47,500 bases of DNA from an uncultured Gammaproteobacteria bacterium (GTDB lineage Bacteria > Pseudomonadota > Gammaproteobacteria > UBA6429 > Thiohalophilaceae): assembly GCA_913064945.1 (NCBI GenBank), contig CAJYAN010000004.1, forward strand, positions 1 through 47,500, written 5' to 3'. Shown here piece by piece: positions 1 to 47,500 of this stretch. How positions within the stretch are numbered: position 1 is the stretch's first letter; each line of letters begins with the position of its first letter. The position numbers and the translations under genes are program-made. The notes under the pieces were generated by a model. That model did no database searches. It saw nothing but the letters and a program-made list of their open reading frames with translations, and was not told where the DNA came from.

Positions 1-43
1 CGATACCGCAGTAATATGAATGCTGTTTAGTGTAGAATTTCAT
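1..43 (-). CDS. IS110/IS1111-type transposase, N-terminal 14 codons only
   Basis: Only the first 14 codons lie in the window, reading leftwards off the edge: MKFYTKQHSYYCGI. This opening matches my recollection of IS110-family (IS1111 subgroup) DEDD transposases, which continue with a GIDLH-type motif carrying the first catalytic aspartate, just past the edge. A strong AAGGAG (minus strand, 52-57) lies 8 nt before the ATG at 43. The identification rests on a short peptide plus its position against an attC site, a known target of the IS1111-attC subgroup. Confidence 0.65.
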   Translation of the reverse strand, partial: MKFYTKQHSYYCGI

Positions 44-119
44 TGAGCTTTCTCCTTTTGGGTTTCGTCGCCTTCCAGTTTAGTCAATAACGACTAAGCT
101 GGAGGGAGAAGGCTCAATG
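41..119 (-). promoter_or_regulatory. Inverted repeat able to sequester the transposase ribosome-binding site and start codon
   Basis: On the minus strand the sequence 119-105 is complementary to 55-41 at 14 of 15 positions. The latter contains the AGGAG ribosome-binding site and the ATG. A transcript entering from outside the element would fold over the start site, whereas one starting inside the repeat would not. Blocking read-through transcripts this way is established for IS10 and IS50; applying it here is inference from base pairing. Confidence 0.5.
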
Positions 120-120
120 A

Positions 121-217
121 GTATCAAGCTGTTCAAATCGGACATCCAAAAGCGTCGCAAAATTTGCATACGCAAATTTTTCGCCACTTTTAGCTGCCGC
201 TTAACGATACGTTATGT
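121..217 (+). other. attC site 1 (5' end disturbed by the IS)
   Basis: The 3' half is typical: GCCGCTTAAC near 197-206 and the core GTTATGT at 211-217. The central hairpin pairs AAAATTTGC with GCAAATTTT around 158-181. The 5' half keeps TTCAAATCGGAC near 132-143, but the expected ACATAAC core is replaced by a degenerate GTATCAAG immediately beside the IS end. The gene this attC belongs to would lie left of the window. Confidence 0.7.
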
Positions 218-256
218 GTTAAAGATTTAAATCTAAAAGTTGAAGGGTTATTACAA

Positions 257-1012
257 ATGACAACAGAATCAACAGACGCCGCACAAGAAGCTATTAATTT
301 ATTTACCGGCTTCACAATAAGTGACATTCTAATGGTGTGTGCTGTTTTGCTTGCACCTTTAATTGCAGTACAAGTTGACAAATATTTAGAGAAAAAACGA
401 AATAAAAAAGAACGAAAGTTAAATGTGTTTAAAACCCTAATGGCCACTAGAGGCAAAGCACTAGACCCCCGCCACGTGGAAGGTCTTAATATGATAGATT
501 TGGAATTTGTCGGAGATAAGTCTGTAACTGATGCATGGAAGGCTTATCTCGATCACTTAGTAAATATGCCTAAATATCCCACTACTGAGGGAAAAAACGA
601 AGATGAAAAGAAAGCAGATAAGTCGTTGTATGATTCTCAGATGTCAACCTGGGGAAATGCAAGAGAAAATCATTTAGCAGATTTATTATTCAGCATGGGT
701 AATTCACTAGGCTACAAATTTGATAAAACACATATTAAGCGCTCCATATATTCACCACAGGGTCATGCGGATATTGAAAATGAGCAGCAATTTCTTAGGA
801 AGGCATTAATAGAACTACTAATGGGTCGCCTTACCTTACCAGTCGAGACAATAACAAATCCACTTTCCGAAGAAGCCTTGAAAGCTCGTGAAGAAGAGCA
901 AGCCGAACAAAAACTAATCAGAGAGCTCCTTATTAAACATTATAAGGGTGAAATCGCTGCTTCAGTAAGAATAGTTGATGATCGTAAAGAATATGTGCAA
1001 CCTACTGAATAA
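257..1012 (+). CDS. Cassette-encoded one-TM protein, probable DUF6680
   Basis: 251 residues. A single hydrophobic segment at about residues 21-40 is followed by a basic stretch (DKYLEKKRNKKERK), then a soluble domain containing MATRGKALDPRHVEGLN, which I associate with the DUF6680 family. The C-terminal third is charged and probably helical (SEEALKAREEEQAEQKLI). Topology suggests a short periplasmic N-terminus and a cytoplasmic body. The gene begins 40 nt after the R' core of attC 1 and is A+T-rich with many A-ending codons, unlike the core genes to its right. Function is unknown; the family name is from memory. Confidence 0.8.
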   Translation: MTTESTDAAQEAINLFTGFTISDILMVCAVLLAPLIAVQVDKYLEKKRNKKERKLNVFKTLMATRGKALDPRHVEGLNMIDLEFVGDKSVTDAWKAYLDHLVNMPKYPTTEGKNEDEKKADKSLYDSQMSTWGNARENHLADLLFSMGNSLGYKFDKTHIKRSIYSPQGHADIENEQQFLRKALIELLMGRLTLPVETITNPLSEEALKAREEEQAEQKLIRELLIKHYKGEIAASVRIVDDRKEYVQPTE

Positions 1013-1028
1013 ATAAAAAAAATAAAAC

Positions 1029-1099
1029 ACATAACACACAACAAATCGTTAAAAAATGATCACCAACAAACGTCGACTTTTTAGTTCGACATTATTTGT
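1029..1099 (+). other. Degenerate attC-like site 2
   Basis: The left core ACATAAC (1029-1035) is perfect and is followed by ACAACAAATCGTT. A central hairpin pairs GTCGA with TCGAC around 1072-1090. The right end reads ATTATTTGT instead of a GTTRRRY core, so the site is probably impaired in recombination. Confidence 0.45.
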
Positions 1100-1113
1100 A
1101 AAAAGGTAATTAT

Positions 1114-1389
1114 ATGATTAAAGCAAATGTTAAATTTTACGGCAAAGAAACAGATCAATTCGGCATGCCAAAACCATACAATAGTTATCTTGTTGTAGCA
1201 TCACCTTGGCAAATCAATAATTCTGGCGTTGCTACAGCAATGCCATTATCTGGTGATGCGCCTGCACCTAACCCTCCGCATAAATTATCTCAATCAGGCG
1301 GCCCTGAAAAAGCCTATGAGGATATGTTAGATATATTGAGAAATTTACCAGAGAATAAAGGGCTGCAAGAATTAATTGATAAAGAATAA
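1114..1389 (+). CDS. Hypothetical cassette protein, 91 aa
   Basis: A small soluble protein with no signal peptide or membrane segment. The N-terminal half looks like beta strands (IKANVKFYGKET, SYLVVASPW). The middle is rich in proline and glycine (GDAPAPNPPHKLSQSGGPE), and the end is a helix (YEDMLDILRNLPENKGLQELIDKE). An AAAGGT precedes the ATG. It ends 5 nt before the intact attC 3, as expected for a cassette gene. I recognise no family. Confidence 0.75.
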   Translation: MIKANVKFYGKETDQFGMPKPYNSYLVVASPWQINNSGVATAMPLSGDAPAPNPPHKLSQSGGPEKAYEDMLDILRNLPENKGLQELIDKE

Positions 1390-1394
1390 TAAAC

Positions 1395-1467
1395 ACATAA
1401 CAAATCGTTCGTGCGGGAATTTCACTACGCTGCGCTTCGTGAAATCCCCACAACTCAAACGTTATGT
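1395..1467 (+). other. attC site 3, intact
   Basis: ACATAAC (1395-1401) and GTTATGT (1461-1467) are perfect reverse complements. Inside, GGGAATTTCAC pairs with GTGAAATCCCC, the stem of a single-stranded folded attC. At 73 bp the length is typical. It is the best-preserved site in the array. Confidence 0.92.
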
Positions 1468-1474
1468 GTAAAAA

Positions 1475-2032
1475 ATGATGAAGCCAATAACAACAAAAAG
1501 GCTGATTTTAAGGAGCTGGAAATATAGTGATTATTTGCCGTTCTACAAAATCAACTCGGACCCAGATGTAATGGAGTTTTTTCCAGCACTTCTGAGTCAT
1601 GAAGAAAGTAATGAAATGGCAACAGAAATTCAGCGTCGAATAAATAAAAAAGGTTGGGGGTTTTGGGCTGTAGAAGAAAAGACATCTAAAATCTTTATTG
1701 GTTTTGTTGGTTTAAATCAGCCATCCTATGAATTGCCTTTTAATCCATGTGTTGAAATAGGTTGGCGCCTTTCAAGAAAGTTCTGGGGGTATGGCTATGC
1801 AACTGAAGCTGCAAATAGTGCCATGGAATATGCTTTTGACATTTTATCGTTAAACGAAGTAGTCGCATTTACACCGGTGAGTAATAAACGATCACAGGCT
1901 GTCATGGAGCGCCTTGGCATGACTAACGCACGTAAAAACTTTAATCATCCCAAAATCCCGAATAACAGCGCGCTAAAAGAACATGTTTTATATAAAATTA
2001 CACGAGAGCAATGGCAATCATCAAACACATAA
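1475..2032 (+). CDS. GNAT N-acetyltransferase (RimJ/RimL type), cassette-borne
   Basis: 185 residues. The N-terminus TTKRLILRSWKYSDY is the usual opening of the RimJ/RimL-like branch. The acetyl-CoA-binding motif A lies at about residues 94-115 (VEIGWRLSRKFWGYGYATEA), and the C-terminal NKRSQAVMERLGM motif at about 137-149. Relatives acetylate ribosomal protein N-termini, antibiotics or small amines; the substrate cannot be read from sequence. The start is 8 nt after the attC 3 core, so the ribosome-binding site is poor. ATG at 1478 is an alternative start. Confidence 0.88.
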   Translation: MMKPITTKRLILRSWKYSDYLPFYKINSDPDVMEFFPALLSHEESNEMATEIQRRINKKGWGFWAVEEKTSKIFIGFVGLNQPSYELPFNPCVEIGWRLSRKFWGYGYATEAANSAMEYAFDILSLNEVVAFTPVSNKRSQAVMERLGMTNARKNFNHPKIPNNSALKEHVLYKITREQWQSSNT

Positions 2033-2077
2033 CAAAGCAAATTAACTCGGACTGTGTGTTCCACAGGTCGGATGTGC
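2027..2077 (+). other. Degenerate attC-like site 4
   Basis: The left core ACATAAC (2027-2033) is perfect and overlaps the GNAT stop codon. A short hairpin (GACTGTG with CACAGGTC, 2049-2069) follows. The right end is GGATGTG where a GTTATGT core is expected, and the site is only about 51 bp long, so it may be inactive. Confidence 0.5.
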
Positions 2078-2090
2078 AAAAGAGGAATAA

Positions 2091-2513
2091 ATGAAAGATA
2101 CATTACAACCAGGCATTAAGTACGAACATAAATTCATGGTTCCGCCATCTAAAACTGTCCCTTCTCTATATCCAGAGTCTGCAGAATTTGTAGTAATGCC
2201 AGAAGTATTCGCCACAGGTTTTCTTGTTGGCTTTCTGGAATGGAGTTGCATTAAAGCTATCAATCCGTATCTTGATTGGCCAAACGAACAAACAGTGGGT
2301 ACACACATTGATGTCAGTCACGATGCAGCAACACCACCCGGTTTAGAGGTCACTGCGACTGTTGAGTTAATCGAAGTTGAAGGAAGAAAGCTTGTATTCA
2401 CAGTCGAAGCCCACGATGGGATTGATCTTATTTCAAAAGGACGCCACGAACGTTTCGTTATCAATAAAGAGAAATTTGATGCCAAAGTTAATGAAAAGAA
2501 AAATAGCGCATAA
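2091..2513 (+). CDS. Hotdog-fold acyl-CoA thioesterase, fluoroacetyl-CoA thioesterase (FlK)-like
   Basis: 140 residues, a single hotdog domain. The motifs VFATGFLVGFLEW (39-51) and GTHIDVSHDAATPPG (70-84) match the FlK family. The FlK catalytic residues Thr42, Glu50 and His76 correspond to T42, E50 and H77 here. FlK hydrolyses fluoroacetyl-CoA in Streptomyces cattleya, but most relatives have unknown acyl-CoA substrates. An AGAGGAA sits ahead of the ATG. It is a cassette gene between attC-like site 4 and attC 5. Family assignment is fairly sure; specificity is not. Confidence 0.82.
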   Translation: MKDTLQPGIKYEHKFMVPPSKTVPSLYPESAEFVVMPEVFATGFLVGFLEWSCIKAINPYLDWPNEQTVGTHIDVSHDAATPPGLEVTATVELIEVEGRKLVFTVEAHDGIDLISKGRHERFVINKEKFDAKVNEKKNSA

Positions 2514-2569
2514 CAAATCGCTCGTGTGGGACGCAGCGCACTATCGCACTTGTTACGCAAACGTTGGGG
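2508..2569 (+). other. attC site 5
   Basis: The left core GCATAAC (2508-2514) overlaps the thioesterase stop codon. The right core is GTTGGGG (2563-2569). The stem pairs GCAGCGC- and CGTGTGGGA-type elements with the right half imperfectly. At 62 bp it is within the usual size range. Confidence 0.75.
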
Positions 2570-2572
2570 GTT

Positions 2573-2845
2573 TTACAATTGATCGTAGTGACCGCCAATA
2601 GCAAATATGTAAATGTAGTCTTTCTCGTATTTATATATAACGCGGTCTTTCTGGCTTATGCGGCGAGACCATAAAGCCGAGAGGTTATGTTTTAATGGTT
2701 CAGGTTTTCCCGTACCCATACGTGGATTATCGCGGAGCATCTCTTTTAACACTCGGCAAAACGCCTTGTGCATTTTCTTGTCTTTTTGCCTAAGTTCTTC
2801 GTAGGCTGCCCATGTATTACCTTCAAATACCAGTGATCTCATCAA
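2573..2845 (-). CDS. yoeB: YoeB/Txe-family mRNA interferase toxin
   Basis: 90 residues, close to E. coli YoeB (84). The diagnostic GKPEPLKHNLS (46-56), WSRRI (59-63), DRVIY (67-71) and terminal GHYDQL are present, giving E49, R68, H86 and Y87 as equivalents of the catalytic E46, R65, H83 and Y84. YoeB cleaves mRNA in the ribosomal A site. The gene overlaps the antitoxin by 23 nt and ends 4 nt from attC 5, so the pair fills its cassette. It reads against the array. Confidence 0.9.
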   Translation of the reverse strand: MMRSLVFEGNTWAAYEELRQKDKKMHKAFCRVLKEMLRDNPRMGTGKPEPLKHNLSALWSRRISQKDRVIYKYEKDYIYIFAIGGHYDQL

Positions 2846-3104
2846 GCTCCCCAGCGGTAGGTTTATAGCCCTTATTCTTTTGATGGGTAGCTACAGAAAC
2901 AGCAATTTTCTTCATCAAATCAGTATTTTGCAATACATAAAGAGTTTCTTGCTCACGCTCCCAGTCATCTGCACTTAAAACCACAAAATCCTCCCCAGTT
3001 CTGCGAGTCACTTTAAGTGGCATATGTTTTGTAACTACTTGTTCTACATGGATATTCAGGTTGTCTCTAAATTTGTTAACACTAACACTGTCCATTATGG
3101 CCAC
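2823..3104 (-). CDS. yefM: YefM/Phd-family antitoxin
   Basis: 93 residues. The N-terminal Phd/YefM DNA-binding fold is seen in VSVNKFRDNLNIHVEQV and VTRRTGEDFVVLSADDWE. The C-terminal acidic tail (YKPTAGELDEITGI) would wrap the toxin. It precedes and overlaps the toxin gene, the usual order. A perfect 6-5-6 palindrome lies 10 nt upstream of the start and is the likely autoregulatory operator. Paired with the YoeB-like gene, the function is secure. Confidence 0.88.
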   Translation of the reverse strand: MAIMDSVSVNKFRDNLNIHVEQVVTKHMPLKVTRRTGEDFVVLSADDWEREQETLYVLQNTDLMKKIAVSVATHQKNKGYKPTAGELDEITGI

Positions 3105-3113
3105 CTTGTTTAT

Positions 3114-3130
3114 GTACGGTTATGCCGTAC
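3114..3130 (-). promoter_or_regulatory. Probable YefM operator
   Basis: GTACGG (3114-3119), a 5-nt spacer and CCGTAC (3125-3130) form a perfect palindrome just upstream of the antitoxin start. YefM-YoeB complexes bind palindromes with TGTACA-like cores, and this site has TGTAC/GTACG at both ends. Assignment is by position and symmetry. Confidence 0.6.
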
Positions 3131-3145
3131 GTGTTAATAATAAAC

Positions 3146-3203
3146 CCCTAACAAATCAATCAAGCAGCCGCAAACTACGCGCTGCTTATTTCAAACGTTG
3201 AAT
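3146..3203 (+). other. attC site 6, last of the array
   Basis: The left end is CCCTAAC (3146-3152) and the right core GTTGAAT (3197-3203), a full GTTRRRY match. AAGCAGC pairs with GCTGCTT across an 11-base loop. It is 58 bp, the minimal attC size, and closes the array. Confidence 0.82.
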
Positions 3204-3290
3204 GTCCGCTCTTCTGCGGGATTAAAGCGAGATCATATGACCGTCTTTGGCCGATTGCAGGCATTGATTACATATCGCTAACGATCAAAA

Positions 3291-4184
3291 TCAACCAGAA
3301 TTTGTCCTGGCCGCTTGCCGCAATTCTTCCGCCAATTGCCGCGTTGCCGGTCCACTGTTTTCATTACCGAAAATCAAATACAGGGTAGCAATGTAGTGTG
3401 CGCCGGTTTCGATTGCTAACGGCTTGAGTCTGCCCTGCTGCAAAGCTGACTCAATATGCTGTTTTGGCAACCAGCCAAAACCTAACCCTTCTTCAATGGC
3501 ATGCACGGCGGTTTCGATGGACGTTACGGTCCAGCGGTGTTCGCTGTCGAGCCAGCCGACGTCCTGTCGGTGGTGGATGCCGGAGTCGCGGATGACCACC
3601 TGCATGCTGTTACGCAGGTCGTGCAGGGTGAGGGGGGCGTTGAGTTGATGCAGGGGATGGTTGGGGTGGGCGACGGCGAGGAAATCCACGTCCATCAACT
3701 TGTCACCGAGAAAGCCCCTGGGGGTTTGCGCGGCAATGGCGAGGTCGGCCTCGCCAGCGTTTAACAAATCATCGGCTCCGGAGAGAATGACCTCTCGCAG
3801 CTGCACGCGGGTGCCCTGATTATGATTGGCAAAGTTTTTCAGTGCCTTGAATAACACCGCACGAGGCAGGGCGGCATCGACCACTAACTGGATCTCGGCC
3901 TCGCGCCCGCTCTGGAGGTGGTGGGCCAGGTCCTCCAGCTCACCCGATTCGAGCAACAACTGTCGCGCCCGCTGTAACAGGACTTTACCGGCTTCGTTTA
4001 GCTCGGCCTTGCGGCCGTTCATGTGCAACAGTGGCAGGCCCAGTTGTTCCTGTAGCCTGGCAATGGTGTAACTTACCGAGGACTGGCTGCGATGCAGGAC
4101 TTTGGCGGCCTGGGCGAAACCGCCGTGTTCGACCACGGCAAGTAAGGTACGCCACTGCTCCAGGCTGACTCGGGAATTTCTCAT
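3291..4184 (-). CDS. LysR-family regulator, YhaJ-like
   Basis: 297 residues. A winged helix-turn-helix occupies residues 5-62 (FAQAAKVLHRSQSSVSYTIARLQEQLG) and is followed by a LysR substrate-binding domain. The gene is divergent from doxX, a GST-family quinone reductase and a pirin. E. coli has the same gene set (yhaJ, yqjF, yqjG, yhaK), where YhaJ activates yqjF in response to nitroaromatic or quinone-like compounds. By analogy it probably activates the divergent operon. Which ligand it senses is not visible. Confidence 0.85.
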   Translation of the reverse strand: MRNSRVSLEQWRTLLAVVEHGGFAQAAKVLHRSQSSVSYTIARLQEQLGLPLLHMNGRKAELNEAGKVLLQRARQLLLESGELEDLAHHLQSGREAEIQLVVDAALPRAVLFKALKNFANHNQGTRVQLREVILSGADDLLNAGEADLAIAAQTPRGFLGDKLMDVDFLAVAHPNHPLHQLNAPLTLHDLRNSMQVVIRDSGIHHRQDVGWLDSEHRWTVTSIETAVHAIEEGLGFGWLPKQHIESALQQGRLKPLAIETGAHYIATLYLIFGNENSGPATRQLAEELRQAARTNSG

Positions 4185-4202
4185 TTGGCAAAAATATCAA
4201 TA

Positions 4203-4261
4203 AATTCGATTCAATAAAACAAATATTTGCGCTTTTTTATCGAATTATTACGGCATATAGT
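4203..4261 (+). promoter_or_regulatory. Candidate LysR-regulated promoter of the doxX operon
   Basis: A perfect 8-bp inverted repeat, AATTCGAT (4203-4210) and ATCGAATT (4239-4246), lies in the divergent intergenic region. A TATAGT -10 (4256-4261) follows, with no real -35 (a T run at 4233-4238). A weak -35 overlapped by a symmetric site fits activator dependence. Both roles are inferred. Confidence 0.45.
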
Positions 4262-4301
4262 CTGTTCATCCTAAACACAACCACAAAAAAAGGAGTTAGC
4301 A

Positions 4302-4673
4302 ATGGATAAGTACTTACCGGTAGTTGGACGGCTGATGCTGGCACAGATCTTCCTGATTGCAGGGATTGGTAAAATCAGTGCCTATGCAGGTACACAGGGC
4401 TATATGGAAGCGATGGGTGTCCCCGGTGCACTGTTGCCGCTGGTGATTCTGACTGAAATTGGCGGTGGACTGGCGCTGGTCCTGGGTTGGCAGACGCGCT
4501 GGGCCTCGTTGGCGCTGGCGGCTTTTACCCTGTTAGCGGCTTTCCTGTTTCACCTTCATCTCAGTGACCAGATGCAATCGATTATGTTTATGAAAAATAT
4601 CAGCATTGCGGGTGGTCTGTTAGTGTTGGCGGCCTTTGGTGCCGGTGCGTGTAGCCTGGATAAACGTAAGTAA
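4302..4673 (+). CDS. yqjF: DoxX-family membrane protein (YqjF-like)
   Basis: 123 residues with four hydrophobic segments, the DoxX fold. The opening LPVVGRLMLAQIFLIAGIGKI and the motif ILTEIGGGLALVLGWQTRW are typical. A strong AAGGAG precedes the ATG. It is the first gene of an operon with the quinone reductase (gap 22 nt) and pirin. DoxX proteins are inner-membrane proteins tied to oxidative or thiol stress; the biochemical role of YqjF is unsettled. Confidence 0.88.
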   Translation: MDKYLPVVGRLMLAQIFLIAGIGKISAYAGTQGYMEAMGVPGALLPLVILTEIGGGLALVLGWQTRWASLALAAFTLLAAFLFHLHLSDQMQSIMFMKNISIAGGLLVLAAFGAGACSLDKRK

Positions 4674-4695
4674 ATCAATCAAAAAGGAGTCGCGT

Positions 4696-5679
4696 GTGAG
4701 TTTAGTTGTTAAAGGTGAGTTACGTACCGATTGGTTAGACGCCGAGACCGAGGCGGGTGAGTTTGTCCGCCAGGACTCGCAGTTCAGACACTGGCTGACG
4801 TCTGATGGTCGTGCCGGGCCGAGCGGCGAAGGTGGCTTTGCCGCCGAGCCGGGACGCTACCACCTTTATATTTCGTATGCCTGTCCCTGGGCCCACCGAA
4901 CGCTGATTTTTCGCAAGCTGAAAAAGCTCGAATCTCTGATCAGCGTCTCGGTGGTCAACCCTTACATGGGGCCGAAGGGCTGGTCATTTGCGGCTTATCC
5001 AGGTGCCACGGCGGATACGGTCAATAATGCCGAGCATATGTATCAAGTCTATCTACGGGCACAGCCGGATTACAGTGGTATCGTTACCGTGCCGGTGCTG
5101 TGGGATAAACAACGTCAGACCATCGTGAATAATGAATCATCAGAGATTATTCGCATGTTCAATTCGGCCTTTGCGGAGCATGCTGCGCCGAGTGTGGACT
5201 ACTATCCTGAGTCCTTGCGGGCGGAGATCGATACGATCAATGACTTTGTCTATAACAATGTCAACAACGGGGTCTATCGAGTTGGCTTTGCCACCACGCA
5301 GCAGGCCTATAACGAGGCCTTCGACCGCCTGTTTAGTGCGCTGGATCGCCTCGAGCATCTTCTGGCGAAACAGCGTTATCTGGTGGGTGAACAAATTACC
5401 GAAGCGGACTGGCGTCTGTTTACCACCCTGGTGCGTTTTGATGCCGTTTACGTGGGCCACTTCAAGTGTAATGCTCGACGGATGGTTGATTATCCTAATC
5501 TGCATAACTATTTACTGGAGCTGTATCAGGTGCCGGGCATTGGTGAAACAGTCAACATGGATCATATCAAGCAGCATTATTATACCAGCCACCCGGAGAT
5601 CAACCCGACGGGCATTGTCCCCAGGGGACCTGTATTAAATTTTGCCCAGCCGCATCATCGGGAGCGTTCTTATGATTGA
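4696..5679 (+). CDS. yqjG: Glutathionyl-hydroquinone reductase (Xi-class GST, YqjG-like)
   Basis: 327 residues, against 328 in E. coli YqjG. The catalytic C63-P-W-A-H motif falls at exactly the E. coli position. A thioredoxin-fold N-terminus and an all-helical C-terminus (from about residue 170) are evident. These enzymes use glutathione to reduce glutathionyl-hydroquinones to free hydroquinones. The start is GTG 4696, because AAGGAG at 4684-4689 is 6 nt upstream; a longer reading from 4636 would run inside doxX. The stop overlaps the pirin start by 8 nt. Confidence 0.92.
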   Translation: MSLVVKGELRTDWLDAETEAGEFVRQDSQFRHWLTSDGRAGPSGEGGFAAEPGRYHLYISYACPWAHRTLIFRKLKKLESLISVSVVNPYMGPKGWSFAAYPGATADTVNNAEHMYQVYLRAQPDYSGIVTVPVLWDKQRQTIVNNESSEIIRMFNSAFAEHAAPSVDYYPESLRAEIDTINDFVYNNVNNGVYRVGFATTQQAYNEAFDRLFSALDRLEHLLAKQRYLVGEQITEADWRLFTTLVRFDAVYVGHFKCNARRMVDYPNLHNYLLELYQVPGIGETVNMDHIKQHYYTSHPEINPTGIVPRGPVLNFAQPHHRERSYD

Positions 5680-6400
5680 GATTGTCGACGTCAGCCTGAC
5701 CAGTGAAGGCGATGGCGCGGAAGTAAAACGCCTCTTTCCGGTCTCTGTGCAGCGAATGAATTTTGACCCCTTTGTCCTGTGGGACCATTTTTTTATTCAG
5801 CCGGGCAATGGTTTCCCCACGCACCCGCATCGTGGTTTTGAAGCGATTACCTATTTATTCCAGGGTGCCATGGAACACAAGGACAATATGGGCAACTGCT
5901 CGACCGTCCTGCCGGGCGGGGCGCAGCGCTTTACGGCGGGCCGTGGCCTGGAACATTCGGAAATGCCTTCCGCCGACGGTATCACCAGTGGTATTCAGTT
6001 GTGGATTAACCTGCCCCAACGTCTCAAACAGATCGACGCGGCCTATCAACAGGTCGATGCCGTGGATGTACCTGTGACTGAAGACAATGGGGTGCGGATT
6101 CATCATATTGTCGGCCCGCAGGGCAAGGTGGAATTACGCACGCCAGTGATTTATCAGGACGTGGAAATTAACGCGGGGAGTCGCTTTGACGTTGACGTGC
6201 CAGACAATTTTCGTGGCCTGGTGTATGTGGTGGAGGGTGACCTCGAGCATGATGGCCAGCGGCTGATGGCAGGCAAGAGCCTGTTTTTTGCCGATATGGC
6301 ACAGATTTCATTAACGGCACGTAGTGATAGCCGTGTCATGCTCTGCATGGGCACACCCCATGGTGAGCCGATTCGGCAATATGGACCGTTTGTTGATTGA
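5672..6400 (+). CDS. yhaK: Pirin-family protein (YhaK-like)
   Basis: 242 residues, a bicupin. The N-terminal metal ligands of pirins are present as H51-P-H53 (THPHRGFEAITYL) and H95-S-E97 (GLEHSEMP). Some bacterial pirins are quercetin dioxygenases, and E. coli YhaK is an oxidation-sensitive marker; the activity here is unknown. The start is ATG 5672, overlapping the previous stop, with GGGAG about 9 nt upstream. It is the last gene of the doxX operon. Confidence 0.9.
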   Translation: MIEIVDVSLTSEGDGAEVKRLFPVSVQRMNFDPFVLWDHFFIQPGNGFPTHPHRGFEAITYLFQGAMEHKDNMGNCSTVLPGGAQRFTAGRGLEHSEMPSADGITSGIQLWINLPQRLKQIDAAYQQVDAVDVPVTEDNGVRIHHIVGPQGKVELRTPVIYQDVEINAGSRFDVDVPDNFRGLVYVVEGDLEHDGQRLMAGKSLFFADMAQISLTARSDSRVMLCMGTPHGEPIRQYGPFVD

Positions 6401-6482
6401 ACGGCGTTATATCAGGCTGGTCGCCTGAGAGACGATGGGCTAGAATCGCGGCCTTAGTCATTTAGACAACAGGTCGATTGTA

Positions 6483-8057
6483 TTGTCATCTTTGTATAAA
6501 CAACGTCTTGCCCATCTGACTCAGGCCGGGCAAACCCACTTGCTTAAACATGGTCTGATGGGTCTGGAAAAAGAGACCCTGCGTGTTGGCGCCGATGGCA
6601 AACTTGCCCAGACGCCACACCCTCGTGCGCTGGGATCGGCGCTGACCCATCCCTACATTACGACCGATTACTCGGAAGCACTAATGGAGATCATCACCCC
6701 GCCGTTCAGCGACCCGCGTGATAGCCTGTCCTTCTTGCAACAGGCACAGCAGTTTGTCTACCGCCATCTGGAAAATAACGAGTCCCTCTGGGCGACCAGT
6801 ATGCCCTGTGTTATCGCCGGTGAAGACAGCATCCCGATTGCCCGCTATGGCAGTTCGCATGCGGGCACCATGAAAACGGTTTATCGTCGTGGTTTGGGGC
6901 ATCGCTATGGTCGAGTGATGCAGGTCATCGCCGGGGTGCATTTTAATTACTCGGTGAATGAGGCGCTGTGGCCGGTCTTGCAGCAAATTGAAAAAAATAC
7001 TGCCAGTGTGCAGGATTTTAGTACGACCTATTACTTTGGTATGTTACGCAACCTGCAACGCATGGGCTGGCTGGTTCCTTATCTGTTTGGAGCCTCACCG
7101 ACCATCTGTAAAAGTTTTCTCGGCGGCAAACCAACGACGCTAATCCCCTTAAGTGGTTCCACTTATTATGAACCCTATGCTACCTCATTACGCATGGGCG
7201 ATATTGGCTATCAGAATAATAAGGAAAATGAAGTCGGCGTGAAGGCCAACTATAATTCGTTACGTGAATATATTGATAGTCTGGAACATGCGATTAACAC
7301 ACCCTATCCGGCCTATGAGAAATACGGCATCAAGGTCAATGGTCGCTATGAACAACTCAATGCCAATCTACTGCAGATTGAAAACGAGTACTACACAACC
7401 GTGCGGCCCAAACAAATTCTTGATGGCAATGAAAAACCCGTGCGCTCCCTGCAAAGACGCGGCGTACGTTACATTGAACTACGCTCTCTGGATGTCAATG
7501 CCTATGATCCACTGGGTATCGGTGAAGAACAACTGCGTTTTCTCGAATGCTTTATGCTCTACTGCCTGCTGCAGGAAAGCCCGTCACTAAGTCGTCAACA
7601 ACAAACGGCGTTTGATCGTAACGAATTGATGGTCGCGCATCATGGTCGTCAGCCGGAGCTGCAATTAAAACAGGGACGCGGGAAAATTTCCCTGCTGCAA
7701 TGGGGCAGTAGTATCCTGGAGGAAATACGGCCGATTGCCGAGCTTCTGGATATTGGTGAATCAGAGTCAGTCTATCAACAGGCCTTGCACCAGCAGCTGG
7801 CGAAAATAGAAAATCCTGACCTGACCCCTTCTGCCCGTATGCTGGCCGAGGTGGAGAACGCGGGAGAAGAATTTTTTACCTTCGCTTTGCGTATGTCGAA
7901 TCAACATAAAAAGACCTTGCAGGCGCTGGAGTTTCCACCAGAACAGGAACAACGTTTCGTGCAGTGGGCTCAGGATTCACTGCAAAAACAGGCGAAAATG
8001 GAGGCGTCCGATCAGGGAAGTTTTGAGGACTATTTGCAGGCGTATTTTTCACAATAG
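6483..8057 (+). CDS. gshA: Glutamate-cysteine ligase, proteobacterial type
   Basis: 524 residues, close to E. coli GshA (518). It makes gamma-glutamylcysteine, the first and limiting step of glutathione synthesis. Shared blocks include GLEKETLRV (27-35), ALGSALTHPYITTDYSEALMEIITP, GVHFNYSV, PYLFGASPTICKSFL, YATSLRMGDIGY and RGVRYIELRSLDVN. The start is TTG 6483, preceded by CAGG about 10 nt away; no ATG is available nearby. It lies 82 nt after the pirin gene, supplying the cofactor for the quinone reductase upstream. No gshB is in the window. Confidence 0.95.
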   Translation: MSSLYKQRLAHLTQAGQTHLLKHGLMGLEKETLRVGADGKLAQTPHPRALGSALTHPYITTDYSEALMEIITPPFSDPRDSLSFLQQAQQFVYRHLENNESLWATSMPCVIAGEDSIPIARYGSSHAGTMKTVYRRGLGHRYGRVMQVIAGVHFNYSVNEALWPVLQQIEKNTASVQDFSTTYYFGMLRNLQRMGWLVPYLFGASPTICKSFLGGKPTTLIPLSGSTYYEPYATSLRMGDIGYQNNKENEVGVKANYNSLREYIDSLEHAINTPYPAYEKYGIKVNGRYEQLNANLLQIENEYYTTVRPKQILDGNEKPVRSLQRRGVRYIELRSLDVNAYDPLGIGEEQLRFLECFMLYCLLQESPSLSRQQQTAFDRNELMVAHHGRQPELQLKQGRGKISLLQWGSSILEEIRPIAELLDIGESESVYQQALHQQLAKIENPDLTPSARMLAEVENAGEEFFTFALRMSNQHKKTLQALEFPPEQEQRFVQWAQDSLQKQAKMEASDQGSFEDYLQAYFSQ

Positions 8058-8098
8058 TGTTAATGGTCTTGTGTTATAACAAAGCTTGATGTTCGGCG

Positions 8099-8329
8099 AT
8101 GGATATCGAAAAACAACAGCAGAATGACGAAAACCAGATCGAGGTTGACAGGACCTCGTTCGGCTATATCGTGACACACCGAAAAGCCAAACGCCTGCTT
8201 TATACCGGCAGCTTTAACCGTGAGTCCGAGGCGATTCGTACGGCGACCAAAATGGCGAAGCATCTGGAGGTCTGTGGTGAAGGCGTCTGGTATTGTCTGA
8301 ATTACGCCGTTAAAAAAACAGTAACGTAA
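8099..8329 (+). CDS. Hypothetical protein, 76 aa
   Basis: A small soluble protein, acidic at the N-terminus (MDIEKQQQNDENQIEVDRTS) and basic later (THRKAKRLL, ATKMAKHLEV). The middle looks like FGYIVTHRKAKRLLYTGSFNRESEAIRTATKMAKHL with an aromatic end, GEGVWYCLNYAV. No family is recognised. It sits between gshA and the FHA gene on the same strand; the ribosome-binding site is weak. Confidence 0.6.
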   Translation: MDIEKQQQNDENQIEVDRTSFGYIVTHRKAKRLLYTGSFNRESEAIRTATKMAKHLEVCGEGVWYCLNYAVKKTVT

Positions 8330-8398
8330 CGCACTGTCTCTACCGACCGTCGTGTGACTCAGGCGGCCTGGACTGACGACTAACAAGGTGTTTTATTT

Positions 8399-8788
8399 AT
8401 GGCAATTCTGATACAGATTACGGATGGCATCGCGGGGCTGCGATTTTCACTTGATCAGGCACGCACAAATATTGGTCGTGACCCCGAAAATGAGATCAGT
8501 ATTGACGATGAGCTGGTCAGTAAGACCCACGCGATCATTGAAGCCGTCCCCTCTACGGAAATCGCCGGTCAGGTTGAGTATTATTTACATGACCAGGACA
8601 GCACCAATAAAACCTTTGTCAATGACGAGCAGGTATCGCTGCGCAAGTTACGACATGAGGATATCATCCGCATCGGCATGAATAATTTTCAATTTATCGA
8701 ACAAAGCACTACGGACCTGGAAGAGACGGCCAAGCTGCACAAGTCATGGATTCCGGGTGTCTTTTATACGACCAAAAAGAAAAAATAA
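8399..8788 (+). CDS. FHA-domain protein
   Basis: 129 residues, nearly all one forkhead-associated domain that binds phosphothreonine. The signature residues are present: NIGRDPENEISI (24-35), the SKTHAII turn (42-48) and DSTNKTFVN (67-75). The basic C-terminus is WIPGVFYTTKKKK. An AAGGTG lies 8 nt before the ATG. No Ser/Thr kinase or phosphatase gene is in the window, so the partner is unknown. It ends 10 nt from the convergent DUF502 gene. Confidence 0.88.
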   Translation: MAILIQITDGIAGLRFSLDQARTNIGRDPENEISIDDELVSKTHAIIEAVPSTEIAGQVEYYLHDQDSTNKTFVNDEQVSLRKLRHEDIIRIGMNNFQFIEQSTTDLEETAKLHKSWIPGVFYTTKKKK

Positions 8789-8798
8789 TAGTATCGGC

Positions 8799-9476
8799 TT
8801 ATTTATCCCCGCCTGAGAAATCACCCTCGAGGCTGATCTGAGCCGGCGCAACGGCACCCCCCGAGATAATAAAGGTCATCGCCTCATCCATGGACCAGCT
8901 GGTTGAGGTGAGTTTGCTGGTCGGTACAATTTCCAGATACCCGGACGTCGGGTTGGGTGTGGTCGGCACATACACGGCGGCAAGGTCTTCACCGGTAGAG
9001 GCATCCTTGAAGGTATGGGTGACGAAGCCGACGGTTTTTAGTTCAGGCGATGGAAAGGCAATCAGCACCACGCGTTGCAATCCTTCGGGTTTCTGTGACA
9101 GAGCCCCCAATAATTTCTTCACCGAGCCATAAACATTCTGCACGATCGGGATACGATTCATTATTCTGTCAAACAGGCCAAGGACTTTTCTCCCCAATAC
9201 GCGGTTGGCTAACCAGCCGAGAAAATAGAGCAGTGCCAGGGTCGTGACGATGGCGAGGCTGGATTGAAACCATGGCTGGTAAAACCATTGGGCGATTGTT
9301 GGATTGTGTCGTTCGATGGCCTTGGAAATACCATTGGCCCAGGGGGCGCCCAGTACCGTCAATTGCTTGAGAAGAAATTCAAATACCAGCCAGGTGATCC
9401 ATAACGGAATAATGGTCAGGATGCCGGCGATCAGGTTGCGCTTGATGTGTAGAGAAAAAGTTTTATCGGTACTCAT
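8799..9476 (-). CDS. DUF502-family inner-membrane protein
   Basis: 225 residues. Two membrane segments lie at about 14-36 and 71-92, with the DUF502 core FDRIMNRIPIVQNVYGSVKKLLGAL between them and a soluble strand-rich C-terminus (GFVTHTF, AAVYVPTTPNPTSGYLEIVP). The PTTPNPTSG motif is diagnostic. Its function is undefined across bacteria. It is convergent with the FHA gene and divergent from the mgtC-like gene. Confidence 0.88.
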   Translation of the reverse strand: MSTDKTFSLHIKRNLIAGILTIIPLWITWLVFEFLLKQLTVLGAPWANGISKAIERHNPTIAQWFYQPWFQSSLAIVTTLALLYFLGWLANRVLGRKVLGLFDRIMNRIPIVQNVYGSVKKLLGALSQKPEGLQRVVLIAFPSPELKTVGFVTHTFKDASTGEDLAAVYVPTTPNPTSGYLEIVPTSKLTSTSWSMDEAMTFIISGGAVAPAQISLEGDFSGGDK

Positions 9477-9568
9477 ATCAGGCTCCAGCCTCTGTGGTTG
9501 TTGTCGGTTTTTTGTTACTATCGACAGGGTGATGATTAGAACACGATAAGCAAGGAAAAATATATCCC

Positions 9569-10258
9569 ATGACAGAATTAGAAGCCATTAGCACCCGACT
9601 GGTGGTTGCCGTCGTTGCCGGCAGCATTATTGGCTTCGAGCGTGCCTATCATGGTCGCCCGGCGGGATTGCGTACCCATACCCTTGTCTGTGTCTCTTCG
9701 GCCTTACTCATGTTGCTGACGGCCTTTCAATGGGACCTGTTGCAGGGTGTTCCTCTGGTGACACTGCGTACCGATCCGACCCGCATGGCGCAGGGAATTA
9801 TGACCGGTATCGGTTTCCTCGGCGCCGGCGTCATTATGAAAGAGAACCTGACCATTCGTGGCCTGACGACGGCGGCGTCCATCTGGATGACGGCCGCGAT
9901 CGGAATCATTATTGGCATGGGTTTCTTTGAACCGGCGGCCATGGCGACGGTCATTACGCTGGTGGTCCTGAGTTTTTTTGGCTGGAGTGAGCGTCTGATG
10001 AAGTCACGGCGTTATGCCAAATTGCTGGTACGCTTTAAGCGTTCTATCGGTTTACCGAAAGAGGAGCTATACAGCGTCATCAAATCACACAAGATCAGCG
10101 CAACCGCACCCAGCTATCATCTGGAATCTGCGGGCACGATTTTTCAGTATGAAATGACCATTAGTACCAGTGACCCCGAAAATTTTCACAATCTGGCCGA
10201 GAGCCTGAGCAAAGTCGAGCAGATTATCGAGTTTAGCCTGATGCCGACGGGTGACTAG
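9569..10258 (+). CDS. MgtC/SapB-family membrane protein
   Basis: 229 residues. The conserved MgtC core is present: AVVAGSIIGFERAYHGRPAG (14-33), RTHTLVCVSSALLML, QGIMTGIGFLGAGVIMKE and IRGLTTAASIWMTAAIGI. It has four to five membrane segments and a C-terminal ACT-like cytoplasmic domain (from about 160). MgtC proteins are linked to Mg2+ limitation and, in Salmonella, inhibition of ATP synthase. This solitary gene without mgtB gives no hint of a specific role. Confidence 0.9.
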   Translation: MTELEAISTRLVVAVVAGSIIGFERAYHGRPAGLRTHTLVCVSSALLMLLTAFQWDLLQGVPLVTLRTDPTRMAQGIMTGIGFLGAGVIMKENLTIRGLTTAASIWMTAAIGIIIGMGFFEPAAMATVITLVVLSFFGWSERLMKSRRYAKLLVRFKRSIGLPKEELYSVIKSHKISATAPSYHLESAGTIFQYEMTISTSDPENFHNLAESLSKVEQIIEFSLMPTGD

Positions 10259-10266
10259 CCCGCGGA

Positions 10267-10974
10267 TTAATGGATAGGCAATCGGGCTCTCAGTTCATCG
10301 CGATCAAACCACCATTTATCTCCGACCATCACATTAATGATTTGCGACAGGCGCGGCAGGAACAGTTGCGGGTCATTCAATTCAAGTCGTTCACGCCAGA
10401 AATCCATTTGTTCCTGTGTCGTGACGTTGCTGTGTCGCTGGGCCACTTTGGCAATAATCTGCATGGTCAAAAATGACAGGCTTTCATGTTGCTCATCGTT
10501 GGCGCGCATGTCGACAATATACTGTGCGGCGATGGCGGCCACGGCAGCACCATCGGAGTCATTCGGCGTCTCATCGACGATATGATTGAGCATGGCGACA
10601 CTGGTGGTCGGTTCTATCGGGTAGGTCACGGCCAGCCAGACACCATGACCCAGGGCGATAACAGAGTCTTTCTGGTCGGCCTGAAACATAATGTCACAGG
10701 ACTCGGTGGCCGGTTGCCAGGCATCGTGATCAATAAAGACCTTAAGACAACGACGCGCGGTGAGAAAGGCCTCAGGGTTGCGTTCCAGTGCCAGCAGGGA
10801 CTCGGCGATATCCAGCTCAATCGTGGCGCGTTGCAGGGCATCGGCATCTCCTGGTAAGGCGGCCAGTCGTTCCTGGTGTTGCTTTAGCCACTGTTCGGCA
10901 TTGTCCTTACTATCAAGAAGTTCGAGATCGGCGGGGGCCTGTTTATCCTTATCCATCGTCATGTTATTACCCAA
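10267..10974 (-). CDS. Hypothetical protein, 235 aa
   Basis: Soluble, acidic and helix-rich, with no signal peptide. Tryptophans recur (AEQWLKQ, DAWQPATE, MDFWRERL, DKWWFDRDEL). The pattern of short helices (ATIELDIAESLLALERNPEAFLTARRCL) resembles TPR-like folds. I do not recognise a family. ATG 10974 could be replaced by the ATG four codons in (GNNM). It is convergent with mgtC (gap 8 nt) and downstream of the HDOD gene on the same strand. Confidence 0.7.
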   Translation of the reverse strand: MGNNMTMDKDKQAPADLELLDSKDNAEQWLKQHQERLAALPGDADALQRATIELDIAESLLALERNPEAFLTARRCLKVFIDHDAWQPATESCDIMFQADQKDSVIALGHGVWLAVTYPIEPTTSVAMLNHIVDETPNDSDGAAVAAIAAQYIVDMRANDEQHESLSFLTMQIIAKVAQRHSNVTTQEQMDFWRERLELNDPQLFLPRLSQIINVMVGDKWWFDRDELRARLPIH

Positions 10975-11148
10975 GTATAAAACGGCGTTTATTATAGCGG
11001 TTTGTACCGCACTGTGGAGGCCCTGCAGGAAAATTGCCCGACAAAAATGCGGTCAGTTCAGCCGGAGGCGCGCCTCGCCAAGGCTGAGAACAGGAACCGC
11101 GCGTGAAACTCCCTGCAGAAGATGAGAATCCGCTGATTTTTATTTGTA

Positions 11149-12588
11149 TTAACGCGTTCGCGTCAGATGTTCTATGGCCATACAGGCCTGCTGGTTGAAA
11201 TGCTTGAAGCCATCATAGGCGATTTCATCCAGTGCTCGGCGGCTAGTATAGCGATCACTGTAAAACAGGCCGATGGCACGCTGATTAACGATGATGGGGG
11301 CGAGATAAAAACTCCTGGTACCAATTGTGTTGTGGATGTGTGGAGACATGTAGCTTTGATATTCGGCGGCACTGGCATCCTTGACCCAGAGGGCGTGTTT
11401 CTCGATCAACGACTGGGCAAATATATTGGGCATGCTGTTATCAATCGGAAAAACAAATTTTTCGGCCAGGCTTTCGGCACCAATACCGACAGCGTACTTT
11501 GCACGTATCTGGTTTTTTTCTGCGGTCAACAGGGCAAACAGGGCGCGGTCCATACCAATGCCACGGTAGATACCTTCGAGTACCAGCTCCAGGATCAGGT
11601 TGAGGTTGGGTTTGGTTTCGAGCAGATTGGACAGATCACGCAGGACATTGAGTTGTACGACGGGGTCGGGTTCCGGATAGAGATTGACCGGTATGGTGTC
11701 TTCAATTTCTGCTTCGAGCGTCTTATTGTCGGGAGACGGTATGAGATTGGCGGCGGCCCCGGCACCATAGGTCTGTGCCAGCTCGATGGCCTGACGGGCA
11801 TTCTCCATAACACGTTGGCGGGTTTCTTTTTCATCCAGCTTGAGATAGTGAGCCAGCCTGGCAATTTGCTTATTAACCGCATCGCTGTGCCAGCCTTCCG
11901 TCGCGTGATGACTGATGGCCGCAGCAAAAATAATACTCTGGATGCGTGGATTTTTCAGGTTGGGGCGGTTAATGGCGCTATTGAGCAGGTCACCGAGGTG
12001 CCAGTTCTGGGTAAGTCCGAGGGTTAGCTGGTGGAAGGTAAAGCCCAGCACTTTTTCCTGGGACTGTTCCGGCGTCATGTCCGTTTTGTCCATGGCCTCT
12101 AATAAGCTGTCGCCCTCTTCGCGGGCGATACACCAGAAGGCCATTTCTCCCAGTTCGTGTAGCAACGTGGCGATAAAGACCTCCTCCGGGGATTCATCCC
12201 CCATGGCAGTCGCAATACTGCGCGCCTGCACAGCGGCATGAAAGGAGCGCGCCATGACTTCCATAACACGGGATTTGGATTTGTTTTTTAACAGGGCATC
12301 GATAATGGCCAGTGACAGGCCAAGGTCGCGCACCAGGTCAAAGCCGATAAAAACGACAGCACGACTGATCGTGTTGATGGCGACGCCGGAGGGATTATAG
12401 AAGCTGCTATTGGCCAGTTTCAGGATACGCGCCGTTAGCGATGCATCCTGCAGGATGACATTGGCGAGTTCACTACTGGAGGTATCGTCTTTGGCGGTGA
12501 TGCGGTTAATCGAGTCCGCCGTAAATTTAAAAATGGGCATCTCTTCTTCACTGATGCGACGAATCCATTCCTGTAAATGTTCACTCAT
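11149..12588 (-). CDS. HDOD-domain signalling protein with C-terminal GAF domain
   Basis: 479 residues. The HDOD domain (about 10-215) shows ANVILQDASLTARILKLANSSFYNP, AVVFIGFDLVRDLGL and LLHELGEMAFW. It is a relative of HD phosphohydrolases that lacks the full catalytic set and is thought to be a scaffold. A GAF-like domain follows (about 320-475; GIYRGIGMDRALFALL, RAIGLFYSDR). Such proteins occur in c-di-GMP, chemotaxis and stress regulation. It is 94 nt downstream of mutH on the same strand. Confidence 0.88.
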   Translation of the reverse strand: MSEHLQEWIRRISEEEMPIFKFTADSINRITAKDDTSSSELANVILQDASLTARILKLANSSFYNPSGVAINTISRAVVFIGFDLVRDLGLSLAIIDALLKNKSKSRVMEVMARSFHAAVQARSIATAMGDESPEEVFIATLLHELGEMAFWCIAREEGDSLLEAMDKTDMTPEQSQEKVLGFTFHQLTLGLTQNWHLGDLLNSAINRPNLKNPRIQSIIFAAAISHHATEGWHSDAVNKQIARLAHYLKLDEKETRQRVMENARQAIELAQTYGAGAAANLIPSPDNKTLEAEIEDTIPVNLYPEPDPVVQLNVLRDLSNLLETKPNLNLILELVLEGIYRGIGMDRALFALLTAEKNQIRAKYAVGIGAESLAEKFVFPIDNSMPNIFAQSLIEKHALWVKDASAAEYQSYMSPHIHNTIGTRSFYLAPIIVNQRAIGLFYSDRYTSRRALDEIAYDGFKHFNQQACMAIEHLTRTR

Positions 12589-12682
12589 AGATTTTTAACA
12601 TGATGTCTTGAAATTTAAGAACGCCAATAACGCCGTTGCACTGGCCGGGTCTTTTTTATATCGGCCAAAGCGACAGGCTTCT

Positions 12683-13366
12683 TTACCCGGCGTAATTTGT
12701 CTGCAGGATTATTCTGGTCAGGCAGGGGCGCAGATAAAAGCCCCTTGGCAGTGTCTGTATGGCTTGTCCCTGTTCATCCAGTGCGGCACACAGACTGCGG
12801 GCATTGGCGGCCTTGGGCCGAATTTGCAGGTAAGTGCCCTGTTCGGCGCTAATATTTTCCCAGCGACCCAGGACGACCAGCTCCATTAACTCCTCCCAGT
12901 CCTGTTGCAGAATCGCCGTCTGTTGTGCATCGGGGCTCCAGAGGCTGGCCATGCCGATACGGCGCTCGCCAAAGTTGAGCTTGGGATCGGCCTCGATCGG
13001 TATCCAGAGGACACGACTCAGCTTGCGACAGACCCAGGAACTGTGCCAGTGAAGCTGAGTATTGGCCTGCATCGGGACCGTACAGACGTAGGTCGATTCT
13101 TTGGGTTGCCAATGTTGATTTAGGGGGAGTGTCTTTAGTTCCACACCAAGTTCGGGAAAGTCAGGCAGTGCTTTGGAACCTGCGCTCGCCCCCAGACATT
13201 GTTCCAGTAATTGTCCAATCCAGCCCTTGCCCTGTATGGCGGTGCGAGGCAGTGACTGACCAAACTCACGGGCCAGGTCATGCAGATTTTTACCGGCAAG
13301 CTGATGGGCGCGTTGGAGTAGCACGTTTTCATTTTCGGGGACTGGCACACGCATAACCGTATTCAT
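12683..13366 (-). CDS. mutH: DNA mismatch repair endonuclease MutH
   Basis: 227 residues (E. coli 229). It nicks the unmethylated strand at hemimethylated GATC during MutS/MutL-directed repair. The active-site triad is D69, E76 and K78 (D-x6-E-L-K), matching E. coli D70, E77 and K79. AIQGKGWIGQLLEQCLGA and GERRIGMASLW are also conserved. MutH is confined largely to gammaproteobacteria with Dam methylation, so it supports the taxonomic call and predicts a dam gene elsewhere. Confidence 0.95.
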   Translation of the reverse strand: MNTVMRVPVPENENVLLQRAHQLAGKNLHDLAREFGQSLPRTAIQGKGWIGQLLEQCLGASAGSKALPDFPELGVELKTLPLNQHWQPKESTYVCTVPMQANTQLHWHSSWVCRKLSRVLWIPIEADPKLNFGERRIGMASLWSPDAQQTAILQQDWEELMELVVLGRWENISAEQGTYLQIRPKAANARSLCAALDEQGQAIQTLPRGFYLRPCLTRIILQTNYAG

Positions 13367-13477
13367 CCAGCGTATGATAGATCATCTATACAAAGTAGTA
13401 ACATATAGAAGGCGGGTTTTACCTGGCGATTCGTCGATAATTTGCTTTATAGGGACAGACAAAAGGACAGACTTCCA

Positions 13478-13735
13478 TTGGATATCAGTATAACTCCCAC
13501 ACTAATGTTTGGCGTGGTGCTGTTTATCATCCTCATTCTGGTGGCGCGGGCCTGGTTACTGCACGATGAGCGTGATCGGCGTGATGTCAGAGACCGTCGC
13601 CAATGGGGCGATGACCCCGGTTTCCCTTTTTATGATGCGGAGGGACGCTGGATCACGCAGGACCGGCGTCAGCACCCGGATCGCCGCCAGGTGCATACCT
13701 TTATCAGCGGGGAGGGTTTTCGCCAATCCAAATAG
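13478..13735 (+). CDS. Small single-TM protein, hypothetical
   Basis: About 85 residues. One membrane segment (LMFGVVLFIILILVARAWLL) is followed by a charged cytoplasmic tail with repeated DRR elements (DERDRRDVRDRRQWGDD, TQDRRQHPDRRQ). I chose TTG 13478 because AAAGGA is about 10 nt upstream; TTG 13442 and ATG 13505 are alternatives. It is divergent from mutH. No family is recognised. Confidence 0.55.
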   Translation: MDISITPTLMFGVVLFIILILVARAWLLHDERDRRDVRDRRQWGDDPGFPFYDAEGRWITQDRRQHPDRRQVHTFISGEGFRQSK

Positions 13736-13756
13736 GCCTCCTGTGGTCACCGCCGC

Positions 13757-14275
13757 CTAATTGCCTGGGCCAGTTTTATAGGCCTCAATACTCCTGCGCA
13801 TGGCCATCCGTGCCCTGGGATATTTCTGTAACTCGGCCGCCCGATACCAGCGTATGGCACTCGGCAGGTCCTGCTCGACATACTCACCCTTCTCATACAA
13901 TTGGCCTAACAGGAATTGCGCCTCCGCCACGCCGGCATTGGCCGCCTGTTGGATGAGCTGCAAGGCACGCGGGATATCGGCCTTTTGTGGGCCCGCACCG
14001 CGGAGCAGTATTTTGCCCAGATAGAGCATGGCCCGTGTGTGATTATTCTCACTGGCCTTTTCATACCAGTTGATGGCTGCCTGCCAGTTCTGGTCTGTGT
14101 ACTCACCCGCCTGATAAAACTTTGCCACTTCAAACATGGCATCGACATTTCCCTGTTTGGCGTGTTCGAGCAAAATAGTAAAGGGGTTGGCGAGTGGCTC
14201 GGCATGGGGTTGCATGCTGAGGCACAGCAGGAACAGACATAAGCCGATTTTAGTGTGGCAGGTTCGACGGGTCAC
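13757..14275 (-). CDS. Secreted Sel1-repeat protein
   Basis: 172 residues. A signal peptide (MTRRTCHTKIGLCLFLLCLSMQPHAEP) is followed by three to four Sel1-like repeats, e.g. GNVDAMFEVAKFYQAGEYTDQNWQAAINWYEKAS and GVAEAQFLLGQLYEKGEYVEQDLPSAIRWYRAA. Sel1 repeats mediate protein-protein contacts, here in the periplasm. The start is GTG, 3 nt after the moaC stop, so the two are probably co-transcribed, though no functional link is obvious. Confidence 0.85.
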   Translation of the reverse strand: MTRRTCHTKIGLCLFLLCLSMQPHAEPLANPFTILLEHAKQGNVDAMFEVAKFYQAGEYTDQNWQAAINWYEKASENNHTRAMLYLGKILLRGAGPQKADIPRALQLIQQAANAGVAEAQFLLGQLYEKGEYVEQDLPSAIRWYRAAELQKYPRARMAMRRSIEAYKTGPGN

Positions 14276-14278
14276 AGC

Positions 14279-14764
14279 TCAGCTTGCGTCAGTGATATGT
14301 TGCCAATGTCCGGATTTGCCGCCCATTTTTTCGAGCAGGAGGATGTTGTGCATACTCATACCGCGGTCGACTGCCTTGCACATATCATAAATTGTCAACA
14401 GGGCAATTTGCACAGCGGCCAGGGCCTCCATTTCGACACCGGTTTGCCCCCGGGTTTCAACGGTAGCGGTGCAGAGAATTTTGTCTGGTAGCTGTGGTTC
14501 GAGATCCACGGCGATTCGGGTCAGGCTGAGGGGGTGGCAAAGGGGGATCAGGTCGGCGGTCTTTTTGGCGGCCATGATGCCGGCCAGGCGGGCGATTCCC
14601 AGGACATCGCCTTTTTTATGATGACCAGCAAGGATCTTCTCCAGGGTCGCCGCCTGCATGTGGATTTCGCCACTGGCGACAGCGCGGCGCTGGGTGATTG
14701 CCTTATCGCCAACATCGACCATATGGGCCTCGCCCTGGGCATTAAAATGGCTGAATTCACTCAT
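14279..14764 (-). CDS. moaC: Cyclic pyranopterin monophosphate synthase MoaC
   Basis: 161 residues (E. coli 161). With MoaA it converts GTP to cyclic pyranopterin monophosphate in molybdenum cofactor synthesis. Conserved blocks are [28 protein letters not shown] and [11 protein letters not shown], the last carrying the catalytic Lys and Asp. It is divergent from moaD-moaE across 97 bp. No moaA or moaB is in the window. Confidence 0.95.
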
Positions 14765-14861
14765 GGTTTTCAGTCTGGTGTCTCATGGATGTGTTAGGTG
14801 CGTCAGTGCCATTCATGATAGGCTTTCGGCTCTATCCAACGCAAATCAGATGCATATTTTC

Positions 14862-15095
14862 ATGACGATTCAGGTACGATTTTTTGCCAGTCTGCGTGAG
14901 CAGATCGGTATCGCCGACACTCAGCTTGAGGCCAGTGCCGCACTGACCGTAATTCAGGTCTGGCAACAGACGACGGGTCAGTCAACGCTGCCGGCGAATA
15001 TTCTGATGGCCGTAAACATGGATTATGTTGCCGCCGAGCAGCCAGTCGCGGACGGTGATGAAGTGGCCTTTTTCCCGCCAGTCACCGGGGGTTAA
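14862..15095 (+). CDS. moaD: Molybdopterin synthase sulfur carrier subunit MoaD
   Basis: 77 residues with a ubiquitin-like fold ending in the required Gly-Gly (FFPPVTGG), whose terminal thiocarboxylate donates sulfur to the pterin. ATG 14862 gives MTIQVRFFASLREQ, typical of MoaD; an in-frame ATG at 14850 would add four residues. The stop overlaps the moaE start by one base. Confidence 0.92.
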   Translation: MTIQVRFFASLREQIGIADTQLEASAALTVIQVWQQTTGQSTLPANILMAVNMDYVAAEQPVADGDEVAFFPPVTGG

Positions 15096-15541
15096 TGATG
15101 CATATCAAAATCTTGGACCAGGCCTTTGAACCCTACGCACAATTACAGGGTTATCAGGCAAGCCTGTCGGCCGAGGCACGGGGCTTTGGCGCGACCAGTG
15201 TCTTTGTCGGCACGATGCGTGACTTTAATCAGGGCGTTCAGGTACAGCGTATGGTACTGGAACACTACCCGGGTATGACCGAAAAGGAATTGTCGCGCAT
15301 CGCCAGTGAGGCAGAGCAGAAATGGGAGATTCTTGATGGCCTGATTCTGCATCGGGTTGGAGAGATAACACCACCAGATAGTATTGTGCTGGTCGCGATC
15401 TGGTCACGGCATCGTCTCGATGCCTTTGAAGCCTGTCGTTATATTATGGAGGCGCTTAAATCACGCGCACCCTTCTGGAAGAAAGAGGCTCTTGATACCG
15501 GTGAGCGTTGGCTGGACAAAAATACCGCAGGCTACAAATAA
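15095..15541 (+). CDS. moaE: Molybdopterin synthase catalytic subunit MoaE
   Basis: 148 residues (E. coli 150). With MoaD it forms the heterotetramer that converts cPMP to molybdopterin. The conserved FVGTMRDFN, VLEHYPGM, HRVGEI, RHRLDAFEACRYIMEALKSRAPFWKKE and the catalytic lysine region are all present. TAATG coupling to moaD indicates co-translation. Confidence 0.95.
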   Translation: MMHIKILDQAFEPYAQLQGYQASLSAEARGFGATSVFVGTMRDFNQGVQVQRMVLEHYPGMTEKELSRIASEAEQKWEILDGLILHRVGEITPPDSIVLVAIWSRHRLDAFEACRYIMEALKSRAPFWKKEALDTGERWLDKNTAGYK

Positions 15542-15694
15542 AGTGCTAACGATGATCGATTTGCTTGCAATCCCCGTTGCCCTCAAGTAGGTTTACTCAA
15601 TAATAATAAGTAAATATCGATAAATTCGTGGTTGGTTACGGGTTTAAAGATGTCTACACATAATGCTCGAGTATACGAGTAGACGGGGCCATTA

Positions 15695-18040
15695 ATGGCA
15701 GTAATTCTTGTTCTGACAATCTCTGTGGTGCTCCAGTTAGCAGCGGCGCTCCTCGGACTCCGGCTGATCCGCACCACGGGGAGTAAGCTGGCCTGGCTGA
15801 CCTTATCGGCGGCGATCATGTTGATGACCGTTCGCCGTACCATGACACTGTTCACCACGTTGGTTAATTATCCCGATCAACTTCCAATCTTCAAAGCAGA
15901 ATTAGTTGCGCTACTGATCTCGGTCCTGATGTTGGTCGCCGTTATCGCCATTCGCCCTCTATTTGAATCTATTCGCCGCTCTGAAAAGGCTCTGGCGGAG
16001 CAGATCCGGCGCAACAGGATTATTCTGGAGTCTTCCCCCGACGGCTTTTTGATTGCCGATGTGAAAGGGCAGATTCTGCAGGCGAACAAGGCCTATTGTG
16101 ACCTGGTGGGTTACACCGCGGAAGAGTTACTGACCATGAATCTGGAACAGATCAAGGTCACCCGGCACGATACGCCGTACCACCATTTAAACCAGATTAT
16201 CGAACAAGGCCATGGACGTTTTGAGGTCTGTCACCGACATAAAGATGGACATACCATTGAGATTGAATTAACGGCCAGGTATGTCGATATTGATGGGCAG
16301 CGTTTTATATACACCTTCTTACGCGATATCACAGAACGTAAACGTGCCGATGAGGCGCTGTTTGAGCAAAAAGAACGGGCACAGGTCACGCTCGCGGCCA
16401 TCGGTGACGGTGTGGTCACCACGGATATCCAGGGTCGCGTACAGTATATGAATACCGTGGCGGAACAACTCTGTGGTGTCGAAATTGAGGCGGCACTAGG
16501 AAAGCGTCTCGCCGAGGTTGTCAATCTGGTGGATGAGTTTAGTCGTGTTCCGATTATGAGTCCGGTGGATTACTGTATGGACAGTCAGAAGAGTTTACGC
16601 CTGACAGAACACACCTTGCTCATCAGCCACGGCCATGACAGTCAATACTCAGTTGAAGTCATCATTTCACCGATTAAGGATCGGCTTGAAAAGATTCTGG
16701 GAATGGTACTGGTGCTGCATGATGTGACTGAACTTCGGGGCATGGCGCGACAGTTATCCTACCAGGCCAGCCACGACCCATTAACCGGCCTGATCAATCG
16801 ACGTGAATTTGAAGTACGTCTGGAAGAGGCTCTGCAGCGCACCAGGCGCCTTGGTCAAGTGCACGCCATGTGTTATCTGGACCTGGATCAATTTAAGGTA
16901 GTGAACGATACCTGTGGCCATATTGCCGGTGACCAACTACTAAAACAGGTGGCGCGGGCACTGGAGTCCAGCCTGCGTGAGACTGATTGCCTGGCGAGAT
17001 TAGGCGGTGATGAGTTTGGTGTGCTACTGGAGTCCTGCCCGCTGCTCCAGGCGCAACAGGTCGCTGGAAAGCTACGCAAAACAATTAACGAACACCGTTT
17101 TAGCTGGAAGGATAAAATTTTTGATATTGGCGTCAGTATCGGTCTAGTACCCATTGCGACTGAGAATAGTACGCTCACTGAGATCATGAGCGCTGCTGAT
17201 TCAGCCTGCTATGTCGCCAAGGATACAGGCCGTAATTGTGTCTACACCTTTATGCCGGATGACCTTGCGCTGGCGCAACACCATGGTCAGATGCAGTGGG
17301 TACAGCGCCTGCAGCGTGCCCTGGACAACAACAGCTTTGCGCTGTACTACCAGCCGATACGCCCGCTAAATCCCTATGTGGAGGAAAAGGACCACGCCGA
17401 ATTACTGATTCGTTTGCTGGACGAAGAACAGCGCGTCATCATGCCGAATGAATTTTTGCCCGCCGCCGAGCGTTATCATCAGATGCCACAGATTGATCGC
17501 TGGGTTATTGACAGTGCCTTCACCTATCTGAGTCAGCACCTGGATGAAATTCAGCAGCGTTTTTCCATGATTGCGATTAACCTCTCTGGTCAGTCACTGG
17601 GTGATGAGACCTTTTTGAATTTTGTCCTTGAGCAGTTTCGAGAATCTGGTTTACCGTTCAGTTTGATCTGTTTTGAAATCACGGAGACGGCCGTGATTGG
17701 CAACATTACTTATGCGCGTGGATTTATCGAAGAACTGCGTAAGCGCGGTTGCCAGTTTTCCCTGGATGACTTTGGTAGTGGTCTAAGTTCCTTTTCTTAC
17801 CTCAAATCCTTACCGGTGGATTACCTGAAAATCGATGGCAATTTTGTCCAGGGTATTCTCAATGATGAAGATGATTACAATATGGTAATGTCTATTAACC
17901 AGATTGGCCACGTCATGGGGATACATACCATTGCTGAGTTTGTAGAGTCAGAGCGTATTATGAAGACAGTGAAAAAAATCGGAGTCGATTTTGTACAGGG
18001 TTACCACATCGGCGAGCCGGCGCCATTAAAGGATCTCTAA
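15695..18040 (+). CDS. Membrane PAS-PAS-GGDEF-EAL c-di-GMP protein
   Basis: 781 residues. The first 95 hold three hydrophobic segments. Two PAS domains follow (about 105-215, with RNRIILESSPDGFLIAD; and 225-350, AIGDGVVTTDIQGRVQYMN). A GGDEF domain has an intact RLGGDEFG near residue 435, and an EAL domain reads ELLIRL near 567 in place of EALLR. The metal-binding glutamate is kept, and DDFGSG, IDGNFV and EFVES are present, so phosphodiesterase activity is plausible. A hairpin (15652-15684) precedes the start. It is a dual c-di-GMP synthase/hydrolase candidate. Confidence 0.92.
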   Translation: MAVILVLTISVVLQLAAALLGLRLIRTTGSKLAWLTLSAAIMLMTVRRTMTLFTTLVNYPDQLPIFKAELVALLISVLMLVAVIAIRPLFESIRRSEKALAEQIRRNRIILESSPDGFLIADVKGQILQANKAYCDLVGYTAEELLTMNLEQIKVTRHDTPYHHLNQIIEQGHGRFEVCHRHKDGHTIEIELTARYVDIDGQRFIYTFLRDITERKRADEALFEQKERAQVTLAAIGDGVVTTDIQGRVQYMNTVAEQLCGVEIEAALGKRLAEVVNLVDEFSRVPIMSPVDYCMDSQKSLRLTEHTLLISHGHDSQYSVEVIISPIKDRLEKILGMVLVLHDVTELRGMARQLSYQASHDPLTGLINRREFEVRLEEALQRTRRLGQVHAMCYLDLDQFKVVNDTCGHIAGDQLLKQVARALESSLRETDCLARLGGDEFGVLLESCPLLQAQQVAGKLRKTINEHRFSWKDKIFDIGVSIGLVPIATENSTLTEIMSAADSACYVAKDTGRNCVYTFMPDDLALAQHHGQMQWVQRLQRALDNNSFALYYQPIRPLNPYVEEKDHAELLIRLLDEEQRVIMPNEFLPAAERYHQMPQIDRWVIDSAFTYLSQHLDEIQQRFSMIAINLSGQSLGDETFLNFVLEQFRESGLPFSLICFEITETAVIGNITYARGFIEELRKRGCQFSLDDFGSGLSSFSYLKSLPVDYLKIDGNFVQGILNDEDDYNMVMSINQIGHVMGIHTIAEFVESERIMKTVKKIGVDFVQGYHIGEPAPLKDL

Positions 18041-18043
18041 TTC

Positions 18044-18601
18044 CTAATGATGTGGTGTTACCGGCTGACGGTTGACCACCAGGTCTTCTTCAATGGGCAC
18101 CATCTCAACACTAAAGGACAGCGTCTGCAGGTCGCCGAGGATATACGTCGGCGCTGCGCCCACCCCGCCTACCGTGCCTGGATTGAGATAGAGTGTCTGT
18201 GTGCCTTTTATGTTGTCAATGCGGGCAATCTTACTGCGGTGGTCATGACCGCAGCAGACAATATCCCAATCACCCGTGGTGGCCATGGCCTCGGCATAGT
18301 GCGGATAGTGCACCATAAAGATTTTACGCGTGGCCAGCTCAAGACCGGCATCCTGACCGTGGTAGTGGAGCAAATTTCCACTGTCATGCGCCAGCTGCGC
18401 CATGTTGTAGAGGTCACCGGTATTATTACCGTGAATGACGTGCACGGGCAGGCCAAGCGGGATCAGACTGCGTAGCGTGGTTGGGGCGACAACATCACCA
18501 CAGTGCAAAATGGCCTCGGCCCCCTGGGCCTGTGCGGCGCGGGCGGCGGCGGCTAACAGGAAGCGGTTGTCGTGACTATCCGACAGAATACAGACTTTCA
18601 T
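18044..18601 (-). CDS. YfcE/MJ0936-family metallophosphoesterase
   Basis: 185 residues. The calcineurin-like metal motifs are DSHDN (8-12), GDVV, GNNTGD (58-63), HYPH and GHDHRS (117-122). Characterised relatives hydrolyse phosphodiesters with Mn2+; the natural substrate is unknown. The gene follows ppa by 17 nt on the same strand, so they are probably one transcript. It is convergent with the GGDEF-EAL gene, 3 nt apart. Confidence 0.88.
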   Translation of the reverse strand: MKVCILSDSHDNRFLLAAAARAAQAQGAEAILHCGDVVAPTTLRSLIPLGLPVHVIHGNNTGDLYNMAQLAHDSGNLLHYHGQDAGLELATRKIFMVHYPHYAEAMATTGDWDIVCCGHDHRSKIARIDNIKGTQTLYLNPGTVGGVGAAPTYILGDLQTLSFSVEMVPIEEDLVVNRQPVTPHH

Positions 18602-18618
18602 GGGTTTACCTTAACGAT

Positions 18619-19167
18619 TTAGAAACAGGGTTTTTCAGGTGCCTGGTCATAGCGCTGGATAGAGTCGAGTATCTCGTGTTTGGCGGCGTCGACGCCGGCC
18701 CAGCCCTCGATCTTGACCCATTTACCCTGTTCCAGATCTTTGTAGTGTTCGAAGAAGTGCTGGATTTGATTCAACAGCATCGGGGAGACGTCTTCCGGTG
18801 ACATCACCTTACGATAGGACTGACAGAGTTTGTCGATCGGTACAGCCAGCACCTTGGCGTCGGGGCCTGCCTCATCGGACATTTTCAGGACACCGACGGG
18901 GCGACAGCGAATAACGGAACCGCTAATCAATGGGATGGGAGTAATCACCAGCACGTCCACCGGGTCACCATCTTCCGACAGGGTGTGTGGTACGTAACCG
19001 TAGTTACACGGGTAGTGCATGGCAGTGTTCATAAAGCGATCTACAAACATGGCACCGGTTTCCTTGTCGACCTCATATTTTACCGGGTCACTGTGGGAAG
19101 GAATTTCGATAATGACGTTGACATCATCAGGGATATTCTTGCCGGGACCGACGCGATCTAGATTCAT
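18619..19167 (-). CDS. ppa: Inorganic pyrophosphatase, family I
   Basis: 182 residues (E. coli 175). It hydrolyses pyrophosphate to drive biosynthetic reactions. The signature DGDPVDVLV (66-74) and the substrate-binding [27 protein letters not shown] and KWVKIEGW regions are complete. An AGGAATT precedes the ATG. Confidence 0.95.
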
Positions 19168-19684
19168 AGTAATTCCTTTAGTGCCTGTTGCGATGGTGAA
19201 AAAACGCGCATTCTAACAGCCTGAGCCAAAAAGAAAATCGTTGTCTGCTCAATGTTCAGGACGTGCTGCGCCGCAATACGCCATACCGACCTTAAAATAC
19301 TGTTCAAACAACGACTAAACGTCATTATACACTAGGACAGGCTATGGTCGTGCCGGTGTATTTTGCATCTCATGGCCGACTTCTCCCGTCGCTGTGGCCC
19401 TTCCTGGGCCCGGTATGAAGGTGTGGCTGCGGCCGCGGGAATCGCGCGAATCAGCTAGTTACTGCATGCGCCTGCCAGTGATGGGTGATGCCGGAGCATC
19501 CATCGACAGGGCTCTGCTGATGACAACAACCGGGCATAGGTTCCTGCGGCCCCGCAAATTTCCGGCGTGACAACGGGGGGATGCTTCCAGTGGCTACCAG
19601 ATGCTATGCGTCGAAAAAAGCCTGTGCGCGGTTGGAGTGCGTGATGATATATTTGAAACCCTGCATAACAGTGCCTGATTAACA
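19168..19684. other. Intergenic stretch with no supported gene
   Basis: About 500 bp between ppa and the adk promoter. Short open frames exist on both strands (for example a 24-codon frame from ATG 19344, with AGGA upstream), but none shows family similarity. I see no tRNA, terminator or repeat. It is G+C-rich, like decayed coding sequence. Confidence 0.4.
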
Positions 19685-19713
19685 TTGACTTGCACAGGGC
19701 AAGCGACTAGGTT
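19685..19713 (+). promoter_or_regulatory. Candidate sigma-70 promoter for adk
   Basis: TTGACT (19685-19690), a 17-nt spacer and TAGGTT (19708-19713), 99 nt upstream of the adk start. The -35 is good and the -10 weak. Confidence 0.4.
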
Positions 19714-19811
19714 TATTCGACCGGAACGTCATTTGTGGTGCGTCTCCGGGGAGCACATTCAGCGCTCATCACAAACATTAATAATAGAATACTTAATCAT
19801 GGAGTAAATAA

Positions 19812-20933
19812 ATGAGAATCGTATTGATCGGTGCCCCGGGCGGGGGTAAGGGTACACAAGCCAAAAAATTAGTTGAGAGGTATGGCATCCCCCAGATTTC
19901 AACCGGCGATCTATTACGTGAGGCCGTGTCAGCAGGTACCCCGCTGGGCATACAGGCGAAAGCCGCGATGGAAGCCGGTCAACTGGTAACCGATGATATT
20001 GTCCTTGGCATGATTCGCGACCGACTTTCGAAGGCGGATGCACGCAAAGGGTTTATTCTAGATGGTTTCCCGCGCAATATTCCCCAGGCAGAGTCTCTCG
20101 ACAAAATGCTGGCCGAAATGGGGCAACCGCTACAGACCAGTCTATTGATTGATGTGGATTTTGACGTTCTGATGCAGCGTCTCACGGGGCGTCGTACCTG
20201 TCAGTCCTGTGGACAAATGTATAATATTTTCACTTCGCCTCCCCGTCTTGAGGGGCAATGCGATAAATGCGGTGGCGAGCTTTTGCACCGTGCGGATGAC
20301 AATGAGGCGACTATCGCCAATCGTCTACGCGTCTATGAAGCGCAGACTGCCCCGCTGATCGATTATTATCGTAGCCAGGGTAAATTGCGCACTGTACAGG
20401 GTGTTGGTGAAATCGCCGATATTTACACGGCCGTCCTGCGTGCCCTGGAGAGTCTGCCTGGTGACGCCAAACCCGATAGCGCAAAAAAACCGGTTGAGAA
20501 GAAAAAGTCGGTTGCGAAAAAGAAAACCGGCAAGAAAAAGTCTGCTGCCAAGAAATCAGCAACGAAAAAGAAAGTGACCAAGAAAAAGGCGACGAAGAAA
20601 AAGGTCGCCAAGAAAACAGTAACGAAGAAGAAGGCTACCAAGAAGAAAGTTGCCAAGAAAAAGGCTACCAAGAAGAAAGTTGCCAAGAAAAAGGCTACTA
20701 AGAAAAAGGTGACGAAGAAGAAGGCGACGAAGAAGAAGGTCGCCAAGAAAAAGGCGACGAAGAAGAAGGCTACCAAGAAGAAGGTCGCCAAGAAAAAGGC
20801 GACGAAGAAGAAGGCTACCAAGAAGAAGGCTACCAAGAAGAAGGTCGCCAAGAAAAAGGTGACGAAGAAGAAGTCTACTAAGAAAAAGATCGCAAAAAAG
20901 AAAGTAGGTAAAAAGAAGGCCAGGCGTCGTTAA
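19812..20933 (+). CDS. adk: Adenylate kinase with a long lysine/alanine-rich histone-H1-like C-terminal tail
   Basis: 373 residues against about 215 for the family. Residues 1-216 are a complete long-form adenylate kinase: P-loop [10 protein letters not shown] (7-16), [16 protein letters not shown], and a LID with C130-x2-C133-x16-C150-x2-C153, a zinc site found in many bacterial Adks but absent from E. coli. From about 217 on, the protein is a low-complexity repeat of K, A, T and V ([10 protein letters not shown] units), like the DNA-binding tails of AlgP and chlamydial Hc2. The frame is continuous with no internal stop. An ATGGAGTAA-type ribosome-binding site precedes the ATG. A tail binding nucleic acid is inference. 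Confidence 0.93.
20497..20922 (+). repeat. Degenerate tandem repeat encoding the Adk tail
   Basis: Roughly 30-nt units built from AAGAAGAAGG and GCCAAGAAAAAGG blocks, repeated about 14 times with synonymous and A/T/V-changing variation. The units are purine-rich on the + strand, so replication slippage could change tail length without breaking the frame when whole codons are gained or lost. Confidence 0.85.
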
Positions 20934-20965
20934 GCGATCATGTGAATGGCATTAGCAAAGTAAAT

Positions 20966-20988
20966 GGCGGGGTTATTCCCCGCCTTTT
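20966..20988 (+). terminator. Rho-independent terminator after adk
   Basis: GGCGGGG pairs with CCCCGCC across a short TTATT loop and is followed by TTTT. It begins 33 nt after the adk stop. Confidence 0.8.
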
Positions 20989-21058
20989 ACCCTGCAGGAG
21001 CGATATTGATCGTTGTGGATAACTTTTGCAATGTGTCAAAAGAGGCTGAAAGGTAAAC

Positions 21059-22141
21059 ATGATGGCGAATGATGTCTTGAGTCCGGATCAGGAACTTCTC
21101 AATGCCAGGGTGTTGGTGGTGGATGATCAAGCCGTTAATGTCAAGCTGTTGGAAAAAATTCTGGATGCGGCAGGTTACCGCAATGTCGTGACGACAACCG
21201 ATTCACGTGAAGCGGCGAGCTTGTTTCAAGAGTCTCCCACCGATCTGGTCTTATTGGACCTGAATATGCCGCACAAGGATGGTTTTGAAGTTTTGACTGA
21301 AATTAAGGCCATGGAGAAAGATTATCCTCCTGTCATTGTGTTGACTGCACTCAAGGACGTCGACTCTCGCGTGAAGGCCCTGGAAAACGGTGCCCGTGAT
21401 TTTATCTCTAAACCCTTTGATCGTGTTGAACTCTTATCACGTATGCATAATATGCTGGAAGTGCGCTTATTGCATAAGGCGGCGCGAAATCAAAACATAA
21501 TACTCGAAGAAAGAGTACGTGAGCGTACCCAGGAACTGGAAGAGACCCGTATGGAGATCATTCGTCGCCTTGGACGGGCGGCAGAGTATCGTGATAATGA
21601 AACGGGTTTGCACATTATTCGCATGAGTAAGTTCTCCCAGGTCTTAGCCCTGGCGGCAGGTATGGATGAGGAGGATGCAGAAATGATCCTCAATGCCAGT
21701 CCCATGCATGACATTGGCAAGATCGGGATTCCGGATGCTATTTTACTCAAGCCTGGAAAACTGGATGCCAGTGAATGGACGACGATGAAAAAACATTCGA
21801 CTATTGGTGCCAAGATTCTTTCCGGTCATCCTTCGGCGCTAATGCAAATGGCGCGTGAAATCGCCCTCACGCACCATGAAAAATGGGACGGCAGCGGCTA
21901 CCCGATGGGGCTGCGTGGAGAAAAAATACCCTTCAGTGGCCGAATCGTGGCGTTAGCTGATGTCTTTGATGCTCTGACCTCGGAACGACCATATAAAAAT
22001 GCCTGGCCAGTAGATGAGGCAGTGACCTATATAAAAGAAAATAGTGGTAAACACTTTGAGCCATGCCTGGTCGAATTATTTATTGCCAGCCTGGATAAAA
22101 TTATCGCTATCCGGGATAAATATGCTGAACCTGGTGAGTAA
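21059..22141 (+). CDS. Response regulator with HD-GYP c-di-GMP phosphodiesterase domain (RpfG-like)
   Basis: 360 residues. A receiver domain (16-135) with phospho-acceptor D67 and K118 is followed by a linker helix and an HD-GYP domain with MHDIGKIG (216-223), LTHHEKWDGSGYP (270-282) and DVFDALTSERPYK. All metal-binding residues appear intact, so it should hydrolyse c-di-GMP on phosphorylation. No sensor kinase is adjacent. Two ATGs (21059, 21062) are possible. It is the second c-di-GMP enzyme in the window. Confidence 0.93.
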   Translation: MMANDVLSPDQELLNARVLVVDDQAVNVKLLEKILDAAGYRNVVTTTDSREAASLFQESPTDLVLLDLNMPHKDGFEVLTEIKAMEKDYPPVIVLTALKDVDSRVKALENGARDFISKPFDRVELLSRMHNMLEVRLLHKAARNQNIILEERVRERTQELEETRMEIIRRLGRAAEYRDNETGLHIIRMSKFSQVLALAAGMDEEDAEMILNASPMHDIGKIGIPDAILLKPGKLDASEWTTMKKHSTIGAKILSGHPSALMQMAREIALTHHEKWDGSGYPMGLRGEKIPFSGRIVALADVFDALTSERPYKNAWPVDEAVTYIKENSGKHFEPCLVELFIASLDKIIAIRDKYAEPGE

Positions 22142-22151
22142 ATAGCCTGAG

Positions 22152-23306
22152 TTATGGCGAGCGTCGTTTCGGAAAATAACGACTTAGTTTTTCCAGCAAG
22201 AGTATCAGATAACCAGCATAACCCTCATGCCAGCGCTGCCACCAGGGTCGTTGTGACCAGATGGCCAGTTCAATTTCCCTGCTTTGTTTAAAATCCTCTC
22301 GAAAAATTGCCATGGCATGCTGGGCAAAAACAGGATCATGAATCGCCTGATTGGCATCCAGATTCCAGTGTTGATTCCAGCGATCGAGATTGCTGGAACC
22401 AATACTGACCCAGTCATCACAGATGACAATCTTTGCATGGGTAAAACGCGGTTGATACTCAAAGATGCGGATGTGGTGTTTCAGCATACGAGTATAATAA
22501 CGCCTTGCTGCCTGGCTGACCCAGGGGTGGTCACTTTGATCGCCCGGGAGTAGCAGACGGACATCCACACCGAAGGAGGCCATGCGTTTTAAACGACGGC
22601 GGAGTTTCCAGTTGGGTACAAAATAGGGAGTGGTAATCCAGATGTGTTGGGTGGCCTGGCGCATAGTATTCAACAGGCGGCGGTTAAACTCCTGGTGTAA
22701 GGGGTGATTGACCAGAACCTGGCCGGGTTGTCGCAGGCGAACGTCTGTGGAGGGTGCGTTGGAGTCGTCGATGGACGTTGCCGAATATTGACGCCAGGTT
22801 TGCTGGAAAAGCTGCCCCCAGTCCTGCAGTACGTCGCCCTGGATTTTCAGAACCACATCGTGCCAGCTGTCGTTTTTATTTTGGCCAAGAAACTCATCGG
22901 TAATTCCTGCGCCCCCGACAAAGCCGATCGCGTTATCCACCAATAACAGTTTTCGGTGATCACGAAACAGGGCGCTTTGCCAGTGTTTGAATCGGATCGG
23001 GTTATAAATGCAGAGCTGGATACCTGCATCGATGAGTTGCTGCCGACTATATTGATTGAGGCCACGACTGCCATAGTCGTCAAACAGGCAGTAAACTTTC
23101 ACGTCTCTCTGGGCCGCCTCACTTAGTGCCTGGACAAATTTTTTGCCAATGGAACCGGTCGTAACCAGATATTGCTCAAGAAAAATAAATCGCTGCGCCC
23201 TGGCAATGCTTGCCAGCATTATGGTAAAAAACGCTTCGCCGTCGACAAGTAATTCAAACGCATTCCGTTCACGAACAGGAAATTTTTCTTTGCGTTGGAA
23301 TGACAT
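22152..23306 (-). CDS. Phospholipase D-family cardiolipin synthase (ClsB-like)
   Basis: 384 residues. Two HKD motifs are present: H117-R-K-L4-D (FRDHRKLLLVDN), and HAKIVICD followed by GSSNLDRWN. The protein lacks the two N-terminal membrane spans of ClsA and resembles ClsB/YbhO, with a hydrophobic C-terminus (GYAGYLILLLEKL). The start is ATG 23306; an open frame upstream to 23468 lies inside rnd and is not protein-like. It starts 7 nt after the rnd stop, so the two are an operon. The likely reaction joins phosphatidyl groups to make cardiolipin. Confidence 0.88.
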   Translation of the reverse strand: MSFQRKEKFPVRERNAFELLVDGEAFFTIMLASIARAQRFIFLEQYLVTTGSIGKKFVQALSEAAQRDVKVYCLFDDYGSRGLNQYSRQQLIDAGIQLCIYNPIRFKHWQSALFRDHRKLLLVDNAIGFVGGAGITDEFLGQNKNDSWHDVVLKIQGDVLQDWGQLFQQTWRQYSATSIDDSNAPSTDVRLRQPGQVLVNHPLHQEFNRRLLNTMRQATQHIWITTPYFVPNWKLRRRLKRMASFGVDVRLLLPGDQSDHPWVSQAARRYYTRMLKHHIRIFEYQPRFTHAKIVICDDWVSIGSSNLDRWNQHWNLDANQAIHDPVFAQHAMAIFREDFKQSREIELAIWSQRPWWQRWHEGYAGYLILLLEKLSRYFPKRRSP

Positions 23307-23313
23307 GACGGTG

Positions 23314-24468
23314 TTACGTTGGTATGGCTTGCGCGACGAGTTGTTGAGCAACGACCTTGAGAGCCAGTCTACCTTCCAGATAGTCCAGTACATCCTGGCC
23401 GGCAAGGGCAGCACGCCAGCCGTTGAGTAAGTCAACCTGTCGTTCGCCCTGGATAATACTATCGACATCCTTACGCGTGGCTAATAACGTCGCGGTGATC
23501 TGATTTTGTGTGGCGCGCAAGCGGATCAGGGCCATGACACTGTCTGCCAGGGCCTCCTGTTCGACGTTAAGGTGCGCCTTGAATTTTAAACTTGGCCACG
23601 CTTCTTTAGGGAGTGACTGCCCCGCTTTAATCAGACGCAATAATTCATCACCATGTCGGTTGAGCAGATTTTCGGAGAGACCGCGCAGACGCTGTAGTTG
23701 ATCACGATTCTTCGGTGGGTGTTGCGCCAGACTCACCAGCATGTCATCGGCCAGGATCCACTTGCGTGGTTTATCACGCTGCTTTGCTTCCTGTTCTCGC
23801 CAGGCGGCTAATTGTTGCAAAATGGCCAGTTGTTGCCCCTTGAGACGGGTCTTGCCACTGACACGCTGCCAGACGTTTTCCGGTTCAACTTCATAGAGTG
23901 AGACTTTTACCAGTGCGTTAAAATCGTCGGTCAGCCAGTCGTTACGTTGTAATTTTGTCAGGGTCTTGACCAATACAGGATAGGCCTGTATCAAGTAGCG
24001 TACATCATCGGCAGCATAGTCCAGTTGTTCGGCACTCAGTGGTCGTTGTAACCAGTCAGTACGGGCGTGGCCTTTGTTGAGATCAATATCCAGAACTTTT
24101 TTGATCAGATTGCCATAACCCATTTGTTCTCCGTAGCCTAGAACGGTTGCGACCAGTTGGGTGTCAAACACGGGTTGAGGAATTTCTCCCAGCAGATTAT
24201 AGAAGATTTCCAGGTCCTGACGGGCGGCATGCAACACCTTGAGACAGTTCTTATTTAGCAACAGGTCCCACAAAGGTTGCATTTCACTGATACTGAGGGG
24301 GTCAATACAGGCGACCACATCCTCGCTGGCAATCTGGATTAAACAGAGCCGGGGGTAGTAGGTCTTTTCGCGGATAAATTCGGTGTCCAGGGCCAGCGTG
24401 TCGGCACTTTTGAGCCGGTGGCAAAGATCGATCAGTTGTTCGTCATTGATGATGTGTTCAAAGCTCAT
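23314..24468 (-). CDS. rnd: Ribonuclease D
   Basis: 384 residues (E. coli 375). A DEDD 3'-5' exonuclease for tRNA 3' maturation. The exonuclease motifs are LDTEFIREKTYYPRLCLIQ (ExoI), HAARQDLEIF (ExoII) and YAADDVRYLI (ExoIII), followed by an HRDC domain (about 205-285; WREQEAKQRDKPRKWILADDMLV) and a C-terminal domain. Confidence 0.94.
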   Translation of the reverse strand: MSFEHIINDEQLIDLCHRLKSADTLALDTEFIREKTYYPRLCLIQIASEDVVACIDPLSISEMQPLWDLLLNKNCLKVLHAARQDLEIFYNLLGEIPQPVFDTQLVATVLGYGEQMGYGNLIKKVLDIDLNKGHARTDWLQRPLSAEQLDYAADDVRYLIQAYPVLVKTLTKLQRNDWLTDDFNALVKVSLYEVEPENVWQRVSGKTRLKGQQLAILQQLAAWREQEAKQRDKPRKWILADDMLVSLAQHPPKNRDQLQRLRGLSENLLNRHGDELLRLIKAGQSLPKEAWPSLKFKAHLNVEQEALADSVMALIRLRATQNQITATLLATRKDVDSIIQGERQVDLLNGWRAALAGQDVLDYLEGRLALKVVAQQLVAQAIPT

Positions 24469-24575
24469 GTGCTGGATATCCGAAAGTTGATGCCGCTAAT
24501 GTGAGAGCAGGCTTGTATGATACGATAAGCGTGATGTTGGCGGCGTATATTTTGTCTTCATGGAATTATAACAAT

Positions 24576-25088
24576 ATGTCATTCGGGCAGTTAAAACAAA
24601 TCTGGAGTATTATGCGCCTGCGCAATGGGCCGCAGGTATTGCCTTATTCCTATGGTCTTTTGCTGGTCTTTATGGCGATTCACATGCTCATCGATATCGT
24701 GTTCTCAGGTCGGGAGGCATTACAGTGGCCAAACCTTCTGGGTTCAGTAGTGAATACCCTGTTTACGGCCGGTTTCGTCTATGTCCTGTTACAGTGGGCG
24801 AGGAAAATGCAGCGTCTTGTTCAGACCCTGCTGGCGCTATTGGGCGTTGAAATTCTTATCGGCCTCATCGGTGCCGTGATGTTACTGCTGTATAAGATCC
24901 CGGCACTGTCAGCCCTGGTGAGTCTGATGTGGCTGGGACTGGTGGTCTGGAACGTCATGATTGCCGCACACATTTTTCGGCATGCCCTCGACATCAGGAT
25001 GCTCTGGGGGATCGCCCTGTCCATACTCTATATCGTGCTTGCCTATAATGTGATGGTCGCCGTAGCCGCGCTGAGTGAAATGACTTAG
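24576..25088 (+). CDS. Multi-pass membrane protein, hypothetical (Yip1-like architecture)
   Basis: About 170 residues with four to five hydrophobic helices (LLLVFMAIHMLIDIVF, LLALLGVEILIGLIGAVMLLLY, SLMWLGLVVWNVMIAAHIFRHAL, LSILYIVLAYNVMVAVAAL). ATG 24576 (MSFGQLKQIWSIMRLR) is the most protein-like start, with earlier starts at 24501 (GTG) and 24534. The N-terminal amphipathic helix plus compact TM bundle resembles small Yip1-domain proteins, but this is a weak call. It is divergent from rnd. Confidence 0.72.
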   Translation: MSFGQLKQIWSIMRLRNGPQVLPYSYGLLLVFMAIHMLIDIVFSGREALQWPNLLGSVVNTLFTAGFVYVLLQWARKMQRLVQTLLALLGVEILIGLIGAVMLLLYKIPALSALVSLMWLGLVVWNVMIAAHIFRHALDIRMLWGIALSILYIVLAYNVMVAVAALSEMT

Positions 25089-25281
25089 TGGCTTTGATAT
25101 TCCCGATCATATGGGGTGATATGTGATGGGATTATCATCTGAATGTGTTTGACGTCTATTGGCGAAAATATTGTCTATTACGTGATGTAAATTTTGCATT
25201 ACAGGTGACGTTCGGTGCGAAGCCCTTTACACTGTCACGCCTGTGATGGACAGGTGATTGACGATTTAGTATTTCTCAACT

Positions 25282-26649
25282 ATGCGTATACATATTCTTG
25301 GTATTTGTGGCACGTTTATGGGTGGCTTGGCGCTGTTAGCCCGTTCGCTTGGCCATCATGTCACCGGCTCTGATGTCAATGTCTATCCTCCTATGAGCAC
25401 ACAATTACAGGCACAGGGTATTGAACTTATGCAGGGGTATTCCGCCGAGCATTTACAACCCGCGCCTGATGTGGTGATTGTAGGGAATGCCCTGTCGCGC
25501 GGTAATCCGGCCATCGAGTATATGCTGGACGCTGGTCTCACGTATCGTTCCGGGCCGCAATGGCTGGCCGAGCATGTCCTGCCCGAGCGATGGGTGCTGG
25601 CAGTGGCAGGGACCCATGGCAAGTCAACAACAGCGAGTTTGCTGGCCTGGGTGCTGGAAGATAATCAGCTGGCACCGGGCTTTTTGATCGGCGCCGTGCC
25701 TGAAAATTTTGGGATTAGTGCGCGTCTCGGTGACACACCTTTTTTTGTTATCGAGGCCGACGAATACGACACCGCCTTCTTTGATAAGCGTTCCAAGTTT
25801 GTTCACTATGGACCGCGCACGCTTATTCTGAACAATCTCGAATTTGATCATGCGGATATTTTTCCCGATCTGGCGGCGATTGAACGCCAGTTTCATCACC
25901 TGGTCCGCGTCGTGCCCGGCTCGGGTTTGATTATCGATAATGCCACTGAACCCGCATTACAACGTGTCCTGCACCAAGGATGCTGGACATCAACAGAGTC
26001 TTTTAATCGTGCACCGGGATGGCAGGCGCAATTGGTCAAAGCCGATGGTAGTGTCTTTGATGTCTATTTTAAAGGTGAACTCCAGGGGCGCGTGGTATGG
26101 GACATGATCGGTCAGCATAGCGTGAGTAATGCCCTGGCCACACTGGCGGCGGCGCGGCACGTTGGGATTCCTGTGGCAAACGCCCTTGAGTCCCTGGCAC
26201 GATTCAAAGGTTTGAAGCGTCGCATGGAACTACGCGGTATTGTCAACCACATCAGTGTCTATGATGACTTCGCCCACCATCCGACGGCCATTACCACAAC
26301 CTTAAGCGGACTGCGCCAGCGTGTCGGCGAGGCGCGTATTATTGCGATCCTCGAACCGCGTTCCAATACCATGCGTATGGGGGTGCAGGCGGACGAGTTG
26401 ACGAATGCCCTGCAGGATGCCAATCAGGTCTGGTTGTATCAAACCGATAATCTTGGCTGGGACCCGGCGCGACAAATTACGCTGCCGGAAAATGTATTGC
26501 ATGTTCGTCAGCGAGTCGCGGACATCGTCGAACAGGTCGCCGTCGATGCAAAGCCGGGCGATCATATTTTGATTATGAGCAACGGTGGCTTTGACAACAT
26601 TCATCAACGTCTACTCGACCGCCTGCAGGAGAACCGTCATGACGCATGA
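25282..26649 (+). CDS. mpl: UDP-N-acetylmuramate:L-alanyl-gamma-D-glutamyl-meso-diaminopimelate ligase
   Basis: 455 residues (E. coli 457). It recycles the murein tripeptide onto UDP-MurNAc. The Mur-ligase architecture is complete: HILGICGTFMGGLALLA with GSDVNVYPPM, the ATP loop AGTHGKSTTASLL (108-120), EADEYDTAFFDKRSKFVHY, LNNLEFDHADIF and YDDFAHHPTAI. The stop overlaps ubiX by 11 nt. With anmK and the M23 peptidase further on, it is part of a cell-wall turnover theme. Confidence 0.95.
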   Translation: MRIHILGICGTFMGGLALLARSLGHHVTGSDVNVYPPMSTQLQAQGIELMQGYSAEHLQPAPDVVIVGNALSRGNPAIEYMLDAGLTYRSGPQWLAEHVLPERWVLAVAGTHGKSTTASLLAWVLEDNQLAPGFLIGAVPENFGISARLGDTPFFVIEADEYDTAFFDKRSKFVHYGPRTLILNNLEFDHADIFPDLAAIERQFHHLVRVVPGSGLIIDNATEPALQRVLHQGCWTSTESFNRAPGWQAQLVKADGSVFDVYFKGELQGRVVWDMIGQHSVSNALATLAAARHVGIPVANALESLARFKGLKRRMELRGIVNHISVYDDFAHHPTAITTTLSGLRQRVGEARIIAILEPRSNTMRMGVQADELTNALQDANQVWLYQTDNLGWDPARQITLPENVLHVRQRVADIVEQVAVDAKPGDHILIMSNGGFDNIHQRLLDRLQENRHDA

Positions 26650-27280
26650 GATAAAAAAGAATTCGCCCGTTATCCTCGCCATGACCGGGGCCTCAGGTGC
26701 TGCCTATGGTCTGCGTCTGCTGGAGTGTCTGTTAAATGTTAAACGGCCGGTCTATCTGGTGGTATCAAAGGCGGCCCAACTGGTGTTTGCCACGGAGACG
26801 GATCTTGATATTCCATCACGGCCGGTGGAGATGCAGAATTACTTTTGCGAGCGATTCAAGGCATCGCCTGATTTATTAACGGTCTATAGTCGGGAAGACT
26901 GGATGTCTCCCATAGCCAGCGGCTCGCATCGGGCACAACACATGGTGGTCTGTCCCTGTACCACCGGTACCCTGGCGGCCATCGCGCAGGGCAATAGTGA
27001 TAACCTCCTGGAACGTGCCGCCGATGTGATGCTCAAAGAGCAACGTCGTCTGATCATGGTGGTACGCGAGTCGCCATTGTCGGCCATACATCTTGAAAAT
27101 ATGCTGAAACTGGCGCGCCTGGGGGTGACGATATTACCAGCCAATCCGGGCTTCTATCAGCAGCCGCGTTCGATAGAGGACTTGATCGATTTTGTGGTCG
27201 CGCGCATCCTGGATCATCTGGATGTTGAACATAGACTATTACCACGTTGGGGGGAAACACCGGGTGAAAATCCCGGTTGA
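26639..27280 (+). CDS. ubiX: Flavin prenyltransferase UbiX
   Basis: 213 residues. It prenylates FMN to make the cofactor for the UbiD decarboxylase in ubiquinone synthesis. Motifs are AMTGASGAAYGLRLLECL, the FMN/DMAP site ASGSHRAQHMVVCPCTTGTLAAIA, LKEQRRLIMVVRESPLS and PGFYQQPRSIEDLIDFVVARILD. The start is ATG 26639, with GCAGGAG about 8 nt upstream. It is translationally coupled to mpl. Confidence 0.95.
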   Translation: MTHEIKKNSPVILAMTGASGAAYGLRLLECLLNVKRPVYLVVSKAAQLVFATETDLDIPSRPVEMQNYFCERFKASPDLLTVYSREDWMSPIASGSHRAQHMVVCPCTTGTLAAIAQGNSDNLLERAADVMLKEQRRLIMVVRESPLSAIHLENMLKLARLGVTILPANPGFYQQPRSIEDLIDFVVARILDHLDVEHRLLPRWGETPGENPG

Positions 27281-27348
27281 TAGTTGAAAAAGATGCGATA
27301 GCCGTCTACAAATAGTCTTACCTCCATTAATTACGCTCAGGGTCGACC

Positions 27349-27960
27349 ATGCAGGAAGCCATCGATAACAAGTATATGACACTGAATATCCCGTTATTTC
27401 CCCTGAATGTTGTCTTGTTTCCAGGGGGGCCATTGCCCCTGCGCATCTTCGAACCCCGATATCTTGATATGGTGAGTGACTGTCTCCGGAAAAATACCGG
27501 TATTGGGGTGGTGCTGATTCGTAATGGCAAGGAAGTAGACGATGCGGCGGAGACCTATACGGTTGGCACCTTATGTAACATTTCCTACTGGAATCGTCGT
27601 CAGGATGGATTGTTAGGCATTACCCTGACGGGCGAACAGCGTTTTCGTATTTGTTCACGACAGGTACAACATGACAAACTGATACGCGCAGAAGTCGAAT
27701 TGCTTGAGCCGATGCCGATGTTGCCAATGAGTGACAAGTACCAACCTCTGATTAGCATGCTGCAAAAGATCCTGCCTCAGCTGGATCCGCCCTTTACCAC
27801 GATGCCCGTTCAGTTTGATGACCTGGAGTGGGTCACCTCGCGATTGATAGAACTATTACCATTCCCGCTGGCCGTCAAACAAAGCCTGTTGGAACTGGAT
27901 GAGCCCGAACAGCGCATCGCCAAACTACATAATCTTCTGCACGATGTTGGTGAAATCTAA
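27349..27960 (+). CDS. Lon N-terminal (LON substrate-binding) domain protein
   Basis: 203 residues containing only the Lon N-domain: PLFPLNVVLFPGGPLPLRIFEPRYLDMV (15-42), the GTLCNISYW and GLLGITLTGEQRFRI strands and a helical C-terminus (VKQSLLELDEPEQRIAKLHNLL). No ATPase or protease domain is present. Such stand-alone proteins are common in proteobacteria with undefined roles, possibly substrate recognition. An AGGG precedes the ATG. Confidence 0.88.
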   Translation: MQEAIDNKYMTLNIPLFPLNVVLFPGGPLPLRIFEPRYLDMVSDCLRKNTGIGVVLIRNGKEVDDAAETYTVGTLCNISYWNRRQDGLLGITLTGEQRFRICSRQVQHDKLIRAEVELLEPMPMLPMSDKYQPLISMLQKILPQLDPPFTTMPVQFDDLEWVTSRLIELLPFPLAVKQSLLELDEPEQRIAKLHNLLHDVGEI

Positions 27961-27986
27961 AACGCAAGCTGGATTTTTAACGCGGT

Positions 27987-29927
27987 TTAGTGGTATGTCG
28001 AGTCAAGCAACAGCACACTGCCTTTATCAATAAGTCGTAATGGCTCGTGGCGTAATTTATCCAGCGCCTGGGTAAATTGTGTTGTCGTGCGCAGGTAATG
28101 CCAGCCCAGTTGCGAGTGTTGCTTCATAATCGTGACATTACCAAGCCACAATGTTGCCCGGGAGTTTTTGTCACCGATGGCGATCTGACTGTGCCATAGA
28201 CGTATCACATATAACTTGTCGTTTTCGTGTTTAATAAACCGCAACGTTTCATATTTGCCATGGTGTAAGTGTGGTAAGAGAAACAATTCGGTATCGCGCG
28301 GAGAAGCCTGCAGACTTTTTAAAATTGTTTGCCATGAAAATCCTGTGCTCGACTGCCAGCCGAGTGTGTCAAGCTGTCTCTCTATGGCATTCTTGCTGCC
28401 GCGCCACTGGAGGTTGAATGGGTACTGATGTGACCGGCGCAGGTCTTCACGCAGCGTTGGCAATGTCTGCCATTGTTGCGCCTGCCAGTCCGCTGCTGAC
28501 CAGACGACGACAGGGCTTGTCGCTTTGTTGTTATTCAGCGGCGGTGGTGATTGCGCTGCCCAGCTACAGAGAAGAATAAAAGCCAGCAATGGAATGAATT
28601 TGTAATGCGTAATTTGTGTTACCAGGTGGCGCCGATATGCCAGGCCGATAAGTGCGCCCCAGGCAATCCCGCTGAGGAGATAAATACTGGCATGGATAAA
28701 ACCACTGTTCTGCCAGTAGAGCTGTGCCAGAAAAATCAGCAGCAACATAACGGCAAGGGCGGTATAAAAGCTGCTGCGATGCGCAGGTTTGAATTCGTTG
28801 GCAAATAGCAAGGCGAGAAAAAAGACTAGACTGGCCATCAGGATTAAACTGGCGGTGGTGTCGGTGAAAGATAGAGTGGACGAGACATTAAAATAGTACA
28901 GTAGCAGTAGAGCGACTACAGGCACCAGCCAGGCAAGCAGCAGGTGCGTCAGCAACAACCACTGTCTCTGCACGAGTAACCACAGGACAATGCTCGCTGC
29001 AAAAAAGCTGAGCGCCACTGGCTGGTTGAGCGATACAAAAAAGCCGAGCAGCGTATCGGCAAGTGGTATGTGCATAAAGGAAGGCAGGTGATAGACCAGT
29101 TGCTCCAACGCGTGTATCGGCGCCAGCCGTGTTGAGAATTCGGCCAGCAGTGTCAGCGATAGTACTGAAAACAAAAAGAGTAGTGTTATCCATACCAGGG
29201 CGGGTTTTTCCGACTGCATGGGCTCGAGTAAGGCCGCCGGGATCTGGCCGGTCGTCGGGTGACGATGACTCCATTGTAATAACTGCTCAACCCATTGCTG
29301 GGTGTGGTGGAGAACGACATGATAGAGCCGCCGCACCAGCCAGCTTACCAGCAGGATGCCGATGAATAATGCGAGGAGCCAGAGGACCAGGCGTCCGGCG
29401 ACTTCACCGGCCAGTTCCAGTGACAAGCCAAAGGCCATCCCCGGTAGCAGATAGAGCGGTGCCCAGGCCAGACCGGAGAGAATATTGACCAGCAGAAACT
29501 GTCGACGGGGCATACCAAACATGCCGGCAATGGCCGGGATGATGGGGCGCAGTGGACCCACAAAGCGACCGAAGAGGATGCTCTTGCCACCGTGACGTTG
29601 AAAAAAATCGATGCCTTTATCCAGCACGCCGGGGTAGCGGGACAGCGGCCAGAGATTTTGTAATTGCTGGCGATAGCGTGCCCCGAGCCAGTAACTCAGG
29701 CTATCGCCAGCCACAGCACCCACTGCGGCACAAATGACCGTGATGACAAAATCCAGGTAATCGGTGGTAATTAACGTACCAATGGCAAACATTAAAATGG
29801 CGCCGGGCACGATCAGGCCGACTAGTGCCAGTGATTCACTCAGGGCGATGAGGAAGATGCTGGCGTAGGCCAGCCAGAGGTGGCCTTGCAGAAAAGACAG
29901 GAAGTGTTGCAGCGTGTCCGTAAACAT
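27987..29927 (-). CDS. DedA - degenerate PAP2-like - LssY_C fusion membrane protein
   Basis: 646 residues. An N-terminal DedA domain (1-205) has VGLIVPGAILMFAIGTL, GDSLSYWLGARY and FGRFVGPLRPIIPAIAGMFGMP, the hallmarks of undecaprenyl-phosphate/lipid flippases. A middle membrane region (about 235-440) sits where PAP2 phosphatase lies in homologous fusions, but the RP, PSGH and SRxxxxxH motifs are missing. The C-terminus (from about 480; PFNLQWRGSKNAIERQLDTLGWQ, LLPHLHHGK, VIRLWHSQIAI) looks like LssY_C. It is convergent with the Lon-domain gene. Confidence 0.85.
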   Translation of the reverse strand: MFTDTLQHFLSFLQGHLWLAYASIFLIALSESLALVGLIVPGAILMFAIGTLITTDYLDFVITVICAAVGAVAGDSLSYWLGARYRQQLQNLWPLSRYPGVLDKGIDFFQRHGGKSILFGRFVGPLRPIIPAIAGMFGMPRRQFLLVNILSGLAWAPLYLLPGMAFGLSLELAGEVAGRLVLWLLALFIGILLVSWLVRRLYHVVLHHTQQWVEQLLQWSHRHPTTGQIPAALLEPMQSEKPALVWITLLFLFSVLSLTLLAEFSTRLAPIHALEQLVYHLPSFMHIPLADTLLGFFVSLNQPVALSFFAASIVLWLLVQRQWLLLTHLLLAWLVPVVALLLLYYFNVSSTLSFTDTTASLILMASLVFFLALLFANEFKPAHRSSFYTALAVMLLLIFLAQLYWQNSGFIHASIYLLSGIAWGALIGLAYRRHLVTQITHYKFIPLLAFILLCSWAAQSPPPLNNNKATSPVVVWSAADWQAQQWQTLPTLREDLRRSHQYPFNLQWRGSKNAIERQLDTLGWQSSTGFSWQTILKSLQASPRDTELFLLPHLHHGKYETLRFIKHENDKLYVIRLWHSQIAIGDKNSRATLWLGNVTIMKQHSQLGWHYLRTTTQFTQALDKLRHEPLRLIDKGSVLLLDSTYH

Positions 29928-30078
29928 AATGGCATCTTACACCAGGTACTCTATTGGTCAGTATGCTGTCGTTAGCTTCATGCACATATATCCGCCCGGA
30001 TTTGATGGTCACTTTCTAACAGGGCACCGTGGTATCTGTGGGTAAGTGTAGTCAGCATTCAACATCGGGTATATACCT

Positions 30079-30107
30079 TTGACAGCCGCCAAATGACGGC
30101 ATATATA
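30079..30107 (+). promoter_or_regulatory. Near-consensus promoter of the vapB relic
   Basis: TTGACA (30079-30084), 17 nt, TATATA (30102-30107). The spacer holds GCCG/CGGC symmetry (30085-30100), and GGTATATA (30068-30075) and TATATATCC (30102-30110) are inverted. Operators over the promoter are typical of autoregulated vapBC modules. Confidence 0.6.
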
Positions 30108-30137
30108 TCCTGACTAGCGGATGTCGAGGGGACGGAG

Positions 30138-30355
30138 ATGACCAAAGCAGCCATCTTTAGCAATAACGCAGCCAGGCCGTTCGCCTGCTATAAGCTGTGA
30201 CCCTGCCGGAGGGCATCAAAAAGCTCAACATTATCATACAGGGTAAATCCCGCCTGATTATTCCCGAAGGTTCAGACTGGGACAGCTTTTTTGCTGGCCC
30301 CAGCGTGACGGATGATTTTATGACGCAACGCAATCAGCCCGACATGCAGGAATGA
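30138..30355 (+). pseudogene. vapB: Broken vapB antitoxin gene
   Basis: The frame starts MTKAAIFSNN, then loses one base at about 30167/30168, within what should be an Arg codon of the NNRSQAVRLPK motif. Restoring it gives RSQAVRL, a TAA stop at 30191-30193 where P-K is expected, and then AVTLPEGIKKLNIIIQ, SRLIIPEGSDWDSFFAGP, ending QPDMQE. This is the VapB family (AbrB-type N-terminus, WDSFF toxin-binding end). Two independent lesions make it a pseudogene. Just downstream (30371-30386), bases resembling a vapC start survive, but no toxin gene does. Confidence 0.82.
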
Positions 30356-30443
30356 GAGGGATTTTGGTGATATGTTATATGCAGGACAGGTGGGCTCTGT
30401 CCACCCGTCATCTACCTCGGAAGAACTCTACAGATATAAAAAT

Positions 30444-31724
30444 CTAAAGCGTCGCGAAGACCTTTTCCACCGCACTTAGTGTTGCGTCAATATCCGCCTC
30501 GGTATGCGCGTTGGAGACAAAACCCGCTTCATAGGCCGATGGTGCCAGATAGACACCTTGATCCAGCATGCCGTGATAGAACTTCTTGAAGCGCTCAATG
30601 TTGCACTGACCCACCTGGGCAAAGTGGTAGACCCGATCGGTATCGGTAAAAAATATGCCGAACATAGCGCCGACCTGATTGGTGGTTAATGGAATACCTG
30701 CTGCCTGTGCCTTTTCTTTTAAACCACTGACAAGTGCTGTCGTCATGTTGCTGAGCTTGTCGTAAAAACCATTGGCACTGATCAGCCCCAGGGTTTTTAA
30801 TCCGGCGGCCATGGCTACCGGGTTACCGGATAGCGTGCCTGCCTGATACACCGGACCCAGTGGTGCAATCTGTTGCATAATCTCACGCTTGCCGCCAAAG
30901 GCACCGACCGGCATGCCGCCACCAATGACCTTGCCCAGCGTCGTCAGGTCAGGACGAATACCATAGTGCGCCTGGGCACCGCCGAGGGCGACACGAAAGC
31001 CAGTCATGACTTCATCAAAGATCAGCACGGTACCGTACTGGTCACAGACTTCGCGCAAGGTCTCAAGAAAGCCGGTAACCGGTGGCACGCAGTTCATATT
31101 GCCGGCGACAGGCTCGACAATAATGCAGGCGACCTGCTCACCGATATCGGCAAACAGTGACTTCACCTGTTCGCTATCGTTGTAATTCAGCGTGATAGTG
31201 AGTTCAGCCAAAGCGGCGGGAACCCCCGGTGAGGTAGGGACACCTAAAGTCAGGGCACCGGAACCGGCCTTGACCAATAGAGAATCACCATGACCGTGAT
31301 AACAGCCTTCAAACTTGACGATCTTGTTACGGCCGGTAAAGCCACGCGCCAATCGAATTGCGCTCATGGTGGCCTCGGTGCCGGAGCTGACCATGCGCAC
31401 CATATCCATGGAGGGGACTAATTCACAGACCTTGTCGGCCATCTGAATTTCGAGTTCGGTCGGGGCGCCAAAGCTCAGGCCATTTTGCATGACATCACTA
31501 ACAGCCTTTAAGACCTCCGGGTGGCTGTGGCCCAGAATAGCCGGACCCCAGGAGGCAACGTAGTCGATGTACTTTTTGCCGTCTTCATCGAACAAATACG
31601 CACCCTGCGCCTTTTTGAAAAACACCGGGTCACCGCCAACACCTTTAAAGGCGCGCACCGGGGAATTGACGCCACCGGGGATGTGTTGCTGGGCTTGGGC
31701 AAAAAGGTCATGCGAACGTGTCAT
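30444..31724 (-). CDS. hemL: Glutamate-1-semialdehyde 2,1-aminomutase
   Basis: 426 residues (E. coli 426). A PLP enzyme making 5-aminolevulinate in the C5 heme pathway. Conserved: [67 protein letters not shown] and the PLP lysine in [18 protein letters not shown]. It is the last gene of the thiD-thiE-hemL block on the minus strand, a gammaproteobacterial arrangement. Confidence 0.96.
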
Positions 31725-31822
31725 CTATTTTTCCTTGTCATGATTTTGTTAACGCAACGGTGCGAAGACGTCAGCGTTATCAATGGTATTTGCTGCTGTG
31801 GCCTGAAACCGGGTATTCAACA

Positions 31823-32482
31823 TCACGGCGAGCGTTGTGCCGCTGTATCGTTACGCGGTGCTGTAAACAAATCGGTATATTGGCGAGTTGCCGCCTCAAT
31901 ATCCGTCTGGCCAAACACACCGTGAATCACGGCCAGCATGTCGGCACCAGCATGGATCAACGAGCCGCCATTATCCGGTGTGATGCCACCGATGGCAACG
32001 ACGGGGAGGCGGAGCTGTTGTTTTGCCTGGCTTAATACTTCAACAGGGGCAGGCGGTGCCTCGGGTTTGCTTAGCGAAGAAAAAAAACGGCCAAAGGCGA
32101 CATAGTCGGCACCCTCCGCCTCGGCACGCCTGGCCAGCGCAATGTCAGCATGGCAAGTAATGCCAATGATGGCCGCATCACCAAGCTGTTGACGTGCTTC
32201 CCTCAGGCTGGCATCGCCCTGGCCCAGGTGTACACCCGTTGCACCCACCTGCAGGGCCAGCTCGATGCTGTCATTCATCAGCAGGGGGATGCGATAGTGC
32301 TGGCAGAGCTTGGCGACGGCCTGAATTTCAGCGATATCCGGCTGGGGTCGTTTGTCGCGAATTTGTACCAGGCGGGCACCGCCTCGGATCGCGGCCGCGA
32401 CCCTGGTATCGAGGCGGGAGTGGGCTTGTGATAGACGAGTGTCGGCTATGACATACAACCCGCGTAGCACAGCAGTACGCAT
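31823..32482 (-). CDS. thiE: Thiamine-phosphate synthase
   Basis: 219 residues. It couples HMP-pyrophosphate with thiazole phosphate. Motifs: GLYVIADTRL, GGARLVQIRDK, LLMNDSIELALQVGATGVHLGQGD, IIGITCHAD, ADYVAFGRFF and VVAIGGITPDN. ATG 32482 (MRTAVLRGLYVI) is preferred; GTG 32494 would add four residues. It is 16 nt from the thiD stop. No TPP riboswitch is seen upstream of the operon. Confidence 0.94.
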   Translation of the reverse strand: MRTAVLRGLYVIADTRLSQAHSRLDTRVAAAIRGGARLVQIRDKRPQPDIAEIQAVAKLCQHYRIPLLMNDSIELALQVGATGVHLGQGDASLREARQQLGDAAIIGITCHADIALARRAEAEGADYVAFGRFFSSLSKPEAPPAPVEVLSQAKQQLRLPVVAIGGITPDNGGSLIHAGADMLAVIHGVFGQTDIEAATRQYTDLFTAPRNDTAAQRSP

Positions 32483-32498
32483 GGAATGCAGCACTGGC

Positions 32499-33299
32499 TT
32501 AATCTTCTTCGCGCGCCCAGAACAGGCGGTTGGGAATTAACTGACCCATGCCCAGGCGATGAGCATGTTTCAAACTCTCCCAGGTAAAGGTCTGCGCCTC
32601 ATTGGCGGCCATGACGGGGTCGAGCCCCTGTGCCAGCATGGCGGCAATCGCCGCCGCCAGGGTGCAGCCGGAACCATGATACTGGTGTGGCAGGCGCTGC
32701 CAGTCAGTCTGTTCGAGTTCACGATGATTACTATAGAGCGTATTAACGACCCCCTCGGTGGTCTCATGGCTACCGGTGATCAGCACATACCGGCAGCCCC
32801 TGTCCAGCAGGGACTCGGCACAGGCGGACAGGGTGTCAGCATCTCTGGCCAGTATGCGGGCCTCAACACTGTTGGGGGTGAGTACTGTCGTTTGCGGGAC
32901 CAGTAGCTCCAGCAGGGCATCCAGGCCGTTTTCATCCAGTAATTGTCCACCACCACCGGCATTGACGATAGGGTCCAGGACGACGGGTATATCAGGATAA
33001 TCAATCAGGATCGAGTGAATGGCCTCGATAATGGCGCGGTTGGCCAGCATACCAATCTTGATGCCGGCGACCGGCATATCTTCCAGTATGCTGCGGGCCT
33101 GTTCGACCAGTAACAGACTGTTCACAGGCTCAAAACGTCTGACCCGGCTCGTATCCTGTACGGTGAGGGCGGTAATGATCGGTGCGGGATGCGCCCCCAT
33201 ACTGGTAATGGTTTCAATATCCGCCTGAATACCGGCACCGCCGGTCGGATCGAGGCCGGAAAAACAAAGTACGACGGGTAGGGTTGTGGACGGGTTCAT
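32499..33299 (-). CDS. thiD: Hydroxymethylpyrimidine/phosphomethylpyrimidine kinase
   Basis: 266 residues. A ribokinase-fold enzyme phosphorylating HMP twice for thiamine synthesis. Seen: FSGLDPTGGAGIQADIETI (13-31), ALTVQDT, GIKIGMLA, VLDPIVNAGGGGQLLDE, LTPNSVEA, LITGSHE and the active-site HGSGCTLAAAIAA with the anion hole. It is divergent from the rubredoxin gene by 86 bp. Confidence 0.95.
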   Translation of the reverse strand: MNPSTTLPVVLCFSGLDPTGGAGIQADIETITSMGAHPAPIITALTVQDTSRVRRFEPVNSLLLVEQARSILEDMPVAGIKIGMLANRAIIEAIHSILIDYPDIPVVLDPIVNAGGGGQLLDENGLDALLELLVPQTTVLTPNSVEARILARDADTLSACAESLLDRGCRYVLITGSHETTEGVVNTLYSNHRELEQTDWQRLPHQYHGSGCTLAAAIAAMLAQGLDPVMAANEAQTFTWESLKHAHRLGMGQLIPNRLFWAREED

Positions 33300-33385
33300 A
33301 ATTTATATTGTAACGATATTCACAGAAAAATGGGCAAGCACGATAAATCATGCGAAAATTTGGTTTTCAATCAGGTGAATGGGTT

Positions 33386-33559
33386 ATGGAATTTAAGAAG
33401 TACGTCTGTATTGTTTGTGGTTTCGAATATGATGAAGAGCTAGGCCTACCGGATGAAGGCATCGCGCCGGGTACCCGCTGGGATGATGTCCCTGATGACT
33501 GGTTATGCCCGGATTGTGGTGTCGGTAAGTCTGACTTTGAGATGGTCCAGATTGAATAA
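33386..33559 (+). CDS. rubA: Rubredoxin
   Basis: 57 residues. One Fe(Cys)4 site: C8-x2-C11 ([10 protein letters not shown]) and C41-x2-C44 ([12 protein letters not shown]). A small cytoplasmic electron carrier. ATG 33386 gives the usual length, with AGGTG about 10 nt upstream; a start at 33350 would add an atypical 12-residue leader. Rubredoxin divergent from thiD-thiE-hemL is also seen in Pseudomonas. Confidence 0.93.
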
Positions 33560-33696
33560 AATACGGAATTCGTTGGGTGGCGGTGTTCATTCTGGTCCAC
33601 CACCCCTGGGTGAACTTTCCAGACTATCACGCCGATGGATTGGCGATTAGCGAAAACATTGTGCTCTAAAATCATCGTGGTCTGTGTCCGGGTATT

Positions 33697-34113
33697 TCAC
33701 TCCGGCGGCGGTTTCTTCTCCAGGCCTTCGAGAACAGGACAACCATCTCGATGAGAGTCAAGACATTGGCTGACCAGCGTTTGCAATTCATCCTGCAACA
33801 GACGCAGTTCATGAATGTGGCCTGCAATTTCACGTAGTTTGATTCTGGCGATTTCCTCTACCTCCCGGCAGGCCTGCGCAGGGGCCTCACGCATCTCCGC
33901 CAGCTGGCCAATTTCAGCGAGGGAAAAATTCATTTTTTGGGCACGTTGTATAAAACGCAGGCTAATCAGATTCTCTTCGCTATAACGCCGGGCACCGCCA
34001 GCGGTGCGGGGGACGTTGTGGAGCAGGCCGATGCGCTCACAATAGCGAAGCGTGTCAGCGCTAAGCCCGGTGAGCGCAGAGACGTTACTGATTTTATAAT
34101 GCAGCTGTGCCAC
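33697..34113 (-). CDS. MerR-family heavy-metal-responsive regulator
   Basis: 138 residues. The N-terminal winged helix is YKISNVSALTGLSADTLRYCERIGLL and the linker helix runs from about 80 to 115. Cysteines C82, C117 and C125 nearly coincide with the Hg-binding C82, C117 and C126 of MerR, though Zn/Cd/Pb members share the pattern. The start is GTG 34113 with GGGGG upstream. A MerR-type promoter with a 19-bp spacer lies directly upstream, so autoregulation is likely. No metal transporter is adjacent. Confidence 0.88.
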   Translation of the reverse strand: MAQLHYKISNVSALTGLSADTLRYCERIGLLHNVPRTAGGARRYSEENLISLRFIQRAQKMNFSLAEIGQLAEMREAPAQACREVEEIARIKLREIAGHIHELRLLQDELQTLVSQCLDSHRDGCPVLEGLEKKPPPE

Positions 34114-34143
34114 GGTTAACCCCCGTTGAAGATCATCGCCAGA

Positions 34144-34174
34144 AGTATAATACCTGGAGCGGACTCCAGATCAA
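34144..34174 (-). promoter_or_regulatory. MerR-type promoter with 19-bp spacer and palindromic operator
   Basis: On the minus strand: TTGATC (34174-34169), 19 nt, TATACT (34149-34144). The spacer holds CTGGAG-N4-CTCCAG (34154-34169), the typical MerR-family operator. The overlong spacer is what MerR activators untwist. It reads into the MerR gene itself. Confidence 0.82.
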
Positions 34175-34203
34175 GTCGAAAAAGTGCGGACAGGATTAAC
34201 GGC

Positions 34204-34626
34204 TTAAAATGGTTTGGCGACGACCAGGATAACGACGGCAAAGAGAATTAGCACCGGGAGTTCGTTGAGCCAGCGATAGAAGACATGACTGTGCGTGTTT
34301 TTGTCTGCGGCAAAATCTTTGACCAGCTTGCCACAATAAAAATGATAACCGATCAGCAGGGTGACCAAGACGAGTTTGATATGTAACCAGCCTGTCGCTT
34401 TGTAGGCATTCCAGGCATAGGCATACAACATCCAGAGTCCGAGTGCTGTGGTGATAAGCATAAACGGGGTAATGAAATAGTAGAGTTTACGTTCCATGAT
34501 TTTGAAACGCGCATTACTGACCTCATCACTGGACATGGCGTGATAGACGAACAGCCGTGGTAAATAAAATAATCCGGCAAACCAGGCCACCATAAAACAA
34601 ATATGCAGGGCCTTGATATAGAGCAC
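34204..34626 (-). CDS. hemJ: HemJ-type protoporphyrinogen oxidase
   Basis: 140 residues with four membrane helices. The N-terminus LYIKALHICFMVAWFAGLFYLPRLFVYH (conserved H8) and later W-LHIKLVLVTLLIGYH are characteristic. It oxidises protoporphyrinogen IX in heme synthesis and complements the hemL gene nearby. The start is GTG 34626, overlapping the upstream TAG by one base, so it is coupled to the TlpA-like gene. Confidence 0.88.
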   Translation of the reverse strand: MLYIKALHICFMVAWFAGLFYLPRLFVYHAMSSDEVSNARFKIMERKLYYFITPFMLITTALGLWMLYAYAWNAYKATGWLHIKLVLVTLLIGYHFYCGKLVKDFAADKNTHSHVFYRWLNELPVLILFAVVILVVAKPF

Positions 34627-35141
34627 TAGGACTTCTTACCTGCGGCCAGCAGTGAACCAATTTGCTTGCGCAATTTCGGCATATCGATTTCGCCAATCTT
34701 TTGTTTAATAATCTCTCCAGAAGGGTCGATCAAAAAGCTGGTCGGAGTAAGTTGTACATTACCAAAGGCGGCGACGGCCTCGCCCTTGATATCAATGGCA
34801 ATCGGATAGGGAATATTTTTGCGCCTGGCCATTTCCATGACGTGGTCTGGCCGATCATCCGGCATGGCGACCCCGATCAGTTCAAAGCCCTGGGCGTGAA
34901 ACTGGTGATAGAGATCAATCAAGTGCGGCATCTCCTTGATACACCCCGGACAGGAAGTGGCCCAAAAATTTACCAGTACAGGTTTACCGCGTAGCGCCTT
35001 GAGACTGATGGTTCGGCCATCAATGATTTTAAAATGGATGTCTGGTGCGGACTGCATTCCACTAGGACCGAACCAGAGATAGGCCATCAGTGTAAGCACG
35101 GCAATCGCAAACCCGGTAATCACTTTATCTTTTGTCTGCAT
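34626..35141 (-). CDS. TlpA/ResA-like membrane-anchored thioredoxin
   Basis: 171 residues. An N-terminal membrane anchor (ITGFAIAVLTLMAYLWF, 8-24) precedes a periplasmic thioredoxin fold with the redox pair C64-P-G-C67 (ATSCPGCIKEMP) and cis-proline LTPTSFLID. Such proteins reduce apocytochrome c or periplasmic disulfides. It is followed by hemJ with overlapping stop/start; the shared theme may be heme or cytochrome maturation. Confidence 0.88.
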   Translation of the reverse strand: MQTKDKVITGFAIAVLTLMAYLWFGPSGMQSAPDIHFKIIDGRTISLKALRGKPVLVNFWATSCPGCIKEMPHLIDLYHQFHAQGFELIGVAMPDDRPDHVMEMARRKNIPYPIAIDIKGEAVAAFGNVQLTPTSFLIDPSGEIIKQKIGEIDMPKLRKQIGSLLAAGKKS

Positions 35142-35347
35142 GACGACTCTTCAGCGTTGATAATTCATATTCGTCAAGTATACCTCGACTTCCGCAGAGG
35201 CACTACGTCCCCAGATTCGTCGCGGGGATATTGCCGTGAACGCACGGCTGGCGTTATTGTGATCCCGATGAGACAGATTTCAATCAGGCAAGTTCAGTGC
35301 GACCGGAAGGCAAGTCTGACCAACGAGGGCTGTCCTGAGCCAGCTGC

Positions 35348-35376
35348 TTGACCCCTATGCCGATTGAGACTATGTT
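35348..35376 (+). promoter_or_regulatory. Promoter of a candidate small RNA
   Basis: TTGACC (35348-35353), 17 nt, TATGTT (35371-35376). The nearest downstream element is a terminator 75 nt away, not a gene start. Confidence 0.45.
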
Positions 35377-35382
35377 ATTGGC

Positions 35383-35470
35383 TCGTTATCGGGTGGTGAG
35401 AGTCTATGCGGTTCAGGATAACGGCATTACCTTAACATCACAAAATTAAAGCGACATTGGTCGCTTTTTT
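35383..35470 (+). ncRNA. Candidate orphan small RNA, about 88 nt
   Basis: The segment lies between a sigma-70-like promoter and a rho-independent terminator in the 432-bp gap before argC. CGTTATC near the 5' end pairs with GATAACG about 30 nt later, and the 3' end is the GCGAC/GTCGC terminator hairpin plus T run, a typical Hfq-type layout. No open reading frame fits. I recognise no known RNA family. The rest of the gap (35142-35347) shows nothing I can name. Confidence 0.4.
35448..35470 (+). terminator. Rho-independent terminator upstream of argC
   Basis: GCGAC (35451-35455), loop ATTG, GTCGC (35460-35464), then TTTTTT. A-rich bases precede the stem. Confidence 0.78.
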
Positions 35471-35573
35471 GTTGGTATCGATTTCAGCCCAGGCATGATT
35501 GCCGTGCAAGGCATTGGCCAGTCAGCGTATAATCAGTACTTAATCGAATCTTAGACGTAAAGACACGGTGAAT

Positions 35574-36611
35574 ATGAAACACATCAAGGCAGGTATTGTG
35601 GGTGGTACGGGATATACCGGCGTTGAGCTCCTACGCCTGTTAGTTGCCCATCCTCAGGTTGAACTAAGCCTGATTACCTCCCGTGGTGATGCGGGCACCC
35701 CTGTGGCGGATATGTTTCCCAATTTACGGGGCGCGCTCGATATGGCCTTTACGGAGCCGGATATGGCGGCCCTTAAGACTTGTGACGTGGTTTTTTTTGC
35801 AACACCTAATGGTATTGCCATGACCATGGTACGGGAGTTACTGGCGGCCGGTGTAAAAGTCATCGACCTCGCGGCGGATTTTCGCTTGGGCAATCCCGCT
35901 GAATGGGAACAATGGTATGGCATGCCCCATGCCTGCCCGGAGTTGCTGGAGGAGGCGGTCTATGGTCTACCCGAGGTCAATCGCGAGGCAATCCGCAAGG
36001 CCAGTTTAATCGCGAATCCTGGTTGCTATCCCACGGCGGTGCAGCTGGGGCTTCTGCCGTTGATTGAGAATAAATTAGTCGACCTGCAATATCTGATTGC
36101 GGACTGTAAATCCGGTGTCAGTGGTGCCGGACGTAAGGCGAGCGTCGGGACTTTGCTCGCCGAGTGCAGTGAAAGTTTTAAGGCGTACGCGGTTTCAGGT
36201 CATCGGCATTTACCCGAGATTCGCCAGGGCCTGCAACGTGCCGCGAATAGTGCTGTGGGTCTGACCTTCGTGCCACACCTGACACCGATGATCCGTGGCA
36301 TTCACGCAACCTTGTATGCAAGGCTGGCCTCCGGGGTCACGGATCTGCAGGCGGTCTACGAGGATTATTATAAAGATGAATATTTCGTTGATGTCCTGCC
36401 GCCGGGGAGTCATCCCGAGACACGTACGGTTAAAGGTGCCAATCACTGTCGAATCGCGCTGCATGTTCCACAGGGCGGTGATACCGTCGTTGTGTTATCG
36501 GTCATTGATAACCTGGTAAAAGGTGCCGCCGGGCAGGCGGTGCAAAATATGAATCTGTTGTTTGACCTGGATGAACGTGCTGGTCTGCAAGGTATTGCAT
36601 TGGTGCCCTGA
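35574..36611 (+). CDS. argC: N-acetyl-gamma-glutamyl-phosphate reductase
   Basis: 345 residues. It reduces N-acetylglutamyl phosphate in arginine synthesis. NADP loop [14 protein letters not shown] (9-22), catalytic cysteine in [22 protein letters not shown], and HRHLPEI. ATG 35574 is preferred over GTG 35568, two codons earlier. The last base of the stop is the first base of the next gene's ATG. Confidence 0.95.
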
Positions 36612-37339
36612 TGCCGTTGGTCGTTAAATCCCATCATCCCTGGAAGACCCGTCTTGTGGCGCTCCTGATTGTCCTGGCCCTGATTATGGGCAGCTGGTCT
36701 ATTTTCGAGTATGGTCGTTTTAGTGCCGGGTATGACAGTCACGAGGCCAATCAGCTAAAGGCGCAATGGGCGGCGAATAACACGAAACAGCAGGATCTAA
36801 TTGATCAGTTACGCGCCGAGAAGGCTATTTTAGAACGTGATTCACAGATTAAGCGGGAGGCCTATGGTGAACTGGATGGCACCCTGCGCCAGTTACAGGC
36901 TGAGATCCTGGAACTCAAGGAGGAACTTGCCTTTTATCGGGGGATTGTTTCACCTCGTGATGCGGCGAGGGGCTTGCGTGTACAAAGTGTTAAACTGGAG
37001 TCGAATGGTCACCCCAAAGGTTATCGTTACAAGATTATACTCACGCAGGTGCTTAAAAATGACAAGGTTGCCTACGGCCGGGTAAACTTGGCGGTCGAAG
37101 GTATGCTCCGTGGTATCTCCACCAGATTGTCCATATCTGACCTGACTGGGAAGTCGGTCAAAGAAATAAATTATCGATTTACGTATTTTCAGAGCCTCGA
37201 AGGTGATATTACGCTACCCGAGGGTTTTCAACCGCTACGGTTACGCTTACAGGTACTGCCCTGGGGGCGACACGAGGATGAAATCCTCAGGAGTATTAAC
37301 TGGCCTATTAAGGAGAAGACGACGAATGTGGGGAAATAA
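36611..37339 (+). CDS. DUF6776-like membrane-anchored coiled-coil protein
   Basis: 242 residues. One N-terminal membrane helix (LVALLIVLALIMGSWSIFEYG), a coiled coil at about 45-107 (DLIDQLRAEKAILERDSQIKREAYGELDGTLRQLQAEILELKEEL), then a beta-rich periplasmic domain (YRYKIILTQVLKN, RLSISDLTG, EGFQPLRLRLQVLPW). The layout fits DUF6776, a gammaproteobacterial family. It overlaps argC by 1 nt and the bactofilin gene by 14 nt, suggesting cell-envelope work with bactofilin. The family name is from memory. Confidence 0.82.
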   Translation: MPLVVKSHHPWKTRLVALLIVLALIMGSWSIFEYGRFSAGYDSHEANQLKAQWAANNTKQQDLIDQLRAEKAILERDSQIKREAYGELDGTLRQLQAEILELKEELAFYRGIVSPRDAARGLRVQSVKLESNGHPKGYRYKIILTQVLKNDKVAYGRVNLAVEGMLRGISTRLSISDLTGKSVKEINYRFTYFQSLEGDITLPEGFQPLRLRLQVLPWGRHEDEILRSINWPIKEKTTNVGK

Positions 37340-37745
37340 AAGAAAGCCGAGACAAACAGCGCAGATCGATTCGCTGATTGGCCAGCATACCGAGATTCAT
37401 GGCGACGTCATTTTTACGGGTGGCCTGCATGTGGATGGCAAAGTCAAAGGCAATGTTGTTGCCGAAGGTAGTGAACAGGATTCTGTTCTGACCCTGAGCG
37501 AACGCGGCACGATCGAGGGTGAGGTCAAGGTCCCCAACGTGGTGATCAACGGGACCATTAAGGGTGACGTTCATGCCCTCACGCATGTAGAGCTGGCCGC
37601 CCAGGCACGGGTCCATGGTAATGTTTACTATAGCCTGATCGAGATGGCCATGGGGGCGGAGGTCAATGGCAATCTGGTACATCGCCCTGATCAGTCTGTG
37701 GTTTCTATCAAGCGGGAAGAGAAATCATCCGTGAAAGAATCTTGA
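37326..37745 (+). CDS. Bactofilin
   Basis: 139 residues. The central DUF583 beta-helix runs from about 15 to 115: IDSLIGQHTEIHGDVIFTGGLHVDGKVKGNVVAE, ERGTIEGEVKVPNVVINGTIKGDVHA, VHGNVYYSLIEMAMGAEVNGNLV. Bactofilins polymerise without nucleotides and organise cell-wall enzymes or appendages. ATG 37326 is chosen because AGGAG lies 10 nt upstream; it overlaps the previous gene. Confidence 0.92.
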   Translation: MWGNKRKPRQTAQIDSLIGQHTEIHGDVIFTGGLHVDGKVKGNVVAEGSEQDSVLTLSERGTIEGEVKVPNVVINGTIKGDVHALTHVELAAQARVHGNVYYSLIEMAMGAEVNGNLVHRPDQSVVSIKREEKSSVKES

Positions 37746-37847
37746 TAATACGGCAATGGATTCCCATAATGTTGCTATAGTAGGAATATCTAATATCAAA
37801 TAGCTGATTTTGCTATTCGAAGTAATGTTATTGAATGGAGAAGTATC

Positions 37848-38198
37848 ATGACAGCAGTCACCACAGAGAATAGCGCCCTGGTCTTTACCAACGCGGCCGC
37901 CAGCAAGGTTAAAAAGCTCATCGCTGACGAAGGTAATGATAATCTTAAATTGCGGGTTTTCGTTACCGGTGGTGGTTGCTCCGGTTTTCAGTATGGCTTT
38001 ACGTTCGATGAGAATATCCAGGATGGCGATACTCAGGTTGAGAATGACGGGGTTGCCGTTGTGGTCGATCCTATGAGTTTTCAATATCTTACGGGAGCCG
38101 AGATTGATTATAAAGAAGACCTGGAAGGCTCCATGTTTGTGATTCGAAATCCTAATGCCACCACGACCTGTGGTTGCGGTTCTTCCTTTTCTGTTTAA
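37848..38198 (+). CDS. erpA: Iron-sulfur cluster insertion protein ErpA
   Basis: 116 residues, an A-type carrier delivering Fe-S clusters to apoproteins such as IspG. Cluster ligands: C44 ([13 protein letters not shown]) and C108-G-C110 (TTCGCGSSF). A GGAG precedes the ATG. An AATAGC/GCTATT inverted repeat (37799-37817) lies in the 5' region, role unknown. Confidence 0.95.
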
Positions 38199-38221
38199 AT
38201 ATTAATACTCGATTCAGGGCA

Positions 38222-38250
38222 GGCGGCTGTGTATGGATAACCGCCTTTTT
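38222..38250 (+). terminator. Rho-independent terminator after erpA
   Basis: GGCGG (38222-38226) pairs with CCGCC (38241-38245) and is followed by five T. The loop is long (14 nt), so strength is uncertain. Confidence 0.65.
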
Positions 38251-38316
38251 GTCTATGTATTCAAATCGAACTGTGTAATAACAAACGCAGGTCTCATTTA
38301 CTAACAGGAACTCGCC

Positions 38317-39471
38317 ATGAGTGAATACCTGCCAGGTCTGGCCGGGGTACCGGCAACACAATCGAATATCTCTGATATTGACGGAGAAAAGGGCATTTTG
38401 TCCTATCGTGGCTACCCTATTGAGCAATTAGCGGAACAAAGCACTTTCGAAGAGACCACCCTACTGCTACTCGATGGCAAGCTACCGTCACAGACGCACC
38501 TAGATGAATTTGCCATCAAGCTGCGCCGTAACCGACGGGTCCAGTATCACATTACCGATCTGATGAAGACGTTCCCGCCGAGCGGGCACCCCATGGAAAT
38601 GCTACAAACTGCCGTCGCCAGTCTGGGCATGTTTTATCCCGGTGGCGAATGCCTGACGGGGGGGGAGTGTCAGGACCTGGATTATATCCATAACATGACC
38701 GTCAAGATTATCGCCCGCATGGGCACACTGGTTGCCATGTGGGAACACATTCGCCAGGGCTATGAGCCGCCGGAGCCACGCGACGGCTATTCGTATGCAG
38801 AAAATTTTTTATACATGTTTACCCGCGAAAAACCCGACCCGCTGCTGGCGCACATTATGGATGTCTGCCTGATTTTGCATGCAGAACACACGATCAACGC
38901 CTCGACCTTTTCGGTGCTGGTGAACGCCTCAACCCTCGCCAGTCCGAATAGCGTGATTGCCGCGGCTCTGGCGGCGCTCTCGGGTCCGCTGCATGGTGGT
39001 GCCAACCAGAAAGTCGTGGAAATGCTGGAAGACATCGGTTCCCCCGATAAGGCGGAAGAGTACATCGACAAACGTCTGGCGAATAAAGAGGTGATCTGGG
39101 GCATGGGGCATCGTGAGTACAAAACCAAAGACCCGCGCGCCAAAATTCTGGAAAAGCTGGTGGACAAGCTCATGGAGGCTCGTGGTGGCGCGGTCAATCC
39201 CATGTTTGAGACCGCGAAAATGGTCGAGAAAATCTGTGAAGATCGCCTGGCCCAGAAAGGGGTGTATGCTAACGTCGACTTCTACTCGGGCATACTCTAT
39301 ACCGAGATGGGGATCCCGGCGGACCAGTTTACGGCGATTTTTGCCATTGCCCGTTCGGCTGGCTGGTTGGCGCACTGGCGTGAACAATTGAGCGACAATC
39401 GCATCTTCCGGCCAACTCAGGTGTATGCCGGAGAGCCGGTGCGTGATTACACCCCCATCGAGCTTCGTTAA
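38317..39471 (+). CDS. gltA: Citrate synthase, short form
   Basis: 384 residues. It condenses acetyl-CoA and oxaloacetate. Catalytic regions: LHAEHTINASTF, SGPLHGGANQKVVEML, GMGHREYKTKDPRA and ANVDFYSGILY. The length and the opening LAGVPATQSNISDIDGEKGILSYRGYPI place it with the short, Bacillus/archaeal/methylcitrate-like branch rather than the 427-residue NADH-regulated E. coli GltA. No prp genes flank it, so citrate synthase is favoured over methylcitrate synthase. Confidence 0.9.
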   Translation: MSEYLPGLAGVPATQSNISDIDGEKGILSYRGYPIEQLAEQSTFEETTLLLLDGKLPSQTHLDEFAIKLRRNRRVQYHITDLMKTFPPSGHPMEMLQTAVASLGMFYPGGECLTGGECQDLDYIHNMTVKIIARMGTLVAMWEHIRQGYEPPEPRDGYSYAENFLYMFTREKPDPLLAHIMDVCLILHAEHTINASTFSVLVNASTLASPNSVIAAALAALSGPLHGGANQKVVEMLEDIGSPDKAEEYIDKRLANKEVIWGMGHREYKTKDPRAKILEKLVDKLMEARGGAVNPMFETAKMVEKICEDRLAQKGVYANVDFYSGILYTEMGIPADQFTAIFAIARSAGWLAHWREQLSDNRIFRPTQVYAGEPVRDYTPIELR

Positions 39472-39516
39472 ACACTCAATATCTATATGATTTTAATACC
39501 ATTATCTGCTAATTAT

Positions 39517-39538
39517 CGTAGGTGATTTCTAACCTACG
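39517..39538. other. Hairpin after gltA
   Basis: CGTAGGT and ACCTACG form a 7-bp stem with an 8-nt loop. The following bases are AAAATC, with a T run only 12 nt on, so it is an atypical terminator at best. Confidence 0.35.
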
Positions 39539-39709
39539 AAAATCATTAAGTTTTTCTCTCAATTGCCGATGCATATAGGGTGCTGACGGCTGGTAGCGGA
39601 ACAGGCTTGTCAAAAAATAACACCCAAGACTACGTCAGAGGTTGAGTGGCGGGAGTAGTGCATTTTGTGGTTGATACCGTTAGATGAAAGCATAAAAAAC
39701 TGCAGGTCA

Positions 39710-40588
39710 GTGTTAGGGCGAAGGCAGGGCTTGCCTCGTCGTCTGACGCTGAGCCTAATCCTTAGTCTCATTCTCGGTTGGCAAGTGCCACTGATGGCGG
39801 AGGAACCACCTCTGCTGATGGGGGTGTTCCCGCGTCAGGGCTTTACCCGGACAATGGAAAACTTTAGCCTGCTGGCCGACTATCTTCACAGCCACCTTGG
39901 CCGTAAAGTCATTCTCAAAAGTGCGCGTAACTTTGCAGAATTCTGGCAAGGGGTGGAGCACGGTCAATATGACCTTGTGCACTATAACCAGTATCACTAT
40001 GTCCGATCACATAAAGAACTTGGCTATGAGGTCATCGCCAAGAATGAGGAACATCACCAGACGACTCTCCGTGGTGTTCTCGTTGTCCGTAAAGATAGTG
40101 GTATTGCCAATGTGGCGGATCTGCGTGGCAAGAAAATCATCTTTGGTGGAGGTCGCCACGCCATGCAAAGCTATATCGTTGCCTCCTACCTTTTGCAGCA
40201 GGCCGGACTGTCTAAATCATCGTATCAGGCCCTCTTCAGTGAATCGCCGCCCAATGCCATATTTGCGACGTACTATGAACAGGCCGCCGCGGCAGGTTCG
40301 GGTGACGCCAATATGGCGATCCCGGTCATTCAACAGCGTATCGATGTTTCACAGCTCAAGATCCTCGCGCGAAGCAAAAAACTGGCGCAATTGCCCTGGG
40401 CCGTGAAAAAGACACTGAGTCCGGCCCTTAAAACACGAATAGCAAATCTGCTGGTCAACCTGGATAAGACGAAGGCCGGTCGAGAGGTGTTGCAGCGTGC
40501 TGGCCTGACGGGGATTAGAGCCGCCATTGATAAGGATTATGACATGGACCGCAAGATTATACGTCAGGTGCTGGGCGAGGATTATTAA
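39710..40588 (+). CDS. PhnD-like periplasmic binding protein
   Basis: About 292 residues with a signal peptide (VLGRRQGLPRR, then LTLSLILSLILGWQVPLMA). The mature part matches the phosphate/phosphonate-binding PhnD family: LLMGVFPRQGFTRTMENFSLLADYLHSHLGRKV, HGQYDLVHYNQYHYV, LRGVLVVRKDSGI and LRGKKIIFGGGRHAMQSYIV. The start is uncertain (GTG 39710, or TTG 39665 or 39731). No ABC permease or ATPase follows. The stop overlaps the GGDEF-EAL gene, suggesting a sensor role. The ligand is unknown. Confidence 0.88.
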   Translation: MLGRRQGLPRRLTLSLILSLILGWQVPLMAEEPPLLMGVFPRQGFTRTMENFSLLADYLHSHLGRKVILKSARNFAEFWQGVEHGQYDLVHYNQYHYVRSHKELGYEVIAKNEEHHQTTLRGVLVVRKDSGIANVADLRGKKIIFGGGRHAMQSYIVASYLLQQAGLSKSSYQALFSESPPNAIFATYYEQAAAAGSGDANMAIPVIQQRIDVSQLKILARSKKLAQLPWAVKKTLSPALKTRIANLLVNLDKTKAGREVLQRAGLTGIRAAIDKDYDMDRKIIRQVLGEDY

Positions 40589-42780
40589 TGATAGGCCCGC
40601 CTGTTCTTAGCATAATAAGCCGTTGGATGCGTAGCCTGGGTGGCAAATTCATTCTGCTGGCACTGGGCGTCATGAGTATCACCATGGGTATTATTGGTGT
40701 GCTTAATTACCAGGCACAGAGTAATTACGGTCTTCAATTACTTAAAACGAAAGGTGAGTCGTTGGGCCATTTTATGGCAGCCGTCAGTGCGGCACCAATA
40801 CTTGCTTATGATTATGTAACATTGAGTGACTATGTCAGGGATGTTAGTCAGGAAAAAGACGTCGTCTACATCGTGATTACCTCGCCTGAAGGCACTCATC
40901 TGGCTTCATTTATAAATAAAAAAAGTAATTTTAGTCGCAAGGTCAGCGGAAAGTTCAGGGCAAATGCCCTGTCTGGAGCGATTGCAGATATTGAAAAATC
41001 ACCACGCGTATTGAATACAAAGATGGATATTGTCTTTAATAAAAAGGTGATTGGCCGGGTGCTGGTTGGTATGGATCGTAAACAGGCCGAGGTTGCGGCC
41101 AAACTGGCACTGATACGACAATTAATCAATAATTTTATCCTGCTTTCGATTTTAGCGGCATCGATTTACTTTGTCTTTCAATTCAGCACATTGCGACCTT
41201 TGCAAAAATTAATGCAGGGTGCCAGGCGAATAGCCCATGGGAACCTGGATGAAAACGTGGTGATTGAGTCAAACGATGAAATGGGCAAACTGGCGCATAT
41301 CTTTAATTTGATGATGCATAGTCTCAAATTAAGTATTAACGATAAAGATGTCGCCCTAGTGGAGATAAAAGAGCTTAACCATACACTTGAAAACAGGGTC
41401 ATTGAGCGAACCCGAACGCTGGAGACACTTAATCAGGAATTACGTCACCTTGCCCTGCATGACCCGCTAACGGGCCTGCCAAACCGCGTTCTGATCCAGG
41501 ACCGATTGGAGCACAGCGTCCTGGATGCAAAACGTCGCAACGATACCTTTGCCGTTTTTATGATTGATCTGGATCGTTTCAAGGAAGTTAATGATACGTT
41601 GGGACATAACGTGGGCGACCAACTATTGTTGCAGGTCAGCCAGCGACTACTGGATGTTCTGCGAGATATTGATACGGTCGGCAGACTGGGTGGTGATGAG
41701 TTTGCCATCATTGTCAATGACGTCAATGTCGATGCCAGCGTCATTGTCGCCAGCAAGATATCTCAGGCGTTTGATTTACCGTTTACCCTGGAGCACCTGA
41801 ATCTGAATACATCTGCCAGCATCGGGATTGCGATCTTTCCCGAGCATGGTGAAAGCCCGCAGGACTTATTAAAGAGTGCTGATGTTGCCATGTATTATGC
41901 CAAGCAGCATAAAGAAGAATTTTGTATTTACCATCAAAGTAAGGATATCCATAGTGAACAGCGACTATCCTTGAGCAGTGAACTGCGTGAAGCAATTAAT
42001 ACCGAACAATTGAAACTTTACTATCAGCCAAAAATCGACTTACAACGCCAACGCATGATTGGTGTTGAGGCGCTGGTGCGGTGGCAGCATCCGGAAAAAG
42101 GTATTATCAACCCTGATGACTTTATTCCTCTGGCTGAGCAGACCGGGTTAATAAAACCACTAACGTATTGGGTGCTTGAGAGGGCGCTGGCGGATTTACA
42201 AAGATGGCGTAGCAACGGTATTGAGCTATCGGTAGCCGTGAATCTATCGACGCAGAACCTACAGGATAGTCAGTTATTAAATCATCTGGAAAGTCTGATA
42301 AAGCAATACAAGACGCCGAGCAATCAGTTGGTGCTGGAAGTGACTGAAACGGCATTAATGCAAAATATGGACACCTCTATTGAAACATTGAGAAAGCTAA
42401 AAGACCTGGGTGTATTTCTTTCGATTGATGATTTCGGAGTTGGTTACTCTTCTTTTAGTTATTTACAGCGATTGCCCATCGATGATATCAAAATTGATAA
42501 ATCATTTGTGATCGATATGGAAAATGACATTGATGGCGCCGTCATTGTCGAATCGATTATTTCACTGGCCCACCATCTGGGTCTGCAGGTTGTGGCGGAA
42601 GGGGTAGAAAACAGTACGGCGATGCAACAACTCCTGCGTTGGGGATGTGATATGGCACAGGGTTATCATATTTGTCGGCCACTTCCAGAGCATGAGTTGA
42701 TGCAGTTTATACATCAACTCGGAACACAACTGAATTTTCCGATTATGATGGCATCGACCGTTGCAGGTCAGGCCGGATAG
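40588..42780 (+). CDS. Membrane HAMP-GGDEF-EAL c-di-GMP enzyme paired with the PhnD-like protein
   Basis: 730 residues. Two membrane helices (about 20-40 and 175-200) flank a periplasmic domain. A HAMP domain (about 200-255; LRPLQKLMQGARRIAHGNLDE) leads to GGDEF (RLGGDEFAII near 367) and EAL (GVEALVRWQHP near 493; IDDFGVGYSSFSYL; VVAEGVEN). All key residues are intact in both domains, so either or both activities are possible. It starts on the last base of the PhnD-like stop, hence co-translation. The periplasmic domain is the likely partner of the binding protein. It overlaps anmK tail to tail. Confidence 0.92.
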   Translation: MIGPPVLSIISRWMRSLGGKFILLALGVMSITMGIIGVLNYQAQSNYGLQLLKTKGESLGHFMAAVSAAPILAYDYVTLSDYVRDVSQEKDVVYIVITSPEGTHLASFINKKSNFSRKVSGKFRANALSGAIADIEKSPRVLNTKMDIVFNKKVIGRVLVGMDRKQAEVAAKLALIRQLINNFILLSILAASIYFVFQFSTLRPLQKLMQGARRIAHGNLDENVVIESNDEMGKLAHIFNLMMHSLKLSINDKDVALVEIKELNHTLENRVIERTRTLETLNQELRHLALHDPLTGLPNRVLIQDRLEHSVLDAKRRNDTFAVFMIDLDRFKEVNDTLGHNVGDQLLLQVSQRLLDVLRDIDTVGRLGGDEFAIIVNDVNVDASVIVASKISQAFDLPFTLEHLNLNTSASIGIAIFPEHGESPQDLLKSADVAMYYAKQHKEEFCIYHQSKDIHSEQRLSLSSELREAINTEQLKLYYQPKIDLQRQRMIGVEALVRWQHPEKGIINPDDFIPLAEQTGLIKPLTYWVLERALADLQRWRSNGIELSVAVNLSTQNLQDSQLLNHLESLIKQYKTPSNQLVLEVTETALMQNMDTSIETLRKLKDLGVFLSIDDFGVGYSSFSYLQRLPIDDIKIDKSFVIDMENDIDGAVIVESIISLAHHLGLQVVAEGVENSTAMQQLLRWGCDMAQGYHICRPLPEHELMQFIHQLGTQLNFPIMMASTVAGQAG

Positions 42781-43877
42781 ATACCGCCGAGGACAGTGGC
42801 ATGTCTCGCCCCGGTGACCGAATGGAGGCTACCCGGTTTGTGCGCCAGTGTTTGCCTGGCTAACCAGGCAAACGCTGTTGCCTCGACAAAATCCGGGTCG
42901 ACGCCAAGCGCAGCGGTCGAGGCAATATCGATGTCTGACAAACAGGCCTGTAGACGTTTAACCAGTTCCCGATTATGGACACCTCCACCACAGATCAGCA
43001 GGCGCCGGGTCCCGGCGGCATAGCGGCGCATGTCATTCGCCACGGTTTGTACCGTTAATTCCAGCAGGCTGGATTGAACGTCAGCCGCATCTTGTACCTT
43101 AGTATGGTTGAGATGCCGCTGGATCCAGTCAAGTCGAAAGTAATCGCGCCCCGTTGTTTTGGGAGGGAGGGCGGAAAAATACGGATCCCGGAGGAAGTCG
43201 CTGAGGAGCGTTTGCTGGCACTGGCCGCTGGCGGCCCACTGCCCTGCTTCGTCATATTCATGCTGCCGAGAGTGCTTAATCCAGTCGTTGAGCAGGCAAT
43301 TTGCGGGGCCGGTATCAAAGCCGGTTACGGCCTGTCGTTCATGAGCAGGCAGTAGTGTCAGATTGGCAATGCCGCCTAAATTAAGGATGGCGCGGTCCTC
43401 TTGTTGATCACGGAAGATGTGGGCATGAAACGCCGGGACGAGGGGCGCTCCCTGGCCACCGGCGGCCATGTCGCGACGGCGAAAATCGGCAACGGTGGTA
43501 ATGCCGGTGAGTTCGGCAATGATATTCGGGTCACCAATCTGTAAGGTCGTTGGGGTGTCGCCACCAGGATAGTGACGAATCGTCTGTCCGTGACTGCCAA
43601 TCGCCGTAATATCACTTGCGGAATATGATGTCGTGGCCAATAACGCCTGCACACTCTGTGCGAACAGTCGTCCAAGCCGGACATCACAACGGGCATAATT
43701 ATCCAGCTCATGAGTGGTCTGCCCATTGAATGCCAGCAACTGTGTCTGTAAGTCCGATGGAATGGCATAGTTTGCCGAGCAGAGCAGTTTGCCCTGTGGA
43801 TGACTAAAATCGATTAAGGCGGCATCAATGCCATCAACACTGGTTCCGGAGATCAGGCCAATATAAAGCGCACTCAT
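42768..43877 (-). CDS. anmK: Anhydro-N-acetylmuramic acid kinase
   Basis: 369 residues, the same as E. coli AnmK. It phosphorylates and opens 1,6-anhydro-MurNAc in peptidoglycan recycling. Motifs: YIGLISGTSVDGIDAALIDF, TAIGSHGQTIRHYP, NLGGIANLTLLP, GFDTGPANCLLNDWI and LLICGGGVHNRELVKRL. ATG 43877 is preferred; GTG 43889, overlapping the upstream TAG, would add four residues. It follows the M23 peptidase, a cell-wall pairing common in gammaproteobacteria. Confidence 0.94.
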   Translation of the reverse strand: MSALYIGLISGTSVDGIDAALIDFSHPQGKLLCSANYAIPSDLQTQLLAFNGQTTHELDNYARCDVRLGRLFAQSVQALLATTSYSASDITAIGSHGQTIRHYPGGDTPTTLQIGDPNIIAELTGITTVADFRRRDMAAGGQGAPLVPAFHAHIFRDQQEDRAILNLGGIANLTLLPAHERQAVTGFDTGPANCLLNDWIKHSRQHEYDEAGQWAASGQCQQTLLSDFLRDPYFSALPPKTTGRDYFRLDWIQRHLNHTKVQDAADVQSSLLELTVQTVANDMRRYAAGTRRLLICGGGVHNRELVKRLQACLSDIDIASTAALGVDPDFVEATAFAWLARQTLAHKPGSLHSVTGARHATVLGGIYPA

Positions 43878-43880
43878 CGA

Positions 43881-43900
43881 CAACCCCACTAGTGGGGTTG
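43881..43900. repeat. Perfect 20-bp palindrome at the M23-anmK junction
   Basis: Ten bases, CAACCCCACT, are followed by their exact reverse complement. The centre is the TAG stop of the M23 gene, and one arm lies 3 nt before the anmK ATG. In the mRNA it could form a hairpin at the coupling point, or it could be a protein site in DNA. Confidence 0.8.
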
Positions 43901-45265
43901 ATGCAGGGCAAGACGGGTTTCAGTGTGCATTTGTAACTGGGCTTGCATGCTCTTGGCTTGCTGTAAGAAGGCCTCTTTGAATTTCGGTGCAATAGGAGCC
44001 GCATTGGGTAAACGCACCGTTAAAGGATTACGGTGTATGCCATTGACGCGAAACTCATAGTGCAGGTGTGGTCCTGTCGCCCGGCCACTACTACCAACAT
44101 AGCCAATGACCTGTCCCTGCCGTACCCGTGAACCAGTATGCAGTCCCTTACGATAGGCCTGCATATGTGCGTACAGGGTACTATAGCGGCCACCATGCTG
44201 AATGATGATGGTGCGGCCATAACCGCCCTTGCGACCGCGGAAGATGATCTTACCATCACCAGCCGCCTTGATAGGCGTGCCCCGAGCCGCGGCGTAATCA
44301 ACACCCTGATGCATACGCATGGTATTTAGTATGGGGTGAAAACGTTCACCAAAGCGTGAGCTAATACGGCGAAAATCGACAGGGGTGCGTAAGAAGGCCT
44401 TGCGCATGGAAAGGCCCTCCGGTGTGTAGTAGTCGGTATGGCCCTCACTATCGGTAAAGCGTATTGCCCGATAGGTGTGCCCCTGATTAATGAATTCGGC
44501 GGCGAGAATATCCCCGTCGCGAAGTTTTTTGCCGTTGAGAAACTGTTCCTGGTACAGCACATTAAACTGGTCGCCCTCACGAATATCCAGTGCGAAATCG
44601 ATATCCCAGGCAAAAATACCGGCGAGTTGCATAATTAATGTATCGGAGAGTCCCGCGACCTGACCCGCCATAAACAGTGAATTTTTAATAGTGGCGGAGG
44701 CATAGGTTGAACGTGACTCTATGGGTTGTTCATTAATTTGCGAGCGATAGCCGGAGTCAGTCTTATCTATCAGGATTGAGCGGGTCTGATTCAGGTGGTA
44801 AACGAGCTTCTGAAGCTGGTGATTTTCGTCCAGTTGAAATTCCAGTTGTTGACCGGGCCGTAGCTGGCGTAGGGCAGCGGCTGATTTGACTGTGGACATG
44901 ATGGTGTGCAGAACTTGTGGCCTGAGATGTTGTTTCTTGAAAATCAGTGCCAGGGATTCGCCTTTTTTGACGATATGCGTTTGCCAGTTCTCATTTACAG
45001 GTTCAGCGTCATCACGCTCCTCGGTGAGGTCGGGTAGTGGCAGTGGCATATGTAGATGCACCGGATCTGCCACAGGCGTTGAATCCAGTTTGTCGGCACG
45101 CGTGGCCTTGGCATCAATCGAGATGAAGCTCAACAGAGTGCCCAGGGCAACAACGCTCGCCAGGACAACAAGCATGTGTAACTTGTTGGGCCGAAAACGT
45201 TTTTTACACTCACGGCCTTGCTGGTTTGTTTTATAATCTCTTGTTAAGAATGTGTTGTAATCCAC
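43889..45265 (-). CDS. M23-family murein endopeptidase (MepM/OapA-like)
   Basis: 458 residues. One membrane anchor (LHMLVVLASVVALGTLLSFI, about 29-48), a LysM/OapA-like domain (WQTHIVKKGESLALIFKKQHL), a Csd3-like second domain, and a C-terminal M23 domain with RFGERFHPILNTMRMHQGVDYAA (metal H and D), YGRTIIIQHGGRYSTLYAHM and GRATGPHLHYEFRVNG. All LytM zinc ligands are seen. It cleaves peptide cross-links during wall growth. The start GTG 45265 has a weak ribosome-binding site. It is divergent from tyrS. Confidence 0.92.
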   Translation of the reverse strand: MDYNTFLTRDYKTNQQGRECKKRFRPNKLHMLVVLASVVALGTLLSFISIDAKATRADKLDSTPVADPVHLHMPLPLPDLTEERDDAEPVNENWQTHIVKKGESLALIFKKQHLRPQVLHTIMSTVKSAAALRQLRPGQQLEFQLDENHQLQKLVYHLNQTRSILIDKTDSGYRSQINEQPIESRSTYASATIKNSLFMAGQVAGLSDTLIMQLAGIFAWDIDFALDIREGDQFNVLYQEQFLNGKKLRDGDILAAEFINQGHTYRAIRFTDSEGHTDYYTPEGLSMRKAFLRTPVDFRRISSRFGERFHPILNTMRMHQGVDYAAARGTPIKAAGDGKIIFRGRKGGYGRTIIIQHGGRYSTLYAHMQAYRKGLHTGSRVRQGQVIGYVGSSGRATGPHLHYEFRVNGIHRNPLTVRLPNAAPIAPKFKEAFLQQAKSMQAQLQMHTETRLALHQPH

Positions 45266-45429
45266 GGAAATTACTCATATTTTTGCATTTCGCCAAAGAT
45301 AGCCTGTTCCGGGTCTTTGGTCAAATCGACAAACCCGATAGGGCGATAGGGCTTTGCAGAGGGTTGTGATAATCTAGCCCGCCCTAAAATACGGCAATAT
45401 GCCCTGTCTAATGAGAAGGACCGGTTTTC

Positions 45430-46629
45430 ATGGTTACGGTAAACGAAACACTTGAGCTCATAAAGCGTGGCGCGGAAGAAGTTCTGCTAGAGACAGAACT
45501 GGTGGATAAACTCAAAAATGGCAGGCCACTGCGAGTCAAGGCCGGTTTTGACCCTACGGCCCCCGACCTGCATCTGGGGCATACCGTACTGATTAACAAG
45601 TTACGCCAGTTTCAGGACCTGGGTCATGAGGTGATGTTCCTGATCGGTGACTTTACGGGCATGATCGGCGACCCTACCGGCAAATCAGCGACCCGACCCG
45701 CACTCACACGCGATGATGTCATTGAAAATGCACGCAGCTATGAACAGCAGATTTTTAAAATTCTGGACCCTGAAAAGACCCTGGTGATGTTCAATTCCAG
45801 CTGGATGAATGAAATGAGTCCGGCCGCGTTGATTCAACTGGCAGCCAGGTACAACGTGGCCCGTATGCTGGAGCGTGACGACTTCAATAAACGTTATAAG
45901 TCGGGACAGTCCATCGCCATTCATGAATTTCTCTATCCCCTGATTCAGGGGTATGACTCGGTGGCGATGAAGGCCGATGTGGAGTTGGGCGGTACGGATC
46001 AGAAATTTAATCTGCTGGTGGGGCGAGAGTTGCAAAAGCACTATGGCCAGGAGCCACAGGTAGTCCTGACTATGCCGATCCTCGAAGGTCTGGATGGTGT
46101 GCAAAAGATGTCAAAGTCGTTAAATAACTACATTGGCATTGCGGACCCGGAGGAAGAGATGTTCGGTAAGATCATGTCCATCTCGGATGAGCTGATGTGG
46201 CGTTATTTTGAATTACTCAGCTTCCGGCCGATGACCGAGATAGAGGGATTCAGAGAGGAGATTGCCGCTGGTAAAAACCCTCGTGATATAAAATTCATGC
46301 TGGCGGAAGAAATTGTAGCGCGCTTCCATTCAGAACAGAGCGCCAGTCAGGCGCGACAAAATTTTATTGCCCGTTTTCAAAAAGGTGCCATGCCGGATGA
46401 TATACCTGAGGTCGGCTTAACCTCATCAGATGGTGAGATGGCGATAACCAATCTGCTTAAAGAGGCCGGTCTGGTCGATAGCACTTCGGAAGCCATGCGT
46501 ATGATAAAGCAGGGCGCGGTTAAAATGGATGGTAATCGTATTGAAGATAAAGCGCTTAAGATTCGTCTCGGTGCGACTCATATTTTCCAGGTAGGTAAGC
46601 GACGTTTTGCAAAAGTCACCGTCGAGTAA
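45430..46629 (+). CDS. tyrS: Tyrosyl-tRNA synthetase
   Basis: 399 residues. Class I motifs HLGH (48-51; [11 protein letters not shown]) and KMSKS (near 230; [10 protein letters not shown]) and a C-terminal S4 RNA-binding domain ([17 protein letters not shown]). The TyrZ-like branch ([15 protein letters not shown]) differs from E. coli TyrS. AGAAGGA lies about 11 nt before the ATG. It precedes an rRNA operon. Confidence 0.95.
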
Positions 46630-46662
46630 ATAAAAACAGTAATGCAAAGGGTGAGATAAACA

Positions 46663-46803
46663 CTATATTTAAGCTTTTTATGTTGCGTCCACACGAGTGT
46701 CAAGGTTGACGGTAAGCGTACACACTATGCTATCAGCCGCTACGGTAAGCCGTTGTCGACAGAAGTTAACGGTTGGCGGATAGTAAAACGCTACCAACGT
46801 TAA
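46663..46803 (+). pseudogene. Possible decayed coding remnant
   Basis: An open frame of 46 codons without a start codon reads VKVDGKRTHYAISRYGKPL and ends NGWRIVKRYQR before TAA 46801. The composition looks protein-like, but I recognise no family. A 9-bp direct repeat (ACGGTAAGC at 46709 and 46742) lies inside it. Confidence 0.2.
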
Positions 46804-47130
46804 TGCCATTCCCCGCCAGCCACTCAAGAGTGGAACCCGGCTACAATGACATCCTGAGTTAGATTAGCAAGTTTGATAAAAGGGGAAGGGGCGATTCTGT
46901 AGCACCGCTTATTAGAAGTCACAGACGCAGCGAGTAACAGCTGTCACCGTGACGCGGCGCTTTAGGTGGGTTTACCTGTACGGTTATTCACACCACTATC
47001 ATAAAGTCATGACGGGCAGGACTATAGTTGCTATTCCCCGCACCGGCCGGAAAGACGCCCGGTCAGAATAGCTAAAGTAACTGACTGATTTTATTGTCTT
47101 ATCGGCTTTATAAATTTTTCTGCAAATAGT
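46804..47130. other. Gap upstream of the rRNA promoter
   Basis: No gene is supported. One short hairpin (CCACTC/GAGTGG, 46820-46833) lies just inside the gap, and an A/T-rich stretch (47108-47130) immediately before P1 may be an UP element. Confidence 0.4.
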
Positions 47131-47132
47131 GC

Positions 47133-47160
47133 TTGACCTGTTTCGATTGCCCCGTATAAT
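47133..47160 (+). promoter_or_regulatory. rRNA operon promoter P1
   Basis: TTGACC (47133-47138), 16-nt spacer, perfect TATAAT (47155-47160), then a G+C-rich GCGCGCC discriminator typical of stringently controlled rrn promoters. An A/T-rich UP-like region precedes it. Confidence 0.88.
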
Positions 47161-47228
47161 GCGCGCCTCGTTCGGGGGAAATGCCTGGCAACACAAAGGC
47201 TTTCACCCAACATCAGTTAAAACTTATA

Positions 47229-47258
47229 TTGACTGATAAGCAGATGCTCCTGTATAGT
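47229..47258 (+). promoter_or_regulatory. Possible rRNA promoter P2
   Basis: TTGACT (47229-47234), 18 nt, TATAGT (47253-47258), 98 bp downstream of P1. This mirrors the tandem P1-P2 layout of E. coli rrn operons. Confidence 0.5.
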
Positions 47259-47270
47259 TGACCGTCTGCG

Positions 47271-47300
47271 CCGACGATTTTGTCGGACCGCTCTTTAACA
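47271..47300 (+). promoter_or_regulatory. rrn leader antitermination boxB-boxA
   Basis: A hairpin CCGAC/GTCGG (47271-47286) is followed by GCTCTTTAACA (47290-47300), identical to the core of the E. coli rrn boxA that recruits NusB/NusE. Confidence 0.85.
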
Positions 47301-47479
47301 ATTTGATCAGATAATTTGTGTGGGTGCTTGCGTTAGACAAACGTGGTTTTTGCCAATGAATGTCGATGTAAGTAACCATGTCAAAACCTATTTTTACAGT
47401 AGTTTTTTGATTGGGAGCTTTTCATTGCGAAAAGTTTGATTGCACTTTTATTTTAAATAAAAAGTAATCACAAGTGATT

Positions 47480-47500
47480 AAACTGAAGAGTTTGATCCTG
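47480..47500 (+). rRNA. rrs: 16S ribosomal RNA, first 21 bases
   Basis: AAACTGAAGAGTTTGATCCTG matches the universal 5' end of bacterial 16S rRNA. The gene continues beyond the window. Confidence 0.95.

Follow-up and report, generated by a model that had tools for sequence, protein, structure and literature searches.

Introduction

Basic tails have been described on several bacterial proteins, and in the available parts of the source texts those of AlgP (PMC9239181), PhaF (PMC3574117), HupB and Streptomyces TopA (both PMC5676037) bind DNA or stabilize DNA complexes. AlgP is also reported, in the same portion of PMC9239181, to associate with polyphosphate (polyP) granules, the spacing of which requires the tail. 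Metabolism based on a pyrophosphate (PPi)-dependent phosphofructokinase (PFP) has been described in a methanotroph in the available text of PMC7298851; adenylate kinase is not mentioned in the main text of that paper, and in PMC3574117 the term occurs solely in the title of a reference. A literature search that covered a minority of subscription journals returned no description of a lysine-tailed adenylate kinase, nor, with partial coverage of the enzyme, of a PFP with such an extension.

Adenylate kinase (Adk) sets the balance between AMP, ADP and ATP, is generally essential, and is usually regarded as freely diffusing. The locus analyzed here lies in a window, meaning the whole stretch of 47,500 nucleotides that was analyzed, on contig CAJYAN010000004.1 of an uncultured gammaproteobacterium (assembly GCA_913064945.1; family Thiohalophilaceae). 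The genome, referred to below as G000, comprises 3.2 Mb in 22 contigs.

Enzyme core and tail

Positions 19812-20933 of the forward strand form a single open frame of 373 codons, from an ATG at 19812 to a TAA stop at 20931-20933, and a GGAG at 19801..19804 (+), found in the sequence and by script, is the likely ribosome-binding site. Residues 1-212 (19812..20447, +) constitute an Adk core of the long type with a four-cysteine LID. This core scored above the cut-offs of the NCBIfam models NF001380 (299 bits, cut-off 251) and TIGR01351 (250 bits, cut-off 168) and of both Pfam ADK (PF00406) and ADK_lid (PF05191). In an alignment of 20 rows, the LID cysteines C130, C133, C150 and C153 were unchanged, G7, G10, G12, T15, R123, R160 and R171 were invariant, and K13, G14, R36 and R88 were nearly so; these P-loop, arginine and cysteine positions presumably have the roles that general knowledge of the enzyme assigns to them. 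The best solved structure by sequence was 5g3y (E 1e-77), and AlphaFold, run with a 20-row alignment, gave residues 1-210 block means between 83 and 96, indicating a confidently folded core. Judged by family score and key residues, the protein is a complete long-type zinc-LID Adk, which bears out the original prediction on this point.

The core is followed by a short linker (residues 213-224; 20448..20483, +), seen in the sequence, where model confidence falls, and then by a polycationic tail of KKK(A/T/V) repeats with RRR at its end (residues 225-373; 20484..20930, +). Altogether 161 residues lie beyond residue 212, of which 85 are lysine (53%), giving a net charge of +84; F, W, Y, C, H and M are absent from the tail, and proline is nearly so. 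Past residue 220 the AlphaFold model was all coil with pLDDT values of about 45-51, and the tail is accordingly predicted to be disordered. The frame and coordinates of the lysine-rich extension were thus as originally proposed, and its estimated length of about 155 residues was close to the 161 counted after residue 212. Its supposed likeness to histone H1 and AlgP also held, in that the tail is long, basic, of low complexity and, by prediction, disordered; searches of Pfam and NCBIfam at E <= 0.001 gave no match of the protein to curated H1-like models, and none to Pfam HC2.

None of the in-frame start codons within the tail is accompanied by a Shine-Dalgarno-like motif, and separate translation of the tail was rejected on this ground. 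An RNA element at the locus was likewise considered and dropped, as an Rfam scan of positions 18500-21200 returned no match. Downstream, a GC-rich inverted repeat followed by TTTT (20966..20984, +) may be the adk terminator, although the hairpin scan itself reported a hairpin for the minus strand only.

The divergent neighbor of adk is ppa, encoding a soluble inorganic diphosphatase (18619..19167, -; NF002317 292 bits, cut-off 200; synteny). The gene was present in the fetched stretch of 45/82 tailed and 20/28 tail-less loci, where some stretches were cut by contig ends and locus L150 was counted as tail-less. Because ppa lies near adk in many relatives of both kinds, it is not a tail-specific neighbor; it is context, not part of a tail system.

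Conservation and spread of the tail

For the order of the window, 24 genomes with a completeness of 90% or more were sampled; G000 is among them, and they all belong to a single family. A close orthologue of the window Adk was found in 22 of these, while genomes G008 and G028 carry the tail-less type only. Amongst 26 family loci examined, nine are cut off by a contig end within the tail or linker; the other 17 reach a stop codon, and all 17 are tailed (86-285 aa, 40-62% lysine).

In a wider search of the class, 147 of 370 genomes had an Adk that matched the window core at E <= 1e-65, and tails were looked for only among these. From the 147 genomes, 100 loci were fetched, one per genome and none from the family of the window. 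Under a rule of at least 40 residues with at least 14% K+R, which admits L201 with 47 aa, 73 of the 100 were tailed. This became 75 after two rows were read by hand, namely L150, which is partly N, and L207, which is cut by a contig end and is P/A-rich with 12% lysine. The remaining 25 orthologues had no tail. By hand count the tailed loci span 40 family codes. Ten loci came from named relatives (Ectothiorhodospiraceae, Chromatiales, and further MAGs labeled gammaproteobacterial or proteobacterial), and eight of the ten were tailed.

Composition was compared over 73 tails, comprising 72 class loci and the window, with L145, L150 and L167 excluded for containing N. Lengths ranged from 47 to 315 aa (median 190 aa), with a mean lysine content of 34% and a mean net charge of +65. 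Core GC spanned 36-70%; the proportion of lysine codons that are AAG tracked it (rho 0.61), and the lysine content of the tails varied only weakly with it (rho -0.27). The tails were little conserved in sequence but conserved in charge; in the 20-row alignment, the linker was not conserved. In L156, L176 and L185, another segment follows the lysine-rich part. When 102 rows were scored on a tree, the tail required eight state changes; this was a tree of a quick kind, with the tail-less Adk group as outgroup. Of its 105 inner branches, 25 were starred and 45 open, and the tree has several long branches.

An assembly or frame artefact was rejected as the source of the tail, which recurs in independent genomes, including the single-contig genomes G055, G436 and G672. 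The tail is genuine, is read in frame with the core, and is conserved in its composition. With all 17 family orthologues that could be read to a stop and 75/100 class loci tailed, it is not an assembly error absent from relatives, nor is it an oddity of one genome. A search for other Adks with lysine-rich tails, as the original prediction had suggested, found them across the class and also in a separate group defined by NF010381. Members of this group scored above cut-off in 7/299 genomes elsewhere in the phylum, and all seven carry K/A-rich tails of 93-118 aa; we take these seven genomes to be Bradyrhizobium-like alphaproteobacteria.

Adenylate kinase copy number

Copy number was compared in 58 genomes drawn from both sets, 38 tailed and 20 tail-less. 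In 14 of the 38 tailed genomes the tailed protein was the only Adk found, and for this reason the tailed form presumably works as an enzyme; the other 24 have further copies. A single copy was found in 19/20 tail-less genomes. The second Adk of G000 is tail-less, spans 215 aa from the start of its P-loop, is 51% identical to the window core, and groups on the tree with Adks from three relatives that also lack a tail, separately from the tailed type.

The presence of further copies followed that of AprA. AprA was encoded in 24/38 tailed and 2/20 tail-less genomes, and amongst the tailed genomes a further Adk was found in 21/24 with AprA versus 3/14 without it (counts that ignore ancestry). This association points to a role for the tail-less copy in sulfur oxidation that consumes AMP.

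Lysine-rich extensions on other proteins

When G000 was queried with the Adk tail at E <= 1, four other proteins were returned; the search missed the PFP extension described below, so the list is biased and incomplete. An H1-like protein of 144 aa (contig C1; locus L212, 1495-1926) consists almost entirely of KKK(A/T/V/G) repeats, and Pfam returned nothing for the 132-residue part tested. DksA (contig C19; L213, 1081-1719; TIGR02420 173 bits, cut-off 115.5) has a lysine-rich N-terminal extension, and extended DksA-like proteins were seen by eye in relatives (L236-L238). RNase R (contig C9; L215, 1492-2955) has a lysine-rich C-terminal tail. The part of this protein that was scored passed TIGR00358 and, at 592 bits, came just below the TIGR02063 cut-off of 597.85; tailed RNase R-like proteins in relatives (L221-L227, L240) were recognized by eye only. 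The fourth protein, of 349 aa (contig C8; L214, 598-1644), has a lysine-rich N-terminal extension and is weakly ParB-like, below cut-offs; its gene and the tail-less adk are about 2 kb apart. Of these four companions, two, namely DksA and RNase R, are clear RNA or RNA-polymerase proteins.

A protein of about 200 aa in a relative (genome G001, contig C2; L235) has a lysine-rich C-terminal part and, by eye, an AlgP-like layout; Pfam returned nothing for it.

Genes for PFP and for the membrane pyrophosphatase HppA were more frequent where the tail occurs. PFP was encoded in 36/38 tailed versus 8/20 tail-less genomes, and HppA in 33/38 versus 4/20; these tables, like the polyP kinase counts given below and the Fisher values calculated, take no account of ancestry. 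PFP lay within about 5 kb of adk in 59/75 tailed versus 4/25 tail-less loci, and in the tailed loci that were laid out HppA and PFP often sit between ppa and adk. After correction for ancestry on the tree, the association of the tail with PFP neighborhood came down to three independent pairs, counting starred branches only. Two tailed genomes, G057 and G438, have no PFP.

The PFP of G000 (contig C16, 67173-68543; L241, 3674-5044; NF010675 647 bits, cut-off 273) itself carries an N-terminal extension of 41 residues, 19 of them lysine. Lysine-rich N-terminal extensions of 14-63 residues from the first M were present in 9/9 genomes of the window's family (L241-L249; weak in L243 and L244). Seven more extended family PFPs (L228-L234) were found through their match to the tail and stand outside this unbiased count. 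Beyond the family, the extension was seen in 4/63 loci. Genome G008 has an extended PFP yet only a tail-less Adk, and therefore the PFP extension and the Adk tail need not co-occur.

Proposed role of the tail

We propose that the window encodes the housekeeping Adk of a PPi-using gammaproteobacterial lineage, and that its disordered polycationic C-terminal tail is an electrostatic tether, likeliest to nucleic acid; we assign this reading a probability of roughly one half (0.52). The folded core would carry out the ordinary ATP + AMP = 2 ADP chemistry, while the tail would fix the enzyme on a polyanionic scaffold, for which nucleic acid in the form of the nucleoid, RNA or ribosomes is the likeliest candidate. 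AMP set free at this scaffold would then be recharged on the spot by the tethered Adk. We infer the binding of the tail, its ligand, its location and its benefit; the tether to a polyanion that had been predicted is still the best reading in view of the tail's composition, the companion proteins and the published DNA-binding tails, although one of the ligands then named, polyP, now appears unlikely in general. Nucleic acid is our first choice because DksA and RNase R have such tails and because published tails, in the available text, bind DNA. Against a tether to nucleic acid, the tail is dispensable in some lineages, as the 25 tail-less orthologues indicate, and PFP, which has no known nucleic-acid role, is similarly extended in the window's family, an observation that fits a general scaffold equally well.

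The alternatives differ mainly in what the tail would bind, if anything. The tail might bind polyP granules as AlgP does, which would place Adk beside polyP:AMP/ADP phosphotransfer. The AlgP tail, as described in the available text of PMC9239181, favors such an arrangement, and the polyP kinase PPK1 is encoded in 27/38 tailed genomes, including that of the window. PPK1 is, however, no commoner with the tail than without it (18/20 tail-less genomes), and neither PPK1 nor PPK2 was detected at E <= 1e-10 in 8/38 tailed genomes, including the single-contig genomes G402 and G443, compared with 1/20 tail-less genomes. Because of these eight genomes polyP is improbable as the general ligand, and we regard this explanation as distinctly unlikely; by analogy with AlgP, polyP may nevertheless be a ligand in species that make it. 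Alternatively, the tail could be a tag that assembles a group of PPi and adenylate enzymes on an anionic membrane or a condensate near HppA. The frequency of PFP and HppA in tailed genomes, the proximity of PFP to adk, and the extension of PFP itself in the window's family all point in this direction. Yet with three independent pairs on supported branches the association may reflect shared ancestry, extended PFPs are rare outside the family, PFP is missing from the tailed genomes G057 and G438, the extended PFP of G008 occurs without a tailed Adk, and the tail has no hydrophobic anchor. On balance we consider this unlikely.

The tail could also have little function of its own, being a slippage-prone repeat that expanded neutrally or that aids solubility. 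At the DNA level it is a degenerate tandem array whose periods are 30, 45 and 60, its length varies widely, and a quarter of the class orthologues do without it; a few rows also appear shifted in frame late in the tail (L033, as well as L150 and L167 beside runs of N). This reading sits poorly, however, with the retention of frame and charge across 40 family codes and a wide range of GC, and with the appearance of lysine-rich tails on another Adk group and of a lysine-rich extension at the opposite end of PFP. We judge this explanation rather improbable. Least probable, and in our view very unlikely, is that the tail acts on its own enzyme by drawing in anionic nucleotides or regulating activity; a strong charge beside an enzyme with anionic substrates would suit such a role, but the several-fold variation in length and the unconserved linker suit a tether better.

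The tether to nucleic acid can be extended to a larger arrangement, which we offer as a speculation and consider doubtful as a whole. Adk, through its C-terminus, and PFP, through its N-terminus, would be anchored by polycationic tails to a nucleic-acid scaffold shared with the lysine-tailed DksA and RNase R. Gammaproteobacteria that use PPi and often oxidize sulfur would then possess an energy-charge unit bound to the nucleoid or to ribosomes, alongside a separate soluble Adk for AMP-consuming sulfur oxidation. The PFP extension hints that the scaffold may organize metabolism too. Taken together, the charge-conserved Adk tail and the similar extension of PFP in the family suggest that some bacteria keep a portion of their nucleotide and pyrophosphate metabolism in a fixed place.

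Comparison with known systems

The window protein shares its core, P-loop, LID cysteines and conserved arginines with bacterial Adks of the long zinc-LID type (TIGR01351, PF00406 and PF05191), and differs from them in its 161 extra residues. The Adks of NF010381/PRK13808 likewise have a K/A-rich C-terminal tail; however, their cores are about 41-44% identical to that of the window protein and occupy a different place in the tree, and the window Adk scored 204 bits against this model, below its cut-off of 426, and so falls outside the group. The tails of AlgP, PhaF, HupB and TopA are, according to the available text, similarly long, basic, repetitive and disordered, but these are DNA- or granule-associated proteins, unlike the metabolic enzyme described here. 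The repeats of AlgP are moreover KPAA, whereas those of the window tail are KKK(A/T/V), almost without proline. Chlamydial Hc2, as far as the available text describes it, also consists of lysine-rich short repeats of variable length, but is a free DNA-binding protein. What is new here is that a tail of a kind already known is carried by a universal enzyme of metabolism.
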